This document shows positions 1 to 64,000 of a stretch of DNA of 64,000 bases, in pieces. Numbering within the stretch: position 1 is the stretch's first letter; every line of letters begins with the position of its first letter. This DNA comes from Commensalibacter oyaizuii. GTDB taxonomy: Bacteria > Pseudomonadota > Alphaproteobacteria > Acetobacterales > Acetobacteraceae. Made by a program: the position numbers and the translations under genes. Below the pieces are notes generated by a model. The model was not told the origin of the DNA. It saw only the letters and a program-made list of their open reading frames with translations, and did not search any database. The stretch covers positions 1,989,501-2,053,500 of the forward strand of contig NZ_JASBAO010000001.1 of assembly GCF_029953265.1 (NCBI RefSeq). Direction: 5' to 3'.

Positions 1-192
1 AGTGGTAGTATGTATAATCGTTCGGGGACGTATCAGGGGCGTATGGATTCAAATGGCAGCGTATATAATCGTTCGGGGACATACAGAGGAAGGGTGGATG
101 CCAGTGGGAATGTTTACGATCATTCTGGCGTTTATAAGGGACATGTTGATCCTCAACACCGTCAAACAGGATTATCCTTGTTACCACATTAG
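1..192 (+). CDS. 17-residue repeat protein, C-terminal part (partial at window edge)
   Basis: The frame is open from the first base of the window and ends at TAG, so only the C-terminal 63 residues are present. It contains three consecutive 17-residue units of the form G-S-V-Y-N-R-S-G-T-Y-x-G-R-V-D-x-x, then a short tail ending LLPH. Each unit reads as one beta-hairpin-like blade. The pattern resembles small 'beta-flower' repeat proteins, but I recognise that only by pattern. The next gene downstream has the same period with diverged residues, so the two are paralogs in tandem. No enzyme motif is visible in the part present, and the function is unknown. Confidence 0.6.
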   Translation, partial: SGSMYNRSGTYQGRMDSNGSVYNRSGTYRGRVDASGNVYDHSGVYKGHVDPQHRQTGLSLLPH

Positions 193-302
193 TTCTTTTA
201 TAACAGATTAATGTCATTTTGTGTATTTAGGATGATATAATCAACTTTTTATTTTTGTAATATTTTGCGTAATAGCGATACACTCAATGTAAAGAGAAAA
301 AA

Positions 303-779
303 ATGAAATTAAATACTATATTTTTATGTCTATCTATTGGGATTTTATCATTAAAGGGAGGCATATCATCAGCTGCTTTGGCAGCAGATACCTCGTATAA
401 TAATGTTGCTCCAGTTAATAATCCTGGTCATGTTAGTATTCGTATTCAAAAAATTGATCAGGCTGGTTATATATACAACGTTGATAACTTGTGTATTGGT
501 AAAATCAGTAAGGATGGCAATATTTACAACGGTAATAATATCAGCGTTGGTAGGATTTATTCGAATGGTTATCTTTACAACAGTAAAAATGATAATATTG
601 GCAGGGTTAACAAAAAGGGAAATATTTTTAATATGAACAATGTTAACATCGGTATGGTTGATAAAAAGGGAAAAGTATATACCACAAATAACGAATATGT
701 TGGTGAGGTTGCGTCTAAATACAGAAATGCCGCGACATTATTGTTGTTGTCGCAGGAAAATAATCCATTTTCCATGTAA
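303..779 (+). CDS. Secreted 17-residue repeat protein (beta-flower-like)
   Basis: This 158-residue protein begins with a signal peptide (hydrophobic stretch about residues 8-26, cleavage probably near the AALAAD sequence), so it should be exported. Residues about 54-135 form five units of 17-18 residues with the core G-x-I-Y-N-x-x-N-x-x-I-G-R-I. This is the same period as in the partial gene just upstream. Five regular units would suit a closed five-bladed beta structure, but that is inference from periodicity. The tail is neutral and lacks a membrane anchor. The start is ATG preceded by the purine-rich AAAGAGA. No cysteine pair or catalytic motif stands out. Role unknown; an envelope or host-contact protein is possible. 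Confidence 0.65.
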   Translation: MKLNTIFLCLSIGILSLKGGISSAALAADTSYNNVAPVNNPGHVSIRIQKIDQAGYIYNVDNLCIGKISKDGNIYNGNNISVGRIYSNGYLYNSKNDNIGRVNKKGNIFNMNNVNIGMVDKKGKVYTTNNEYVGEVASKYRNAATLLLLSQENNPFSM

Positions 780-834
780 TTTATAAAATAATATCATAAA
801 TATATAGTGTTTTTTTCCAAGCAAGTTGATTTAT

Positions 835-2532
835 ATGAAGTTTCGTTTTGATTTTGCAGATTATCGTTATTGTTTTGAAAAACCATTATATAAAATTGCA
901 ACCAACAAATTGGACGAGGTTATATCCTGTTTACATCAGGTTGAACAAGCTGTTGCTAAAGGATACTATGCCGCAGGATTTATCAGTTATGAAGCAGCAC
1001 CCGCATTTCGTTCTTATTTAAAGACGCACCCCCCTAGTGATTTTCCATTGATATGGTTCGGAATCTTCGATCAACCTGTGGCTGCAACCACTTTTGGTAA
1101 AAATATAGGATCTTTGTCCCACCCCCAATGGTTTGAGAATGTTTCATGGGAAGAATACCGCCAAGCAATTGAAAAAATACAGCACCATATTGCCATTGGG
1201 GATACATATCAGGTTAATTATACTCTGCGTATGTATGCTCAATTTAAGCAAGATCCATACGCATTTTATCTCCACTTATTGAAAGCGCAACAGGCTAATT
1301 ACAGTGCGTATTTAGATATAGGATCCTATCAAATTTTATCAGCGTCCCCTGAATTATTTTTTGAATTCAAAGAAGGTACTATTATTACAAAACCGATGAA
1401 AGGTACAGCCCCAAGGGGAGTGACAAATGATGAAGATGATGCCAATCAACGGATATTACACAACGAAAAAAATCACGCTGAAAATTTAATGATAACGGAT
1501 TTATTGCGTAATGATTTGGGGCAAATTGCGTTACAGGGGTCTGTGAATGTACCTAATCTGTTTACAGTAGAAAAATATCCTACTGTTTGGCAACTAACAT
1601 CAACAGTAACAGCATCTGTATCAACAACAATGACGGTAACTGAAATATTACAAGCTTTATTTCCTTGTGGTTCTGTGACAGGGGCACCCAAAGCAAAAAC
1701 AATGGACATCATCTGTCAATTAGAAAAAGAGCCTAGAAATATATATTGCGGTGCACTTGGGATTATAACCCCCAATCAACAAGCTATTTTTTCAGTTCCT
1801 ATACGAACGATGATTATTGATAAAGATCAAGCAGTTTACGGTGTTGGCGGTGGGATTACATGGGATTCGACCTCAAAGGATGAATATGAAGAGATTATTC
1901 ATAAGGCACAAGTGTTGTATCAATCGAAAATCCCTGACCAATTATTAGAAACTCTGTTATTAGAAAATGGAAATTATTTTTTATATGACTATCATCTTGA
2001 TCGTTTGAAAGAGTCTGCACATTATTTTAATTTCTCATATGATTTTTTATCTATTAAAAAGGTTTTGGCACAACTTGCACAAAACCATCCTCATGGATCA
2101 TGGAAAATTCGGCTATTATTAACTGCTACAGGTAAAGTAGAAACCCAAATAAGTGAAGTTTTCCCTATTTTATCTTCTTTGCGTGCAACGTGGTCACCAA
2201 TGGGTATGCACAGCCGAAACACCTTTTTATATCATAAAACTACGCAACGTGAATTTTATCCTAAAGTGTCTATGGATCAGGAGTGTTTGTTATTTAACGA
2301 ACGTAATGAGGTGACAGAATTTGTCAATGGGAATGTTATTTTGTATAAGGAGGGGGAATGGATTACCCCTGTTTGTAGATCAGGTTTATTAAATGGAACA
2401 ATGCGCCAGTATTTACTAGAACAAAATAAAATTAAAGAAGCAGTGATTTATAAAAAAGATATTCAGCCTGGCTGTAAAATGGCTTTTATTAACAGTGTTA
2501 GAAAGTGGCGCAATGTTATTTGGGAAGTGTAA
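835..2532 (+). CDS. pabB: Aminodeoxychorismate synthase component I fused to aminodeoxychorismate lyase (PabB-PabC)
   Basis: This bifunctional enzyme of p-aminobenzoate (folate) synthesis converts chorismate to 4-amino-4-deoxychorismate (PabB part) and then splits off pyruvate (PabC part). Residues about 115-365 are the chorismate-binding domain, with the substrate loop IGDTYQVNYT, the motif GSVTGAPKAKTM and the C-terminal GVGGGITWDS. Residues about 375-565 are a class IV PLP-fold domain. Its LYHKTTQREFY segment supplies the expected Schiff-base lysine. Total length (565 residues) fits other PabB-PabC fusions. The glutaminase partner PabA is not in this window. A TTG nine bases upstream is an alternative start, and neither start has a clear ribosome binding site. 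Confidence 0.9.
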   Translation: MKFRFDFADYRYCFEKPLYKIATNKLDEVISCLHQVEQAVAKGYYAAGFISYEAAPAFRSYLKTHPPSDFPLIWFGIFDQPVAATTFGKNIGSLSHPQWFENVSWEEYRQAIEKIQHHIAIGDTYQVNYTLRMYAQFKQDPYAFYLHLLKAQQANYSAYLDIGSYQILSASPELFFEFKEGTIITKPMKGTAPRGVTNDEDDANQRILHNEKNHAENLMITDLLRNDLGQIALQGSVNVPNLFTVEKYPTVWQLTSTVTASVSTTMTVTEILQALFPCGSVTGAPKAKTMDIICQLEKEPRNIYCGALGIITPNQQAIFSVPIRTMIIDKDQAVYGVGGGITWDSTSKDEYEEIIHKAQVLYQSKIPDQLLETLLLENGNYFLYDYHLDRLKESAHYFNFSYDFLSIKKVLAQLAQNHPHGSWKIRLLLTATGKVETQISEVFPILSSLRATWSPMGMHSRNTFLYHKTTQREFYPKVSMDQECLLFNERNEVTEFVNGNVILYKEGEWITPVCRSGLLNGTMRQYLLEQNKIKEAVIYKKDIQPGCKMAFINSVRKWRNVIWEV

Positions 2533-2721
2533 AAGATTATCATTTTTATAATGATTCTTAAAATATTCACTCATTTAGTTTGTGTTGACAAATTTTTACC
2601 ACTATTGTTTGAGCAATATTACTGAGAATGGTTCTTATATTCAAATCAGAACAAATAGCGGTACATCATAATGATTACATAGGAAATGCATAAAGATGCT
2701 TTCTTTTAAAAAAATTTAAAT

Positions 2722-4008
2722 ATGGAATTCTATATGCAACAGAAAATGATAGATCTTTTAGAAAAGACGGGCTTTAAATTTAATGAAATCACATTATTTT
2801 TAACAGCAATCGTTACGATTATATTGACAGCGGTCATTTTACACTTTGTTTTGCACAAAGTTGTTTTGGGACGTTTGGATAAATTTTCCAAAAAAAGTTC
2901 TCGTGTTTGGATGCAGGTTTTTACAGAAGACCAGTTATTTAATCGTTTAGCATTTACCGTACAAGGAGTTGTTTTACTGGCGCAAGTCAGTTTTTGGGTA
3001 AACAGATTCCCAGCTTTCTCTTTAGTTATTGTATGTACAAAGTTATGGATTTTGCTGTATGCATTATTATCTGTTTTTTCTTTCTTAAACATAGTTTTAA
3101 AAGTCTCTAATAAGTTAGGACTTTCAGAAAAACTGCCTTTAGGGGGGATATTTCAAGGAATAAAGTTATTATCTGCTTTATTTTTTGGAATATTAATGGT
3201 GTCTGCAGTTATTGATAAGTCCCCATTGGCGTTAATTACTGGTTTGGGAGCAATGGCTGCGGTAATTATGTTGGTGTTTAAAGATTCTATCTTAGGATTA
3301 GCAGCTGGGATTCAGTTGGCAGCAAATAACATGTTAAAAGTTGGCGATTGGTTAACCATGAGCAAATATGGTGCTGATGGAACGGTTACTGATATTGGAT
3401 TAACCACTGTAAAAGTACAAAATTTTGATAATACAGTAACGATGTTGCCTACTTATGCGTTGGTATCGGATTCATTTATCAATTGGCGCGGTATGCAGCA
3501 ATCTGGCGGGCGACGTATTAAACGATCAATTTTAATTGATGCCAATAGTATTCGATTTTTATCCAGTGCGGAACTTGAAGAACTATCAAAGAGTAAACTA
3601 TTAAAACCGTATGTTACGAAAAAAATTGCAGAGTTAGAACAGTTTAATAAAGAAAAAGGATATGACTTAGACGCTTCAATTTTAAATGGTCGCCGACAAA
3701 CAAACATAGGATTGTTTCGGGCTTATTTAGAGGAGTATTTGAACCAACATCCTGGCGTTCATCGTCATATGACCTGTATGGTTAGGCAAATGGAGCCTGA
3801 GTTTTCAGCACTTCCATTAGAAATTTATTGTTTTACAAATACAGTTGTATGGAAGGAATATGAAGAAATTCAATCTAGCATTTTTGATCATTCTTATTCA
3901 ATCTTAAGTGCGTTTTTCTTAACAGCAGGACAAAGTGGTACTGGAAACAGTTCAACGGTTACATTAATTGAAAGACGTCAGCCTGAACAAATTAATGAAG
4001 GGGTCTAA
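2722..4008 (+). CDS. Mechanosensitive ion channel, MscS family (YbdG/MscM-like)
   Basis: An inner-membrane channel expected to open under membrane tension and release solutes on hypo-osmotic shock. The N-terminal half holds about five hydrophobic segments. The MscS pore-lining region is at about residues 170-200 (GLGAMAAVIMLVFKDSILG), followed by the beta domain with VGDWLTM and GTVTDIGLTTVKVQNFDN. The sequence NWRGMQQSGGRRIKRS is characteristic of the YbdG subgroup, and 428 residues is close to E. coli YbdG. Start ATG; the gene stands alone with a strong terminator 28 bases after the stop. Confident of family, less so of conductance class. Confidence 0.88.
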   Translation: MEFYMQQKMIDLLEKTGFKFNEITLFLTAIVTIILTAVILHFVLHKVVLGRLDKFSKKSSRVWMQVFTEDQLFNRLAFTVQGVVLLAQVSFWVNRFPAFSLVIVCTKLWILLYALLSVFSFLNIVLKVSNKLGLSEKLPLGGIFQGIKLLSALFFGILMVSAVIDKSPLALITGLGAMAAVIMLVFKDSILGLAAGIQLAANNMLKVGDWLTMSKYGADGTVTDIGLTTVKVQNFDNTVTMLPTYALVSDSFINWRGMQQSGGRRIKRSILIDANSIRFLSSAELEELSKSKLLKPYVTKKIAELEQFNKEKGYDLDASILNGRRQTNIGLFRAYLEEYLNQHPGVHRHMTCMVRQMEPEFSALPLEIYCFTNTVVWKEYEEIQSSIFDHSYSILSAFFLTAGQSGTGNSSTVTLIERRQPEQINEGV

Positions 4009-4036
4009 TTGCTAAGTCAAGTTACCTCAGAATAAT

Positions 4037-4066
4037 AAAAAAACAGCGTTTTTGCGCTGTTTTTTT
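4037..4066 (+). terminator. Rho-independent terminator after the MscS-family gene
   Basis: A perfect 12-bp stem (A-run, CAGCG / CGCTG, T-run) with a six-base loop, flanked by A7 and T7. Because both arms carry the A/T tract it can also stop transcripts on the minus strand, which would serve the convergent tonB gene. Confidence 0.85.
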
Positions 4067-4132
4067 GGGTTGCTACATTAATCGCAGACCAAATTCTAAA
4101 GCTGATACAAAGTAAATTGCTTCAACTTAACG

Positions 4133-4996
4133 TTACAAATAAAATTCAATAGGTACATTTAACGTAATCGTATTGCCCGTGATGGCCTCTGGAGGAGCTG
4201 GTAATGAGTTTGCTCTACGAGATAGTGCCTGTGCTTCTGTGTCTAAAATTGTTGATCCTGAACTTTTTACAATTTTTGTGGATAGAATTTGCCCTTGCCG
4301 ATTAATTGTTAATCGCAAAACCGTGGTTCCTTCGATGTGATCATTTTGGGCCTCAGAAGGATATCGTTTAAGACGCTCTAATTTTTTTAAAATATTACTT
4401 TGCCAGGTTGCAGGATCTGTTGAAGCATGTGAGCTTGAGGAGCTATGTGTTGAACTTTTTTGCGATGATTGCGTATTTGTTGATGATGGGGAGGATTGAG
4501 TTGTTGGCTGGCTGATTGTTGGTGATTGCTGTGTTGGGACGGGATGTGAGATTTTAGTATGACTAATTTTTTGTAATTTTTTAAACTTAGGAACTGCTAT
4601 AGCAGGTGATGGTGCTTGAGGTGCTGTTATTTGTGGGGTTGTATCTGTTAAGGGCTGAACACTATCGGGTTCTTTGATTTCAGGTTGTGTGGATGTGGTC
4701 GTGGCGGTAGCCACAGTCGAAGCCGGTGAAGGTGGCGTTGGAATATCCGCAGAAAGATCAATCATCATTGCGGGAGGGGTCTGGGGAAGATTAATTTCTT
4801 TTGAATGCGGGTGAATATGGGTTGTAGCCCAAACTGAGGCTATAATTAAAGTGGTAGCGGTAATTAAAGACCAACTCCATATAATGCAATCCTGCTTACG
4901 TTTTTGACTATCGAGCATTTCCTGCCAACGAAGACAAGAACAGGATTTTTTTCGATAGGTATAGTCGTTGCTAATAACGAAAAAAGAGGTGTTCAT
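4133..4996 (-). CDS. tonB: TonB energy-transducing protein
   Basis: TonB couples the proton-motive force, harvested by ExbB-ExbD, to outer-membrane receptors. The 287-residue protein has a cytoplasmic N-terminus of about 35 residues, longer than usual. One membrane anchor follows (about residues 38-58), then a Pro/Ser/Thr/Gln-rich periplasm-spanning stretch to about residue 195. The C-terminal TonB domain includes LKRYPSEAQNDHIEGT and VLRLTINRQGQI. Its start overlaps the exbD stop by four bases (ATGA), so translation is probably coupled. With exbBD, heme oxygenase and a heme-type receptor beside it, this is likely a dedicated TonB for heme import rather than a housekeeping copy. Confidence 0.9.
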   Translation of the reverse strand: MNTSFFVISNDYTYRKKSCSCLRWQEMLDSQKRKQDCIIWSWSLITATTLIIASVWATTHIHPHSKEINLPQTPPAMMIDLSADIPTPPSPASTVATATTTSTQPEIKEPDSVQPLTDTTPQITAPQAPSPAIAVPKFKKLQKISHTKISHPVPTQQSPTISQPTTQSSPSSTNTQSSQKSSTHSSSSSHASTDPATWQSNILKKLERLKRYPSEAQNDHIEGTTVLRLTINRQGQILSTKIVKSSGSTILDTEAQALSRRANSLPAPPEAITGNTITLNVPIEFYL

Positions 4997-5418
4997 GGCG
5001 TATTATTTTCCCCTTGTGCGTTAACCAATCCAACTTTTGAATATCCAGCTTGACGCAGCTGATTCATAACTTGGATTAGTGTGCCGTAATCAACTGTTTT
5101 ATCTGCGCGTAAAAAAATGGTTTCTTCTTTGTTCCCTTTTGTAGCATCTGCTAATGCACTAACTAATGTATCTTTTTGAATAATTGTATCACCAAGTGCC
5201 AAGTCATGATTGGCTTGGATAGTCAAATAGACAGGCATTGTAGGCTGTGGTTTAGGTTGTTCGGTTGATGCTGGTAAATTTACGGGGATATTAACGGTGC
5301 TTAGGGGGGCTGCTACCATAAAAATGATTAATAGAACCAAGACCACATCAATAAAAGGAGTGACATTAATATCATTGACCTCGTGGGGCGTTTCATCATT
5401 GTGACGCATACGGATCAT
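4993..5418 (-). CDS. exbD: ExbD proton-channel subunit
   Basis: Small inner-membrane partner of ExbB in the motor that energises TonB. The 141-residue protein has one membrane helix near the N-terminus in the context NVTPFIDVVLVLLIIF. D24 is the conserved membrane aspartate that carries protons in this family. The remainder is a periplasmic domain (about residues 50-141) ending in the YSKVGLVNAQG type of fold. Its ATG overlaps the exbB stop (TAATG) and its stop overlaps the tonB start, giving a tightly coupled exbB-exbD-tonB unit. TolR is a homolog, but the tonB neighbour favours ExbD. Confidence 0.92.
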   Translation of the reverse strand: MIRMRHNDETPHEVNDINVTPFIDVVLVLLIIFMVAAPLSTVNIPVNLPASTEQPKPQPTMPVYLTIQANHDLALGDTIIQKDTLVSALADATKGNKEETIFLRADKTVDYGTLIQVMNQLRQAGYSKVGLVNAQGENNTP

Positions 5419-6140
5419 TACTTGTCTCCTGCTGATCTTACACCAAATTGAATAATTTGCCCTTTATTTTGTGGACTGGTCATTTGGCTTATATCACGCG
5501 AAACCAATCTCATAACTAATGTGCTTAGATCAGCGATATTGGCTTTGCAGCTGCTAATATGTCGTGAAAAAACATTATATAAAATAACAGCTGGGATTGC
5601 TGTAATCAACCCTAGTGCTGTTGCCAATAATGCCTCTGCAATTCCAGGGGCAACAACGGTTAAACTGGTTGCTTTTGCAGCAACAATGCCTGTAAAAGAA
5701 GTCATAATTCCCCAAACAGTACCAAATAATCCAATAAAAGGGGCCGTAGAACCAATTGTCGCTAGCAACCCTGTACCCCGAAGTAACCGGCGACCTTCGC
5801 TGGCTTCAACCCGTTCTAGTGCCATGGCAATTCGTTCTTTTAACCCTGTTGAATCATGGGTAAAACCTTTGGAGTAATGATATTCATCCAAAACAGACAT
5901 CAGCATGGTGCTTGCAATTCCCTTGCTGTTTGTAATTTGTTCGTGATTAATAGTGCCAGATTGATGTAATTGATTTTGTTCAGAAATCAATTTTTTTCGG
6001 ATTGAAAAAAGTTCGATTGATTTGGCAATACAAATTGTCCAACTTAATAAGCATCCAAAAAGCAATATAATCATTACAGCTTGAACAACGACATTAGCAT
6101 TTACAAACATTTCCCATGGGGAAAAAGACAAGTTAGTCAT
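5418..6140 (-). CDS. exbB: ExbB proton-channel subunit (MotA/TolQ/ExbB family)
   Basis: Forms the pentameric inner-membrane channel around ExbD that drives TonB. Three hydrophobic segments are visible: about residues 13-38, a long one in the region of GTGLLATIGSTAPFIGLFGT, and one around ALLATALGLITAIPAVILYN. The second and third carry the small/threonine-rich pattern typical of the family. I chose the ATG giving 240 residues because AAGGTG lies six bases ahead of it. An upstream in-frame ATG would add 10 residues but has no ribosome binding site. It is the first gene of the exbB-exbD-tonB unit and sits 166 bases downstream of the heme oxygenase gene, so all four may share the iron-regulated promoter. 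Confidence 0.9.
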   Translation of the reverse strand: MTNLSFSPWEMFVNANVVVQAVMIILLFGCLLSWTICIAKSIELFSIRKKLISEQNQLHQSGTINHEQITNSKGIASTMLMSVLDEYHYSKGFTHDSTGLKERIAMALERVEASEGRRLLRGTGLLATIGSTAPFIGLFGTVWGIMTSFTGIVAAKATSLTVVAPGIAEALLATALGLITAIPAVILYNVFSRHISSCKANIADLSTLVMRLVSRDISQMTSPQNKGQIIQFGVRSAGDK

Positions 6141-6306
6141 GGGGAACACCTTGTTGATTTTGAATATCATAATTTATTTGGATGATACCCGATTAGAGTG
6201 ACTTAAATAAAAATAATCGTATCAGGTGATTGAAAGATCTTTAAAGGAGCAAACCTGATACGATGCTAAAAATATACTAAAAAGGATAGTCCGTGTACTG
6301 CATGAG

Positions 6307-6873
6307 TTATGCAGTAATTTGATTGAGATATGTGAATACTCGATCAAATGTTTGTTCTGCTGCCTTTACTGCAACAGGAATATCGATATTTGCTGTATCA
6401 ATTGCTTTTTGAAAAGAACGCCATGATACCCCACGACCCTCTTCATCAGGACCTAAATGACGTGCGCCGAACTGATCTGAAAGTCCAAATTTTTCAACGT
6501 GATGAAGTAGGTATTTTGCACCCAATTTTGATCCTTCTACGACGTATAATGCCCCAATTGCCGCTGATACATTTTGGATTTGTATGGGGGTAGGTGCTGT
6601 TGGGATTTCCATGTTTAAATCCAACATGTCTTCTTTTACTTTTTCAAAGCGATTACGCATAGTCAAATTGGGAATAATGGTTTTTAATTTTGCATGATCG
6701 TAAAGGGGTTTTGCATCGTTATGAATAAAATATTGTAAGGTTACAAATTTTTTATATGATTCTTGATTAGAAAATAATCCCAATCCCATAATATGTTCAT
6801 CTAATTTGCTGTGCGTACTGCTGGTTCCCAGGCGTAACGCATAGGTAGGGGGTTGGTCTTTGACTTCAGACAT
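6307..6873 (-). CDS. Heme oxygenase
   Basis: Cleaves heme to biliverdin, CO and ferrous iron in the cytoplasm, completing iron recovery from imported heme. The 188-residue length fits bacterial heme oxygenases of the PigA/HemO/BphO type. H21, in the context LGTSSTHSKLDEH, is the likely proximal heme ligand. GALYVVEGSKLGAKYLLHHV is the conserved distal-helix region, followed by FGARHL. A CAGGAGA ribosome binding site lies five bases before the ATG. The gene is transcribed away from the TonB-dependent receptor, and the shared promoter region carries iron-box-like repeats, so induction by iron starvation is expected. Confidence 0.85.
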   Translation of the reverse strand: MSEVKDQPPTYALRLGTSSTHSKLDEHIMGLGLFSNQESYKKFVTLQYFIHNDAKPLYDHAKLKTIIPNLTMRNRFEKVKEDMLDLNMEIPTAPTPIQIQNVSAAIGALYVVEGSKLGAKYLLHHVEKFGLSDQFGARHLGPDEEGRGVSWRSFQKAIDTANIDIPVAVKAAEQTFDRVFTYLNQITA

Positions 6874-6937
6874 TCAAATCTCCTGATTTTTAAAAAAATC
6901 ATAAAATAGTTAATCACTTATTTACTTAAAAGTTATT

Positions 6938-7025
6938 ACGAATCATTTGCAATAAAATCTATTTTTCTTTATACAAAAGTTGAGAATGATTTGCAATATC
7001 TTTTGCATATAATAATTATTCTCAT
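6938..7025. promoter_or_regulatory. Divergent iron-regulated promoter region with Fur-box-like repeats
   Basis: Two direct repeats near 6939-6954 and 6983-6998 share GAAT-x-ATTTGCAATA with one internal mismatch. A third element at 7005-7025 reads ATAATAATTATTCTCAT, close to the reverse complement of TGAGAATGAT in the second repeat. All resemble the GATAAT-type hexamer arrays bound by Fur. Their position between heme oxygenase (minus) and the receptor (plus) suggests both directions are repressed by iron. Recognition is by eye; no matrix was scored. Confidence 0.6.
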
Positions 7026-7065
7026 ATAAATAAGCGTTCTATTCTATTATTGTCTGTGGATTAAA

Positions 7066-9336
7066 ATGAAATATGTTTTGACAAAATCTTGGTCAGTTGG
7101 GTTAATGACCTCTAGCTTTTTATGTTTATTGCCAGTGTCTGCATGGGCACAAGTAGGTCAGACCGATACTCAAGCTGTATCTTCTACGACTGAAACATCT
7201 GTGAATTTAAGTCCTGTTCGGGTCAAAGGAATTTCTGATCCTATTTTAAATTCAATGAAGATCGATCCTGACAAAGATTATACTAACGTTGGTAAATCAA
7301 GAGTTCTAACCACAACAATAACACGAGAAACATTAATAAATCGTCAAATTGATGACTTAGAAGACTTTTCAAGACGTGTAGATGCGTCCGTTAATTTTAA
7401 TGAGGATAGTGCTAGTTTAAATATGCGTGGTTTGGATAGGAATCGTCTTTTGGTAACTGTTGATGGGATACGTCAACCGTTTTCAAATGACGGTGCTTAT
7501 GCAGGTGGCTCTCCTACTCAACAAGGTGGGGTAGGGTATTTTGATTTTAATACAATGGGCGGTATTGATATTATCAAAAGTTCAGATTCTAGCTTTTTTG
7601 GAACAGGGGCTTTGGGGGGCGTTATAGCATTCCGAACATTAGATCCTGAAGATATTTTAAGACCTGGCGAAAAATTTGCGAACTCGACCAAAGCAACATA
7701 CGCTGGACAAAAAGCTGCGGCTGTTTTAAATCAATCTTTTGCTGCACGTTATGGAAATACGTTGTTCTTGTTATCTGGAGGTTATCAAAATGGTAGCGAA
7801 ACAGGGAATAGAGGCGAAACAGGTGGGCAAGGGAGGGATCGTACCAAGGCAAATCCTGCACATTATGTTCAAGGTAGCTTTCTAGGTAAAATCAGACATT
7901 ATTTCTCTGGTGGACATCGTTTAGGGATTACAGGTGAATGGTATGATTTAAATAATCATGAACATACATTGACTTCTCAAACAGTTGTTGGACAAGATTA
8001 TCATACGAATACAGAAAATCAACGGTCTCGATTCAGTGCTACTTATGATTACATTGCTGAAGATCCAAAAGATTTATTTGCTGAAGGTCATTTTACAGCT
8101 TATTGGCAAGACCAAAATACGATGACCAACACCACAAATTATAATTCTTTACGTCCAGCTAGTAATCAGTGGCAAGATTTGAAACTAAATACACAAACAT
8201 ATGGTGCGCTGGGTTCTGCGACAGTCAATGCATATACAGGGTCTGTGCATCATGCAATTACGTTTGGTGGTGAGGTCTATTTATCTGACTCAAGCCAAAA
8301 ACAACGTGGTTGGCGCGCAACGCCAAGTGCATTTGTGCATAATAATTATGCAGATATGCCAGATGTTCATGGTACAGATTTAAGTGCTATGCTGCAAGAC
8401 AGGATTTCTTTGGGACGTAATGATTGGTTGCATTTAACCCCAGGGGTTCGATTTGATTATTATAAAAGAGATCCTCATAATTCAAAAGATTATCAAAATA
8501 ATCCGGGCTATACTGGATTACCGTCTGGTAGTAGTGGCTCTCGTTATTCCCCGAAATTTTTGGCAGAGGCAAGATTGGCAAAGAATTTAACTGCCTATGC
8601 GTTATATTCTCAATCTTATCGTGCACCAGTAGCAACAGATCAGTATTTATCTTATAGTACTGCGCCATTATATGCGGTTACAGGAAATCCTAATCTTAAA
8701 GCTGAAACAGGTCGAGGATGGGAAGTTGGTTTAAAATATGGTGATTCAAAACGTGGTGCTAATGTTGCGTTTTATGATAATTACTATAAAAACTTTATTG
8801 ATATGATGGGCGTTACACCTTGCACTGGTTATCAATTTTGTTATGGATATACAAATCTAAAAGATGTGCGTATTTACGGGGTAGAGGCCAACGTCAATTG
8901 GGAACTTGATAAACATTGGCGTGGTTGGGGATCTTTTGCTTATACAAATGGTCGTAATACAGATATGAATTATAATTTGGCCTCTGTTGCACCATTCCGA
9001 GGTATTGTAGGGTTTGGCTATAAACAAGAAAATTGGGGAAGTGACCTTTCCAGTACCTTTGCTATTGCTAGAGATAATGCAAAATATTTAACCAGTACTG
9101 GCAGTTTAAGTAAGCAGTGGAATACACCAGGATACGTGATTTTTGATTGGACGGGTTGGTATCGTCCTTCGTTCTATAAACCTTTGAAAATCCAAGCTGG
9201 GATGTATAATATGTTTGACAAGAAATATTATAATGCAACCTCATTACCCATTGGACAATCAGCAAGTGGTATGCGTCAAGAATTCTATACCCAACCAGGA
9301 AGATATTTCAAAGTAACAGCACGCATTGACTTCTAA
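7066..9336 (+). CDS. TonB-dependent outer-membrane receptor, heme/hemoglobin type
   Basis: A 22-strand outer-membrane barrel expected to take up heme or hemoproteins using TonB-ExbBD. The 756-residue protein has a signal peptide ending in SAWA-Q, a TonB-box-like LSPVRVKG near residue 50, and a plug domain (about 80-200) with DDLEDFSRRVDASVNFNEDS, NMRGLDRNRLLVTVDGIRQP and SSFFGTGALGGVIAF. The latter are typical of the hemoglobin/transferrin/lactoferrin receptor branch. The barrel shows alternating aromatic strands, QSYRAP, and NPNLKAETGRGWEVGLKY, and ends RIDF with the terminal aromatic needed for insertion. Divergence from heme oxygenase supports a heme ligand, though substrate specificity cannot be read directly. 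Confidence 0.88.
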   Translation: MKYVLTKSWSVGLMTSSFLCLLPVSAWAQVGQTDTQAVSSTTETSVNLSPVRVKGISDPILNSMKIDPDKDYTNVGKSRVLTTTITRETLINRQIDDLEDFSRRVDASVNFNEDSASLNMRGLDRNRLLVTVDGIRQPFSNDGAYAGGSPTQQGGVGYFDFNTMGGIDIIKSSDSSFFGTGALGGVIAFRTLDPEDILRPGEKFANSTKATYAGQKAAAVLNQSFAARYGNTLFLLSGGYQNGSETGNRGETGGQGRDRTKANPAHYVQGSFLGKIRHYFSGGHRLGITGEWYDLNNHEHTLTSQTVVGQDYHTNTENQRSRFSATYDYIAEDPKDLFAEGHFTAYWQDQNTMTNTTNYNSLRPASNQWQDLKLNTQTYGALGSATVNAYTGSVHHAITFGGEVYLSDSSQKQRGWRATPSAFVHNNYADMPDVHGTDLSAMLQDRISLGRNDWLHLTPGVRFDYYKRDPHNSKDYQNNPGYTGLPSGSSGSRYSPKFLAEARLAKNLTAYALYSQSYRAPVATDQYLSYSTAPLYAVTGNPNLKAETGRGWEVGLKYGDSKRGANVAFYDNYYKNFIDMMGVTPCTGYQFCYGYTNLKDVRIYGVEANVNWELDKHWRGWGSFAYTNGRNTDMNYNLASVAPFRGIVGFGYKQENWGSDLSSTFAIARDNAKYLTSTGSLSKQWNTPGYVIFDWTGWYRPSFYKPLKIQAGMYNMFDKKYYNATSLPIGQSASGMRQEFYTQPGRYFKVTARIDF

Positions 9337-9358
9337 AAATAGTAGGCAGCTAAGATTA

Positions 9359-9396
9359 AAAAAGTGAAATGGTAAATATTTATCATTTCACTTTTT
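9359..9396 (+). terminator. Terminator after the heme receptor
   Basis: A perfect 13-bp stem (AAAAAGTGAAATG / CATTTCACTTTTT) with a 12-base AT loop, starting 22 bases after the receptor stop and ending in a T-run. Confidence 0.8.
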
Positions 9397-9600
9397 ATAT
9401 GGATAATAATGGTTCTTATTTGCGTTTAATAACAGAAATGCTGTTATATAACATCGTAAAAGTTAATGACTACGAATATGTCGAATTCGATTTTATTACC
9501 TATTACTGCAACTAATTTATAATCTCAAGTTGATAGTAAATTAGTTGTTTTAGATACAAACACAACACATAATAATAATGTATTTACATAAAGTTTGTAA

Positions 9601-9831
9601 CAAACTGAGAGTAAAGGAGAGACCCATTTAAAAGCTAATGATTGGTATCAACGGGATTTAGTTCATTTAACAACTAATATATTACAGGACGAAATTCAGC
9701 AAGATTTTTCAAGTAATTAGTTAATGTCAGGTCGAGGTTATCAAGCAGTTCCTATCGAGCATCTTGATGGAAATGTCAGGTATCTAATACAATGGAATGG
9801 CAAGCACGTGATGAGACTATTGATACTATAG
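9601..9831 (+). pseudogene. Probable decayed small gene (no start codon, in-frame stop)
   Basis: One frame stays open from 9601 to a TAG at 9718-9720 (translating as KANDWYQRDLVHLTT and onward) but has no start codon. A strong AAGGAGAG ribosome binding site sits just where a start should be. The same frame continues past the TAG through ATG at 9724, coding a further 35 residues (MSGRGYQAVPIEHLDGNV and onward), before stopping inside the next frame. Either this is one gene broken by a stop, or two tiny genes. Nothing in the translation matches a family I know. Confidence 0.35.
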
Positions 9832-10019
9832 TGAATTACCTAAAGGACATATATCATGATATTTTAGGTCATGATTGCAATATTGACGCAATAGCTCATG
9901 AAGTAATGAAATATGTATTTCGAGATGATCCTCGTTTATCAGATTACAAGGATATGATGTTACGAGATTTGCGCAATAGAGTTATATATTCTCAAGAAGC
10001 ATATGACAAGATTAATTAA
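9792..10019 (+). CDS. Hypothetical 75-residue acidic protein
   Basis: A small, charged, largely helical protein (MEWQARDETIDTIVNYLKDI at the start) with no signal peptide or membrane segment. Its stop is directly followed by the ATG of another small frame (TAA-ATG), which suggests coupled translation. It begins inside the end of the preceding decayed frame. No clear ribosome binding site is present (only AGG 11 bases upstream). It could be an intact accessory gene or the continuation, after a frameshift, of the upstream fragment. Function not recognised. Confidence 0.4.
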   Translation: MEWQARDETIDTIVNYLKDIYHDILGHDCNIDAIAHEVMKYVFRDDPRLSDYKDMMLRDLRNRVIYSQEAYDKIN

Positions 10020-10151
10020 ATGACATCTTTCATTTATGGTCAACCAGTTAATAATGAAACAGTTTGGTTCTATCAAGAAAATCTTGCGAGTGGGTGGTTT
10101 TCAAGTTTAGAAGAGGTAAAAAGTCACCTCAGGTCTTCTCATGCAGCATAG
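10020..10151 (+). CDS. Hypothetical 43-residue protein
   Basis: A short frame starting on the base after the previous stop codon. It encodes MTSFIYGQPVNNETVWFYQE and a tail ending SSLEEVKSHLRSSHAA. The tryptophan/tyrosine-rich first half looks protein-like rather than random. The tight junction with the preceding gene argues for co-translation. It has no homolog that I recognise and may be the tail of a degraded accessory or phage-derived gene. Confidence 0.3.
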   Translation: MTSFIYGQPVNNETVWFYQENLASGWFSSLEEVKSHLRSSHAA

Positions 10152-10348
10152 ATATATATATTGAACTATAGATATAAATTATTTTGTAGAGATAATTTTA
10201 GAATCGTAAAAAAAAGTATTTTATTTTTTGGTTACGGCCTGATTCAAAAAAGTTGTAGTAATATTTTTGTAATGATTTAAATGAAATATTTTTCATAAAA
10301 AGAATTGACTAAGAATTAAAAATTATAGTAAAGACAATTTCAGATTGT

Positions 10349-10425
10349 GGCGGACGTAGCTCAGTTGGTAGAGCGCCGGTTTGTGGTACCGGTTGTCGCG
10401 GGTTCGATCCCCGTCGTTCGCCCCA
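10349..10425 (+). tRNA. tRNA-His (GTG)
   Basis: A full cloverleaf of 77 nt with encoded CCA. The anticodon loop TTGTGGT gives GTG. The acceptor stem GCGGACG / CGTTCGC is preceded by an extra G at position -1 facing C73, the identity pair of tRNA-His. The T-loop reads TTCGATC. Accessory-looking frames lie immediately upstream, while a conserved-type gene follows. Confidence 0.95.
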
Positions 10426-10448
10426 TCTACATTTAATTTCCCCCAATA

Positions 10449-11318
10449 TTATAATTTTGTTTGTTCAATTCCTGTTTTAAAATCTATAGGGGTAAAGCCC
10501 AGTTGTTCCTTCATCTCTGAGATATCAAAATCTTTATTTTCAGCCAAACGTTGGATTTCGTCGGTTTTGATGGTGGGAATAAAAGGTATAAGATATGTCA
10601 GTAATGCTGCTGCTTTTAAGAATATCATGGGGATTGGAATAAATGGTTTTGCTGGAATATTGGCCTGTTTTAAAATAATTTTAATAAATTCCTTATAAGA
10701 TAATACTGTATTCCCAGCAATGACTAAACTATGTGGTCCATCCCAAGGTTTTGACAGTGCTGATAAAATTGCGCGGGTTATATCTGATTGATGAATCGGT
10801 TGTACTAAGGCTTTGCCCCCATTGGGTAGGGGGATAAAAGGTAAATGCTTTAATAAACTTGATAAACGTTGCACATTATTTTCCCCTTGAGATCCATAAA
10901 TCATTGTAGGATGCAATATCACCCCGCGACGATTGCTTGATAAAAACGCTTTTTCTCCTGCTATAACGCCATTGCCATGCGAATCCGGCCACCGTGTAAA
11001 TTTACGCGTACTACCTAAAAAGATATATGTCGCCTCTTTAGGTCCAGCTTCTAAAATGGTCGCACTATGTTTTGCGTGGGCTGTGCTGACAACATAAGCC
11101 GCGTCTTTTAAGGCATCGGCCAATGAAAGTGGATTATGTTTTAAATCAATGAGGCGATATTCGCCATTAAGATTACTTTTTTGCCATTTTTCAAGGTTCC
11201 TGATCAGAGAAATGACTTCGCAATTACGGGTTTGTAAAGCCTGAATCAGTGCTTTGCCAGAGCGACCAGTAGCACCGATAACGTGGATTTTCGTAGGAAG
11301 GGATTGGGAAAAATTCAT
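10449..11318 (-). CDS. NAD(P)-binding atypical SDR / NmrA-like family protein
   Basis: A 289-residue Rossmann-fold protein. The N-terminus IHVIGATGRSGKALIQAL is the dinucleotide-binding loop of the atypical extended short-chain dehydrogenases. The strand-4 region (DAAYVVSTAHAKHS) and HPTMIYGSQGENNVQRLSSL, with the YxxxN-like pattern, support an epimerase-type fold. A classical YxxxK catalytic motif is not evident, so a redox-sensing or isoflavone-reductase-like role is as likely as an enzymatic one. It converges on the tRNA-His gene and stands alone. No clear ribosome binding site precedes the ATG. Confidence 0.65.
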   Translation of the reverse strand: MNFSQSLPTKIHVIGATGRSGKALIQALQTRNCEVISLIRNLEKWQKSNLNGEYRLIDLKHNPLSLADALKDAAYVVSTAHAKHSATILEAGPKEATYIFLGSTRKFTRWPDSHGNGVIAGEKAFLSSNRRGVILHPTMIYGSQGENNVQRLSSLLKHLPFIPLPNGGKALVQPIHQSDITRAILSALSKPWDGPHSLVIAGNTVLSYKEFIKIILKQANIPAKPFIPIPMIFLKAAALLTYLIPFIPTIKTDEIQRLAENKDFDISEMKEQLGFTPIDFKTGIEQTKL

Positions 11319-11423
11319 CTAAGATTTCAATCAACTTTCGAAAAAAAATAGATTGCGGTAATATAATACCGCTTTAAAAAACACTGAAAAATAGATAAAA
11401 AATAAGAATGTTGTAAAAATTAC

Positions 11424-11451
11424 TTGACGAAATCCTTTCGAATGTTAATAA
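11424..11451 (+). promoter_or_regulatory. Putative sigma-70 promoter for rplM-rpsI
   Basis: TTGACG followed after 16 bases by TAATAA, lying 47 bases before the rplM start, in the only gap upstream of this ribosomal-protein operon. Confidence 0.5.
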
Positions 11452-11497
11452 CAGGAATAATTTTATAAAGCTGCTTAATTAACGGAATTTAGAGTTA

Positions 11498-11980
11498 ATG
11501 AAAACAACCATTTCGATTAAACCAGCGGAAGTAACAAAGAATTGGGTCCTAATTGATGCAAAAGACATCGTATTGGGCCGTCTTGCTACGATCGTTGCCA
11601 ACCGTTTACGGGGTAAACATAAACCTCAATATACACCACATGTTGATTGTGGTGATAATATTATTATTGTAAACGCCGAAAAAATTGCTTTAACTGGTAA
11701 AAAAGTTGAACAAAAGAAGTTCTATTACCACACGGGTTATCCTGGTGGAATTAAAGAACGTACTATCACCCAACGTTTGACAGGTAAAAATCCTGAACAT
11801 GTTGTGATCAAAGCTGTTGAACGGATGATCAGCCGTGGGCCATTACAACGTAAACAAATGAAAAATTTGTATGTTTATGCTGGTGAAACCCATCCACATG
11901 AAGCTCAACAACCTGTTAAGCTTGATGTTGCGGCGTTGAATCGTAAAAACAGTGTTATTAAACATAAAGTTGGAGCCTGA
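11498..11980 (+). CDS. rplM: 50S ribosomal protein L13
   Basis: A large-subunit ribosomal protein that binds 23S rRNA early in assembly. The 160-residue sequence carries the family signatures [35 protein letters not shown] and the [20 protein letters not shown] region. It is followed five bases later by rpsI, the conserved bacterial operon. A short N-terminal extension ([15 protein letters not shown]) is as seen in alphaproteobacteria. Confidence 0.98.
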
Positions 11981-11985
11981 GGAAT

Positions 11986-12480
11986 ATGTCAGAGACTCAA
12001 GAACGTACAGGCAGCTTAGCTGATTTAAAAGGTGCCGTTGCTGATACTCCTTTGGCACAAGAAGCTGTTATTCGTGAACCAAAACGTGATCAATTTGGTC
12101 GTGCGTATGCAACTGGTCGTCGTAAGGACGCCGTGGCACGTGTATGGGTAAAGCCTGGTAAAGGTGACATTATTGTGAATGGTCGTGCAGTCGATGTATA
12201 TTTTGCACGTCCTGTATTACGTATGTTGTTAAACCAACCTTTCCTTGTGACGGATCGTCAAGGGCAGTTTGATATTTATTGTACTGTCAGTGGTGGTGGT
12301 TTATCTGGTCAAGCTGGTGCCGTTCGTCATGGCTTAAGCCGTGCATTATGCAATTACGAACCAGAATTACGCGGTGCATTAAAAGCTGCTGGGTTCTTAA
12401 CCCGTGATGCTCGTGTTGTTGAACGTAAGAAATACGGTAAAGCAAAAGCTCGCCGTTCTTTCCAGTTCAGCAAACGTTAA
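11986..12480 (+). CDS. rpsI: 30S ribosomal protein S9
   Basis: A small-subunit protein whose C-terminal tail reaches the P-site tRNA. The sequence shows [20 protein letters not shown], the [19 protein letters not shown] motif and the basic end RSFQFSKR. At 164 residues it is longer than the E. coli form because of an N-terminal extension of about 35 residues, a usual alphaproteobacterial feature. It lies five bases after rplM and is followed by a strong terminator. Confidence 0.98.
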
Positions 12481-12500
12481 GATATACAGTTTTGTATTTC

Positions 12501-12545
12501 AAAAAGGCGGGAGAAAGGTCAAACTTTCTACCGCCTTTTTTATTT
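12501..12545 (+). terminator. Terminator of the rplM-rpsI operon
   Basis: AAAAAGGCGG and CCGCCTTTTT flank a second pairing (AGAAAG / CTTTCT), giving a long hairpin with a T-run beginning 20 bases after the rpsI stop. Confidence 0.85.
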
Positions 12546-13056
12546 AGAATATTGATCTTGTAGTAGGTAAGTACAAAAAACCGTTAATCGAGAAAGTAAA
12601 AATCATCATCAAATATTTTGGAATTTCACAAGAATGATGCTGGGGGTTACCTGAACTGTTTTTTTAATCTCTCTTTATATACGTCTATGGAACCCGCTTC
12701 CTTTGAGGATTATTCTATTTTAATTAATAGCTATACTTTTTTTAAAAAATCTTCTATAGAACTTTAAAATTTAAACTTAAATCTCCGAAGATACAGGTTT
12801 AAGCTATAGAAATCGGTGTATATTGGTAAAGAGTATGTTCATCTAAGGTTCTTTCAGGTCAGATAGAATTTGTTTTTTATTAGTAGGAACAATTTTTGCC
12901 ACAAATTTAAAAATGATATTGATGAAAGAAAATACCTTAGATATTTGAGATTATTGAATTTTTGATATTTTAGAAAATTTTTCTAAATTTATTAATAATA
13001 TTTCTTCGATAAAATAAAGCCAATCTTCTTTCTAAATTAGCATTATTATCAACAAG
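12546..13056. other. Non-coding AT-rich gap
   Basis: About 510 bases with stops in all frames at short distance. I see no RNA gene, repeat or promoter that I can support. Confidence 0.5.
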
Positions 13057-13095
13057 AAATTGAGTGTACTTTAATTATAAAATACACTCAATTTT
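13057..13095 (-). terminator. Hairpin after the first Sel1-repeat gene
   Basis: A perfect 12-bp stem (AAATTGAGTGTA / TACACTCAATTT) lies 15 bases past the stop of the minus-strand Sel1 gene. The T-tract is short, so termination may be weak. Confidence 0.6.
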
Positions 13096-13109
13096 CAATC
13101 TATAGACAT

Positions 13110-14138
13110 TTACTCTTCATTTAATTTTTTATAAGCATCACAGCCTTCTTGCAGCTGGTTTAAGCAAGCTTTTTGATAATATTCTTTGGCTTTTTCTTTA
13201 TTTTTAAAAACGCCTGAACCATTTTCATACATCTCGCCCAGATTAAATTGAGCTTTTACATTTCCTTGGTTTGCTACTTTTGTAAAATACTCGATTGCTT
13301 TTGCATAATCCTTAGAAACGCCCAGACCGTCCCGATAGATTACGCCCAAATTATATTGAGCCAAAGCAAACCCTTTGTTCGCAGCTTTGGTAAAATATTC
13401 TATTGCTTTTGTATAATCTTGTGGAACACCAAGAGCAGCATAATACATCCCACCCAGATTAAATTGAGCCTCTACATTCCCTTGATTGGCTGCTTTTTCG
13501 AAATACTCGATTGCTTTTGCATAATCCTTAGAAACGCCCTGACCGTCCCGATAGAGTACACCCAGATTATATTGAGCTAAAGCAAACCCTTGGTTGGCAG
13601 CTTTGGTAAAATACTCTGCGGATTTTGTATAATCTTTTACACTATTTGGACCATTCATATAGATCATACCCAAATTAAATTGAGCCTGTATATCCCCTTG
13701 ATTGGCAGCTTTAATAAAATACTCGATTGCTTTTGCATAATCTTTAGAAACGCCTTGACCGTCCCGATACATCACACCCAGATTATATTGAGCAGAAGCA
13801 TATCCTTGATTGGCGGCCTTGGTAAAATATTCCAATGCTTTTGTATAATCTTGTGGAATACCTTGGGCACAATAATACATTTCGCCAAGATTATATTGAG
13901 CTAAAGCAAACCCTTGGTTGGCAGCTTTGGTAAAATACTCGATTGCCTTTGTGTAATTTTGTGCAACGCCTTTACCATCTTTGTACATCATGCCGAGTTT
14001 ATATTGAGTCTCAACATCATTTTGATTTGCTTTTTGCTCTAATGTTGCAATGTCTTTTTGAGAATCGATAGCAAAAGCACTAGAGGTTACACATGAAAGA
14101 CTTGTCGCTACAAATAAAATATATTTGAATATTTTCAT
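13110..14138 (-). CDS. Exported Sel1-repeat protein A
   Basis: The 342-residue protein has a signal peptide (through about residue 23, SSAFA) and then about eight Sel1-like repeats of 36 residues with the core AQYNLGxMYxxGxGVxxDYxKAIEYFxKAANQG. Sel1 repeats stack as alpha-alpha hairpins and normally serve as protein-binding scaffolds, sometimes in host interaction or envelope stress. The DNA repeats at a 216-bp period, equal to two units (anchor copies at 13293, 13509 and 13725), so the array grew by duplicating two-repeat blocks. The C-terminus (YYQKACLNQLQEGCDAYKKL) has two cysteines shared with the two neighbouring paralogs. Binding partner unknown. Confidence 0.85.
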   Translation of the reverse strand: MKIFKYILFVATSLSCVTSSAFAIDSQKDIATLEQKANQNDVETQYKLGMMYKDGKGVAQNYTKAIEYFTKAANQGFALAQYNLGEMYYCAQGIPQDYTKALEYFTKAANQGYASAQYNLGVMYRDGQGVSKDYAKAIEYFIKAANQGDIQAQFNLGMIYMNGPNSVKDYTKSAEYFTKAANQGFALAQYNLGVLYRDGQGVSKDYAKAIEYFEKAANQGNVEAQFNLGGMYYAALGVPQDYTKAIEYFTKAANKGFALAQYNLGVIYRDGLGVSKDYAKAIEYFTKVANQGNVKAQFNLGEMYENGSGVFKNKEKAKEYYQKACLNQLQEGCDAYKKLNEE

Positions 14139-14216
14139 AATTTAATATCCTGATAACCCCTCAATTACACAGACAAATTACACAATATGTTTAGTCTTTA
14201 ATCTATAGATAATTTT

Positions 14217-15365
14217 TTACGCTTTAGTTAATCTTTCATAAGCATCACAGCCATCTTGATATCCATTTGAACAAGCCTGTTGATAATATTCCCTGGCTTT
14301 TTCTAAATCTTTTGGAACAGCTCCTCCATATTCATAGATTACACCAATACAATATTGTGCCTCTGCATGATCTTGCAGCGCAGCATCGATAAAATATTCC
14401 ATTGCTTTGGCTTCATCTTTGGGGATGCCTTCTCCACGCCAATAGATTAACCCAAGATTATAGCACGCAGACGCATGACCTTGATCGACAGCCTTTTGGT
14501 ACCATTCTATTGCTTTGGCAATATCTTGTGGAACGCCTTTTCCATGCTTATACATTCTGGCAAGATTATATTGTGCGCTCTCATCCTCTTGATCTGCAGC
14601 CTTTTGATACCATTCGATCGCTTTTTTATAATTCTGCCGCATACCTAAACCCTGTGCATACATTGTGCCAAGATTATATTGAGAATCTACATCCCCTTGA
14701 TCCGCGGCTTTCTGATACCATTCCAATGCTCTTTTATAATTTTGCTCAACGCCTTGACCTACATAATATGCAGATCCAATTCTATATTGTGCGTAAACAT
14801 GTCCTTGATCGGCTGCCTTTTGATACCATTTTAATGCGACATCAATATCCTGAGGGACATCTTCATCATTATTATATATTTCTCCAAGCTGAAATTGTGC
14901 TTCTGCATGTCCTTGATCCGCTGCTTTGCGGTACCATTCAATGGCTGTATTTATATTCTGAGGGACATTGCAAGCGCCTATGTTATATATTTCGCCAAGA
15001 TGAAATTGTGCGTTGGCATATCCTTGATCTCCAGATCGTAAATAATAGAATATTGCTGTCAAATCATCTTTGGGAATACCCTCAGCATACTCATACATAT
15101 GTGCCAAATGAAATTGAGCCTCTGCATCCTCTTGATCGGCTGCTTTTTGAAATAATTCACGAGCTTTATCATAATCTGGTGGAACGGAAATACCACTACT
15201 ATAAAATTGCCCTAAAATTCTTTGAGCAACAGCATCACCTTGTGCTGCTTTTTGCTCTAACTCTGCAATATCTTGTTCACTGAGCTGGGAATGGGTTTTA
15301 GTAGATTGCGGTACTTTGCTTGTATTGCTTTTAATATTTGGAAAGATTTTTTTGAAAAAACTCAT
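14217..15365 (-). CDS. Sel1-repeat protein B
   Basis: A 382-residue paralog of its neighbours, with about nine Sel1-like repeats. The consensus here favours AIEWYQKAADQGHAxAQYxLG. It lacks a signal peptide. The N-terminus is a short basic, amphipathic segment (MSFFKKIFPNIKSN) followed by a linker rich in Ser, Thr and Gln, so it may be cytoplasmic or delivered by another route. The C-terminal cap KAREYYQQACSNGYQDGCDA is almost identical to that of paralog C. It sits 78 bases upstream, in transcription order, of paralog A. Function unknown beyond a likely scaffold role. Confidence 0.85.
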   Translation of the reverse strand: MSFFKKIFPNIKSNTSKVPQSTKTHSQLSEQDIAELEQKAAQGDAVAQRILGQFYSSGISVPPDYDKARELFQKAADQEDAEAQFHLAHMYEYAEGIPKDDLTAIFYYLRSGDQGYANAQFHLGEIYNIGACNVPQNINTAIEWYRKAADQGHAEAQFQLGEIYNNDEDVPQDIDVALKWYQKAADQGHVYAQYRIGSAYYVGQGVEQNYKRALEWYQKAADQGDVDSQYNLGTMYAQGLGMRQNYKKAIEWYQKAADQEDESAQYNLARMYKHGKGVPQDIAKAIEWYQKAVDQGHASACYNLGLIYWRGEGIPKDEAKAMEYFIDAALQDHAEAQYCIGVIYEYGGAVPKDLEKAREYYQQACSNGYQDGCDAYERLTKA

Positions 15366-15460
15366 AATAAACGTTCCTTTAAATACCGCGCGTCCTTAGC
15401 AGAATTGTTTGATAATAAAATATTCTTTTATCATTATAAATACTTAAACTTATGAAAGTT

Positions 15461-16594
15461 TTATTCACCCTTCAACTGTTCATAAGCATCACAGCTTTTC
15501 TGATAGCCATTTGAACAAGCCTGTTGATAATATTCCAATGCTTTTTCTTTATCTTGCGGAACACCCATCCCGTTTTCATACATTACCCCAAGGTTATATT
15601 GAGCATTGATATGTCCTTGATTGGCAGCTTTGTTAAAATATTCTACTGATTTTAACGTATCTTGTGCAGTACCTCGACCATAATAATACATCCGACCAAG
15701 ATTAAATTCGGCATCAGCATTTTCTTGATCTGCGGCTTTTTGATACCATTCAATTGCTTTTATATAATCCTGTGGAACACCACGACCATTCTCATATATT
15801 ACACCCAACGTATTTTGAGCATTGATATGTCCACAGCTGCCCGCTTCATAATATAATTCAATTGCTTTTGCATAATCCTGAGACACACCTTGTCCATTTT
15901 CATACATCAGACCCAAATTAAATATAGCTAAGACATTCCCTTGGTTGGCGCTCTTAGTAAAATATTCAGCTGCCTTTTCATAATCTTGTGCAACGCCTTG
16001 CCCTGCATCATACATCGCACCCAGATCATTTTGGGCATCCACATTTCCTTGACCTGCAGCTTTGGTAAACCATTTGAGTGCCTTAGAATAATTCTGGGGT
16101 ACATTTTGACCATGATAATATAAACGACCAAGATTATATTGTGCTAAAACATAGCCTTGTTCTGCGGCTTGGGTAAAATATTCTATTACTTTTGTATAAT
16201 CCTGAGGCACACCCTTGGCATTTTTATACATCAAACCCAGAAAATATAGAGCCTTCGCAGACCCTTGATTACCAGCTTTTTGGTAATATTCTATTGCCTT
16301 TTCATAATCTTGTGGAACGCCTTGTCCTTCTTCATACATCGTAGCAAGGTGATACTGAGCATCTATATGTCCTTGATCGGCTGCTTTATAATACCATTTT
16401 GCTGCTTGAACAAAATCTGGGTGATTATCATATATCATCCCAAGATTATATTGAGCATTTATATCTCCTTGATTGGCTTTTTGCTCTAATTCTTTGATAT
16501 CTTGCTCATTTTGCTGACAATCAATATTAACAGATTGTGACGTTTCGTTCGTATTATTTATTAAATTAGAAAGTATTCCTTTTAAAAAACTCAT
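15461..16594 (-). CDS. Sel1-repeat protein C
   Basis: A 377-residue paralog, first in transcription order of the three. Its N-terminus (MSFLKGILSNLINNTNETSQ) matches paralog B in design, with no classical signal peptide, and residues about 30-375 are Sel1-like repeats. One repeat is shortened (YDNHPDFVQAAKWYYKAADQ). The C-terminal cap is EYYQQACSNGYQKSCDAYEQ. The 95-base gap to paralog B has no clear terminator, so the three may be one transcript. A degraded fragment of a further copy lies just upstream. Confidence 0.85.
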   Translation of the reverse strand: MSFLKGILSNLINNTNETSQSVNIDCQQNEQDIKELEQKANQGDINAQYNLGMIYDNHPDFVQAAKWYYKAADQGHIDAQYHLATMYEEGQGVPQDYEKAIEYYQKAGNQGSAKALYFLGLMYKNAKGVPQDYTKVIEYFTQAAEQGYVLAQYNLGRLYYHGQNVPQNYSKALKWFTKAAGQGNVDAQNDLGAMYDAGQGVAQDYEKAAEYFTKSANQGNVLAIFNLGLMYENGQGVSQDYAKAIELYYEAGSCGHINAQNTLGVIYENGRGVPQDYIKAIEWYQKAADQENADAEFNLGRMYYYGRGTAQDTLKSVEYFNKAANQGHINAQYNLGVMYENGMGVPQDKEKALEYYQQACSNGYQKSCDAYEQLKGE

Positions 16595-16689
16595 AATCGA
16601 ACTATTTCCTTTGAAAGATAGATATTTTATTCGTGCTTTATTTAGACAATAAATACTTATACTCTAAATCAAAGTATTAATCGTTTTAT

Positions 16690-16750
16690 TTGTTCTTTAA
16701 CCTTTATAAGCATCGCACCCAGATTATATTGAGCATAGATATCTCAAGGA
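16690..16750 (-). pseudogene. Remnant of a fourth Sel1-repeat gene
   Basis: Read on the minus strand this short stretch translates as DIYAQYNLGAMLIKVKEQ, joining the AQYNLG repeat core directly to sequence resembling the 3' end of a Sel1 gene (the TTTATAAGCATC string also found at the other three gene ends). A stop precedes it in frame. It looks like the scar of a deletion within a lost copy. Confidence 0.6.
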
Positions 16751-16969
16751 ATTTCCTCATATCTTAATAATTTTGAAACATAAAAAGGTAAATTTCTTAT
16801 CGTAAAATTATGCTTTATTATGCAGGAATATTTTGAAAAATTTTGAAAGTAAAATGATTTTTGTTCAGATATATAATGGGGAATAAATAAAGGTAGTAGA
16901 TGTCATTGATTATTTCAGCAACTTTGTCATATAGTCAAACATTAATTTATTTTTGAATAAAGGTGCATC

Positions 16970-17887
16970 ATGTCACAAATGCCAAAGATTTTCATTGATG
17001 GTGAATATGGAACAACGGGTTTAGGAATTCGTCAACGCTTGGGCAACTTGCCTGTGCAAGTCTGTTCTATTCCTGTTGAACAACGCCATGATATGAAAAA
17101 GCGTTTGGACATGATGGCGCAAGTGGATTTGGTTGTTTTGTGTTTGCCTGATGATGCATCGCGGGAATCAGTGGCTGCTATTCAATCCTTGTCAGGACAT
17201 CACCCCAAGGTTTTAGATGCCAGTACTGCGTTCAGAACTCATCCAGACTGGGTCTATGGATTTGCTGAGTTGGATTTGGGACAGGCAGAGAAAATTAAAT
17301 CTGCACCATTGGTTGCTAATCCTGGGTGTTATTCCAGCGGTGCAATTGCGTTACTCCATCCTTTGGTCAAAGCAGGCATTATTGCACAAGATTATCCACT
17401 GACGATTAATGCTGTTAGTGGTTATAGTGGTGGGGGAAAGCAAATGATTGCCTCTTATGAAGTTACAAAAGATGCGCCACCTTTTATGCTTTATGGATTA
17501 AGTTTGCAGCATAAACATTTGCCAGAGATTGTGCATTATGCGGGATTAAGTCGTGAGCCAATATTTGTTCCTTCTGTTGGAAATTTTGCTCAAGGGATGA
17601 TAGTTTCTGTTCCATTGCATATAGATACGTTGTCCAATGATGCTGATGTGAGTGACATTAGGCTTTGTTTAAAACATCACTATGAAACAGCAGAATTTGT
17701 TCGTTTTATGAAGGATCAACCTGCGAAACTAGCAGGGGATATGTTGGCACACACCGATCAAATGGAATTACATATTCATACAAATGAGCGCAAAGATATG
17801 GTGGTGTTAACCGCAACTTTTGATAATCTTGGTAAAGGTGCTTCTGGCGCAGCGATACAGAATATTCGGTTGATGCTGGGGGTGTAG
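16970..17887 (+). CDS. argC: N-acetyl-gamma-glutamyl-phosphate reductase (short, type 2)
   Basis: Third step of arginine synthesis: NADPH-dependent reduction of N-acetylglutamyl phosphate to the semialdehyde. The protein is 305 residues, the length of the type 2 subfamily, and starts KIFIDGEYGTTGLGIRQRL, the characteristic nucleotide-binding loop of that form. C120 in VANPGCYSSGAIALL is the catalytic cysteine, and the HKHLPEI segment carries the conserved histidine. AAAGGTG precedes the ATG by four bases. It is a single gene followed by a terminator; no other arginine gene lies nearby. Confidence 0.93.
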   Translation: MSQMPKIFIDGEYGTTGLGIRQRLGNLPVQVCSIPVEQRHDMKKRLDMMAQVDLVVLCLPDDASRESVAAIQSLSGHHPKVLDASTAFRTHPDWVYGFAELDLGQAEKIKSAPLVANPGCYSSGAIALLHPLVKAGIIAQDYPLTINAVSGYSGGGKQMIASYEVTKDAPPFMLYGLSLQHKHLPEIVHYAGLSREPIFVPSVGNFAQGMIVSVPLHIDTLSNDADVSDIRLCLKHHYETAEFVRFMKDQPAKLAGDMLAHTDQMELHIHTNERKDMVVLTATFDNLGKGASGAAIQNIRLMLGV

Positions 17888-17896
17888 ATTGAATAT

Positions 17897-17934
17897 AGGC
17901 TCATTTTTAATTTGATTTTAAGTGAGCCTTTTAT
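17897..17934 (+). terminator. Terminator of argC
   Basis: AGGCTCA pairs with TGAGCCT across a 19-base AT-rich loop and is followed by a TTTTATTG tract, nine bases after the argC stop. Confidence 0.65.
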
Positions 17935-17942
17935 TGTACATA

Positions 17943-18725
17943 TTAATAAATTGTATCTATGATTCTTTTGGTATCACTTAGAAGATGATTGATTTGAGTT
18001 TGAGTAGGTTCTATTCCTCTGTTGTGATCGCATAAATTACGAACGTCTGCACAAGACATAATAAAACGTTCTTGAGGCACATCTATAACATCATTACTCC
18101 TTAGAATGACACATAAATCATTAATACCAGGATTTTTCTTGGAAATGGTAATATTATGTCTTTCACATAGTGCATGTAAATGTTTTTCAATAATAACACC
18201 GCAAATAGCACCAGCAGCTCTTAAGAAACCTTTTTTAGCAAGCTCTCTGGCAACTTCTATTTCAGAATCAAATAAATCTGCTTGTACAAGGGCTTTTAAA
18301 TCAAGCAGTTTAGAGGAGAGCATTTCTTTAACTGCTTTGAGAATGCTTAGTTGTTGATAAAAAAAAGTAATAGTTTCTGAACAGTCCTTCCAACTTTTAT
18401 AATTGTTTGTGAATAGGCTTCCTGTTGCTAATACTACAAATTTGTTATGTAGATAATCTTGTATTCTAAAATTGTCTTTTTTTAATGTTTCTCTATCCTC
18501 TTGATATTTATAGCATGATACAAATTCATCATGTCTGTTAGGTAAAATAGTTTTAATAATAATGTCAGCTTTAGAATACCATTGTTGGTAATGCTGTCTA
18601 AAAAATGTTTCTTGAAATATGGTATCTACAGCTTTGCATTCTTCTTGTATAGCTTGGTATAAATTTTCACCTTCCTCAATTAATTTATCAAGTTCTTCAC
18701 AGAATGTTTTTTCTCTTGCTGTCAT
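17943..18725 (-). CDS. HEPN-like (DUF4145-type) domain protein
   Basis: A 260-residue soluble protein not tied to a known pathway. The N-terminal half is charged and helical. The C-terminal half (about 150-260) is an all-helical domain with ARELAKKGFLRAAGAICGVI and, near the end, R229-NLCD-H234. This fits the R-x4-6-H motif of HEPN ribonuclease domains. Such C-terminal domains occur in DUF4145-type proteins and in some defence or toxin systems; RNase activity here is inferred only from the motif. It converges on argC with only the terminator between, and the upstream symporter gene is separated by about 100 bases. No antitoxin-like partner gene is visible beside it. Confidence 0.6.
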   Translation of the reverse strand: MTAREKTFCEELDKLIEEGENLYQAIQEECKAVDTIFQETFFRQHYQQWYSKADIIIKTILPNRHDEFVSCYKYQEDRETLKKDNFRIQDYLHNKFVVLATGSLFTNNYKSWKDCSETITFFYQQLSILKAVKEMLSSKLLDLKALVQADLFDSEIEVARELAKKGFLRAAGAICGVIIEKHLHALCERHNITISKKNPGINDLCVILRSNDVIDVPQERFIMSCADVRNLCDHNRGIEPTQTQINHLLSDTKRIIDTIY

Positions 18726-18831
18726 TGCAACCTACTTACATATTATTTTGATTTGCATATGGATGATATATGTTTCGTTCGAAAATATTATTGTTTTGAT
18801 TGAAGGTGAGGGCGATGATAGGTGATTTAGA

Positions 18832-20379
18832 TTACTTCACATCATCTTTTCCATTCCAACACTCTGTCGTAAATCCATATTGTTTAGAGTCAAAAGGTGT
18901 TCCTTTATTTTTTCGATAATCGGCTAATGCTTTGAGGACAAAGGGCAGTCCCAAAAGTAATAATGGGATATTTAAATACACCATAATAATATTCATCAGG
19001 TCAGAGATATACCATAAATTCCCCAGCTCTAATCCAGCTAGAATGGTTAAAATACCAAAGGGAACAAAGATCAAAGCCCCTAGGATACGAATGATGATAA
19101 TAAAGCTGTTTTTTTTAGAAATAAAATTGGCGGAAATCTCGGCAAATGAAATCATTCCCAATAATGTGGTAAAAGCAAATAATCCATAACAAGCACACAT
19201 AATAATTTCGACGCTGGTAGCCAAGAATGATGGTGTCAGTGCTTTGGCCGAGGTCAAATATAAGGTGATTTTTGAAGCTCTGACAGAATCCCATATCACA
19301 CCATCAACAGAACCTGTCCAAACATGCGCCATAATCACAATAAAACCTGTCATGGTGCAAATAACCATCGTATCAAAAAATACCCCAAAGCTTTGAACAA
19401 ATCCTTGTTCACAAGGGTGACGATTATTGGCAATCGCTGCGGCCATGGTGATGGTGCCTTGACCAGCTTCGTTTGACATTAATCCTCTTTTTACCCCTTG
19501 GACAAGGGCAGTGCCAATGGCTCCTCCAAAAATTGCATGGGGTGCAAAGGCACCAATGATGACCTCACGGAAAAAATAAGGGATTAACGGAAAATTAATC
19601 AGAATAATAATACTGGATATACCAATAAAGATGACTGCTTTGATGGGAACCAGAATATCAGAATACGCAACAACACGGCGAATGCCACCAAAGATAGTAA
19701 AGGCGCAGGTTATGACAAGAATAACTGCAATCGTATAATATAAGGTGGATTGATGGCTATATTGATGCCCTGTTGTGGCTTGTGCAATGGCACCAATGGC
19801 AGAGAATACGTTAAACGTTTGAGCAGGGATATTAAAGAGCGCATAGGTGATAAAGACGCACGATAAAAAGAAGCCAACAAAGTGGTTATTTCCAAGCAGG
19901 CGTTTTCCATAAAAAGGTAATCCACCAACAAATTCATCACCTTTCTTTTCTTTGAAAAGCTGTGCCAATACAGATTCAGTAAATGCTGATGCCATGCCAA
20001 AAAAGGCTGCAACCCACATCCAAAATAAAGCCCCCGGGCCGCCGATGGAGATAGCACCTGTAATTCCGACAATATTTCCTGGCCCTGCACGCATAGCCAG
20101 CCCCAGCATAAAAGAACCTATGGCACTGATCCCTTGTTGAGGAGATTGTCTGGCCAGCATAATTTTGATCGCAGGGGCAAAGCTATGTCGTTGAATAAAG
20201 CGCGTACGAATAGTGAAATATATCCCAACCCCTATCAATAAAATCACAGGGAAGGAGAATTGTCCTAAGATTGGGATATTTTTATACCAATTAATATTCG
20301 TCGGAAAATCCCAAATCGTATCGGTAATCGGGGCTAAAAACGCGAAAAATTGATTAATGAAATTGAAAATAGTATTCAC
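18832..20379 (-). CDS. Alanine/glycine:cation symporter (AGCS family)
   Basis: An inner-membrane transporter importing alanine or glycine with Na+ or H+. The 515-residue length and about ten to eleven hydrophobic segments fit the AGCS family. The signature region GSFMLGLAMRAGPGNIVGIT with GGPGALFWMWVAAFFGMASAFTE is clearly present, as is VQGVKRGLMSNEAGQGTITM. No partner genes are adjacent, and transport specificity between alanine and glycine cannot be read. Transcription runs away from the sugar-enzyme region. Confidence 0.9.
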   Translation of the reverse strand: MNTIFNFINQFFAFLAPITDTIWDFPTNINWYKNIPILGQFSFPVILLIGVGIYFTIRTRFIQRHSFAPAIKIMLARQSPQQGISAIGSFMLGLAMRAGPGNIVGITGAISIGGPGALFWMWVAAFFGMASAFTESVLAQLFKEKKGDEFVGGLPFYGKRLLGNNHFVGFFLSCVFITYALFNIPAQTFNVFSAIGAIAQATTGHQYSHQSTLYYTIAVILVITCAFTIFGGIRRVVAYSDILVPIKAVIFIGISSIIILINFPLIPYFFREVIIGAFAPHAIFGGAIGTALVQGVKRGLMSNEAGQGTITMAAAIANNRHPCEQGFVQSFGVFFDTMVICTMTGFIVIMAHVWTGSVDGVIWDSVRASKITLYLTSAKALTPSFLATSVEIIMCACYGLFAFTTLLGMISFAEISANFISKKNSFIIIIRILGALIFVPFGILTILAGLELGNLWYISDLMNIIMVYLNIPLLLLGLPFVLKALADYRKNKGTPFDSKQYGFTTECWNGKDDVK

Positions 20380-20780
20380 AATAGGTACTCAAATTATTGG
20401 TGGTAATAATATAAATCGAATTGTTAGAAATTAATAGAAATTATACGAATGATGAAAATGATTCTGGTGCAGCCATTGCTTTCGTTATAATTACAATAAG
20501 CGGTGGAATAGCAATATTTACAAGTATAATATGAATAACTTACTTGCCTACTGTTTATCACAGTATCGTAGAGCTTAAAGAGCATGTTATTATTTAAGGG
20601 TTGCTACTCAATTAAAATTGAGCACATCTTATATATTTATAATGTAATATTATGTTTTTTAAAATATTCGTAGATTTTTATCAAATCTTAAACATTTATG
20701 ATAGTAATTTATGTGTTTCTAAAAAAATGAGTTTATTAATAAAAAAACTATACTAATTTTTTTATGATTTTGGAGGGGTT
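20380..20780. other. Non-coding divergent region
   Basis: About 400 bases between the divergently transcribed symporter and glycosidase-like gene. It must hold both promoters, but is too AT-rich to assign hexamers with confidence. A GGAGG ribosome binding site lies just before the downstream ATG. Confidence 0.4.
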
Positions 20781-22424
20781 ATGCGGCATTACAAGAAGGC
20801 TTTATTCTCTGTAAAATACCTAGGTCATTTACTATTATATTCTGGTTTGATCGGCGTTACACATAATGCCTTTGCAGTGACGCAAGGCTCATCTATACAG
20901 GATCCCGTTTATATAAAATATGTTAATGACTTAAAAAACCATCCATATCATAATATTTTAATGTTTGTTGGTCAGGCTGATTTACATCCTTACACGGTTT
21001 ATGTGCATTCTCAATTAGCTTTATCTTTATTAAAGAGTGATTATACAACAGATACCGTTAATAATATCATTAAGGGGACTGAGGCAACACGTAAAATCAA
21101 AGTCCAGCGTCATCCGTGGGGAATTTTTGTGCAGGCGGCTAGTTTTGCGTCACAAGATATGGCCACTAAAACCAATTATGATGCAATTTGGGTAAGGGAT
21201 AGTGTCTGGGGATATTTGGCATTAGAAAGCCAAGATGAAACTAGGTCAGATGCACATCAAGTATTGATGACATTATGGGATTATATGGCAACCCCCGTTC
21301 AGATTGCTCGAATGAAAGCTGTTATTATTGACCCAACCATTCTTAACGGCTCTGATGGACAGATGAAAGCCGTTCATATTCGATTTAACAGTGCTTCTCA
21401 AGATTTTGCAGATGTGATGGAAAATGGAATACCTCAACCATGGACACATAAGCAAAACGATGCATTGGGATTGTTTTTAGATTCTATATTTACTGAGATT
21501 AATAATGGGAGAGTAAAAGGACAAGATTGGAGTAAAGATCGTCGTTTAGATGCTTTGATTTATCTAGTTGGGTATTTAGACAAAGCCCAATTCTATAAAA
21601 TGGAGGATTCTGGTGCATGGGAGGAAGATAGTCGTCTAAATACATCTTCTGTAGGGTTGGTGACATCAGCATTGGAAAATTTGCAGAGGATAATTGATCA
21701 TCCCACGGTTCATGATAAAGATTTTGTCCATGCTTTGCAGGATAGAGCTAAACAATTAAATGCGTCTTCTTTTGTTAGTTCTCCAAATTTATCACGCTTG
21801 GTAGATTTAGGATATAAACGTATATACCAACAGTTAGAACAGGGGGGTGAATCCCCCGATTATAACAAAACAGATTCACGATATCGACAGGCTGATGCTG
21901 CACTACTGAATTTGATTTATCCAGCGCGTTTAAGCCGCTTAACGCTAGAGCATAAAAAGCGTGTTTTGGACATAGTTGCCCCTCTTATGGGGGATATTGG
22001 TATTCGCCGTTATTTTAAAGATAATTATCAATCTGCTAACTTTTGGTTTCATAATATCAAAACCGATACAGACAGCGCCAGTCATGCAGAACGAAAAAAA
22101 CAATTTATCCCAGGGACAGAAGCACAGTGGTTTTTTGATTCGTGGTATGCAAAAGCAGCTTTTATGATTTATCATGAGAGTAAAGACCCCCATTACAGAG
22201 CCGTGGCTATTCGTTCCATGAACCGTGCATTGGCGCAAATTACAGGCAAAGATACGATTGGGGCAAATGGTAAAGTTGTTTCTGCGATGGCACTGCCTGA
22301 AAGTTATAATTTTATAGCTGATCAAGGACAGTTGTGGGAATCACCCAGCCCGATTACGCCATTAAATTGGGCCAAGGCTTCTATGACGTTAATGTTGCAA
22401 GAGGCTACAAAGAATTTACATTAA
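20781..22424 (+). CDS. Exported GH15-like (glucoamylase / phosphorylase-kinase type) protein
   Basis: A 547-residue protein with an N-terminal signal peptide (to about residue 33, HNAFA), so probably periplasmic. The rest follows an (alpha/alpha)6-barrel pattern: NYDAIWVRDSVWGYLALES, PWTHKQNDALGLFLDSIF, and W280-E281-E282 in SGAWEEDSRLNTSSVG. These segments resemble glucoamylases of family GH15 and the related phosphorylase-kinase regulatory subunits; E281 or E282 is a candidate catalytic acid. A later LYHESKDPHYRA-type helix and the final NWAKASMTLMLQEA complete the barrel. The adjacent convergent invertase supports a role in oligosaccharide use, but substrate is unknown. A GGAGG site precedes the ATG. 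Confidence 0.65.
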   Translation: MRHYKKALFSVKYLGHLLLYSGLIGVTHNAFAVTQGSSIQDPVYIKYVNDLKNHPYHNILMFVGQADLHPYTVYVHSQLALSLLKSDYTTDTVNNIIKGTEATRKIKVQRHPWGIFVQAASFASQDMATKTNYDAIWVRDSVWGYLALESQDETRSDAHQVLMTLWDYMATPVQIARMKAVIIDPTILNGSDGQMKAVHIRFNSASQDFADVMENGIPQPWTHKQNDALGLFLDSIFTEINNGRVKGQDWSKDRRLDALIYLVGYLDKAQFYKMEDSGAWEEDSRLNTSSVGLVTSALENLQRIIDHPTVHDKDFVHALQDRAKQLNASSFVSSPNLSRLVDLGYKRIYQQLEQGGESPDYNKTDSRYRQADAALLNLIYPARLSRLTLEHKKRVLDIVAPLMGDIGIRRYFKDNYQSANFWFHNIKTDTDSASHAERKKQFIPGTEAQWFFDSWYAKAAFMIYHESKDPHYRAVAIRSMNRALAQITGKDTIGANGKVVSAMALPESYNFIADQGQLWESPSPITPLNWAKASMTLMLQEATKNLH

Positions 22425-22431
22425 GAGAGGT

Positions 22432-22467
22432 AAAAAGCCCCTTTTGCAAGACAAAAGAGGCCTTTTT
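22432..22467. terminator. Bidirectional terminator between the two carbohydrate genes
   Basis: AAAAAG-CCCCTTTT and AAAAGAGGCCTTTTT form a slightly imperfect stem with a seven-base loop. A- and T-runs on both sides suit both convergent genes. Confidence 0.7.
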
Positions 22468-22490
22468 ATTATTTATATATTACAAAGTAA

Positions 22491-23927
22491 TTAACAATTT
22501 GCAAAAATACTTGATAACTGCCACATATCGGCTTTTGTGATAACTGCGCTGCCATTCTCAGCAAAGAAAGATAATGCTTTGTTGTCAAAGCGAGGGAAAA
22601 TATTGCTGGTAATAGATGCTTCCCCATCATTAACGAAAACCTCAATTGATCCTGCATCAATGAAGATATGCAAATTAATCTTAGAACATACAGGCAAAGG
22701 AATGCTTCTGTCTGTGTTTAATGTCAAATCATCACTGTAGCGTTCTAGAACCAAGCGTTTAGCTTGGCTATCAATGAATAATTTTGCGCCATCTCCAACA
22801 GATAAACCATAGCGTTCCGCAGTACTATTTTTGATATCAAAACATAGTTTTAGTTCTTGATATTGTGCATCTAGGACTGTACTTTGGTTGGTAATTTTGA
22901 ATGGTTGTAAACTGGTGGATGCTGTTCTAAGTTGTTCCAATTCTGTAATTGGTGTGCACAGTAAACGGCCATGTTCGTTGTATTTTACCTCACGAGGTAA
23001 TGTAAACGCGCCAGCCCATCCCTGTTTCTCTGTAGGAATCGGAGCCTCCCACATTTGCATCCAACCCACCATAATACGGCGTCCATCGGCTGCAACGAAA
23101 GATTGAGGTGCATAGAAATCATGTCCATGATCGATTTCTTTAAATTCTTCTTCGACGGTGTAACTGCCATCCTCGTTCCACACGCCGCAACGATAGCCAC
23201 TTTGAAAAAGATTGCGATAATCATATCCACTAGCAGGCATGCCTTGTGGTGAAGTGATTAAAATATCTTTGTTATTAACGTTGAAGAAATCAGGACATTC
23301 CCACATAAAACCTTGATCAGAAGAGGTTGCCTGATCAAGAATAGTAACAAAAGTCCAATCAGTAAGGTTTGCGGATTTATATAATCTTGTTTCACCAAGA
23401 TCATTAACCCTAGCACCAACGACCATCCACCAAGAGTCCCTTGCGCGCCATACTTTTGGATCACGGAAATGCATAACACCTGCGGGTGGGAATAGTACAG
23501 GACCGTGCTTCGTAAAGTTGATGCCATCAGTACTGGTAGCCATACATTGAACTTGGCGAATATTGCCTTTGTCATCTAGGTTGACGTTTCCTGTATAAAT
23601 AAGGGTTAAAACCCCATTATTATTAACAGCAGAACCAGAATAACATCCGTCACGATCATAGTCTTCGTCTGGATAAAGGGCGATAGGTAAGTGTTCCCAA
23701 TGTACAAGGTCCTTACTGATAACATGACCCCAATGCATTGGGCCCCATACTGGTTCGTAGGGGTAATGTTGAAAAAAGAAATGATAATATCCATTGATAT
23801 AGATCAATCCATTGGGATCATTGATCCATCCCGCCTCAGCGGCGACGTGGAATTTTGGATAATATAAAGTATCAACTGTTTTTGCAGCGTTTTTAACGAA
23901 AATATCTGCTTGAGATAAGGCTTTCAT
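22491..23927 (-). CDS. Sucrose hydrolase / invertase (GH32)
   Basis: Hydrolyses sucrose (or sucrose-6-phosphate) to glucose and a fructose moiety. The 478-residue protein has the two-domain GH32 layout: a five-bladed propeller (about 20-330) and a C-terminal beta-sandwich. Catalytic elements are all visible: D37 in GWINDPNGLIY (nucleophile), FRDPKVW (transition-state stabiliser) and MWECPDFF (acid/base glutamate). No signal peptide is present, so it acts in the cytoplasm. No PTS or sucrose permease gene is adjacent, so the substrate form is open. Fructose-rich nectar or honey niches would fit. Confidence 0.9.
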   Translation of the reverse strand: MKALSQADIFVKNAAKTVDTLYYPKFHVAAEAGWINDPNGLIYINGYYHFFFQHYPYEPVWGPMHWGHVISKDLVHWEHLPIALYPDEDYDRDGCYSGSAVNNNGVLTLIYTGNVNLDDKGNIRQVQCMATSTDGINFTKHGPVLFPPAGVMHFRDPKVWRARDSWWMVVGARVNDLGETRLYKSANLTDWTFVTILDQATSSDQGFMWECPDFFNVNNKDILITSPQGMPASGYDYRNLFQSGYRCGVWNEDGSYTVEEEFKEIDHGHDFYAPQSFVAADGRRIMVGWMQMWEAPIPTEKQGWAGAFTLPREVKYNEHGRLLCTPITELEQLRTASTSLQPFKITNQSTVLDAQYQELKLCFDIKNSTAERYGLSVGDGAKLFIDSQAKRLVLERYSDDLTLNTDRSIPLPVCSKINLHIFIDAGSIEVFVNDGEASITSNIFPRFDNKALSFFAENGSAVITKADMWQLSSIFANC

Positions 23928-24437
23928 ATTTGCTTTCCATTTTCTAATAAAAATATGTATAAAAATATATTATAATTGAATAAAAAAATTAAAATTAGTA
24001 TAGTTGAAGTATTATTTTATATTCAACTTCAATTATTATAGCATAATTTATTATAAATACTAAATTTTTTTTAAATTTATTGTTTTAGTATTTATTTACA
24101 GCGTCGTTCAATGTAAAGAATCGGTTCTTTACGTCTAAATTTATCGTAATATTTATAAAAACTATTCATAAATAAAATCTTTATATAGTGAACAATATTT
24201 ATACTGTAATTGTTGGCGACGTTATTTACAAAGATTGTTGATCTATTGATAGAGTTTTATATAAAGATCTTACTAATTTATATATTAGTTGATAAAGAAA
24301 AGAGAATGATCTTAAGTTAGTTGTGACACTCTAAGAAAAATGTTTAAAAAAGAATAAATGCACTTGCAATTTGTATATTTTTTTTTTAAAAGAACATTGT
24401 CTTTTGACATAATTATCTGCTAAGAGAACATATATAA
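23928..24437. other. Non-coding AT-rich region upstream of invertase and tRNA-Leu
   Basis: About 510 bases. It contains two inverted repeats: TTGAAGT / ACTTCAA at 24004-24032, about 80 bases upstream of the invertase start, and an 8-bp palindrome listed separately. A TTGACA at 24404-24409 may serve the tRNA. No reading frame of interest. Confidence 0.45.
24113..24132. promoter_or_regulatory. Perfect palindrome, possible operator or hairpin
   Basis: GTAAAGAA, four bases, then TTCTTTAC: a perfect 8-bp inverted repeat in otherwise featureless AT-rich DNA, about 186 bases upstream of the invertase gene. There is no T-tract, so an operator is likelier than a terminator. Confidence 0.35.
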
Positions 24438-24521
24438 GCGAGAGTGACGGAACGGTAGACGTAGTCGACTCAAAATCGACCGCCGCAAGGCGTGGGGGTT
24501 CAAATCCCCCCTTTCGCACCA
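24438..24521 (+). tRNA. tRNA-Leu (CAA)
   Basis: An 84-nt class II tRNA with a long variable arm (CCGCCGCAAGGCGTG region). The anticodon loop CTCAAAA within stem GTCGA / TCGAC gives CAA. The acceptor stem GCGAGAG / CTTTCGC is followed by A73 and encoded CCA. Confidence 0.95.
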
Positions 24522-24574
24522 AATTGCACGTCGCAATTGTCCATTTACGTGCTAGATTATGGTAGTGAACTCTT

Positions 24575-25753
24575 ATGCCAACAGTAAATATACCTGCTAA
24601 ACCTCATCAAAAACCAAATAACCCTTGTTTTTCCTCTGGTCCATGCGCCAAACGCCCAGGTTGGACGTTAAATGCGTTACAAAATGCCTTGGTCGGGCGT
24701 TCTCATCGTTCTAATGAAGGACGGAAAAAGTTGGGTGAGGTAATCAGCTTATCTTCTGAAATCCTTGGAATTCCCAAAGATTGGAAGGTTGGAATTATCC
24801 CCGCATCAGATACAGGTGCAGTGGAATTGGCATTATGGGCGCTTTTAGGGTCTCGCCCTGTGGATATGCTGTCTTTTGACAGTTTTTCTGCTGAATGGGT
24901 CACTGACGTTGTAAAACAATTAAAACTTGCTGACGCACGTATATTACATGCTGATTATGGATATTTGCCTGATTTAACCCAAATTAATTGGGATCATGAT
25001 GTTGTTATGGTGTGGAACGGTACAACCTCTGGGGTACGTATGCCAAATGGTGATTTCATTCCACATGATCGCGATGGTTTGGTTATATGTGATGCCACCT
25101 CGGCTGCTTTTGTAATGGATTTACCCTGGAATAAATTGGATGTTGTGACATGGTCATGGCAAAAAGCACTGGGTGGAGAGGCTGCACATGGTATGTTGGC
25201 TTTATCTCCTAAAGCAATAAAAAGATTGGAGCAGACTGAACAATTACGTCCGCTGCCCAAGATTTTTAGAGTATTAAAACAAGGAAAATTAAACGATAAA
25301 ATTTTCGAAGGCGATACTATTAACACCCCTTCGATGTTATGCGTCGAAGATGCATTGGATGGTCTGTATTGGGCAAAATCAATGGGTGGTGTCTCTGGTT
25401 TACAAGCAAGAAGCAATAATAATCTGGCCGTGGTTAGTGCTTGGGTAGAGCGGACACCATGGGTGGAATTTTTAGCAGTCGAAGAAAGCCAGCGTTCAAA
25501 TACCTCTATTTGTCTAAAAATTATTGATCCTTGGTTTACAGGGTTAGAGGACAAGGAACAAAAAATTGCTTTTGCAAAAATAACAAAATTAATATCCGAT
25601 GAAAAAGCTGGATACGATCTGGCTAGCTATCGCGATGCTCCATTAGGATTACGTATTTGGGGTGGTGCAACTGTTGAAACAGCCGATATTGAAGCATTAT
25701 TACCTTGGTTAGAATGGGCATTTGCAACGGTTAAATCAACTTATAAATTTTAA
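24575..25753 (+). CDS. serC: Phosphoserine aminotransferase
   Basis: A PLP enzyme converting 3-phosphohydroxypyruvate and glutamate to phosphoserine and 2-oxoglutarate in serine synthesis; it can also act in pyridoxal phosphate synthesis. At 392 residues it fits the long alphaproteobacterial SerC type, starting with PNNPCFSSGPCAKRPGW. K197 in WSWQKALGGEAAHGML is the PLP-binding lysine. GRSHRSNEGRKKLGEV and NTPSMLCVEDALDGLYW are family segments. The usual partner serA does not follow. Instead hisZ begins 37 bases later and purA after that, so these three amino-acid and purine genes may be one transcript. Confidence 0.93.
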   Translation: MPTVNIPAKPHQKPNNPCFSSGPCAKRPGWTLNALQNALVGRSHRSNEGRKKLGEVISLSSEILGIPKDWKVGIIPASDTGAVELALWALLGSRPVDMLSFDSFSAEWVTDVVKQLKLADARILHADYGYLPDLTQINWDHDVVMVWNGTTSGVRMPNGDFIPHDRDGLVICDATSAAFVMDLPWNKLDVVTWSWQKALGGEAAHGMLALSPKAIKRLEQTEQLRPLPKIFRVLKQGKLNDKIFEGDTINTPSMLCVEDALDGLYWAKSMGGVSGLQARSNNNLAVVSAWVERTPWVEFLAVEESQRSNTSICLKIIDPWFTGLEDKEQKIAFAKITKLISDEKAGYDLASYRDAPLGLRIWGGATVETADIEALLPWLEWAFATVKSTYKF

Positions 25754-25790
25754 TTTTGTTAAATAAACTTTAAGGTAAGAGCAATATCTT

Positions 25791-26942
25791 ATGATTGATG
25801 ATACTGAAATGAGCAATGCCCTGTTACCAGTAGGGTTCTGTGATATTCTGCCCATTGATGCGGAAAAAGAAGCATTTGCGTTGCATCAAATCATGGAGGC
25901 TTTTGCCTCTTATGGTTACGAACGGGTAAGCCCACCCTTACTTGAATTTGAACAAAGTTTATTAGCCCATTCTGGTGCTGGTGTTGCTGAACAAACTTTC
26001 AGATTAATGGATCCTGAAACGCATTATATGATGGGTTTACGCTCAGATATTACCCCACAAATTGCCCGTATCGCAGCAACCCGTTTGATTAACTCGCCGC
26101 GTCCGTTGCGCCTTTGTTACGCGGGACCATGTGTTTGGGTCAGTGGGGCCAAGCATCACGCAGCAAGACAGATTTTACAAGCAGGAATAGAATTAATAGG
26201 GGTCGATAGCCCCCAAGTTGATGCTGAGATTATTGCCATTACTGCTGAAGCTTTGGGATCTGCGGGTATTTGTTCAGTTTCTTTTGATTTAATGATGCCT
26301 CAGTTGGCACAGGCAATTATCCAAACAGAATCGTTCGATTATGTACAAACTAAACGATTAATGCGTGCATTGGATCGTAAAGATGTGGCTGCTGTTCAAC
26401 AATACGGCGGATCATCGGCAGGAGTCCTAACCACAATGTTACAAGCTGCTGGACCCGCTGATCGTGCTGTAGAAATGTTGAAAGGATTGGATCTTTCATT
26501 AGATGTTCAACCTATTTTAGAACGATTATTAACTGCGGTTGAAGCTGTGAAGAGGCAGAGCCCTAATGTACAATTGACTATTGACCCGGTCGAGTTTAGG
26601 GGGTGGGATTATCATACTGGGTTATGCGTTTCTGTATATGTTCATGGGATTAGTGGTGAAGTTGGTCGAGGTGGGCGTTATTTATCTAATAATGGCGAAC
26701 CTGCATGTGGATTAACACTACGCCCTGATATTTTGTTACAGCTAGTTGACTATGATGAAAGCAGAGTGCAACGAGTTTTTGTGCCTTTTGGCCTAACAAT
26801 GAATCAAGTAAGATTCTTGCGTCAAGAGGGGTATGTTATTGTTATGGGGCTTTGTGCTGACGATGATCATATTCGTGAAGCTCGTCGTTTAAATTGCTCT
26901 TATGTGTATCAAGATGGACATTTGCATTCAGTTTCTGGATGA
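25791..26942 (+). CDS. hisZ: ATP phosphoribosyltransferase regulatory subunit
   Basis: HisZ is a catalytically silent histidyl-tRNA-synthetase relative that assembles with the short form of HisG and confers histidine feedback on the first step of histidine synthesis. The 383-residue sequence has class II synthetase motifs 1 and 2 (GYERVSPPLLEFEQSLLA; RSDITPQIARIAATRL) and the YAGPCVWV strand. It lacks the HisRS anticodon-binding domain and its histidine-binding loop is altered, which points to HisZ rather than HisS. hisG is not in this window. The gene lies between serC and purA. Confidence 0.88.
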   Translation: MIDDTEMSNALLPVGFCDILPIDAEKEAFALHQIMEAFASYGYERVSPPLLEFEQSLLAHSGAGVAEQTFRLMDPETHYMMGLRSDITPQIARIAATRLINSPRPLRLCYAGPCVWVSGAKHHAARQILQAGIELIGVDSPQVDAEIIAITAEALGSAGICSVSFDLMMPQLAQAIIQTESFDYVQTKRLMRALDRKDVAAVQQYGGSSAGVLTTMLQAAGPADRAVEMLKGLDLSLDVQPILERLLTAVEAVKRQSPNVQLTIDPVEFRGWDYHTGLCVSVYVHGISGEVGRGGRYLSNNGEPACGLTLRPDILLQLVDYDESRVQRVFVPFGLTMNQVRFLRQEGYVIVMGLCADDDHIREARRLNCSYVYQDGHLHSVSG

Positions 26943-27000
26943 GGTTATCGGATGACATCAATTATTTTATTTAACATTTTAAGTTGGTAAGGAAACTTCT

Positions 27001-28287
27001 ATGTCCAGTGTTACCATTGTGGGTGCCCAATGGGGTGATGAAGGAAAAGGAAAGATTGTTGACTGGTTAGCCAGTCGTGCAGATGTCGTGGTGCGGTTCC
27101 AAGGGGGACATAATGCTGGACATACCTTAGTTATAGATGGTGAAATTTACAAACTGTCTTTATTACCTTCTGGCGTTGTACGCAAGAAAATCAGTGTTAT
27201 TGGCAATGGCGTTGTTGTAGATCCGCAGGCGTTGTTAAAAGAAATTGCTCGTTTTAAAGAACAAAATATTGAAATTACCCCTCAAATACTAAAAGTTGCT
27301 GAAAATTGTCCGCTTATTTTACCGTCCCATGTGGCATTGGATCAAGCCCGTGAAAAGGCCAGGGGGGAGAAGAAAATTGGTACTACAGGGCGTGGTATTG
27401 GTCCAGCTTATGAAGATAAAGTCGCTCGCCGTGCTATTCGTTTGTGCGATTTAACAGAACCAGAAACGTTGGATTGGCGTTTAGACGAATTATTAACACA
27501 CCATAATGCATTGCTAGCGTCTATGGGTGAAAAAACGTTTACCAAGGCAGAAGTGGTGGCATATTTGGCTGATATTGGGCCGAAGGTACTGCCATTTATG
27601 GCACATGTTCCGGAGCTGATGGCTGAATATCAGGCACAAGATAAATTTATATTGTTCGAGGGTGCGCAGGCCATTATGCTGGACGTCGATCATGGTACTT
27701 ATCCTTTCGTTACCAGTTCTAATACGGTTCCTTCTCAGACAGGTGTTGGTAGTGGCACAGGGCCTCGTGCTGGGGGATATATTCTTGGGATTGCCAAGGC
27801 TTATACAACCCGTGTGGGGGAGGGGCCTTTTCCTACGGAATTGTTTGATGATGTCGGTAAATATCTTGGCGAAAAAGGACACGAATTTGGCACAATAACA
27901 GGGCGTGCCCGTCGTTGTGGGTGGTTCGATGCTGTACTGGTGAAACGTGCAGTACAGGTTGGTGGTTTGGATGGGTTAGCCATCATGAAACTAGATGTCT
28001 TAGATGGATTAAAAGAAGTTAAAATCTGTATAGGATATGAATTAAACGGTCAGCAGATTAATCGCTTTCCTTACACTTTGGAAGCTCAAAAACGCCTAAA
28101 GCCTATTTACGAAACAATGCCTGGTTGGGATCAAAGTACATATGGCATTAGGGATCGTAGTGAGTTACCTGATGCGGCGAATAAATATATTACCCGTATC
28201 GAAGAGCTAACTGGAGCAAAAGTCAGTATTATTTCGACCAGCCCAGAACGTGAAGACACCATTATGTCTGGTGATCTTTTGGTTTAG
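27001..28287 (+). CDS. purA: Adenylosuccinate synthetase
   Basis: Joins IMP and aspartate using GTP, the first committed step to AMP. The 428-residue sequence shows the P-loop-like start [18 protein letters not shown] with the catalytic Asp, [27 protein letters not shown], and the GTP-binding end region. AAGGA precedes the ATG. A terminator follows 20 bases after the stop, closing the serC-hisZ-purA run. The product supply of aspartate links loosely with aspA elsewhere in the window. Confidence 0.97.
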
Positions 28288-28306
28288 TTCACTGTAAAAA
28301 ACAAGC

Positions 28307-28333
28307 AAAAAGCAACCTTAAGGTTGCTTTTTT
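28307..28333 (+). terminator. Terminator of purA
   Basis: AAAAAGCAACC and GGTTGCTTTTTT form a perfect 11-bp stem with a four-base loop (TTAA) and a T6 tail. Confidence 0.88.
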
Positions 28334-28350
28334 CATAAGGTGTTTGTGAT

Positions 28351-29193
28351 ATGCAGATTTCTGATTTAAGGCCTGGATATGTGCTAAGTAACGATCAAAT
28401 CCATGACATTTTTGGTTGTAGTAAACAAGGTGGAATGAGAAAGTCTAATCGAACACAAACATTGATTTTGGTTTCCAATTATACAAAATCACTCTTTTAT
28501 AATCGCTGGGATAAGGACGTATTTTATTACACAGGGATGGGAAGCGTTGGTGATCAATACCTAACATATTCCCAAAATAAGACTTTGGCTGAATCAAAAG
28601 AAAATGGTTTTGGTATTCACCTATTTGAATGTTATGTGAAAGGCGAATATACTTATGTTGGACAAATGGTTCTGGCTGATTTACCTTTTAAAGAAGACCA
28701 ATTAGATGAAAAAGGGAATATCCGGAAAGTTTATATCTTTCCTTTAAAGAGTATTTCAGATTTTTACTATATAAAAAAAGAAAACATTGAGCTTATTGAA
28801 AAAAACGCTCGAACACGTATCCAGCAATTATCTGACAAGCAATTGGCACAAAAAGTAAGTCAAATGACATCTGTAAGATCACAGCGTTTATGTGTTACTA
28901 CAAATTATGGTCGTAATATTTATCTGTCTTCTTGGGTCAAACGAAAGGCCAAGGGAATTTGTCAATTTTGTTTACAAGACGCTCCGTTTAAAAGTGCTAA
29001 CGGAGAGCCTTTTTTAGAAATCCATCACATTCAATGGTTGTCAAAAGGAGGTGCAGACAGCTTAAATAATATGATAGCTTTATGTCCCAATTGTCATAGG
29101 AAAATGCACCACGTTAATGATAAACATGATGTTAAATTTTTAAAACAACAAGCAAAAAAAGTTACGCAAGATCTTCTTATTATGTTGAAATAG
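28351..29193 (+). CDS. HNH endonuclease with SRA-like N-terminal domain (type IV restriction-like)
   Basis: A 280-residue protein of two parts. Residues about 20-150 contain GGMRKSNRTQTLIL, YTGMGSVGDQYLTYSQN and a KVYIFPLK strand, the pattern of an SRA-like (YDG/ScoMcrA-related) domain that recognises modified bases. Residues about 210-265 are an HNH nuclease: CQFC, LEIHHIQWLSKGGADSLNN and CPNCHRKMHH, with the zinc cysteine pairs and catalytic histidines present. The combination suggests cleavage of modified foreign DNA, a stand-alone defence enzyme. It sits between two metabolic genes, directly after the purA terminator, with no methylase partner. Modification specificity cannot be read. Confidence 0.72.
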   Translation: MQISDLRPGYVLSNDQIHDIFGCSKQGGMRKSNRTQTLILVSNYTKSLFYNRWDKDVFYYTGMGSVGDQYLTYSQNKTLAESKENGFGIHLFECYVKGEYTYVGQMVLADLPFKEDQLDEKGNIRKVYIFPLKSISDFYYIKKENIELIEKNARTRIQQLSDKQLAQKVSQMTSVRSQRLCVTTNYGRNIYLSSWVKRKAKGICQFCLQDAPFKSANGEPFLEIHHIQWLSKGGADSLNNMIALCPNCHRKMHHVNDKHDVKFLKQQAKKVTQDLLIMLK

Positions 29194-29220
29194 TACTATA
29201 TTTTTTGATAGGAAAAAAGC

Positions 29221-29925
29221 ATGAGCAAAATTATTCAGTTTTCAACAATTGGTGCCTTGATGGCTGGATATTTACAAGGCGATAGACTATTTTCTCAGGT
29301 ATGTTGCGGATGTAACTTTGGTCTTGGCTGTTCAGCCAATCTTGATGGGGAATTGACTATTTACGATGGCACGGCTTATGAGGCAACGGCTGGCCATGCT
29401 TTACAAACATTGGATTTCGAATCTAAAGTACCATTTATCCAAATAACAAATTTCCAGCCAGAACAAAGCCATATTATTAAGGATGTTGATCACACAACAA
29501 TTTATAATTCAATGAAACGCTTTATTCAATTTGATAATATTCTGTTGGCTGTTTCTGTGCAGGGAACGTTTCGTAAAGTGATTGTTAGAAGACCACATTC
29601 TTCATACACAGGGGAAGATAGGGATGTCAGTAAGATAGCGGCTTCTCAACAGGTTGATACCTATTGCCAAGTAAAAGGAACATTAATAGGATTTTGGACA
29701 CCTGAATTATTTGGACGTATCTCTGTTCCTAGATTTCATTTTCATTTTTTAGATGAGAGCAAACGTAAAAGTGGGCATGTTTTAGAGTTTGATGTAGAAC
29801 AAGCACAGCTAAGTTTTGAGGAAAAACCTACGTTAGAGATTACTAATCCAAAAAAAGATCAATTTAAACAAATGAAGATTGACATAAATATGTTGGATGA
29901 AATGATTAATCGGGTTGAAAAATAG
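29221..29925 (+). CDS. budA: Alpha-acetolactate decarboxylase
   Basis: Converts 2-acetolactate to acetoin and CO2, the overflow route from pyruvate to acetoin. The 234-residue protein contains STIGALMAGYLQG, the LDGELTIYDG motif with the conserved glutamate, the arginine in VIVRRPHS, and the zinc-binding pattern H-F-H then H eleven residues later (RFHFHFLDES...SGH). A cysteine pair in VCCGCNFGLG replaces the usual HGDFGLG and is unusual. No acetolactate synthase gene is adjacent. It starts 27 bases after the endonuclease stop, so both may be on one transcript. Confidence 0.85.
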   Translation: MSKIIQFSTIGALMAGYLQGDRLFSQVCCGCNFGLGCSANLDGELTIYDGTAYEATAGHALQTLDFESKVPFIQITNFQPEQSHIIKDVDHTTIYNSMKRFIQFDNILLAVSVQGTFRKVIVRRPHSSYTGEDRDVSKIAASQQVDTYCQVKGTLIGFWTPELFGRISVPRFHFHFLDESKRKSGHVLEFDVEQAQLSFEEKPTLEITNPKKDQFKQMKIDINMLDEMINRVEK

Positions 29926-30020
29926 TCTAGAGTAAAAATTGATTAAAGATTTGAATGCCAATAATACACCTATTAATGAAATATGATGTATTATTGGATA
30001 AATTTTATGGCAATAGCTTA

Positions 30021-30119
30021 TTATGGAAATAATTTTCTTGTAATTAGATAGGCAATTACAAAGATTGATAAATAAACAAAGGGGACGAGAAAAATAACGT
30101 GCTCTACGACATTAGGCAT
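30021..30119 (-). CDS. 32-residue single-span membrane peptide at the end of the cyd operon
   Basis: A previously easily missed frame encoding MPNVVEHVIFLVPFVYLSIF and ending YLITRKLFP. It has one hydrophobic helix (about residues 8-27) with a positively charged C-terminus. The ATG overlaps the cydX stop codon (TAATG) and a GGAGAAG ribosome binding site lies four bases ahead, so it is very likely translated by coupling. Its place as last gene of the cydDCABX run suggests an accessory subunit of the bd oxidase, like the other small subunits known in this enzyme class. That role is inference; I do not recognise a family. Confidence 0.65.
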   Translation of the reverse strand: MPNVVEHVIFLVPFVYLSIFVIAYLITRKLFP

Positions 30120-30319
30120 TATACTTCTCCTTTTGTATTATTGTCTGCAACTTGTGTATCAAATAAAATTGCTCCCGCTGCAGAAATCAAAGTAATCATA
30201 ACTGTACCTATAATCCATGCGAAATACCAAGGTCCTTGATCCCCTACAAAAACTGCTACAAGCAAAGCAACAAAAAGAACCAGACCCAATCCTGCAAAAC
30301 GGAGTAAAGTGATAATCAT
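30119..30319 (-). CDS. cydX: Cytochrome bd small subunit CydX, N-terminally extended
   Basis: The second half (about residues 30-57, GPWYFAWIIGTVMITLISAA) closely matches the short CydX subunit of E. coli, whose MWYFAWILGT start and single helix stabilise the heme centres of cytochrome bd. Here no methionine precedes the WYFAW motif; instead an additional hydrophobic segment (residues 3-24) is joined in front, giving 66 residues and two predicted membrane helices. It begins 16 bases after the cydB stop. The extra helix may mimic a separate small subunit found in other bd oxidases. Upstream ribosome binding site is weak. Confidence 0.8.
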   Translation of the reverse strand: MIITLLRFAGLGLVLFVALLVAVFVGDQGPWYFAWIIGTVMITLISAAGAILFDTQVADNNTKGEV

Positions 30320-30335
30320 TTTATTTAACTTTCAT

Positions 30336-31472
30336 TTAATAGCTGTGGGTATCGTTGACTACTTTAGAGGTTTTAACTTTTCCTCTCATCACATAGTAAC
30401 ACCAAGAGGTGTAAGAAATAATAAGAGGGACGAAAATTGCCGCTACAGCGAGCATACAAGCCAAACCATAAGCAGAGCTAGAACAGTTCCAGATGGTTAA
30501 ACTGTGATTGGGTGTTGTCGTTGAAGGCATAAAGAAAGGAAACATTGCTGCGGCAACAGTACAAATTGTCCCAACCCAAGAGCCAAGACCAATCCACCAT
30601 GCCAAATGGGGCTTGTTCCCTTTGACAATCAAGGCTCCCAATAACATACAAACCGTTCCAAGCATGGGGAAGAACCATAATATAGGATGATTGGTATAGT
30701 TATGTAACCATGCACCTACATATGTATCTACATGTTGTCCGTGCATTGGATTGGCAGGCATGGCAGGATCTCCTTCGGTTAATACAAACCCTTTAATTTG
30801 AAATATCCAAAATCCACCAATGATAAATAAAACAGCAGCAGCAATCCCTCCGATCATGGCAAAACGTCTTGCCCGATCGTAAATTGGATTTTCAGAGCGC
30901 ATCATTAACATGACACCGCCTTGATAGATACTTAGCGACACAGACATTAATCCACATAAAATTGCAAATGGATTAATCAAATAACTCCAAAAAGAGCTAT
31001 CTTGAATATATTGTCCATTCCATAAGAAATGATAGCCAACGCCTTGTAAAATATTTCCAAATGCAGCACCGTATATAAACATAGGCACAAACCCTGAAAT
31101 TAGAAAAGCCCAATCCCACCCAGCTCTCCATAAGTGTGCTTCTGTTTTGGAACGATACTCAAAGGCAACAGGTCGTAAGATCATACTGAATAACAGTAAA
31201 ATCATAACAACATAAAACGTTGAGAAAGAAGTGGCATATAATGTTGGAAAAGCTGCAAAAATTGCGCCACCCCCCAAAATAAACCATACTTGGTTTCCAT
31301 CCCAGTGGGGCCCAATAATATTTAAGGCAGTTCTTCGTTCTGCATCCGTTTTACCAACAAAACGCAGTAATGTGCCAACCCCCATATCCATACCAACCAT
31401 CAGACCCAGTGCAATTAATAATATACATAACAGGCCAGCCCAAATGAGTTTTAAAACAATATAATATTCCAT
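30336..31472 (-). CDS. cydB: Cytochrome bd ubiquinol oxidase subunit II
   Basis: The smaller large-subunit of the bd quinol oxidase in the inner membrane; it supports heme b595/d binding in CydA and lines the oxygen channel. The 378-residue protein has about eight to nine hydrophobic segments. Family segments include MEYYIVLKLIWAGLLCILLI at the N-terminus and GPHWDGNQVWFILGGGAIFAAFP with the conserved WDGNxVW. It follows cydA by 12 bases and precedes cydX. High-affinity oxygen reduction fits a gut or microaerobic niche. Confidence 0.96.
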   Translation of the reverse strand: MEYYIVLKLIWAGLLCILLIALGLMVGMDMGVGTLLRFVGKTDAERRTALNIIGPHWDGNQVWFILGGGAIFAAFPTLYATSFSTFYVVMILLLFSMILRPVAFEYRSKTEAHLWRAGWDWAFLISGFVPMFIYGAAFGNILQGVGYHFLWNGQYIQDSSFWSYLINPFAILCGLMSVSLSIYQGGVMLMMRSENPIYDRARRFAMIGGIAAAVLFIIGGFWIFQIKGFVLTEGDPAMPANPMHGQHVDTYVGAWLHNYTNHPILWFFPMLGTVCMLLGALIVKGNKPHLAWWIGLGSWVGTICTVAAAMFPFFMPSTTTPNHSLTIWNCSSSAYGLACMLAVAAIFVPLIISYTSWCYYVMRGKVKTSKVVNDTHSY

Positions 31473-31484
31473 GTTTGTGTTTCC

Positions 31485-33086
31485 TTAATTATTCTTAGAA
31501 GAAATAATGGAGATATTTTCTATCTTGTTATCATCAGATGGATGGTGGGGTTGTGGACCTAACCGCGCATATTTGAACATTAAATAAAGTTCTGCAATAA
31601 TAAAGATACTGTATAATGTTACAAATCCGATTAAAGAGAACACCATATAGGATGCTGTATGCGAAGAGGCTGACATAAATGTTGGTAAAATATCAAAGAC
31701 AGTCCAAGGTTGGCGTCCTATTTCTGCAGTGATCCATCCAAATTCAGCTGCAACAAAAGGTAAAGGAATAGACCAAGTACATGCTTTTAAAAACCAAGGA
31801 TAATGTTCCAATTGATTTCTTAAGCTTAGATAAGAGGCCATTGCAAATATAACAAAGAAATAAACCCCTAAGAAAACCATAAATCTAAAGGACCAGAAGG
31901 TAACAAACACATTTGGAAATAGATCTAATTTTGTTTTTTCTATGATTTGAGGCATATGGTCAGAGGTGATTTTATCAACATTTTGCTCTGGTGCATAACG
32001 ACTGGCTAAAAATCCATATCCAAGATCTTTTTCATGTTGTTTAAACACTGCCAAATCTTCCATTTGACGTTGTTCACTATATCGTTTTAGTGCTGCAACA
32101 GCCTTTAAACCAGATTCAATGCGAGGACCTGCAGAATCTTGAATTTCATATAGTCCTTTGATTGGTGTATCAAACGTGTGTGTTAGCAGAGGGGTTAATA
32201 CATACGGTACCCCAATTTCGAAATAGTTTTTTTGATTTTTGTCGTCAGGAATAGCAAATAAAATCCACGGTTCAGCTGGCGGTTTACTTGTATGCCAAAG
32301 TCCTTCCATTGCAGCAACTTTAGTAGGTTGGTGTTCATAGTCTAATCTACCTAATACGTCACCTAAGGTAATAACAGCAATTGTAGATAAGATACCAAAT
32401 AAAGCAGCTATTCTAAAAGAATGTGCGGCAAACATACGATGTTTACGACGCAGCAAGTAAAAAGCACTAATTCCCATAACAAACATAGAGGCAGTGACAT
32501 AGCCTGCCAAAGATGTATGAACAAACTTAGCCTGTGCATCGGGATTGAATACAACCTTGACAAAACTATCAAACGTCATGCGCATTGTTTCTGGATCAAA
32601 AGTAGTTCCCATGGGCATATTCATGCTGGCATTAGCAACTAAGATCCATAATGCAGACAGATTGGATCCCAAGGCGACTAAGTAAGTGACAGCCAAGTGT
32701 GCAGGACGGCTTAATCTATCCCATCCAAAAAACATTAATCCAACAAAGGTTGATTCCATAAAAAAAGCCATCAACCCTTCAATTGCAAGGGGGGTACCAA
32801 AAATATCGCCAAAGAATCTTGAATACATGGACCAATTAGTCCCAAATTCAAATTCCATAGTTAATCCTGTGGCAACCCCTAAGGCAAAATTGATACCAAA
32901 TAATTTGCCCCAAAATTGGGTCATGTCTTTATAAAGTTGCTTGCCTGTAACAACATAAACGGTTTCCATAGCAGCAAGAATAAAGGTTAGTCCCAACGTT
33001 AAAGGGACAAACATGAAGTGATATAAGGCAGTTAATGCAAATTGAAAACGAGACAGGTCAACGACCCAAGGGTGTATTAAATCCAT
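31485..33086 (-). CDS. cydA: Cytochrome bd ubiquinol oxidase subunit I
   Basis: The heme-bearing subunit that oxidises ubiquinol and reduces oxygen to water, generating proton-motive force without pumping. The 533-residue protein has the N-terminal RFQFALTALYHFMFVPLTLG with the axial histidine of the low-spin/high-spin heme region, the MEFEFGTNW segment, and WITAEIGRQPWTV. The last is the GRQPW motif that precedes the quinol-binding loop end. The Q-loop region (about 250-380) is of the long type. It is preceded by cydDC with a 72-base gap, indicating one operon for oxidase and its assembly transporter. Confidence 0.97.
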   Translation of the reverse strand: MDLIHPWVVDLSRFQFALTALYHFMFVPLTLGLTFILAAMETVYVVTGKQLYKDMTQFWGKLFGINFALGVATGLTMEFEFGTNWSMYSRFFGDIFGTPLAIEGLMAFFMESTFVGLMFFGWDRLSRPAHLAVTYLVALGSNLSALWILVANASMNMPMGTTFDPETMRMTFDSFVKVVFNPDAQAKFVHTSLAGYVTASMFVMGISAFYLLRRKHRMFAAHSFRIAALFGILSTIAVITLGDVLGRLDYEHQPTKVAAMEGLWHTSKPPAEPWILFAIPDDKNQKNYFEIGVPYVLTPLLTHTFDTPIKGLYEIQDSAGPRIESGLKAVAALKRYSEQRQMEDLAVFKQHEKDLGYGFLASRYAPEQNVDKITSDHMPQIIEKTKLDLFPNVFVTFWSFRFMVFLGVYFFVIFAMASYLSLRNQLEHYPWFLKACTWSIPLPFVAAEFGWITAEIGRQPWTVFDILPTFMSASSHTASYMVFSLIGFVTLYSIFIIAELYLMFKYARLGPQPHHPSDDNKIENISIISSKNN

Positions 33087-33158
33087 TTCTCAGACTTTCT
33101 TTTAGAAGAAACGATATTTCATTCATCAAATATTAAGATAGGTAGTAAGCATATGCTT

Positions 33159-34856
33159 TTAAAGAAAATCTCCATTTTCCATAGTTATGATTCTACTCAT
33201 GAGTGGTAATATTGCATCACGATGAGTGATAACAATAATAGTTGTCTCAGGACGTGCTTTAAGCAAAGCCGTCATCAGGGCATATTCTGTTTGAGGGTCC
33301 AGTCCTTCGGTAGGCTCATCTAAGATTAGCCAAGGGGTTTTGCGTATTAATCCTTGGGCGATTGATAGACGTTTTGCTTGTCCTCCAGAAAGGCGTATCC
33401 CTTCATTGCCAATGCGTGTATTTAGACCTTCTGCTAATCCAGAAACAAAATCGTAAAGTTGTGAAATGCGTAATGCTTCTTCTATTTCTGTTGGTGTGCT
33501 TTGCGGATTAGCAAGTAATAAGTTTTCTTTAATTGTTCCAGAAAATAAGTGAAAGTCCTGTGTGACCACACTAATAATGGAAGATAAGTCTTGAGTTGAT
33601 ATTTTTCGAGTATCCACTCCTCCAAAAGTAATTTTCCCTTCTGATAAAGGATAAAAAGAGAACAGAAGGTTGATCAGACTACTTTTACCAATTCCTGATG
33701 GGCCCACTAATGCGATATGCTCACCTTGTTTAATGGTCAAAGAAGCTTGGTTAAATACTTTCATCGGGTTATTAGGATAATGAAAGCTGACATTATCAAG
33801 ATATAGATCGTAAGGTTGTGAACAACTAAGAGAGGAGGTATTAGAAACAAAATCGGTCGGTTTACACGCATCATCTAAACGTTGTTCAGACAAGTATGCT
33901 TTTGCTGCTGCTTGGCTTGCCAAAGGTAATGAAAATGTGACGTCAAAAGCTGCAAGCGTTCCTAATATTAACATTGGAATTTCTGGGCCCGTTAAAATAC
34001 CTTGATGATATTCATGGACGTTTTGTATTAAAGTGATCAGAATACACAACATCATAATAATGGTATTTATCCCACGTCCAGCACTTTCTATGGCATCCAG
34101 TATCCATTTATTTCGATCAGAAATATATTGAGTTTGCTGTATATCAGACATTCTTGCTGGTGCTATCCCTAAGACCAACATTTCACCGAGATTTTGTAAA
34201 ATTTCAGTAAAGTTTGTTTGTAAAGTATTTTTGTAATTAATCGTTTTTTGAATGTGGTGGTAAGAAAGATAGTAAACACAAACGGGAATAACGCAGCAGC
34301 TTATGAATAATCCAACAGTCAGTGCTAATGCTGAAAAAGATGAAAACCATATAAAAGTAAACACAAAGATAATCGTACAGATAAATGCACGCGCAAAAGG
34401 AATAATCACATCTGTATAATAAGCAGATACAAGGTCAGTGTCAGTTATAAAACGCCCTAATATATCGCCCCCTCTTTGATTGATGAGGCCAGCAGGTGCC
34501 AGAGGTATAAGATGTTTAAATATGTTTACTCTTAATAAGCTTGTTAATCGTAGTGCACCGTCATGGGTAATAACGCGTTCCAAGTAGCGAGCAACAATTC
34601 TAAGCATAGCAAAGAAACGCACACCAGCCGCGGGGAGAATAATGTTAAAGGCTTTTGCAATGGCTGTTCCACCTAATCCTGCGACTGCAGCGCTGGCTAA
34701 TAACCAACCAGAAAGAAATAATAATCCAAAATTACCTATTGCTGCAATACAAGCCAAAATGACTCCTAAAATTAAATGCCATTTAATTGGACTGGCTAAT
34801 GCTGCGAAAGAGAAATAATTTCTGAATAATATAGGCTTTTTATCTTTGCTGATCAT
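33159..34856 (-). CDS. cydC: Cysteine/glutathione ABC exporter subunit CydC
   Basis: Half-transporter that pairs with CydD to export cysteine and glutathione to the periplasm, needed for cytochrome bd assembly. The 565-residue protein has a six-helix membrane domain (about 20-320) and an ATPase domain with Walker A GPSGIGKSSLINLL, signature LSGGQAKRLSIAQGL and Walker B WLILDEPTEGLD. Its ATG overlaps the cydD stop (TAATG). Note the signature reads LSGGQ, whereas CydD here has FSAGQ. Confidence 0.92.
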   Translation of the reverse strand: MISKDKKPILFRNYFSFAALASPIKWHLILGVILACIAAIGNFGLLFLSGWLLASAAVAGLGGTAIAKAFNIILPAAGVRFFAMLRIVARYLERVITHDGALRLTSLLRVNIFKHLIPLAPAGLINQRGGDILGRFITDTDLVSAYYTDVIIPFARAFICTIIFVFTFIWFSSFSALALTVGLFISCCVIPVCVYYLSYHHIQKTINYKNTLQTNFTEILQNLGEMLVLGIAPARMSDIQQTQYISDRNKWILDAIESAGRGINTIIMMLCILITLIQNVHEYHQGILTGPEIPMLILGTLAAFDVTFSLPLASQAAAKAYLSEQRLDDACKPTDFVSNTSSLSCSQPYDLYLDNVSFHYPNNPMKVFNQASLTIKQGEHIALVGPSGIGKSSLINLLFSFYPLSEGKITFGGVDTRKISTQDLSSIISVVTQDFHLFSGTIKENLLLANPQSTPTEIEEALRISQLYDFVSGLAEGLNTRIGNEGIRLSGGQAKRLSIAQGLIRKTPWLILDEPTEGLDPQTEYALMTALLKARPETTIIVITHRDAILPLMSRIITMENGDFL

Positions 34857-36547
34857 TATTTTGTCCCCTCATTGGTTGATAGGGAGACTAAAGAGCCTTG
34901 ATCAATTCGAAACAAAGCATCACTTTTGGCAGCTAATTGAAGATTATGTGTAGAAACAATAACAACTCTGTCTTTAGTACAGGCCCTGATAGTATTGATA
35001 ATTTGCTCTGAAGTCGTAGGATCCAGACCAGCTGTTGGTTCATCTAAAATTAACAAATCAGGGTTGCGGTATAAGGCTCGTGCTAAAACAAGACGGCGTA
35101 ACTGGCCTGCAGAAAAAATACCACCGCGCTCACCGACATGGGTATCAAATCCTGCTGGCAAACTATCAATAAAAGACAAAATATTTGCTTGTTCAGCAGC
35201 ATCTCTTAAGTGTTGCAAATCAAAGGAAGAGCAGCCTAAGGTAAGATTTTCCTGAATGGTTCCGAACATTAAATAAGGTTGTTGTGGAACCCATGCAACG
35301 TGAATATCTTCAAAACCGATTTGTTCACCTTGCGTATTTAGCACTGTCATGTTGCCTGAACTAATCGGTATAAATCCCAATATTGTATTTAATAAACTGG
35401 TTTTTCCAGCGCCGCTTTTCCCAGTTAAAACATTTAGATGATTGGATAAAAATTGACAGGAAATATTTTGTAACAAGGGTTGTCCATCAAACGTTTTAAC
35501 AGTTAATTGTTTGCAATGGATGGAGTGTAGGGGTGTATTTGTTGCGGCTGGTTTTTGATAACGGGTGACGAATGCAGGTAGTTCATATATTTTCTGTAAT
35601 TGTTCTACGGCAGCGTTGGCATTTTGTCTTGCATGGTAGCTGGCTGAAAAATTTCGTAAAGGCATAAAAAATTCAGGAGCTAATAATAAAACTAAAAATG
35701 CCGAACGGAAATTAACTGTCCCTTCCAATAATTGTGTTCCAAAGATTACTGCTATGACTGCGATAGAAAGACTGGAAAAGAATTCCAAGACTGCAGAACT
35801 TAAAAAAGCGACCTTCATAACCGACAAGGTTGTTGTACGATGTTTATTGGCCAATTTTTCTATGTGAATAAGGCTTTCTTGGGTGCGGCCGAATAGGCGT
35901 AATGTTTTAAGGCCTTTCAACATATCTAGAAAATGACCACTCAATAGGGATAATTCTGCCCATTGGCGGTTCATAATGCGTTGGGCACTATATCCAACTA
36001 ACACCATAAAAATAGGAATTAATGGCCCCGTTATAGCAAGAGCGATAAAACTCCATGTATTTATACTTGCAACAACGATTAAAATAATAATGGGAACGAC
36101 GACCATCATGGCAGCATTTGGAATATATCGCGCAAAATAGGGTAGTAATGCATCGATACCTTCGGTCAAAGTAGTGACCATTTCACCAATTTTTAAATTT
36201 TTATAGGCAATAGGGCCAGTGTTTAGAAGATAATTTTGTAAATCATTTTGAATATATTGTGTTAATTTTAACCCTGCGTGTGTACTCGACAAGTCAGCTG
36301 CAAACTTAAAAAAAACATTGCCTAAAAGAAAAAGTAAAAGGGTAAAGATAAGTGTGTATTGCGTGTAGATAGTTCGGCTATGGAAAATAATATTATCTAC
36401 AATATGGCCCAATATTACGAATTGGCCCACCAAACAAACAGCAGCAACAGATCCCAATATTACAGATAAAATTAACCATTTTTGAGATATTTTTGCTAGG
36501 TTTTTAAGTTGTAGGTGATCTTTTAAAATAATATTTCTTTTATTCAT
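34856..36547 (-). CDS. cydD: Cysteine/glutathione ABC exporter subunit CydD
   Basis: Partner of CydC and first gene of the cyd operon. The ATG chosen gives 563 residues (MNKRNIILKDHLQLKNLAKI); an in-frame TTG eight codons upstream is possible but has no ribosome binding site. The membrane domain spans about 25-310. The ATPase domain has Walker A GKSGAGKTSLLNTI, signature FSAGQLRRLVLARAL and Walker B LLILDEPTAGLD. The FSAGQ variant of the signature is typical of CydD. The 250 bases upstream are highly AT-rich and must contain the operon promoter. Confidence 0.92.
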   Translation of the reverse strand: MNKRNIILKDHLQLKNLAKISQKWLILSVILGSVAAVCLVGQFVILGHIVDNIIFHSRTIYTQYTLIFTLLLFLLGNVFFKFAADLSSTHAGLKLTQYIQNDLQNYLLNTGPIAYKNLKIGEMVTTLTEGIDALLPYFARYIPNAAMMVVVPIIILIVVASINTWSFIALAITGPLIPIFMVLVGYSAQRIMNRQWAELSLLSGHFLDMLKGLKTLRLFGRTQESLIHIEKLANKHRTTTLSVMKVAFLSSAVLEFFSSLSIAVIAVIFGTQLLEGTVNFRSAFLVLLLAPEFFMPLRNFSASYHARQNANAAVEQLQKIYELPAFVTRYQKPAATNTPLHSIHCKQLTVKTFDGQPLLQNISCQFLSNHLNVLTGKSGAGKTSLLNTILGFIPISSGNMTVLNTQGEQIGFEDIHVAWVPQQPYLMFGTIQENLTLGCSSFDLQHLRDAAEQANILSFIDSLPAGFDTHVGERGGIFSAGQLRRLVLARALYRNPDLLILDEPTAGLDPTTSEQIINTIRACTKDRVVIVSTHNLQLAAKSDALFRIDQGSLVSLSTNEGTK

Positions 36548-36795
36548 ACGAAAACACGCTAAATATCTCAAATAAAAATTATAAGACTTTAAAAGTATAT
36601 AGGTTTTTTTTTATAATTTTCTACATAAATTTTCCATGTTTATTTTTTATTAATTTTTTATTACTTTAAAATTGGGGATTTTAATTTTAATTTGTATAAT
36701 TATTATAACAGTTTTAATAATAGAAAATTAATTTTACAGATTAAATATGTATTTTTCAAAATGAAAATAAAATTAATGAATAAAGTTAATTATAT

Positions 36796-37689
36796 TTATT
36801 TATATCTTTTGTTAGATTTGTAGGAAAAGCCGTCTTTTAGACCCCTAAAGAAGTGTTTAAAACTCTGTTTTCCTTCACCTTTTAAGCTAGTCAGGAAAAA
36901 CATTTTTAGTAACCTCAGAAAAATTGTACCTTTGGTAAAAGGAGGAAAGATATTAAAAATTTTCTGAGAGATTAATAGATTTCTGACAGAGTAATATAGT
37001 TTTTTACTATTATAAATCGTAGAATTCAATGTGACATCGTGGGTAAATATTAGTTCTGGTGAATAGCGGATTTTATATCCCAATTGTGATAAAAAATATG
37101 AAAAATAAAGATCATCAAAATAAATAAATAATTCTTCGTGTATATGTTGACTATAAAGTTTTAAAATTTTGTGATGGATCACAACACCTACGAAAGAGAA
37201 AGTTTGTACGTCGCAGCTTTTGTTGATACTAGGTAAAAAAGTGTCAGGAAAGAGGGCATAATGAATGGTATCCCACATTGTATGTGGAATTTTTTTATAG
37301 GGCACATTCATAGAACATAATTGTCGTTGAGGGGTTACAACCTTGCTACAAAATAATTGATAATTCTCTTTCTCAAGATTTATAAAATTTTCTAAGAGGT
37401 TAGAAGAGGGGTATGCGTCATCATCGAAGAAAAATATCCAGTCTGTTTTTATGGTGTTGGATATATATTGAGCACCATATTTAAAGCCACCAGCTCCCCC
37501 TATATTTTCATTCAGATGAATGACATTCAAACGCGGGTCCGTAAGTGTTGACAGCCATTGTTGTGTGCCATCCGATGATGCATTATTGACAACAACGATA
37601 CAGTCGAAAGGTAAGACGCATGTAGCCTGTAAACATAATCGTAATTTTTCGATTCTGTTATAGGTTACAATTAGTGCAACAGATTTCAT
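36796..37689 (-). CDS. Glycosyltransferase family 2 (rhamnosyl/galactofuranosyl-transferase type)
   Basis: A cytoplasmic, membrane-associated GT-A fold sugar transferase of 297 residues, probably acting on a surface polysaccharide. The start VALIVTYNRIEKLRLCLQAT, VVNNASSDGTQQWL, NENIGGAGGFKYGAQY and the metal-binding FFFDDDAYP are typical of the family 2 branch that includes GlfT-like and rhamnosyl transferases. The C-terminus is basic and contains a membrane-proximal hydrophobic stretch. It follows the larger glycosyltransferase gene by 56 bases on the same strand, so both likely modify the same glycan. Donor and acceptor unknown. Confidence 0.85.
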   Translation of the reverse strand: MKSVALIVTYNRIEKLRLCLQATCVLPFDCIVVVNNASSDGTQQWLSTLTDPRLNVIHLNENIGGAGGFKYGAQYISNTIKTDWIFFFDDDAYPSSNLLENFINLEKENYQLFCSKVVTPQRQLCSMNVPYKKIPHTMWDTIHYALFPDTFLPSINKSCDVQTFSFVGVVIHHKILKLYSQHIHEELFIYFDDLYFSYFLSQLGYKIRYSPELIFTHDVTLNSTIYNSKKLYYSVRNLLISQKIFNIFPPFTKGTIFLRLLKMFFLTSLKGEGKQSFKHFFRGLKDGFSYKSNKRYK

Positions 37690-37745
37690 GCTCTTTAAAC
37701 CAATTCAATATTATGATCAGTATGTGTTAAATTTCGGATAAATTT

Positions 37746-39668
37746 TTATAAGTATTTTTTTATTTTTATATAAAATTTGTATGCTCGTTTTCTTCTATTA
37801 GTACCTAATGGTAATATTTTATTTATTACTGGTCTTAGTAAAGAACGTACATCAAAATTACGTATAGATTTAAACGGTGATGTAAAATTTTTTTGATATT
37901 TAAGGGAAAAATTGATCCAAGGTGTGTTGCGTAAATAGAAGAAAAAGACTTGTGCAAAATCAATATCGGGATGAGTCCACGGTTTTTTGTCACCAGCAAA
38001 ATGAATAATCCACGGATCCTGGCGGGCTGTGAAATACTCTTGCATGATTGGTAAGGGGAGTTTTTTGAAAAAACTGTCGACATTTCCATTCCCGTGCAAA
38101 ACATTCCATTTCATATCGATGAAGTAAATATGTCCTTCGCAATGTTTATTTAACAGATCCTGATCTAAAAACCAGTAATATCGTTTTGATATATCCTGCA
38201 TGATAAAATCATCTATATTAAATTTCCGAATTTGTTGCGTATTTAAAATCAGAACCCCAGCTTGCACATAGTCGTACGGATATTTTAGTTGCAGGTACTG
38301 GGTTAAATAATCTTTTGCTGTGTAATAATCACCTTCTGCACGACAAATAATTTCATTTTTAATAAAACCTCTCATGACATAATCTTTGACCGCGCCAATA
38401 TAGTGGTCACCGATATCAATGGCAAATAATTGTTGAATATCATTATTCACGATTAAATCAGCATCAAGGTAAATAACTTTATTATAAAATGGTAATAGTT
38501 TTGGTATTAAAACCCTATAATAGGTTTCTTTTGTAAAATGATCGTGAAGCTCTAAGGACTTATTTTCAAAAAAGCGATCGCCATTAATAAATGTTAGTCT
38601 AAAATTGCTATGCTTTTTCAACAGAAGCTTGAAATTAAACTTCGTTATATCTGATAATGCGCCTTCAATAATATAAAGATCGTAAAAGTAATTACGACGA
38701 CTGTTTTCGATAATTGATTGTAGAAGTGCAGCACCAGAAATGGCGTAATTTTCATTAAATGCCGTAACAATAGGTACAATTTGTTGATACTGTTTTTCTA
38801 ATTCTTGTATTAATTTCTGATTTGTTTGAGTAGGGGCGAAATTCTGTGATGATGACAAAGAGTATCTACCTGTATTAGTGCTATGAATAAAGGTTCGTCG
38901 ACAGGGAACGATGTTTAAGTTTTTATTTTCTTGTAATTTGGTTATGTATATTCCTAATAACCACTCAGCAAGATAACCAAAGACACGGTATTCTTGTACA
39001 TTACGTTCACTAAGATCTATTTGCTTTTCTAGTGTAAATAGAATGTCAAATAACCACTGACAATATTGCAAAAATATATGGCGTTTCATAATGAACATAT
39101 TTGTGTAATAGCCATAATGTGATTGATTATATCGTTCAGCTGCGTCCATATATTCAGGGTATTTTTGATTTAGAATGGATAAACAAGCGTGATAATCGCT
39201 GATATTCAGATTTTTACCTTGTTCATATTGGTCTAAATTATTCTTAGCATTTACATTTCTTACATCCCATTTTTCCGGAACAACAACATCAATATTTTTT
39301 AGAAATCGGGCTAAAGCCAAGTCAGAATATCCGATATCATCGCAGTAGGTTTCGTTTATATGAGGGTAGTTAACAACACCATACTCATCACTTTCTTGAT
39401 GATTATTTATATTTAAAATAAAGTGACGTCTGTAATGGTAAAAACCGATATAATCGCTGTCTTGATCATTTTTCCAAGCCCAATATTGTGCGGTTAATTC
39501 ACAAAAACTTTGATTCTTGGCTGAAATATTATTTGCAATTGCATCATTTAGCTCATTCTCATAATAAGGCTCATTTAATGCTGTTCCAACTTGTATAGGT
39601 TTGAAATAGCTTGTTTTAATTAAATCACATTTATCGTGATAAGAAACATAAATAGAGATATTGTGCAT
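37746..39668 (-). CDS. Two-domain glycosyltransferase: DUF4422 plus GT8
   Basis: A 640-residue fusion. Residues about 1-265 match the DUF4422 transferase pattern (NISIYVSYHDKCDLIKTSYF, ELTAQYWAWKNDQDSDYIGF, HYRRHF). Residues about 295-560 are a GT8 domain: VTAFNENYAISGAALLQSI, YYRVLIPKLLPFYNKVIYLD, the metal-binding DADL with NNDIQQLF, and a later HFAGDKKPW carrying the second metal/UDP site. GT8 enzymes transfer glucose or galactose in lipopolysaccharide and adhesin glycosylation. Two sugars could be added by one polypeptide. The C-terminus is strongly basic, consistent with membrane association. It lies just upstream of the family 2 enzyme. Confidence 0.85.
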   Translation of the reverse strand: MHNISIYVSYHDKCDLIKTSYFKPIQVGTALNEPYYENELNDAIANNISAKNQSFCELTAQYWAWKNDQDSDYIGFYHYRRHFILNINNHQESDEYGVVNYPHINETYCDDIGYSDLALARFLKNIDVVVPEKWDVRNVNAKNNLDQYEQGKNLNISDYHACLSILNQKYPEYMDAAERYNQSHYGYYTNMFIMKRHIFLQYCQWLFDILFTLEKQIDLSERNVQEYRVFGYLAEWLLGIYITKLQENKNLNIVPCRRTFIHSTNTGRYSLSSSQNFAPTQTNQKLIQELEKQYQQIVPIVTAFNENYAISGAALLQSIIENSRRNYFYDLYIIEGALSDITKFNFKLLLKKHSNFRLTFINGDRFFENKSLELHDHFTKETYYRVLIPKLLPFYNKVIYLDADLIVNNDIQQLFAIDIGDHYIGAVKDYVMRGFIKNEIICRAEGDYYTAKDYLTQYLQLKYPYDYVQAGVLILNTQQIRKFNIDDFIMQDISKRYYWFLDQDLLNKHCEGHIYFIDMKWNVLHGNGNVDSFFKKLPLPIMQEYFTARQDPWIIHFAGDKKPWTHPDIDFAQVFFFYLRNTPWINFSLKYQKNFTSPFKSIRNFDVRSLLRPVINKILPLGTNRRKRAYKFYIKIKKYL

Positions 39669-40130
39669 ATGAGCTAATCATCATGAGTAATGTTTAAAAA
39701 ATAATTTTTTTGAAATTGGTTTATTCTATCATGATTTTGCAATTTAAGTAATTTTATATTTTGTTTTCATTTATAATGATCTATAGTAGATTCCTTAAGT
39801 ATATAATTATACTAGAAATTATCTTTTGCTGATGTAGCAAGTTCAAAGTGCGTGTTGTTTCCTTAAGTAAAAAGATAAGGTATGGATTCTCTGAAAATTA
39901 CTTTTGATTCAATTTTTCTTTTGGTTAGAGAGTAAGATTATAAATATTAATTAAATTTTATAACAAATCGCTAATTTTAACTAATATTTGGTAAAATAAT
40001 TGGTAACTGCTGCACACTGACTTTAGCTTGCAGCTATTTCAAATCGTAAACAGCTTTATTACACTCAATTACGTCATAATATTACAGAAAATATGAGGGA
40101 TTTAGCGTCTTTAATATAGTCAAAAACATT
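39669..40130. other. Non-coding gap
   Basis: About 460 AT-rich bases holding the promoter of the glycosyltransferase pair and the 3' flank of the LysR gene. I see no gene, repeat or clear hairpin in it. Confidence 0.4.
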
Positions 40131-41012
40131 CTATTTTTGCGTAAACAAATTACGAATATAGGCTTTTACAACATTTATTCTGGCACTAGAGCGTAATCCG
40201 CTGTGTGTTGATAACCAGATTTCTTGATCTAACTCTGGGATATGCTTTATGACGGAATATAGAAGATGAGAGGTTTCTGCGGCGATAAAATTATCCAGTA
40301 ACCCTAAACCATTATCATGAGTAATACCATCAAAGATCCCTAATGCATAACTGCATCGCATCCATGGTAATGGTGCGTTTGGTAATGATCTTAACCATCG
40401 TTCGGTGTGAAAATGATGCCTATGTTCATCGAACCCTACAAAGTCCAGTTTATCCCATGCTTGCCGATCAATATCTGTTTGGTGACATTTATAGTATTTC
40501 TGACTGCAATATAGACCGTATGAAAGGGTTCCTATTTTTTGAATGATTAAATCAGCCTGTTCAGGGCGAAAATTGCGGATGGCGATGTCTGCCTCCCTGC
40601 GAGTAAGACTATAAGGGCGGTGCGAAGTAATAATTTCAATTTCAACGTGGGGGTATAATGCATGAAATTCTGAAAATCTAGAAGTAAGAAAATAAGAGAT
40701 TAATTCGTCAGTATTAATTTTAACAATACCTTTGGCTGCATGTAATGTTTGTTGATCACGAGTGCGTTCAATTTCAAAGGAGATTTCTTCCATTTGTTCA
40801 GCCCATGCAATAATTTGCATACCAGCAGCTGTTGGCATGCACCCAGACTGAACTCGCTCTAAAAGTTTTATACCAAGTTCATATTCTAATTCGTCCATGC
40901 GTCGGGCGAGGGTGGCTGTGCTTACACCTGTTTTTTTTGCTGCACGTCTTAATGTTTTAGAACGTGCAATAATAACTAAAAATTTCAAGTTTTCCCAATT
41001 GATATGTTTCAT
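40131..41012 (-). CDS. LysR-family transcriptional regulator
   Basis: A DNA-binding regulator of 293 residues. The N-terminal winged helix-turn-helix (about 1-65) reads WENLKFLVIIARSKTLRRAA then TGVSTATLARRMDELEYELG. The C-terminal effector-binding domain spans about 90-290. It is divergently transcribed from a PACE-family efflux gene 113 bases away, the same arrangement as the AceR-AceI pair of Acinetobacter. It therefore probably controls that gene and itself from the shared gap. The effector is unknown. Confidence 0.88.
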   Translation of the reverse strand: MKHINWENLKFLVIIARSKTLRRAAKKTGVSTATLARRMDELEYELGIKLLERVQSGCMPTAAGMQIIAWAEQMEEISFEIERTRDQQTLHAAKGIVKINTDELISYFLTSRFSEFHALYPHVEIEIITSHRPYSLTRREADIAIRNFRPEQADLIIQKIGTLSYGLYCSQKYYKCHQTDIDRQAWDKLDFVGFDEHRHHFHTERWLRSLPNAPLPWMRCSYALGIFDGITHDNGLGLLDNFIAAETSHLLYSVIKHIPELDQEIWLSTHSGLRSSARINVVKAYIRNLFTQK

Positions 41013-41125
41013 AAATGAAGCACCACCCCGTATTTACTTGTGTTTACATTAAATATTAAAACACATATTACAAATAAGGTGAAAGTTAAATCGATATAAT
41101 GATGATGAGATGGAAGCGTATTTGA

Positions 41126-41578
41126 ATGCGTACGTATAAGGATAGAGTAAGACACGCAATTTTGTTCGAAATTATAGGATTGTTAATATTTACTCCGAGT
41201 GCGGTATTGATGTTTAATCAGTCTGTTGAACATATGGGAGTAATAGGTATTTTTTCCTCTTTTGCAGCAACAATTTGGAATTTTATTTATAATATATGCT
41301 TTGACAAAGTTCTATTACATTTCCGTGGAGATGTTCAAAAGAGTATGATTATACGTTTGTATCATACAGTGCTTTTCGAGGTCGGGTTAATGATTGTTAC
41401 TTTGCCTGCGATTGCATGGTATTTAGGTATTTCTGTGTTGGATGCTTTTATTATGGATGTGGCTATTGTTATTTTTTATTTGGTTTACGCATTCTTCTTT
41501 AACATCATTTATGACTACATATTTCCAGTAGTATCTCCAGCTAAAGCTTTTGGGACATCAGGTAGTAAATCAAATTAA
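41126..41578 (+). CDS. PACE-family multidrug/biocide efflux protein
   Basis: A small inner-membrane exporter of 150 residues with four helices arranged as two repeated halves (BTP domains): RVRHAILFEIIGLLIFTPSA and RLYHTVLFEVGLMIVTLPAI. The repeated H-x-x-L-F-E, with a membrane glutamate at each start, is the hallmark of the proteobacterial antimicrobial compound efflux family, whose founding member AceI exports chlorhexidine. The second half ends VYAFFFNIIYDYIFPV. Natural substrates may be polyamines. The divergent LysR gene supports regulated expression. Confidence 0.85.
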   Translation: MRTYKDRVRHAILFEIIGLLIFTPSAVLMFNQSVEHMGVIGIFSSFAATIWNFIYNICFDKVLLHFRGDVQKSMIIRLYHTVLFEVGLMIVTLPAIAWYLGISVLDAFIMDVAIVIFYLVYAFFFNIIYDYIFPVVSPAKAFGTSGSKSN

Positions 41579-41648
41579 TACTATGTTAGACCAATAGAAT
41601 ATTAATGTATAAACATTCTATTGGTTTACAAAGTAAGAGTTATCAATT

Positions 41649-43079
41649 TTAATGATTTATCAAATTCCTTAGGATTTGATGAGGGCCAATCATATTTTCG
41701 GGCTTTAAGATTTCCTCTAAATCTTTTTCACTCAGTAATTTTTCCTCACGAACTAGTTCTAATACGCCCTTGCCGGTTTCTAACGCTTTGCGTGCGATGC
41801 GTGTTGCATTTTCATACCCAATATAAGGGTTTAAGGCGGTGATTAGACCAATAGAGTGTTCAACCAAGTCTCTGCAGTGTTCTGCATTTGCAGTGATACC
41901 ATCAATACATAATTCACGTAACATATCCATGGCTCTGATTAACAAGGTAATGGATCCAAAGGTTTTATAAGCAATTAACGGTTCCATAACGTTTAATTGT
42001 AACTGTCCACCCTCAGCAGCCAAGGTCACGGCTAAATCGTTACCGATAATGGTGAATACAACTTGGTTGACAGCCTCTGGGATAACGGGATTGACTTTGC
42101 CAGGCATAATTGAGCTCCCTGGTTGTCTTGGGGGGAGATTAATTTCGTTAATTCCTGTTCTTGGACCGCTGGAAAGTAATCGTAAATCATTGCAAATTTT
42201 AGAGAGTTTGACAGCTGTGCGTTTCAGCATACCTGATAATAATACAAATGCCCCCATATCAGAAGTTGCCTCAATCAAATCTCTGGCCGGTAATAAAGGA
42301 TGACCACTAATTTCAGCTAAATATTTTACGGCTAAGGCTGGATATTGTGGATCAGCATTAATGCCAGTCCCGATTGCTGTACCGCCTAAATTAACTTCAC
42401 AAAGCAAGTCAGGAATAAGCAAGCGTATGCGATTGACATCTTCGGTTAAAGTTGTAGAAAAAGCATGAAATTCTTGGCCCAATGTCATTGGTACCGCGTC
42501 TTGTAGCTGCGTACGCCCCATTTTTAAAACATGGGCGAATTCTTTACCTTTTTTGGCAAAAGATTCACATAGTTTGGTTAATGAAGCAAGTAGATGGTCA
42601 TATCCCAATAATAATCCAACACGTATTGCTGTTGGGTAAGCATCGTTCGTAGATTGGGCCATATTAACGTCGTTGTTAGGATGCAAATGGTGATAATCCC
42701 CTTTTGCATATCCTAATTCTTCAAGTGCGATGTTGGCAATGACTTCATTGGCATTCATATTGGTGGAAGTACCTGCTCCTCCTTGAATCATATCTACTAA
42801 AAACTGGTCATGGAACTCGCCTTGTGTGATGCGTTTACAGGCTTTAATAATTGCAGAATGCTTTTCATCCGATAGATAACCTAGGTGATGGTTGGCCTTC
42901 GCTGCCGCCCATTTTACCATTGCTAATGCGCTTACCAGGTGGGGAAAGTGGAATAGTGGGATACCACTTAGTTGAAAGTTATGCATGGCTCGTAAGGTTT
43001 GAATACCATAATAAGCTTCACTTGGAACGTCCAATGATCCCAATAGGTCTTTTTCTGTACGAAACGTAGATGATGACAT
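41649..43079 (-). CDS. aspA: Aspartate ammonia-lyase
   Basis: Interconverts aspartate and fumarate plus ammonia, feeding aspartate carbon to the TCA cycle or fumarate respiration. The 476-residue protein carries RTEKDLLGSLDVPSEAYYGI, the GGAGTSTNMNANEVIAN segment, and the fumarase/aspartase signature GSSIMPGKVNPVIPEAVNQV with the catalytic serine loop. The N-terminal wording favours AspA over class II fumarase. I chose the ATG with AGAGG seven bases upstream rather than a TTG two codons earlier. It converges with the PACE gene. Confidence 0.9.
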   Translation of the reverse strand: MSSSTFRTEKDLLGSLDVPSEAYYGIQTLRAMHNFQLSGIPLFHFPHLVSALAMVKWAAAKANHHLGYLSDEKHSAIIKACKRITQGEFHDQFLVDMIQGGAGTSTNMNANEVIANIALEELGYAKGDYHHLHPNNDVNMAQSTNDAYPTAIRVGLLLGYDHLLASLTKLCESFAKKGKEFAHVLKMGRTQLQDAVPMTLGQEFHAFSTTLTEDVNRIRLLIPDLLCEVNLGGTAIGTGINADPQYPALAVKYLAEISGHPLLPARDLIEATSDMGAFVLLSGMLKRTAVKLSKICNDLRLLSSGPRTGINEINLPPRQPGSSIMPGKVNPVIPEAVNQVVFTIIGNDLAVTLAAEGGQLQLNVMEPLIAYKTFGSITLLIRAMDMLRELCIDGITANAEHCRDLVEHSIGLITALNPYIGYENATRIARKALETGKGVLELVREEKLLSEKDLEEILKPENMIGPHQILRNLINH

Positions 43080-43471
43080 GATCAACCTCTTTCAAAAATA
43101 TCCTCAATTCTAACATGTATTTAAATAAAAGCATTTATTAATCGTCTGATACTTGTTTTGTGAAGAATTGGTAGATTTAAAGGCGAAATCACGTGATAGA
43201 GCAGATAAGATGTGTGTAATGATAATATATTGTTTAAAATTAAAGTACGCTTAGGATTTGACTATTGTAGGTAAGTATTTTTGTTTATGCAAATACCTAT
43301 CCATTTTATGTCATAGTGAATAAAAAATTGTGAGTTTATGCAAGAAAAAGTGATTTTTGATTTAATTAGAAACGATGATAAACAATCAAGGAAGAACTCT
43401 ATGAAATTTGTTTACATTGTTATGTTTGCTGACTAAGATTTCCGTTCATCTTTAAAGGCAGGAAAAGGAAA
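43080..43471. other. Divergent non-coding region between aspA and azlC
   Basis: About 390 bases. It contains an inverted repeat (AGGTAAGTATTT / AAATACCT near 43269-43298) and a possible 11-codon leader frame at 43401-43436, preceded by AAGGA and encoding MKFVYIVMFAD. That peptide has no run of branched-chain codons, so attenuation is doubtful. Confidence 0.35.
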
Positions 43472-44221
43472 ATGTCAGTCGCACAAGCACACATACAACG
43501 TTATGTGTATAAAGAATGTATTAGGGGATTTAAAGCAGCGCTTCCACTAATGATTAGTTTTCTGCCGTTTGGGATGTTACTTGGAACACAAGCCAAAATG
43601 CACGGCATGAGCTTGCTAGAGATTTTATTAATGTGTGGTATCAATTTCGCAGGTGGATCGGAATTTGTCGCTGTCGGTCTTTGGCAACATGCCCCACCAT
43701 TATTATTGATTGTTAGCATGACGTTATTAGTTAATTGTCGACATGTTTTAATGGGTGTAACGATGATCCCTCTATGTCGTAAGGAACCTCTGAGTAAAAT
43801 ATTATTTTCGTTTTTTTTCCTGTGTGATGAAGCCTGGGCATTATCATTACAAGATAGCTATCGTCGTATGAAAGAAGGGTATCGTCGCGCATTTAGCTAT
43901 CCATTTTATATTACAGTGGCTTTATGTTTTTATTTCATATGGTTGTTTTCGGCACTTTTGGGGGTTTTAGTTGGACCATTATTGGGTGATTTAACGCAAT
44001 ATGGGTTTGATATGGCATTTCCCGCAGTATTCATCGTATTGTTGCGTGGAATGTGGCAAGGATGGCGTAAAGGTATTCCATGGGCCGTTAGTTTAATTGT
44101 TGCATGCATCGTGCATCTAACAGTTCCTGGGGCTTGGTATGTTATTGCTGGTGCGGGGGCTGGATTGATTATCGTTTTATTATTACCTGAGAATTTCTTT
44201 GAAGGACCATATCATGCTTGA
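43472..44221 (+). CDS. azlC: Branched-chain amino acid exporter, large subunit AzlC
   Basis: An inner-membrane protein of 249 residues with about seven helices that pairs with AzlD to export branched-chain amino acids and analogues. Typical family segments are FKAALPLMISFLPFGMLLGT, the NFAGGSEFVAVGLW region, and VNCRHVLMGVTM. A strong AGGAAAAGGAAA lies directly before the ATG. The azlD start overlaps its 3' end. A regulator of the usual AsnC/Lrp type is not adjacent. Confidence 0.9.
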   Translation: MSVAQAHIQRYVYKECIRGFKAALPLMISFLPFGMLLGTQAKMHGMSLLEILLMCGINFAGGSEFVAVGLWQHAPPLLLIVSMTLLVNCRHVLMGVTMIPLCRKEPLSKILFSFFFLCDEAWALSLQDSYRRMKEGYRRAFSYPFYITVALCFYFIWLFSALLGVLVGPLLGDLTQYGFDMAFPAVFIVLLRGMWQGWRKGIPWAVSLIVACIVHLTVPGAWYVIAGAGAGLIIVLLLPENFFEGPYHA

Positions 44222-44519
44222 TGATATGATCAATCAACATGCTTTTTTAACAATTATGGGTATGGGGGTGGTGACTTATCTAACTCGTATCGGTGGGTAT
44301 CTGTTATTAAGAAATAAAAATTATCCTCGCTTAACTAGAATTTTAGAAATACTGCCAGGGTGTGTGATGATATCATTGATTTCACCAGCGTTTGTAACGG
44401 GGCGTTGGTTCGATACGATCTCATTGTTATTGATAATTATTACGGCGATGCGTTGTTCTTTTTTAACAACTTTGATAGTTGGTGTCGTCAGTGCGGGTGT
44501 ATTACGGCATATCATCTAA
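44214..44519 (+). CDS. azlD: Branched-chain amino acid exporter, small subunit AzlD
   Basis: A 101-residue hydrophobic protein with three to four helices, partner of AzlC. The sequence MGVVTYLTRIGGYLLLR and ILEILPGCVMISLISPAFV fits the AzlD family. The ATG overlaps the azlC stop by eight bases and has GAAGGA seven bases upstream, indicating coupled translation. An earlier in-frame TTG is less likely. Confidence 0.88.
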   Translation: MLDDMINQHAFLTIMGMGVVTYLTRIGGYLLLRNKNYPRLTRILEILPGCVMISLISPAFVTGRWFDTISLLLIIITAMRCSFLTTLIVGVVSAGVLRHII

Positions 44520-44539
44520 TATATTACATACTAAATAAA

Positions 44540-44561
44540 AAGGCTCCTTTCGGAGCCTTGT
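44540..44561 (-). terminator. Terminator of rpoH
   Basis: AAGGCTCC and GGAGCCTT form a perfect 8-bp stem with a four-base loop. The T-run follows on the minus strand, so it serves rpoH mainly and may also slow azlCD transcripts. Confidence 0.78.
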
Positions 44562-44574
44562 GAATTATTACTTC

Positions 44575-45486
44575 CTAAGCCATGGCGTGTTGGCGAAAGG
44601 TGGCATCATGGTCACCTCTTCCAGATGAAGATGTTTGTTGCATAATTTGTTGCAGCTTCTCAAAAGCACGAACCTCAATCTGACGAATACGCTCTCTCGA
44701 AATCTTATAGGCTTGTGACAGCTCTTCTAAAGTAGCTGGTTTTTCTTTCAGTCTTCTTTCAACTAAGATTTCACGTTCTCTAGGTTTCAAAGATTTCATC
44801 GCTTGTTGTAACATATTTTGACGCGAAGTCAGTTCTTCTAATTCTGCATAACGTTCCTCTTGGTTTATGGTATCATCAACCAACATATTTTGCCATTCAT
44901 TGTAATCGTTGTCGTTGCCAATTGGCGTATTTAAGCTATGATCTTGTGCACTCAGGCGCTGGTTCATACTTTGTATCTCATCTTTTGATGCTCCCAAAGT
45001 TTTAGAAATAGTTTCCAATTCCTCAGGGCTCAGATCCGTATCATTGAAGGCTTTGATCTGACTTTTAACCCTGCGTAGATTGAAGAAAAGCTTTTTCTGT
45101 GTTGCGGTCGTACCAATCTTAACCAAAGACCAGCTATGCAAAATATATTCTTGAATAGCAGCCTTGATCCACCAGATGGCATAAGTTGTAAAGCGAAAAC
45201 CTTTGTCAGGATCAAAACGTTGGATTGCTTGTAACATTCCGATATTACCTTCGCTAATTAACTCATTTAAAGGCAGGCCGTATCCTTTGTAACCTGATGC
45301 AATTTTAACGACTAGTCTTAAGTGTGCTGAAACCAGACGATGGGCTGCTTCTATATCTCCTTTTTCTTTCCACTGTTTCGCATATGTAACTTCTTCTTCT
45401 GCGGTTAGAATTGGAAATTTACGAATATGCTGTATATATTGGGTGAGATTGGTATCTGGGGTAATCCTTAGCATTGAAGAAACCAT
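44575..45486 (-). CDS. rpoH: RNA polymerase heat-shock sigma factor RpoH (sigma-32)
   Basis: Directs transcription of heat-shock and protein-quality genes. The 303-residue protein has region 1.2/2 (YIQHIRKFPILTAEEE, LRLVVKIASGYKGYGLPLNE, FRFTTYAIWWIKAAIQEYIL), the RpoH-box-like QKKLFFNLRRVK, and region 4.2 YKISRERIRQIEVRAFEKLQ. The ATG chosen has AAAGGAG eight bases upstream; an in-frame start 14 codons earlier lies inside the leader and is unlikely. The 5' leader has several small hairpins, which could temper translation as in other rpoH mRNAs. Alphaproteobacteria often have two RpoH copies; only one lies here. Confidence 0.93.
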   Translation of the reverse strand: MVSSMLRITPDTNLTQYIQHIRKFPILTAEEEVTYAKQWKEKGDIEAAHRLVSAHLRLVVKIASGYKGYGLPLNELISEGNIGMLQAIQRFDPDKGFRFTTYAIWWIKAAIQEYILHSWSLVKIGTTATQKKLFFNLRRVKSQIKAFNDTDLSPEELETISKTLGASKDEIQSMNQRLSAQDHSLNTPIGNDNDYNEWQNMLVDDTINQEERYAELEELTSRQNMLQQAMKSLKPREREILVERRLKEKPATLEELSQAYKISRERIRQIEVRAFEKLQQIMQQTSSSGRGDHDATFRQHAMA

Positions 45487-45558
45487 AATATATGCTCCTT
45501 TATGATATTCCGTTTTATAAGAATACAAAACGTGTTTTGATCTTTCGTAGTTATTATG

Positions 45559-45584
45559 AACGGCTTATTTTGCCGTTTTTTTTC
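45559..45584 (+). terminator. Terminator-like hairpin inside the rpoH upstream region
   Basis: AACGGC, seven bases, GCCGTT, then eight T: a good intrinsic terminator pointing along the plus strand, opposite to rpoH. No plus-strand gene ends here, so either a small RNA ends here or the hairpin works in the rpoH leader. A second hairpin (CGGTTA / TAACCG) follows at once. Confidence 0.5.
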
Positions 45585-45603
45585 GGTTAATTCTTTGTAA
45601 CCG

Positions 45604-45910
45604 ATGAATATTTTTATATCAGACTAAAATAGTCCTGTCAAAAAAAACCGCACGATATTTCGTTCATTTTAATCGATTTATTCGATTATATAGTGTAATA
45701 AAATAGATGGTTAATATTTTTCCAGTGTTATCCTTTTATTTCCGAACATGTTTATTACATGAAATAAATGGTTTGTTAATATTAATTTAATAAATAAATT
45801 TTACCTTTTTACATGTTTTTTTTATACATTTTTAAATTCTTTCGATTCGAAGAGGACAGAATCGTCTTTTATTTTAAATCAAACATAAATTTTTTGACTT
45901 TTTGAAAATT
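45604..45910. other. Non-coding AT-rich gap upstream of rpoH
   Basis: About 300 bases between rpoH and the rluD 3' end, expected to hold the rpoH promoter. No gene or strong repeat seen. Confidence 0.4.
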
Positions 45911-46909
45911 TCAAATAGTTCCCTGTATGCTTGTGTTTATCGATTTAATTAATTGTTGCATATCTTTTGGTAGTTCAGTTTCGAACTTCAAGTATTGACC
46001 TGTTGTGGGGTGGGTAAATCCTAAACTAGCCGCATGTAATGCCTGACGTGGAAAGTCCAAAGCTTCGTTCTTTTGAACTGTTGATAATTGTTTACTGATA
46101 CTAGGTATGCGTTTCAAGTAAACAGGATCACCAAGTAAAGGATGGCCAGACTTTGATAAATGAACACGAATTTGATGGGTACGTCCTGTGTCTAGCTTGC
46201 ATTGAATAAGGCTGACAGCGGGATTGATAATTTGCAATGTCCTATAATTTGTTTTTGCGTATTTCCCTCCTTTTTTAACGATAGTCATTTTTTTACGGTC
46301 ATAAGGATCGCGTCCAATAGCACCTTCTATACTACCATTGCTCGGATTCAGTAAGCCCCAACACAAAGCAAGATAAAGTCGATCGATATTTCGAGTTGCA
46401 AAATCTGCGGATAACTTGGTCAAAGCATGTTCTGTTTTGGCTACAACCATGACCCCAGAGGTATCTTTATCTAAGCGATGGATGATTCCTGGTCTTTTTT
46501 CACCGCCGATACCAGGAAGAGTGTTGCCACAATGGGCCAGCAATGCGTTGACTAGAGTACCATCTTCGTTGCCCGGTGCGGGGTGTACGACTAATCCTGC
46601 CGGTTTGTTGATGACAATTAGATCGTTATCTTCAAATAAAATCTCTAAATCGATACTTTGTGGTTGAAGATAATACGTTTTGGCTGGTGGTATATTTAAT
46701 TCTATACGATCCCCTGTTTTAACGGATATTGAGGGATCAGTAACGGTTTGATGGTTGCGTTGACATAACCCTTGCTCTATTAGCGATTTTATACGAGATC
46801 TAGAATGTTCATTGGTTTGAGCAAGAAAACGATCAATACGGTTATTATTGTGTTCTTCTGAAACCAACGCTACAAAAGATGTATCAATGCTATTATTAGA
46901 ATCAGACAT
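45911..46909 (-). CDS. rluD: Ribosomal large subunit pseudouridine synthase (RluA/RluD family)
   Basis: Converts uridines in 23S rRNA (helix 69 for RluD) to pseudouridine. The 332-residue protein has an N-terminal S4 RNA-binding domain (about 20-75, RIDRFLAQTNEHSRSRIKSL) and a catalytic domain with D147 in RPGIIHRLDKDTSGVMVVAK. The domain continues with the LDTGRTHQIRVHLSKSGHPL motif. Length and S4 domain favour RluD over RluA or RluC, though RluC has a similar layout. It is divergent from a small membrane protein with a 20-base gap between starts. Confidence 0.88.
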   Translation of the reverse strand: MSDSNNSIDTSFVALVSEEHNNNRIDRFLAQTNEHSRSRIKSLIEQGLCQRNHQTVTDPSISVKTGDRIELNIPPAKTYYLQPQSIDLEILFEDNDLIVINKPAGLVVHPAPGNEDGTLVNALLAHCGNTLPGIGGEKRPGIIHRLDKDTSGVMVVAKTEHALTKLSADFATRNIDRLYLALCWGLLNPSNGSIEGAIGRDPYDRKKMTIVKKGGKYAKTNYRTLQIINPAVSLIQCKLDTGRTHQIRVHLSKSGHPLLGDPVYLKRIPSISKQLSTVQKNEALDFPRQALHAASLGFTHPTTGQYLKFETELPKDMQQLIKSINTSIQGTI

Positions 46910-46935
46910 AAAGAAAGTACCTTAAGGTTATGAAT

Positions 46936-47307
46936 ATGCCACCAGAACAACCTGAACCTTTAACACAAAAAAATAAAGGATTGTTAGCTTTAGTTATTTT
47001 TTTAGGGGTTTTAATTATTATTGCAACGACAGTTTTGATCTTCATTATTGTAGGTCGTATTATGCACGGTAAAAGTACATACGCATCATCAGAAGTTGCT
47101 GAATCTACTGTTGTAACTCGCCCAGTAAGTGTTTTATCCCAACCCCAAGGTACTCGTATTGTGCAAATTGTCCGTCAATCTGATCAAACAATGATATTTT
47201 CTTTAAGTGGTGGAGGCATTCCAGATCGTATAGTAATTTGGGATGTTGCTAATCAACAAAAATTATCTGAGATTAAATTATCTGATAGCGAAGAAAATAA
47301 ACATTAA
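46936..47307 (+). CDS. Small membrane protein, DUF6476-like
   Basis: A 123-residue protein with a Pro/Gln-rich N-terminus, one membrane helix (about residues 17-42) and a periplasmic beta-rich tail (RIVQIVRQSDQTMIFSLSGG, DRIVIWDVANQQKL). The tail resembles a single WD-like beta sheet seen in the alphaproteobacterial DUF6476 family, whose members often sit next to rluD as here. The second ATG was chosen because AAGG lies nine bases ahead of it; the first ATG is two codons earlier. Function unknown. Confidence 0.7.
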   Translation: MPPEQPEPLTQKNKGLLALVIFLGVLIIIATTVLIFIIVGRIMHGKSTYASSEVAESTVVTRPVSVLSQPQGTRIVQIVRQSDQTMIFSLSGGGIPDRIVIWDVANQQKLSEIKLSDSEENKH

Positions 47308-47651
47308 AATGTGAAAAGTAACAATTACTGATGAATGGATAGAAGGTAAAATTATAAAGTAATGCTATAAAAGGTTTATTTTTTAACAGAATTAGTGATT
47401 TTCATATAGGATAAACTATAAGTAGGGAATTGTTGTTTAATCGACAGCAGATAACGCGATATAATTAAGTTATTGTCGGTAATGAAGCATTATTTATATT
47501 ATAATAAGGTATAATTGAATTTGGATATTGTATCCAATGATTCTTTAAAGCGATTTTATTGCAAGATTTTTTATTATTCTTAGTTCGTGTCAAATAAAAT
47601 CTGATGATAAGATCAAAGGTCATTTCAAATTTGATGTTGAAGTTTAGAGTT
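47308..47651. other. Non-coding gap
   Basis: About 340 AT-rich bases upstream of the large TPR-like gene. A reading frame on the minus strand here is not convincing (see rejected items). No promoter hexamers stand out. Confidence 0.4.
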
Positions 47652-49745
47652 ATGAATCGATCTATAAAGGTTTCAATTTGTGTTGTTGGAATAATGGCGT
47701 TGACATCAACGATTGCGATTTCTTGTGCTGTGGTTTTTCCTTGGCAACTTTTAGATAACCGCAAGAAAACATTATTAGATATGCCAGACATTGACAGTTT
47801 TTCAAAGAGAATGAAAAATCTTGTTGCAATAGATGCTAAAGAAAAGCAAAATTTGCTATCCGCAGATCATGTTGATTCATCTTGGAACAAGTCAACATGT
47901 CCTCAAACAGACAACGCTTATCAGCAAGCGGCTAGTTTATATCATAATAAACAATGGGACGAGGCTTATAACGCTTTTGCATTGTTGGCATATAACAGTC
48001 CGCCCGCTCAACAGGTATGTGCTAAATATACCTTGGGTTTAATTGAATTTAAGTTAAATCGTTATGAGGATGCTGCACAATCCTTTAGTGGGGTTGCTTA
48101 TTTGGTGGCTCACGGCGCACCTGATCCCTTACACTTGGGAATTGCAGCTTATGGACAAGCTGCTGGGGCAATCTTGGATCAGATAGGCATACGTGATTAC
48201 AATGCCAAGAGCGGTCTTGTTACTTGGCAAGTGGGCGATCTTAAAGAAGATAGTTTATTGCAACTGCAAAGAGCGGTGAATCTATATGCAAAACAAGCCT
48301 CAGTCGGTGAAAATCAGGGTATAGATTCGATTGCTGTCATTATTGATGGATTAACTAACCCTCAAAATGAGCATGCCAAGGCTTTATTAGAGCAAGCTGT
48401 TGCTAATCCTCTGTTACGAAAAGTGCTATTGGCTTATGTACTAACGGGGGATCAAGATTATAAGTCTTATTCTAAAGAAAGAATGCAAAATATTTTACAT
48501 GCCTTCTTAAAGGCAGCAGAAACGCAAAAAGATCCTAGTGGGGATTTCAGTCGACTAGCTGTGCTTGCATATCAAAATAACGATTTTGAAAAGGCCCAAA
48601 CCCTGGCAGAATATGACTGGAAGAAACATGAAAAAGCGCTGGATGCTTGGGTTTTGGCAAAAATTGCTTTAACCAAAGGGGATAAAGAAAAGGCTCAAGA
48701 ATATTATCATCAAGCTATTACACATTTAAACGATGATAGTTTACCAGATGCAGCGCGTAAGCGTATTCAGGGGGAACAGTCTGTTTTAACATTGTCTCAG
48801 GGAAATTTCGTTCAGGCGTTAATTACATTGTGGCCAGTAAGAGATATATATTGGGGGGATGTGGTTTATTTGGCTGAAAATGTTTTGACTATTGATGAGT
48901 TAAAACGGTTTGCAGATCAGTATGCTGTTGTCACGGCAACAACATCATTAACGCCCAAAGATCAAGAATACAATGACGATTATACACTGAATGGACGGGT
49001 GTGGGCATTTCGTGATTTGGTTGGACAACGATTGGTGCGTGCTAATCGTTTTGAAGAGGCAAAAAAATATTTAGTCAGAGCTGAGACCAGAAAATGGGTG
49101 GATGAGTATGTAAAAGCATTGGATGGTATGCGTCATAATTTTTGGGCAACTAACCGTGCCAAGGCTGCTTGGAATGCAGCGAATATTATTTATCATCACG
49201 GTATGGAAATGAGCGGGACAGCAGGGTACCCAGATCAAAACCCTGGGTTTTTTGCCTATGGGATTAGTCAGATAACGGGCCCAAATAATAAACAATATAA
49301 TAAAGCATGGAGCATTCCTGACGAACAGAACAGAACAAACGCTTCATGGCCAATCCCTAACCGACGTTTTCATTATCGTTATATTGCCATTTATCATGTT
49401 TTATATGCGACGAGCTTGGTTCCACCTCAATCACAAGCTTATGCAGCGATGTTATGTCAAGCGAATGGTTGGATGCAGCAAACTTCCAATTATGCTTCAA
49501 TGACTTTTCAAAATACAAATACATCATACAGTGACACTGCAAACTGGGTCGATGATTCTAAATTTGCTTATTCAAAATCAAGAGAGCTTTATAACTTATA
49601 TTTACGACATGGGCCTGCGGTGCCTTTTGCAACCCATTTTGGACAAAATTGTCCAGCACCTGAATTTGATAAGATTGCATCGCTGAAATCAAAACTTCTT
49701 TGGCAAGATATCCGCCATTCTTTTCGTTTTTTAAAAGGTCAATAG
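47652..49745 (+). CDS. Large TPR-like exported or membrane-anchored protein
   Basis: An uncharacterised protein of 697 residues. The chosen ATG starts a signal-anchor sequence (MNRSIKVSICVVGIMALTST, hydrophobic to about residue 34). Two earlier in-frame ATGs would add 6 or 16 residues but lack ribosome binding sites. Residues about 90-400 show TPR-like helical pairs (QQAASLYHNKQWDEAYNAFA, TLGLIEFKLNRYEDAAQSFS, AKIALTKGDKEKAQEYYHQA). The C-terminal 250 residues contain many Tyr, Trp and Asn and look like a separate periplasmic domain. No neighbour shares a clear pathway. Possibly an envelope assembly or scaffold protein; function not recognised. Confidence 0.65.
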   Translation: MNRSIKVSICVVGIMALTSTIAISCAVVFPWQLLDNRKKTLLDMPDIDSFSKRMKNLVAIDAKEKQNLLSADHVDSSWNKSTCPQTDNAYQQAASLYHNKQWDEAYNAFALLAYNSPPAQQVCAKYTLGLIEFKLNRYEDAAQSFSGVAYLVAHGAPDPLHLGIAAYGQAAGAILDQIGIRDYNAKSGLVTWQVGDLKEDSLLQLQRAVNLYAKQASVGENQGIDSIAVIIDGLTNPQNEHAKALLEQAVANPLLRKVLLAYVLTGDQDYKSYSKERMQNILHAFLKAAETQKDPSGDFSRLAVLAYQNNDFEKAQTLAEYDWKKHEKALDAWVLAKIALTKGDKEKAQEYYHQAITHLNDDSLPDAARKRIQGEQSVLTLSQGNFVQALITLWPVRDIYWGDVVYLAENVLTIDELKRFADQYAVVTATTSLTPKDQEYNDDYTLNGRVWAFRDLVGQRLVRANRFEEAKKYLVRAETRKWVDEYVKALDGMRHNFWATNRAKAAWNAANIIYHHGMEMSGTAGYPDQNPGFFAYGISQITGPNNKQYNKAWSIPDEQNRTNASWPIPNRRFHYRYIAIYHVLYATSLVPPQSQAYAAMLCQANGWMQQTSNYASMTFQNTNTSYSDTANWVDDSKFAYSKSRELYNLYLRHGPAVPFATHFGQNCPAPEFDKIASLKSKLLWQDIRHSFRFLKGQ

Positions 49746-49886
49746 AAAAAAATTATATAAATTAAAGTGGAGTTATTATTAGGGAAAGCATAGAATATTT
49801 ATGTCAAAAAGTATTGAATTGTATTGCTCTGTATAATTGTATACTTAAAAGTAAGCTTTCATAATGCGTAAAGAAAGAACAGGTCT

Positions 49887-51146
49887 GTGAGAATTGGATA
49901 TCTGGATTGTTTTGCGGGGATGAGTAGTAGCCGATTTGTTGGTGCATTGGTAAGTGCCGGTGTCCCAGAGCAGTTACTACACGACGCAGTTAGTGCATTG
50001 GATATTGGTGCTCGGTTGGAATTACTACATATAAAACGTAATAATATCGCAACAATTAAGGCCCATATCAGTTTATCTGCTGATGCTGATACCTATCACG
50101 AGGCTGAGGAAACACCTTATTATGAGTTACCAACCTTCATATCTTCTCACGTTGTTCCAGATAATATTCAGCTTTTAAGTACTATTCACGCATTGATTAA
50201 TAATGCTCAGCTTTCCCAGCGCGCCAAGGATCTGGCAGTGGATACTTTTACGCATCTTGCCCATGCTGAGGCATCGGTTAGGGGATTACCAGTTGAAGAA
50301 ATTTACTTCCATAAAGTCAGGGCCTTAAATACTGTTGTTGGGATTACTTTATGTTGCGTTGGATGTGATTGGCTTAATATTGACCAGTGGTATGCGTCAT
50401 CTTTGAATGTGGGTAGTGGTGTTTTAAAATATCCCCAAGGGATGTTACCAGTGCCAGCGCCTGCTACATTGTATTTATTGGGGGATAAAGCACCAATTTT
50501 TGCTGCTGGACCGCAAAGGGAGTTATTAACTTCTACATGTGCGGGATTATTGAAAGCATTAAAAGTCAAATTTGCCCCTTGTCCCCCTATGTGCATTTCA
50601 AGAGTCGGATATGGGGCAGGACGTATAGAATATGATAATCTTCCTAATTTTTTAAGGATTTGTATTGGGAATGATTTGGGAAAGGATAAATATTCTACAA
50701 GTTCTGAAATTGTTATTACCCAAGCAGAGTTAGGTGAGGTTTCTGCACAACGATTACAAGACGTGCAACAAAAATTATATGAGCACGGGGCTCAGTTAGT
50801 ATATATAGTGCCTATTTGTTCTGTAATATCCCAAGTAACACGAAAATTGGTTATTTTTTCACTACCTGAACGTGCAGAGATCATACGACATTACTTGTTT
50901 AATATTCTATCTTTACATTCTATTCATTGGCGGGTTGAAAGGTATGAACGTTTAATTCATTACGACGAGGATGTTTTAACCCCATGGGGTTTGATCAAAG
51001 TACAGGTTGGACAACTATTAGACAATCAAATCATTTCAGTTATTCCCGACGATGAGAGATGTGCAATGGTTGCTCAAAAACATCATTTATCTTATACAGA
51101 GGTTGTGGAAACTGTTAGAACAATTTTTTTATCAAGAAAAAATTAA
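49887..51146 (+). CDS. Divergent LarC-like protein (nickel-pincer cofactor family) with altered motifs
   Basis: The 419-residue protein follows the LarC layout: N-terminal GYLDCFAGMSSSRFVGALVS, middle MLPVPAPATLYLLGDKAP, then GYGAGRIEYDNLPNFLR and a C-terminal domain. LarC is a CTP-dependent nickel insertase for the lactate racemase cofactor. However, several near-invariant family motifs are changed here: SGDM is SSSR, FHEVGAVDSI is FHKVRALNTV, the NIDDM stretch is QAELGEV, and the MKKGRPG loop is missing. No larA, larB or larE is nearby. Starts with GTG. It may have lost nickel chemistry or changed role. Confidence 0.7.
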   Translation: MRIGYLDCFAGMSSSRFVGALVSAGVPEQLLHDAVSALDIGARLELLHIKRNNIATIKAHISLSADADTYHEAEETPYYELPTFISSHVVPDNIQLLSTIHALINNAQLSQRAKDLAVDTFTHLAHAEASVRGLPVEEIYFHKVRALNTVVGITLCCVGCDWLNIDQWYASSLNVGSGVLKYPQGMLPVPAPATLYLLGDKAPIFAAGPQRELLTSTCAGLLKALKVKFAPCPPMCISRVGYGAGRIEYDNLPNFLRICIGNDLGKDKYSTSSEIVITQAELGEVSAQRLQDVQQKLYEHGAQLVYIVPICSVISQVTRKLVIFSLPERAEIIRHYLFNILSLHSIHWRVERYERLIHYDEDVLTPWGLIKVQVGQLLDNQIISVIPDDERCAMVAQKHHLSYTEVVETVRTIFLSRKN

Positions 51147-51275
51147 GATTATATAGAATAAAGATTTAAAAATATTTTTAAAATCTGTATAACAGTCTCA
51201 GTATTATTGTAACGTTTCTTTTGTACTGATGGTTTAAGGTCAGATCATATGATTTGGCAATTATGGAGAGGCTGC

Positions 51276-51767
51276 ATGCCCATTAACGTTTTGTCTTTAA
51301 CGTCGTTTCCCCGACTTTTATTTGTAATGAGTGTTGTATCTTTAGGTCTTACGGCTTGTTCTGGTGATAAAAAGAAAGATACATTGACTTTGCCTAATCA
51401 GCGGTTGGTGGGGGTTGATCGTTCCGCAACTGGGGGGGATGATAATCTACAAGGTGGCGTAAATGCATATTTATGGCGTGCAGCAGTGGATACGTTGGCG
51501 TTCATGCCATTCTTATCCGCAGATGCCGTAGGGGGGACACTAGTGACTGATTGGTATCAGCCTGTTGCCTCGAACCCTGAACGTTTTCAAATTGTATGTG
51601 CGGTACTGGATCGTCGTTTACGTTCTGACTCTATTACCGTTGTGGTGCACAGGCAAGTTCAGGAAAATGGACAGTGGGTTGATGCCCCTGTGACGGCTAG
51701 TACAGCATCAGATATTACCAGTAAAATTCAAGTCCGCGCACGACAATTACGTGCAGATAAACATTAA
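51276..51767 (+). CDS. DUF3576 lipoprotein
   Basis: An alphaproteobacterial lipoprotein of 163 residues from the ATG chosen, which has GGAGAGG four bases upstream; an ATG nine codons earlier is the alternative. The signal peptide ends in the lipobox LGLTAC (cysteine near residue 28). The mature part has NAYLWRAAVDTLAFMPFLSA and VTDWYQPVASNPERFQIVCA, the conserved core of DUF3576. It lies directly upstream of leuS-lptE, the same neighbourhood as in many alphaproteobacteria, which hints at an outer-membrane or LPS-related role. Function unproven. Confidence 0.85.
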   Translation: MPINVLSLTSFPRLLFVMSVVSLGLTACSGDKKKDTLTLPNQRLVGVDRSATGGDDNLQGGVNAYLWRAAVDTLAFMPFLSADAVGGTLVTDWYQPVASNPERFQIVCAVLDRRLRSDSITVVVHRQVQENGQWVDAPVTASTASDITSKIQVRARQLRADKH

Positions 51768-51793
51768 GCTATTTTATATATTGATTAAAGATT

Positions 51794-54406
51794 ATGAGTG
51801 ACTCTTCTCCGACTTCGTATAATTTTCAACAAACGGAACCTTTTTGGCAAAAAGAATGGGAAACACGACGTTTATTCGATGTTCCTGATGTTCCAGATCC
51901 AAATTTGCCAAAATATTATGTGCTAGAGATGTTCCCCTATCCATCGGGACAGTTGCACATGGGGCATGTGCGAAATTATACCTTGGGAGACGTTGTTGCA
52001 CGGTACAAGCGTGCTAGAGGTTACAGTGTTTTGCATCCCATGGGTTGGGATGCTTTTGGATTGCCTGCAGAAAATGCTGCGCGAGATCGTGGTGTGTCGC
52101 CTGCTAAATGGACTATGGAAAATATTGCTACCATGCGGGCAGAGTTAAAACGTCTTGGGTTTTCATTAAACTGGAATCGTGAATTTGCGACGTGCCAGCC
52201 TGAATATTATGGGCAACAACAAAAACTATTTCTTAGCCTAATGAAAGAAGGGTTATTGGAACGCCGCGAAAGTTGGGTTAATTGGGATCCTGTAGATCAA
52301 ACAGTTCTGGCCAATGAACAGGTAATCGATGGAAAAGGTTGGCGCTCTGGTGCCCCGATCGAGAAAAAACAGCTTTTTCAATGGTTCTTGAAGATTACAG
52401 AGTTTGCACAGCCTTTGCTGGATGGTCTAAAAACATTAGATCAGTGGCCTGATCGTGTCAAAACCATGCAAGAACGTTGGTTGGGTCGTTCAGAGGGAGC
52501 CAAAGTTCGTTTTTCTTTAAGTCATGTTCCTGCAGAATTTGAAGAAAATCTGTCCTCTGTTGAAGTTTTTACCACACGCCCAGACACGTTATTTGGAATG
52601 GCTTTTTTAGCTATTTCTCCGGATCATCCTATTGCTGCTAAATTAGCTAAAAATAATTCAAAAATTGCCGAGTTTATAGCTGAATGTCATCGTTTGGGAA
52701 CATCAGAAGAGGCTATCGAAAAAGCCGAGAAAAAAGGAATCGATACAGGGTTGACAGTTGTTCATCCCTTTATGCCTGATCAACAGTACCCTATTTGGAT
52801 TGCCAATTTTGTTTTAATGGACTATGGAACGGGTGCAGTGTTTGGATGTCCATCAGGGGATCAGCGGGATATTGATTTCGCGCGTAAATATAATATTCCC
52901 TTTAAAACCGTTATTATGCCTGAAGGTGAGAGCCCAGAGACTTATACCGTCACAGATGCGCCCTATATTGGTGCGGGTATAGTAATCAATTCACAATTTT
53001 TAAATGGCCTTACAACGACACAAGCAAAAAAAGAAGCTATTTCCCGTCTAGAGACCATGAATATTGGTAAAAGAGTGGTTAATTGGCGCCTACGGGATTG
53101 GGGTATTTCACGGCAACGTTATTGGGGTTGTCCAATCCCTGTTATTCATTGCTCATCTTGTGGGATTGTTCCAGTTCCTCAGGATCAACTACCCGTCATT
53201 TTACCTGAGGATGTAGATTTTTCCTTGTCGGGGAATCCATTAGACAACCATCCAACATGGAAGCATGTAAAATGCCCACATTGTCATCAGGATGCAATAA
53301 GAGAAACCGATACTTGTGATACTTTTGTTGACAGTTCTTGGTATTTTGCGCGTTTCACAGCCCCACAGGTGCAAACTCCAACGGATTTAAACGCTGTCAA
53401 CCGTTGGATGCCTGTCGATCAATATATTGGTGGGATTGAACATGCAATTTTGCATTTGCTATATGCACGCTTTTTTACCCGTGCAATGCATCAAACGGGT
53501 CATATCGGTGTAGACGAACCATTTAATGCATTATTTACCCAAGGAATGGTAATGCATGAAAGTTACAAGGATTCAGAAGGAAATTGGGTAGCCCCCGATG
53601 AAATTGAAAAGTCCGAAAATGGCTTTGTAAAACGTGGTACTGGGCAGGCAATTACTGTTGGGCGTATTGAAAAAATGTCCAAGTCAAAGAAAAATACAAT
53701 TGCTCCCTCTGTAATTATTGAACGTTTTGGTGCGGATACAGCTCGTTGGTTTATTTTGTCAGATAATCCACCTGAACGGGATATGGAATGGACAGAAGAG
53801 GGGGCGATTGCAACGTCTCGTTTTTTACAACGTCTATACCGTATTATCGTCAGCATTGCTCAGGACGTGCCTGTGCTTATGAGTCTGCCAGATGATATTG
53901 CTAATAGTGCTGATGGTTTGCGTCGCATGACCCATCGTACTATTGTTGCCGTTACCGAAGCGCTTGACGCATTTGCTATGAATGTTGCTATTGCGCGTTT
54001 ACACGAATTAACCAATGCCCTTGGGGAAGCAGAAAAATCAGCAAATGATTCAGGAATGGCATTTGCACGTCGTGAAGCAGCTTATATACTATGTTTGTTG
54101 TGTGGTCCCCTCGTCCCACATATGGCAGAGGAAATGGCACGTTTACTGGGACATGATCAACTGATCGCTCAAACGGCTTGGCCAAAGGCAGATGCATCTT
54201 TACTAACAGCAACACGGGTCGTTATTGCAGTGCAAATTAAAGGTAAATTAAGGGGTACGATTGAGGTTTCCCCTGATTTAGATAAAGACACGGTCATTGG
54301 CTTGGCCCGTGAAGAAAGAACTGTGGCAAAATTCTTAGAAGGAAAAACAATTGTGAAAACGATTTATGTTCCTAATAAGATTGTTAATTTCGTGGTAGGC
54401 GGATGA
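51794..54406 (+). CDS. leuS: Leucyl-tRNA synthetase
   Basis: Charges tRNA-Leu with leucine. The 870-residue class Ia enzyme has the HIGH motif as HMGH in [14 protein letters not shown], the CP1 editing domain (about 230-420, with [20 protein letters not shown]), a zinc-knuckle-like CSSCG and CPHCH, and the KMSKS motif in EKMSKSKKN. The C-terminal anticodon domain ends in IVNFVVGG. It begins 26 bases after the DUF3576 gene, and its stop overlaps the lptE start (ATGA). Confidence 0.97.
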
Positions 54407-55116
54407 AATCAATCGGTAAGCTTCTTAAAATTTCTAGCTTGTTTGTTGGAATTGGTATTTTTCTTGCAGGATGTGGGTTTAAGCCTTTGTATGGGGATTC
54501 TGCTAACTTGGATGTTAGTGATGAACTTAAGAAGATTTATGTTCCCGTGCTAAATGATCGTTATGGGCAACTTGTGCGTCAGTCCTTGCAACAAAATCTT
54601 GCTGGATCAGGGCCAGAGGATCCTAAAACATATCAATTGGATGTTTCCCCTGGGCTCAGTGAAGAGGCAATTGATATTCATTATGATAATTCTTCGGGTC
54701 GTGCACGAATGATTGGGACGGCGCATTGGGTCTTGAAAACCATTTCTATTGATCCTGTTGTATTGGCGCAAGGGGATGCCCAAGTCATGGATGGTTACAC
54801 GATTACTTATGAGCAGTATTTCGCACAAAGCTTAAATGATGAAACTGCACAGGCGCGCGTTGCACAGAATTTAGCCAATGAGGTAACGCAGCAAATTGCA
54901 ACTTGGTTTAGAAATAATGAGGCATACCAAACTAGGCCAAAAAAACCTCAGACGCCTAAGGCAACGTATATGCTGCCCAGTATGAATCCTGGATCTAATG
55001 GTGCCCAGACTCAAGGTACAGGGGTTGATGGAATGCCAGCAATGGCAACTGGCCGAAATACAATGATACCTGTAGGTATGGATAATATGACGACTGATGA
55101 TATACCTGGAAACTAA
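54403..55116 (+). CDS. lptE: LPS-assembly lipoprotein LptE
   Basis: Outer-membrane lipoprotein that plugs LptD and helps insert lipopolysaccharide. The 237-residue protein has a signal peptide with lipobox FLAG-C24 followed by GFKPLYGD, the classic LptE start in alphaproteobacteria. Residues about 35-175 contain the folded domain. The last 50 residues are Pro/Asn/Gly/Met-rich and look disordered, longer than usual. Its ATG overlaps the leuS stop by four bases, and holA follows 21 bases later. Confidence 0.88.
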
Positions 55117-55137
55117 GTCAATTTTAGGTATGAAACT

Positions 55138-56202
55138 ATGAAAATAGATACACGAAATTTGATCGGAACATTACAAGGACCAATCAAATTTCGTGTTTTT
55201 TTATTATATGGCGAAAATACGGGATTGGTTCGCGAGCGTGCTGCTTTTATGGTCAGGAAAGTAGCTGGACGATTGGATGATCCTTTTTTAGTTTGCGTAT
55301 TGGATAAAGATGAGCATTTCCGATTATTAGAGGAAGCAACAGCTTTATCTCTGATGGGCGGACAGCGTGCAGTATGGGTCAGAGAAGGAGGAGATACATT
55401 AACCAAGCCCTTAGAAGAGTTTTGTGCTTTATATCCCAAAAACGCAATTGATCCCGCGACATTTGATAGTGTTGTGATTATTGAAGCTTCTAACCTTTCC
55501 CCTAGATCCTCTTTACGTATTCTAGCAGAAAAACATCCTTTGATTGCGTCTGTTCCCTGCTATGCGGAAACAGGGCGATCTTTAGAGGAAACAATACGAT
55601 ACTTACTTGGTAAAAAGCATATAGCTTCTGAAGCTTTTCGTTATTTACTTTCAGTATTGGGCACCGATAGGGCTTTAATTCGTAATGAGATTGAAAAATT
55701 ATTGCTCTATGTTGGACAAGAAAATACAATTACTCTTGATGATGTTCAGCAAGCTATTGGGGATGGTGGAGAATATTCACCTGAAGATATCGTATACGCT
55801 GCAATGTGCGGTCAAATTGTTGTAGCAGATCGTGCATTCGATCGTGCTATGAAAGAGGGGATGGCCATGATTGCATTAGTACGAAGCCTATTATATTTTG
55901 TTGATCGTTTATTGCAGGCTCGATTTATGGTAGAAAATAGTATTCCTGCCAAGACAGCAATTTCTAAGTTAAACCCTCCTGTTTTTTTTAAACGAACAGA
56001 AAGTTTTTTGAAGGCACTAGATATTTGGCATGTTAATCGTTTATTTGCTTTGTTACGATATGTTCAAAAATTAGAACAGTTGTGCAAGCAAACGGCAGTT
56101 CCTGTTGAATTATTATGTCAGCATTTTATTTTAACGCTTGCCCAACATGCCAAAGATAAAAAAAAACTTTTAAATGAAAGCAAACTCTTTTCAAATTTAT
56201 AA
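55138..56202 (+). CDS. holA: DNA polymerase III delta subunit
   Basis: Wrench subunit of the clamp loader that opens the beta sliding clamp. The 354-residue protein has the beginning FRVFLLYGENTGLVRERAAF, which replaces the P-loop in this non-ATPase AAA+ relative, then SLMGGQRAVWVREGGDTLTK and the helical domain III (about 220-345). The C-terminal collar domain carries PVELLCQHFILTLAQHAKD. It ends the leuS-lptE-holA unit, a conserved alphaproteobacterial order. The tRNA-Arg gene begins 22 bases later. Confidence 0.9.
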   Translation: MKIDTRNLIGTLQGPIKFRVFLLYGENTGLVRERAAFMVRKVAGRLDDPFLVCVLDKDEHFRLLEEATALSLMGGQRAVWVREGGDTLTKPLEEFCALYPKNAIDPATFDSVVIIEASNLSPRSSLRILAEKHPLIASVPCYAETGRSLEETIRYLLGKKHIASEAFRYLLSVLGTDRALIRNEIEKLLLYVGQENTITLDDVQQAIGDGGEYSPEDIVYAAMCGQIVVADRAFDRAMKEGMAMIALVRSLLYFVDRLLQARFMVENSIPAKTAISKLNPPVFFKRTESFLKALDIWHVNRLFALLRYVQKLEQLCKQTAVPVELLCQHFILTLAQHAKDKKKLLNESKLFSNL

Positions 56203-56224
56203 AGTCAGGTTAAAAGAGTCATAC

Positions 56225-56534
56225 GTCTGCGTAGCTCAGCAGGATAGAGCACAGGATTCCTAAATATAATTGGGCGCTTTATTAGGAAACTATAAAGTGG
56301 ATTCACTCTAATTCGGGGGAAGTTTCGGTAATCTCAACCATACCAATCCCGAGCCAAGTCTGATCGAATGATTAGAAAGGTGTAGAGACTGTACGGGTGA
56401 TGCCTAAGGGATATAAATATCCTAAGGTAAAGAGACAGTCCAGCTTACAAACATTGTTTTTGATAACAATGGCGATGAAAATCGTGGTGAGATGAATCCT
56501 GGGGTCGTGGGTTCGAATCCCGCCGTGGACACCA
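56225..56534 (+). tRNA. tRNA-Arg (CCU) interrupted by a group I intron
   Basis: Two exons, 56225-56261 and 56495-56534, join into a 77-nt tRNA. Acceptor stem GTCTGCG pairs with CGTGGAC (two G-U pairs), followed by A73 and encoded CCA. The D arm reads GCTC...GAGC, the anticodon stem CAGGA / TCCTG, and the loop TTCCTAA gives CCU. The T arm is GTGGG-TTCGAAT-CCCGC. The gene is split after U36, the last anticodon base. Group I introns in tRNA-Arg(CCU) are known from Agrobacterium, so this is a recognised but uncommon situation. Confidence 0.93.
56262..56494 (+). ncRNA. Group I self-splicing intron, 233 nt, IC3-like
   Basis: The 5' exon ends in U and the intron ends in G, the group I hallmark. GGG at 56272-56274 can act as internal guide: it pairs with the CCU end of the exon, with a U-G wobble at the splice site. 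P2 is CTTTAT / ATAAAG (56277-56297). P4-P6 region contains CCCGAGCCAAG. P7 is GACTG (56387) with CAGTC (56436), flanked by AGAGAC segments. P8 is GGATAT-AA-ATATCC. The 3' part has a CATTGTT / AACAATG hairpin and a GAAA tetraloop on CGAT / ATCG. No homing endonuclease is encoded. The layout resembles the cyanobacterial tRNA-Leu intron. Confidence 0.88.
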
Positions 56535-56950
56535 TTTAAATATAACAACTTATGCGTCTTTTATGGTATGCAGTATTTAATTTCGATGTACATATGAGCC
56601 AGTTAATATTTTAATAACGTTATTATATAAAGTATTTTATTACCTAATATAACATTAAACGTGTGAATTAGAAAATTAAAAGCAAAATATGAAAGAATAG
56701 TAAGACGCTTTGGCATCTTTTTTTTATATTTAGTCAAATAGAATCAATGATTGATATGTAATTCAAGTAAATAAAAAGTTTCGTAATAATATTTTAAATT
56801 AAAATTTACGGTTACTATTTTAAATATCAATAAGAAATGTATTTATTAAATTTTTATCACAACAATATGTAATGACATAACAAATTCAATAAGTGGTTTG
56901 TATGTGACATCTATTTAAATACCTATGTAATTTAAAAAAAGAGAAATATA
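56535..56950. other. Non-coding AT-rich gap after tRNA-Arg
   Basis: About 415 bases. No repeat of the tRNA 3' end, no integrase and no reading frame of interest were seen, so there is no sign of an integrated element at this tRNA. Confidence 0.4.
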
Positions 56951-57381
56951 ATGAAAAGGGGGAATAATAAAGAAAGCGCTTCAACACAAATATGGGGTTG
57001 TGCAATGGTTGAATCGTTGAATCGTATTTTACTCATTTATATTGGATTTTATGGGGGATTTACTTATGAAAACGAAATTGTAAATTCGGGTTTAGCAGAT
57101 GGTTTTATTGTTTTACTAGCAGATTATTATTGGCAACTAATATTCATGTTATGTGGGATGTTACAGTTTTTCCTTTATGAGTTAAATATAAAATAGCCAA
57201 GGGTATCTCTGCTTTTGTATCAGCTTTTTTGTTAGTGTGGAGTGTTTCAAATCCTTTTATATATGGTCGGCAATGGGATTCAGGTATGATTGTACTAATT
57301 ATTTTTACGATTATTAATTTTTATGTCCTAAATACGATTTTAATAGCAAATATGAAGAAATCGAAATTAGTCACATTGTGA
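56951..57381 (+). pseudogene. Membrane protein gene apparently split by a frameshift
   Basis: The first frame (56951-57196, 81 residues) encodes MKRGNNKESASTQIWGCAMV and two hydrophobic segments, ending LYELNIK. At the AAAA run at 57190-57193 a second frame, open only from 57181 and with no start codon near its beginning, takes over: IAKGISAFVSAFLLVWSVSN and further hydrophobic residues to a stop at 57379. Joined by a one-base shift they make a protein of about 140 residues with four membrane segments. A real mutation, a programmed slip or a sequencing error in the short A-run are all possible. Family not recognised. Confidence 0.55.
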
Positions 57382-57667
57382 CTATCAAGTGACGTTAAAT
57401 ATTATTACATTCTGTTATTTTAATAAAGTATAATTGATAGTGTTAAAAGTAAATTATACTAAATAAAACAATAAATTATATTGTTGAAATTTTTTTCAAA
57501 ATATTACATAATAAATATATAATATAATTTATTTATCTATTATATTTATCATAAATAAAAGTATTTATATTTAATAAATTAATCAATTTTTAGTTTAGTA
57601 AAGGAATTTTCTTTTATGAAAGCGTTCTTTTACTTTTTTTATATTTAAATTATTAGGACAACATACT
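57382..57667. other. Non-coding AT-rich region upstream of the collagen-like gene
   Basis: About 285 bases, extremely AT-rich and without frames. Expected promoter region of the collagen-like gene; AGGA lies nine bases before the downstream start. Confidence 0.4.
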
Positions 57668-59386
57668 ATGACATGTTTTATAAATCATCAAGTTATAATG
57701 GTGCCTGAACTGTGTAATGATGACAAAGATCTTACTTTACAGTGCAGAGCTCCTGACGAAGCAGTTATTTATCAATTTTCTTTAGCACAACGCTTGTCGC
57801 CAATGGACAAAATTTTGTCTGTTTGTGCGTATCCATCTGATCGTAATATTATTGTTGATATGATTACGGTTTTTGGGCAAACTTTTAAAGTAAGGATAAG
57901 TGGTGGAAGAGCAGGTACCAAAAGTAAAATTCGTTTCTTTGTTAAAACACGTAATTGTGAAACACGCGAATTTTGTGTATTTTCATGTATTTCGTCATCT
58001 TATTGTTGCAGCAATCACCAATATAGCGATTGTGATGTAAATTACGAGCAAAATCATCACTATAATTATCACCATGATCACAATAATTGCTGTATTCATG
58101 ATAATGGCTCACTAAACCACACGCATTCCCCATGTGATAAAGCCCCTACTATTAAAGTGGGTGAAGTTAAAGTAACAGAACCAGGTGAAAAACCACAAGT
58201 TGTGAATGTAGGTACTAGTACACATGCTGTATTAGATTTTGTCCTACCCCGTGGTATAGCGGGGTCAAATGGAAAGGATGGTACACAAATTGTTGCTGCA
58301 GAGAGAGACCCATCAGAGGCAGATACGGAAGAAAATGCACTTTGGTTAAATAGTTTAACAGGGGATTTGTTTCAACGTTACGTTGGTTGTGGTTGTCAGC
58401 AAGGATGGTACAAGGTTGGAAATCTAAAGGGTGATACAGGTGCACAGGGCCCTCAAGGTCCACAAGGTGAAAAGGGTGATACAGGTGCACAAGGTTCAAA
58501 AGGAGATAAGGGTGACACTGGAGAGAGAGGTACAAGCTACGTTAATGATGGAACTGTTGATTTAAACGTTAAATCAATCAATAAAAATGCATATTTGAAC
58601 GTTGATCTACATGACGGTGTTCCCAGTCCTTATCAAATTACAGTAAATGATTTATATCAGCTGTCTTCAGGTAGCAATATTAAACCCTTTAGTCCAGATA
58701 AAGGAATTGATAACCTTTTGGCATTGACAACAATGAATAAAATTGAAGAATTGAGTGGTGTTTTTCTGGTAGGAGGGGCAACGTGGATACCAGCCGCATC
58801 GCCATTGGAATTTAAAGGATATCAAGGAACTTATATATTTGGTTGTTATGGTGCAGACTTAGAACAGTCTGGTTATCAAATCAAAACGAATTTGGTTTGT
58901 GAAAATGAAGCAGATGATGGGAAAGGAGAAGCTTTTAAAGAAGATGCGATTATTACGCTAAGAATTGGCGATATTTTAATATTAACAGCTCAGTGGTTTG
59001 ACAATGATCGATTATATTATCATGCTAGACGCAGTCGATCTGCGACATTATTAACAGACATCTTTTTGTCGGGTAAAGCAGCCCCTACAACATTATCATC
59101 GAAAGGATATTTAAACGAAATTCGGTTAGGGAATGATGGAATATATTATTGCCAAAAAGAAGGCGGTGACGGCAGTGCACAATGGCAACAATATCCATCG
59201 CTAGCTAAACTTTCAGATGGTTCTGTGGCTTTGAATGCAAATAGTCTTGTCTTATCAGATACAAGTGAAGTGCAAGCTGAAAATCTAGTGATTGGTAGAC
59301 AAGCCTTTAGTAAAGCACTAAAAAAGCCTTGTTGGTGGGATGGAAAACAATGGGTAGATGCCCTTGGTAATGTTATTACCATATAA
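57668..59386 (+). CDS. Collagen-like repeat protein with His/Cys-rich segment
   Basis: A 572-residue mosaic protein. Residues about 1-105 form a beta-rich module (LCNDDKDLTLQCRAPDEAVI). Residues about 113-155 are unusually rich in His, Cys, Tyr and Asn (HHYNYHHDHNN, CC pairs) and could bind metal. Then come a VKVTEPGEKPQVVNVGTSTH / AVLDFVLPRGIAG segment typical of phage tail-fibre or spike proteins, and Gly-X-Y triplets at about 254-292 (GDTGAQGPQGPQGEKGDTG), a collagen-like triple-helix stretch. The C-terminal half has WLNS-type fibre modules. No signal peptide is seen, so export or a phage-like release route is unclear. Likely a fibrous surface or phage-derived structure. Confidence 0.65.
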   Translation: MTCFINHQVIMVPELCNDDKDLTLQCRAPDEAVIYQFSLAQRLSPMDKILSVCAYPSDRNIIVDMITVFGQTFKVRISGGRAGTKSKIRFFVKTRNCETREFCVFSCISSSYCCSNHQYSDCDVNYEQNHHYNYHHDHNNCCIHDNGSLNHTHSPCDKAPTIKVGEVKVTEPGEKPQVVNVGTSTHAVLDFVLPRGIAGSNGKDGTQIVAAERDPSEADTEENALWLNSLTGDLFQRYVGCGCQQGWYKVGNLKGDTGAQGPQGPQGEKGDTGAQGSKGDKGDTGERGTSYVNDGTVDLNVKSINKNAYLNVDLHDGVPSPYQITVNDLYQLSSGSNIKPFSPDKGIDNLLALTTMNKIEELSGVFLVGGATWIPAASPLEFKGYQGTYIFGCYGADLEQSGYQIKTNLVCENEADDGKGEAFKEDAIITLRIGDILILTAQWFDNDRLYYHARRSRSATLLTDIFLSGKAAPTTLSSKGYLNEIRLGNDGIYYCQKEGGDGSAQWQQYPSLAKLSDGSVALNANSLVLSDTSEVQAENLVIGRQAFSKALKKPCWWDGKQWVDALGNVITI

Positions 59387-59400
59387 TTACTTTTATCAAA

Positions 59401-59449
59401 TAATAAGGCATAATTTAGGTTGTTTAAGCAGCTTTTTTATGCCTATTAT
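59401..59449. terminator. Long hairpin between convergent genes
   Basis: TAATAAGGCATAA pairs with TTATGCCTATTA (one bulged base) around a 24-base interior. It lies between the collagen-like gene and the convergent AEC transporter and could terminate both. Confidence 0.55.
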
Positions 59450-59465
59450 ATCACAAATTCTACGG

Positions 59466-60434
59466 TTAATGTATTAACCCCAGAACAATAGAAACTGTAA
59501 TAATCATACTAAAAGTAGAGATAGCAAGGATAGATGCAGATTCTTCTTGGTATTGTTTATATTGATTACTAAGTAATATTGTCATTGGACCAGATGGCAT
59601 TGCGCACAGTAATAATCCTTCATTAAAAATGGTAGGACTATTGTTAAGAGAAAATACAAATGCGACACCTAAAAATAAGGCAGGCAGAGCAATATCCTTA
59701 ATTGATGCAAAGAATAAACGTTCAGTGGTTATTTTAAACTTGTTAACAGCTATTGTCATGCCCGCTACAAAAACTGCAATGCCAGAAGTAGCTTTACCAA
59801 TTAATAAGCAAGAATTGTTGATAAAGTCAGGCAGTTGAATTCCACACAATAATAAAATAATTGCTAATAGAGGGGCCCACACGTATGGACAATAGACGAT
59901 CGCATTATAAATAGAACTGGTTATTAAACGATAAATTGGAATGTGGTGCTGGCTATTTTTTTTCTCTTCGTCAACTTCAATGATAATAGTGGCAAGCGGG
60001 ATAAGAAATAGATTAATAACCAGAGCCATCATACTGATGGCAATGCTGCTAGATCCTCCATATAGTGGTTCTAACAAAGCAGGACCATAAAAAGGTCCTG
60101 CAGAAAAACTCCCTCCCAAAGCTGCTAGAGAAGATTGAACAACGTTACGTTTAAAAATTATTTTGGCAATGAAAAAACTAATTAGGTAAATGGCAATGGT
60201 AGAAATTAATAATGATAAAAATAACAAGAAAGCACTATGAAGCTGTGTCCTAGAAACGCTAAGAGTTCCTGCAAATAAAACTGGAGGGAGTGTGACGGTC
60301 AGTACCAGTTTGCTGAGAATGGAGATAGCATTATCATTATTTTGAAAAATATTTTTCTTCGCAGCAAAAAAACCAAACATTAAAATGATAATGATGGGGA
60401 TAACAATCCCAATAGGCTGTAAGAGGGATAACAT
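59466..60434 (-). CDS. AEC-family transporter (auxin efflux carrier type)
   Basis: An inner-membrane carrier of 322 residues with about ten hydrophobic helices in two five-helix halves. The start MLSLLQPIGIVIPIIIILMF, LTVTLPPVLFAGTLSVSRTQ, and the LLCAMPSGPMTILLSNQYKQ near the end are typical of bacterial AEC proteins such as malonate or organic-acid carriers. I chose the ATG giving the usual family length; a TTG twenty codons upstream is unlikely. It is divergent from a racemase-family gene, suggesting a shared function in uptake of an organic or amino acid. Substrate unknown. Confidence 0.82.
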   Translation of the reverse strand: MLSLLQPIGIVIPIIIILMFGFFAAKKNIFQNNDNAISILSKLVLTVTLPPVLFAGTLSVSRTQLHSAFLLFLSLLISTIAIYLISFFIAKIIFKRNVVQSSLAALGGSFSAGPFYGPALLEPLYGGSSSIAISMMALVINLFLIPLATIIIEVDEEKKNSQHHIPIYRLITSSIYNAIVYCPYVWAPLLAIILLLCGIQLPDFINNSCLLIGKATSGIAVFVAGMTIAVNKFKITTERLFFASIKDIALPALFLGVAFVFSLNNSPTIFNEGLLLCAMPSGPMTILLSNQYKQYQEESASILAISTFSMIITVSIVLGLIH

Positions 60435-60843
60435 GTGATTGATACCGACTTTCTTGTACTTTGTATTTGAAGGATATTTAGCACTAAGTAACAAAGAAAG
60501 AAAACGATATATTGAGCATATAATCTTTTAGATAAAGGAATCTTTTTGTAACCTTGATATATATATTTTTTTTTACAGAAAATGCATCATGACAGAACGA
60601 ATTTTGGAAGAGTTCATTTATGTATGCTAAAATTGAGCAATATAGGATATGATCCGATAGTATAATTTATACTTTGAATAAGTTTATATACGATCAATAT
60701 TCGTACTTTTATCAATTAAATGATAGTTGAATAAACTTAACACGGCTACAAATTATTTTAATCGTATAAGTTCCATTTTAAATTTATATGTAGAACAATA
60801 CATTATAATAACACAATTTATCAAAGATCAGGAATTTAATTGC
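60435..60843. other. Divergent non-coding region between AEC transporter and racemase
   Basis: About 410 AT-rich bases. A frame continuing upstream of the racemase ATG is open but lacks protein-like composition, so I treat it as leader. No operator repeat stands out. Confidence 0.4.
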
Positions 60844-61572
60844 ATGGATTTGCTTATTATTAACCCCAACACAACAGTCTCGATGACCAAAAAGATTGAT
60901 GAGGCTGCGAAAAAAGTAGCATCACTAAACACCAAGATTACAGCAGTTAATCCTAGCGATGGTCCCGTTAGTATTGAGGGTTATTTTGATGAGGTCTTTG
61001 CTGTTCCGGGTATGATTGGTGAAATGCAAAAGCATCCTAATGCAGATGCATATATTATTGCGTGCTTTGATGATACAGGTCTAGATGCCGCACGTTGTGT
61101 TAGCAACGCACCGGTTATCGGTATTGGTGAAGCTGCCTTTCATATTGCCAGCTTGGTGGCAGGGACATTTACTGTGGTCACAACACTTTCTCGCTCTATT
61201 CCTGCGATTAAGCACAATCTTGGAAAATATGGTTTATTAACCCGTTGTGCAGGTATTCGTGCTAGTGAGGTTCCTGTATTGGATTTGGAAAAGAATGGTT
61301 CTGATGCTTACCAAAAAATATCGGATGAAATTGGACGTGCGCTCCTTGATGATCGTGCTGAGGCAATTGTTCTAGGGTGTGCAGGAATGGCAGATTTAGC
61401 GGCGTCTTTGTCTGCAAAACATCATATCCCTGTGATTGATGGTGTCAGTGCTGCGGTAAAATTGAGTGAAGCTATTGTACAATTAGGCATTGGCACCTCT
61501 AAATGGGGGGGATATAGGCGTCCAGTTGCGAAAGAGTTTAAAGGCATTTTTGCACCATTCAGCCCAAAATAA
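60844..61572 (+). CDS. Aspartate/glutamate/hydantoin racemase family protein
   Basis: A cofactor-independent racemase-fold enzyme of 242 residues starting MDLLIINPNTTVSMTKKIDE, the start typical of hydantoin racemases. The two catalytic cysteines are in IIACFDDTGLDAARC (first half) and VLGCAGMADLA (second half). AGGA lies ten bases before the chosen ATG; a longer open frame upstream looks non-coding. Substrates could be 5-substituted hydantoins, allantoin or an amino acid. The divergent AEC carrier may import the substrate. Confidence 0.82.
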   Translation: MDLLIINPNTTVSMTKKIDEAAKKVASLNTKITAVNPSDGPVSIEGYFDEVFAVPGMIGEMQKHPNADAYIIACFDDTGLDAARCVSNAPVIGIGEAAFHIASLVAGTFTVVTTLSRSIPAIKHNLGKYGLLTRCAGIRASEVPVLDLEKNGSDAYQKISDEIGRALLDDRAEAIVLGCAGMADLAASLSAKHHIPVIDGVSAAVKLSEAIVQLGIGTSKWGGYRRPVAKEFKGIFAPFSPK

Positions 61573-61592
61573 ATTATGTACTGTTACATGAT

Positions 61593-62780
61593 TCAAGGAT
61601 CGCAGCGCATCCATCCAATAATTAACTGTTGATTTGTATTCAAGGGGCGAGCACTGGGTACATTAAGCTTTAAAACATAGTTGCCACTTGGTGTCGTCGT
61701 AAAACGGTAGGGCGTAAATCCATCGGCTATAGAACATTGCAAAGGAATGATTTTAGGTAATTCCAGCGGTGTATTTCCTATATTGGTTAATCGTATATTT
61801 AATAGTTTAGGATCATTTGGATGGGGGATTTGATCCACACTAAATTGTTGAATCAAAGGAAGATGCTGTAACATCGTCAACCATGTTCGTAAGCTCCAGT
61901 TGCGCTGATCGTTGGTAACTGGCAGACGAAACCAGATAATCCCTTTTAACTGAAATGGGGGATTTTGCTCAAGCTGTTGGATTAGTTTTCTTAATTGTTG
62001 AGGATCGCTATATAGTTCATGGCCAAAGGGGCCAGCTTTTAGGTTATTCTCTCCTTCAATGTAATAAATTGAACCAAATGAATTCATACCTACCCGTAAT
62101 CCATAAGTGGGTAAGGCCACATAAAAAGGGCGTTTACTTATGCGATTCATTTTATCAATATAACGTAAAGCATTCTGAATATTAATCAGGCCCATTGTTG
62201 GGTTATCGACGGTATGAACCTGCAAAATTGCATGGTTAATTTGTTGCGTAAGCTGTGGAAAATATGGAGAGTTCAGCCAGTCTGGAATAACAGTAATCGT
62301 TAGATATATGTTTTTAGGTAGTTGTTGTTTTATCGTTTTTAATAACGAGATGTAGTGTTGTAATTTTAAAGTTGGCCAATCCAGATCTAATTCAATACGA
62401 TAAATATGATGTTGGTGATATGTGGGTGAATCTTTGACAAGTTTCAAAATCTCGCCTGCGGTGGGCAAGGGGCGAATGCGATCAAAGCGGTATACAGCTG
62501 TTAAAGGCAGTTGTGTTTGATTTAATGTGGTAAAGTCTATGGATGGATAGATGGTTGTTTCATCAGGTTCATATTCGCCTGCTAAAAATCGCCATCCAGT
62601 AAGGTAAGGAGTGCTTTGCTGGATGGAGGGTATTAAGGTTGATAACCATCTTTTTTGCCAGATATAGGCTTGTTGAGGTAATACTCTGTGGGTGTGGGTT
62701 GATTGAGACAAACATAATAGGCAAACAAAGCAAGTAATTTTTAAAATGTTGTGAATTAAAGTTATTGTATAGTTACGCAA
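61593..62780 (-). CDS. DUF3142 protein
   Basis: A protein of about 395 residues with an N-terminal hydrophobic segment (about 3-25, signal-like) and a TIM-barrel-like body resembling DUF3142 (YRIELDLDWPTLKLQHYISL, IYLTITVIPDWLNSPYFPQL, YVALPTYGLRVG). I chose a TTG start with AAAAAGG seven bases upstream, which overlaps the end of the lytic transglycosylase gene by 19 bases; the family context suggests coupled translation. No ATG is available within the first 60 residues. Probably exported and carbohydrate-related, but unproven. Confidence 0.72.
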   Translation of the reverse strand: MRNYTITLIHNILKITCFVCLLCLSQSTHTHRVLPQQAYIWQKRWLSTLIPSIQQSTPYLTGWRFLAGEYEPDETTIYPSIDFTTLNQTQLPLTAVYRFDRIRPLPTAGEILKLVKDSPTYHQHHIYRIELDLDWPTLKLQHYISLLKTIKQQLPKNIYLTITVIPDWLNSPYFPQLTQQINHAILQVHTVDNPTMGLINIQNALRYIDKMNRISKRPFYVALPTYGLRVGMNSFGSIYYIEGENNLKAGPFGHELYSDPQQLRKLIQQLEQNPPFQLKGIIWFRLPVTNDQRNWSLRTWLTMLQHLPLIQQFSVDQIPHPNDPKLLNIRLTNIGNTPLELPKIIPLQCSIADGFTPYRFTTTPSGNYVLKLNVPSARPLNTNQQLIIGWMRCDP

Positions 62781-63886
62781 TTCATACCTTTTTGTTTTAA
62801 TTTTGAACAAGCTTCAGAAGCAGTTATATAATTTATTCCTGTTAAACGAGCCCGATATAATTTATTTCCATTTTTGTTGACCATCTCGACAGAGCTATTA
62901 GCTATAGATAACGTACCCGCAGCGTTTCTTTTTGCCCGAAAGGTTGCTTGTTGTGCAAGACTGGGTGAAGAAAAAGCCCCAACTTGAATACCCCAATTTC
63001 CTTTACTTGACGACGGCGGGGCATAAGCAACCTGTACGATATTAGCGTCAGAGTGTTTGGATACCTCGTAGGTTGGTGTAACCACAGAGGAAGCGACCAA
63101 GATATCTTTTTTAGAGGTTGATTTGCTTTTAGAACGTTTATTCTTTGGCAAAGAAACAGGATTGCTTTGGGCGACCATTGTTGTTGGGTAATATGGTTTG
63201 GGGGTATAATAAGCCTCTAAAGATAAGGGTTTTGCTGTGTTTTTTCGCCGATAGGGGCCTGCGTAACTTGCAAACGGTCCGCTCATGGGCACATCATTTC
63301 CCAATTTCGGGGCAACAGCAGCCAAGTATTTTTTCGTCTCGGAGGGTAAAGATTTGCCACGTGTTAGATGTGCATTTAGCGTGCCAGGTCCCCCGTGATA
63401 AGCAGCAACAAAGCCAGGAGCCCCAAATTTATTATAAAGAATACGAATATAAGCAGTACCTGCCATGATGTTATCACGTGGATCGTAAGGGTCTTTCCCT
63501 AAATTGTAGCGTTTAGCCATATCATTGTAAGTGGGCGTTTTTAGTTGCATTAATCCTTTAGCCCCATGGGGTGAAGTAATAGGGCGTTTATTATAATATT
63601 GATATCCCCGTGACTCTTGCATCATAACAGCGCGTATCCATTGATCAGGAACATTAAATCGTTGAGATGATTGATTAATATAAGGTCCCCATGGGTCTTG
63701 TTCTGGTCCTGGTGGGCGCCATTTTGGATGAGAAGACATATAATTACTGTATCGTGAAGAAACAACACCACCTTTTTGTTTGTTGCCACCATCGCACGCA
63801 GTTAGGAATAAAAGAATGAGTAAAGAAAAGAAATGGAAATAATTTAACGGTTTATTTGTCATTTTATAATTATTTATTATTTTCAT
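62762..63886 (-). CDS. Lytic transglycosylase (SLT) lipoprotein with C-terminal SPOR domain
   Basis: Cleaves peptidoglycan glycan strands, releasing anhydro-muropeptides. The 374-residue protein starts from the ATG with AGG seven bases ahead. The lipobox is LFLTAC31, so it is membrane-anchored in the periplasm. The SLT domain (about 65-185) has catalytic E91 in AVMMQESRGYQ, GAKGLMQLKTPTYNDMAKRY and AAYHGGPGTLNAHL. A Ser/Lys-rich linker leads to a SPOR domain (about 295-374, WGIQVGAFSSPSLAQQATFR) that binds denuded glycan at the division site. A longer start is TTG and less likely. It leads the DUF3142 gene. Confidence 0.9.
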   Translation of the reverse strand: MKIINNYKMTNKPLNYFHFFSLLILLFLTACDGGNKQKGGVVSSRYSNYMSSHPKWRPPGPEQDPWGPYINQSSQRFNVPDQWIRAVMMQESRGYQYYNKRPITSPHGAKGLMQLKTPTYNDMAKRYNLGKDPYDPRDNIMAGTAYIRILYNKFGAPGFVAAYHGGPGTLNAHLTRGKSLPSETKKYLAAVAPKLGNDVPMSGPFASYAGPYRRKNTAKPLSLEAYYTPKPYYPTTMVAQSNPVSLPKNKRSKSKSTSKKDILVASSVVTPTYEVSKHSDANIVQVAYAPPSSSKGNWGIQVGAFSSPSLAQQATFRAKRNAAGTLSIANSSVEMVNKNGNKLYRARLTGINYITASEACSKLKQKGMNCVTIQ

Positions 63887-64000
63887 TTCTAAACCTATAT
63901 TTAAAAACAAAGAATATTTATTATATTTGTTTTTGGAAAACAAGAGGCAAGCACTTTGCTTTTGTTGTATTAGTAATGAGGTATAAAGATTTGATCTTTG
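63887..64000. other. Non-coding flank upstream of the lytic transglycosylase
   Basis: Only 114 bases to the window edge, presumably holding the promoter of the transglycosylase unit. Nothing further visible. Confidence 0.3.

Follow-up and report, generated by a model that had tools for sequence, protein, structure and literature searches.

A group I intron, predicted to be self-splicing, in the tRNA-Arg(CCU) gene of Commensalibacter oyaizuii and its relatives in the Acetobacteraceae

How can a tRNA gene that is interrupted next to its anticodon still give rise to a tRNA, what is the interrupting sequence, and how did it come to be there? These questions are raised by a locus in a 64,000-nucleotide stretch of the Commensalibacter oyaizuii genome (hereafter the window). 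ARAGORN, run with introns allowed, identified on the forward strand (position 56225 to 56534) a tRNA-Arg(CCU) gene with a 233-nt group I intron inserted after U36, at the site used by the alphaproteobacterial tRNA-Arg(CCU) introns (Table 1). A first-pass annotation had given exactly these coordinates, this tRNA and this break. Joining the exons yields a 77-nt tRNA-Arg(CCU) fold with an encoded CCA; the annotation had called this product perfect, which holds for its length and fold and is slightly strong in view of two G-U pairs in the acceptor stem and one in the T stem, all accepted by ARAGORN. We propose, with a probability of about 0.95, that the precursor tRNA-Arg(CCU) transcribed from this gene excises its group I intron by itself, and that the intron is inherited with the tRNA gene within the genus.

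Table 1. Features of the interrupted tRNA-Arg(CCU) locus (window coordinates)
Feature	Position	Strand	Basis
holA (DNA polymerase III subunit delta), just upstream of the split tRNA	55138..56202	+	NCBIfam TIGR01128, E-value = 3.4e-45
tRNA-Arg(CCU) 5' exon, ends with anticodon C34 C35 U36	56225..56261	+	ARAGORN, introns allowed
Group I intron, 233 nt, last base G (omega-G)	56262..56494	+	ARAGORN; RF00028; covariation
UUGGG, guide GGG pairs with exon CCU, U-G wobble at splice site	56270..56274	+	written-out structure
P2 hairpin, GAAA loop	56275..56299	+	main helix: two-sided changes at 7/9 pairs; 89% of cells paired
P3 5' strand UCACUC, partner 56395-56400	56303..56308	+	two-sided changes at 3/6 pairs; 100% paired
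P4-P5-P6-P6a domain	56313..56381	+	structure model and covariation
P7 5' strand GACUG, partner CAGUC 56436-56440	56387..56391	+	structure model
P8 hairpin with CCUAAG motif	56401..56429	+	two-sided changes at 3/4 basal pairs
P9, P9a, P9b; GAAA loop closes P9b	56444..56491	+	two-sided changes at 6/7 (P9a) and 4/4 (P9b) pairs
tRNA-Arg(CCU) 3' exon, CCA encoded	56495..56534	+	ARAGORN

The covariance search that the annotation had proposed as a check (Rfam 15, focused on 401 bases) matches the full model of the group I intron family RF00028 (Intron_gpI) at position 56252 to 56460, with 70.9 bits (cut-off 50, E-value = 3.3e-18). Among 4227 Rfam families, and up to an E-value of 1, the only other match is a piece of tmRNA in the T arm, below its cut-off. 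A whole-genome search recovered the RF00028 match at a single place. At gathering cut-offs, a scan of the whole window listed just the two other tRNAs and lacked the intron. We take this miss to be an effect of the Rfam speed filters, since RF00028 was found both by the focused scan and in the whole-genome search; by itself, the whole-window scan would have led to a wrong rejection of the intron. The default ARAGORN run over the same 64 kb likewise reported a tRNA-His and a tRNA-Leu and missed the split tRNA-Arg(CCU).

Upstream of the split tRNA lie leuS and holA, with an LptE-like gene (just below the Pfam cut-off) between them. The same intron, at the same site and directly after holA, is present in all four sampled genomes of the genus, including that of the window; in these Commensalibacter loci the HolA sequences (60-73% identical) end just upstream of the split tRNA. 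The gene order holA-split tRNA also occurs in four loci of other genera (L006, L021, L025, L029), and in the remaining loci of other genera either leuS adjoins the split tRNA or neither leuS nor holA lies within reach. A pattern scan of named genomes returned 15 stretches. Four of them come from Commensalibacter (C. melissae, C. papalotli, C. communis and one uncultured member), seven from Gluconobacter, and one each from Bombella dulcis, Acidomonas methanolica, Pseudomonas matsuisoli and a betaproteobacterial MAG. ARAGORN named a split tRNA-Arg(CCU) in 12 of the 15; two end at a contig end, and the Pseudomonas stretch carries another tRNA. This last locus (L108) contains a related intron, which by eye seems to cut a CAU-anticodon tRNA after U33; ARAGORN read this tRNA as Leu(UAA). 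In a phylogenetic analysis, the window intron groups with the Commensalibacter introns (support 100/99), its core being 87% identical to that of the C. communis intron. Downstream of the split tRNA, a 572-aa ORF (57668-59386) exhibits a podophage fibre-adaptor domain (PF23148) and collagen repeats; no tblastn match to it was found in the other loci compared for synteny.

The comparison of the same tRNA gene in relatives, also proposed as a check, gives a patchy picture outside the genus. We surveyed 200 genomes of the Acetobacteraceae, covering 102 genera. RF00028 matches occur in 49 of these genomes (above the cut-off in 11, with strict filters), and some of the places are other tRNAs. From 51 places we obtained 30 family loci, 24 of which have tRNA-Arg(CCU) as host according to ARAGORN, with L018 read as a 25th. 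Five others (L002, L010, L011, L023, L024) carry the same intron type in other tRNA genes, namely Asn(GUU), Leu(CAA), Leu(UAA), Thr(GGU) and probably Lys(UUU), the latter read by eye where ARAGORN gave SeC; the Leu(CAA) intron cuts after U33, not after the anticodon. By pattern search, the 5' half of tRNA-Arg(CCU) is found in 171 of the 200 genomes and an exact intact anticodon arm in 97, the difference being 74 genomes in which the 5' half lacks an exact intact counterpart. Of these, at least three (G097, G129, G193) look intact, so that interrupted genes number at most 71. Such a patchy site requires gain or loss of the intron within the family. In a wider sample of 385 genomes of the class, RF00028 was found in 31. 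None of the 26 newly fetched class loci has tRNA-Arg(CCU) exons at the junctions printed by ARAGORN, which found no split tRNA in three of them.

We then compared 65 intron cores, the rows of the tree being picked by hand. They comprise the window intron, 29 family loci, nine of the 15 named-genome stretches as Arg together with L108, 18 of the 26 class loci, less two that yielded no core, and, from the viral records described below, two Arg loci and seven others of 80 loci. Labels of Leu and Lys hosts were assigned by eye where ARAGORN differed (e.g. L080, L084, L086, L088, L091, L093, L097, L023). The host tRNA labels cluster on this tree, with 10 changes as against 27.4 in shuffles. The long-branched P. 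matsuisoli tRNA is the one non-Arg row placed within the Arg group; a single clade of the 36 Arg rows is not rejected (p-AU = 0.367). When six long-branch rows (one of them Arg) are left out, all 35 Arg rows form one clade (support 100/98, in 200 of 200 counted bootstrap trees). In this reduced tree the window intron thus shares its descent with the other Arg(CCU) introns sampled, the Agrobacterium and Bartonella sequences being outside the tree, and stands apart from the sampled proteobacterial and viral tRNA-Leu introns (100/98). The annotation had likened the order of the core segments to that of the cyanobacterial tRNA-Leu intron; the tree, which does not include cyanobacterial introns, speaks for the Arg(CCU) group instead.

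Did the intron reach Commensalibacter recently, for instance through transfer of a tRNA gene copy or through reverse splicing into tRNA-Arg(CCU)? Several observations point that way. The patchy site just described (97 of 200 genomes with an exact intact match, 74 with the 5' half only) is one. Another is that the 65-row tree places two viral-collection Arg(CCU) introns among rows of the Acetobacteraceae, and horizontal transmission was reportedly argued by Paquin 1999 (to go by the title). Against such an arrival, all four sampled members of the genus carry the intron after the same gene, and a constraint that unites the 34 Acetobacteraceae rows to the exclusion of the two viral-record introns is not rejected (p-AU = 0.143, 34 vs 11 rows). 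Intron distances also correlate with those of neighbouring proteins, with r = 0.90 for HolA (8 loci) and r = 0.74 for LeuS (11 loci), each with 0 of 2000 permutations, the loci being hand-picked from those carrying the neighbour gene. These correlations suggest that the intron mostly travelled with its gene. We consider a recent horizontal arrival in the genus unlikely; transfer of the intron between families is possible. The earlier remark that spread would need a route other than an endonuclease is fair, but among the loci compared the pattern is mainly one of co-divergence with the neighbouring genes.

One such route would be recombination at the tRNA gene, which would carry the intron between bacteria along with its flanking exons and with no endonuclease. 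The anticodon stem CAGGA was found in 61 of the 63 genomes listed from the group of 74 defined above (5' half present, exact intact match absent). Since G129, one of the 61, looks intact, as do the two exceptions (G097 and G193), 60 CAGGA genomes remain. Among the intact genes, the CAGGA stem occurs in 56 of 97 genomes (ancestry being uncontrolled). Its presence in all 60 is as if exon sequence had travelled with the intron; the same stem pattern could arise from shared ancestry alone, and not all of the 60 genomes were read as introns. We regard this mode of spread as quite improbable.

The viral records themselves deserve a closer description. The Arg(CCU) intron occurs in two IMG/VR records. 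One of them (L239, L240) contains a prophage bounded by a 49-bp direct repeat and adjoining the split tRNA-Arg(CCU). By eye, the repeat is apparently the 3' part of a neighbouring tRNA with a UCU anticodon. The prophage thus sits in that neighbouring tRNA, and the split tRNA lies outside the prophage. The second record exhibits no repeat in the ends examined. Phage carriage of this intron is not claimed. At blastn sensitivity plasmids gave no match; a match to one phage record covers the first 40 bases only, that is, the 5' tRNA half, and was set aside. As regards a prophage integrated at this tRNA in the window itself, the tRNA 3' end (26 bases, allowing up to 3 mismatches) does not recur within the 64 kb. 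More broadly, the intron core pattern occurs in at least 120 stretches of IMG/VR. Of 80 such stretches (L117-L196), 41 lie in tRNA genes according to ARAGORN, 21 of them Leu(UAA); it assigned no tRNA gene to the other 39, a few of which appear to be missed tRNAs or chance matches. In six loci (L119, L120, L137, L140, L150 and L155, of which L120 and L140 look identical) an intron sits at the same place of one phage gene, which by eye reads about EQIEDLLNNTTVTSADFN.

The intron sequence exhibits the anatomy expected of a group I ribozyme. Our structure model comprises P1, P2, P3, P4, P5, P6, P6a, P7, P8, P9, P9a and P9b together with the four tRNA stems, and all pairs of P1 to P9, with the P3/P7 pseudoknot, are standard in the window sequence. 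The P3-P9 core is likewise covered by the full RF00028 model. Covariation was assessed on 23 of the 25 Arg(CCU) genes among the 30 family loci, two with large insertions being omitted. In this alignment 95.8% of 2111 cells are paired, and 47 of 93 pairs exhibit two-sided changes. With the partners slid by 1-3 columns as a control, 33-41% of cells are paired and 15-27 pairs have two-sided changes, a comparison in which the structure, being drawn on the window sequence, is favoured over its slid versions as to cells paired. The observed covariation score was equalled in 0 of 500 shuffles, and the number of pair types in 1 of 500. The core helices P3, P4, P6 and P7 are paired in 100% of cells. 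P4, P6 and P7 are invariant in all 23 sequences and hence uninformative for covariation by themselves; P3 covaries. P7, which we take to be the guanosine-binding helix, reads GACUA/UAGUC and GACUU/AAGUC in introns of other tRNAs (alignment of the family loci). Two-sided changes occur at 6/6 pairs of P5 and 7/7 pairs of P6a. Pairing is weaker in P6a (82% of cells), in the upper part of P8 (83.5%) and at the top of P2. As an RNA, the intron folds better than its shuffled versions (0 of 200 as good, z = -2.45). The U-G pair at the 5' splice site within P1 is present in all 23 sequences, and the last intron base, placed by ARAGORN, is an invariant G. The stems P2, P7, P8 and P9, the GAAA tetraloop, the terminal G and the GGG guide with its CCU pairing and U-G wobble, all named beforehand in the annotation, were thus recovered. 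The motif in P8 presumably resembles a GAAA-loop receptor. In the UUGGG segment, the UU lengthens P1 by pairing with intron bases 1-2, or else it could form P10 with AA of the 3' exon; judged from the letters, the AUU preceding the guide could pair with the AAU of the 3' exon as P10. The longest stop-free stretch of the intron is 40 codons, into which no homing endonuclease fits, so that, as the annotation had it, this is not an endonuclease-encoding homing intron.

The data show the sequence, its host gene, a structure that is conserved and covaries, and the distribution of the intron; the splicing itself, any help from a protein and the use of the tRNA are inferred. The intron would fold into a group I ribozyme and bind guanosine in P7. 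The guide would hold the exon CCU, with U-G at the 5' splice site, where guanosine would cut. The freed exon end would then attack after the last intron G, so that CCU becomes joined to AAUCC and the anticodon loop is re-formed. Once spliced, the tRNA is predicted to read AGG codons. Lacking an endonuclease, the intron would be inherited with the tRNA gene inside the genus and gained or lost in the wider family. The anatomy fits the ordinary two-step splicing of group I introns, as presented in a review (PMC3984707).

The annotation had named a second intact tRNA-Arg(CCU), were it the only expressed copy, as a finding that would refute its reading. No such copy was found in the genome (2.41 Mb in 7 contigs). 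None of its 45 RF00005 matches is another tRNA-Arg(CCU) according to ARAGORN, the Arg anticodons found being UCU, CCG and ACG. In a BLAST search with the joined exons the best places are the two halves themselves, with no other CCU copy; identity drops to 82% across some 60 bases at the next places, and 24 identical bases are shared with one other tRNA. Neither Ala(UGC) nor Ile(GAU) genes were seen among the tRNA matches; the assembly may therefore lack repeats and could hide a tRNA gene.

The interrupted gene might alternatively be a dead copy whose intron no longer splices, AGG being read by tRNA-Arg(UCU). A tRNA-Arg(UCU) gene is indeed present and might read AGG by wobble, so that the split tRNA may be dispensable. 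AGG codons are rare, accounting for 45 of 16740 in 40 mechanical ORFs across the window. Between positions 56000 and 56900, the single promoter-like match lies downstream on the minus strand (56830-56803; shuffles average 5.4), with none upstream on the tRNA strand, and neither of the two terminator-like matches follows the split tRNA on that strand. Yet every exon stem is kept, all modelled pairs are standard, and P3, P4, P6 and P7 pair in every cell across the 23 sequences, where decay is expected of a dead gene; we judge a dead copy highly improbable. That the insert is an intervening sequence of some other kind, protein-spliced or group II, is hardly credible: its place by the anticodon is often that of protein-spliced tRNA introns (PMC4033280), but the RF00028 match covers the full model, the sole other Rfam match is the tmRNA piece, and covariation supports the P3 pairing of the pseudoknot.

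The self-splicing tRNA intron preferred here is mostly an ordinary finding: the kind is known, and within the literature searched no text joins Commensalibacter with a group I intron or describes this particular member. Two points give it wider interest. A default ARAGORN run and a whole-window Rfam scan can both overlook a tRNA-Arg(CCU) gene of which no other copy is found in the genome, and the mixture of intact and interrupted genes across 102 genera provides a good set for studying gain and loss of endonuclease-free introns. The paper on tRNAscan-SE 2.0 states that group I introns in tRNA-fMet and tRNA-Ile2 cause missed bacterial tRNAs (PMC8450103).

Several known systems can be set beside the window intron. 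The tRNA-Leu(UAA) group I introns, several of which are among the alphaproteobacterial class loci, have the same core motifs, but are inserted after U34 instead of U36 and stand apart from the Arg rows in the tree. The window intron, assigned by Rfam to RF00028, presumably resembles subgroup IC3. The Azoarcus tRNA-Ile(CAU) intron of that subgroup shares with it the small core, a guide of three bases and a pair of GAAA loops, although it resides in another tRNA and another class of bacteria. The split tRNA-Arg of Asaia bogorensis shares with the present case an Acetobacteraceae host; likened here by description, it is, within the literature searched, the precedent linking this family of bacteria, a group I intron and a tRNA. 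Closest in host tRNA and splice site are the introns of Agrobacterium tumefaciens and Bartonella bacilliformis (BbgpI), which likewise interrupt tRNA-Arg(CCU) with CCU at the splice site, but belong to another family of the class and are likened by description. The annotation had picked the right family in citing the Agrobacterium precedent: introns in tRNA-Arg(CCU) are already known from Agrobacterium, other alphaproteobacteria and Bartonella, and self-splicing has been demonstrated for the Bartonella relative (PMC7717549). To this known family of self-splicing tRNA introns, Commensalibacter and other Acetobacteraceae are now added.
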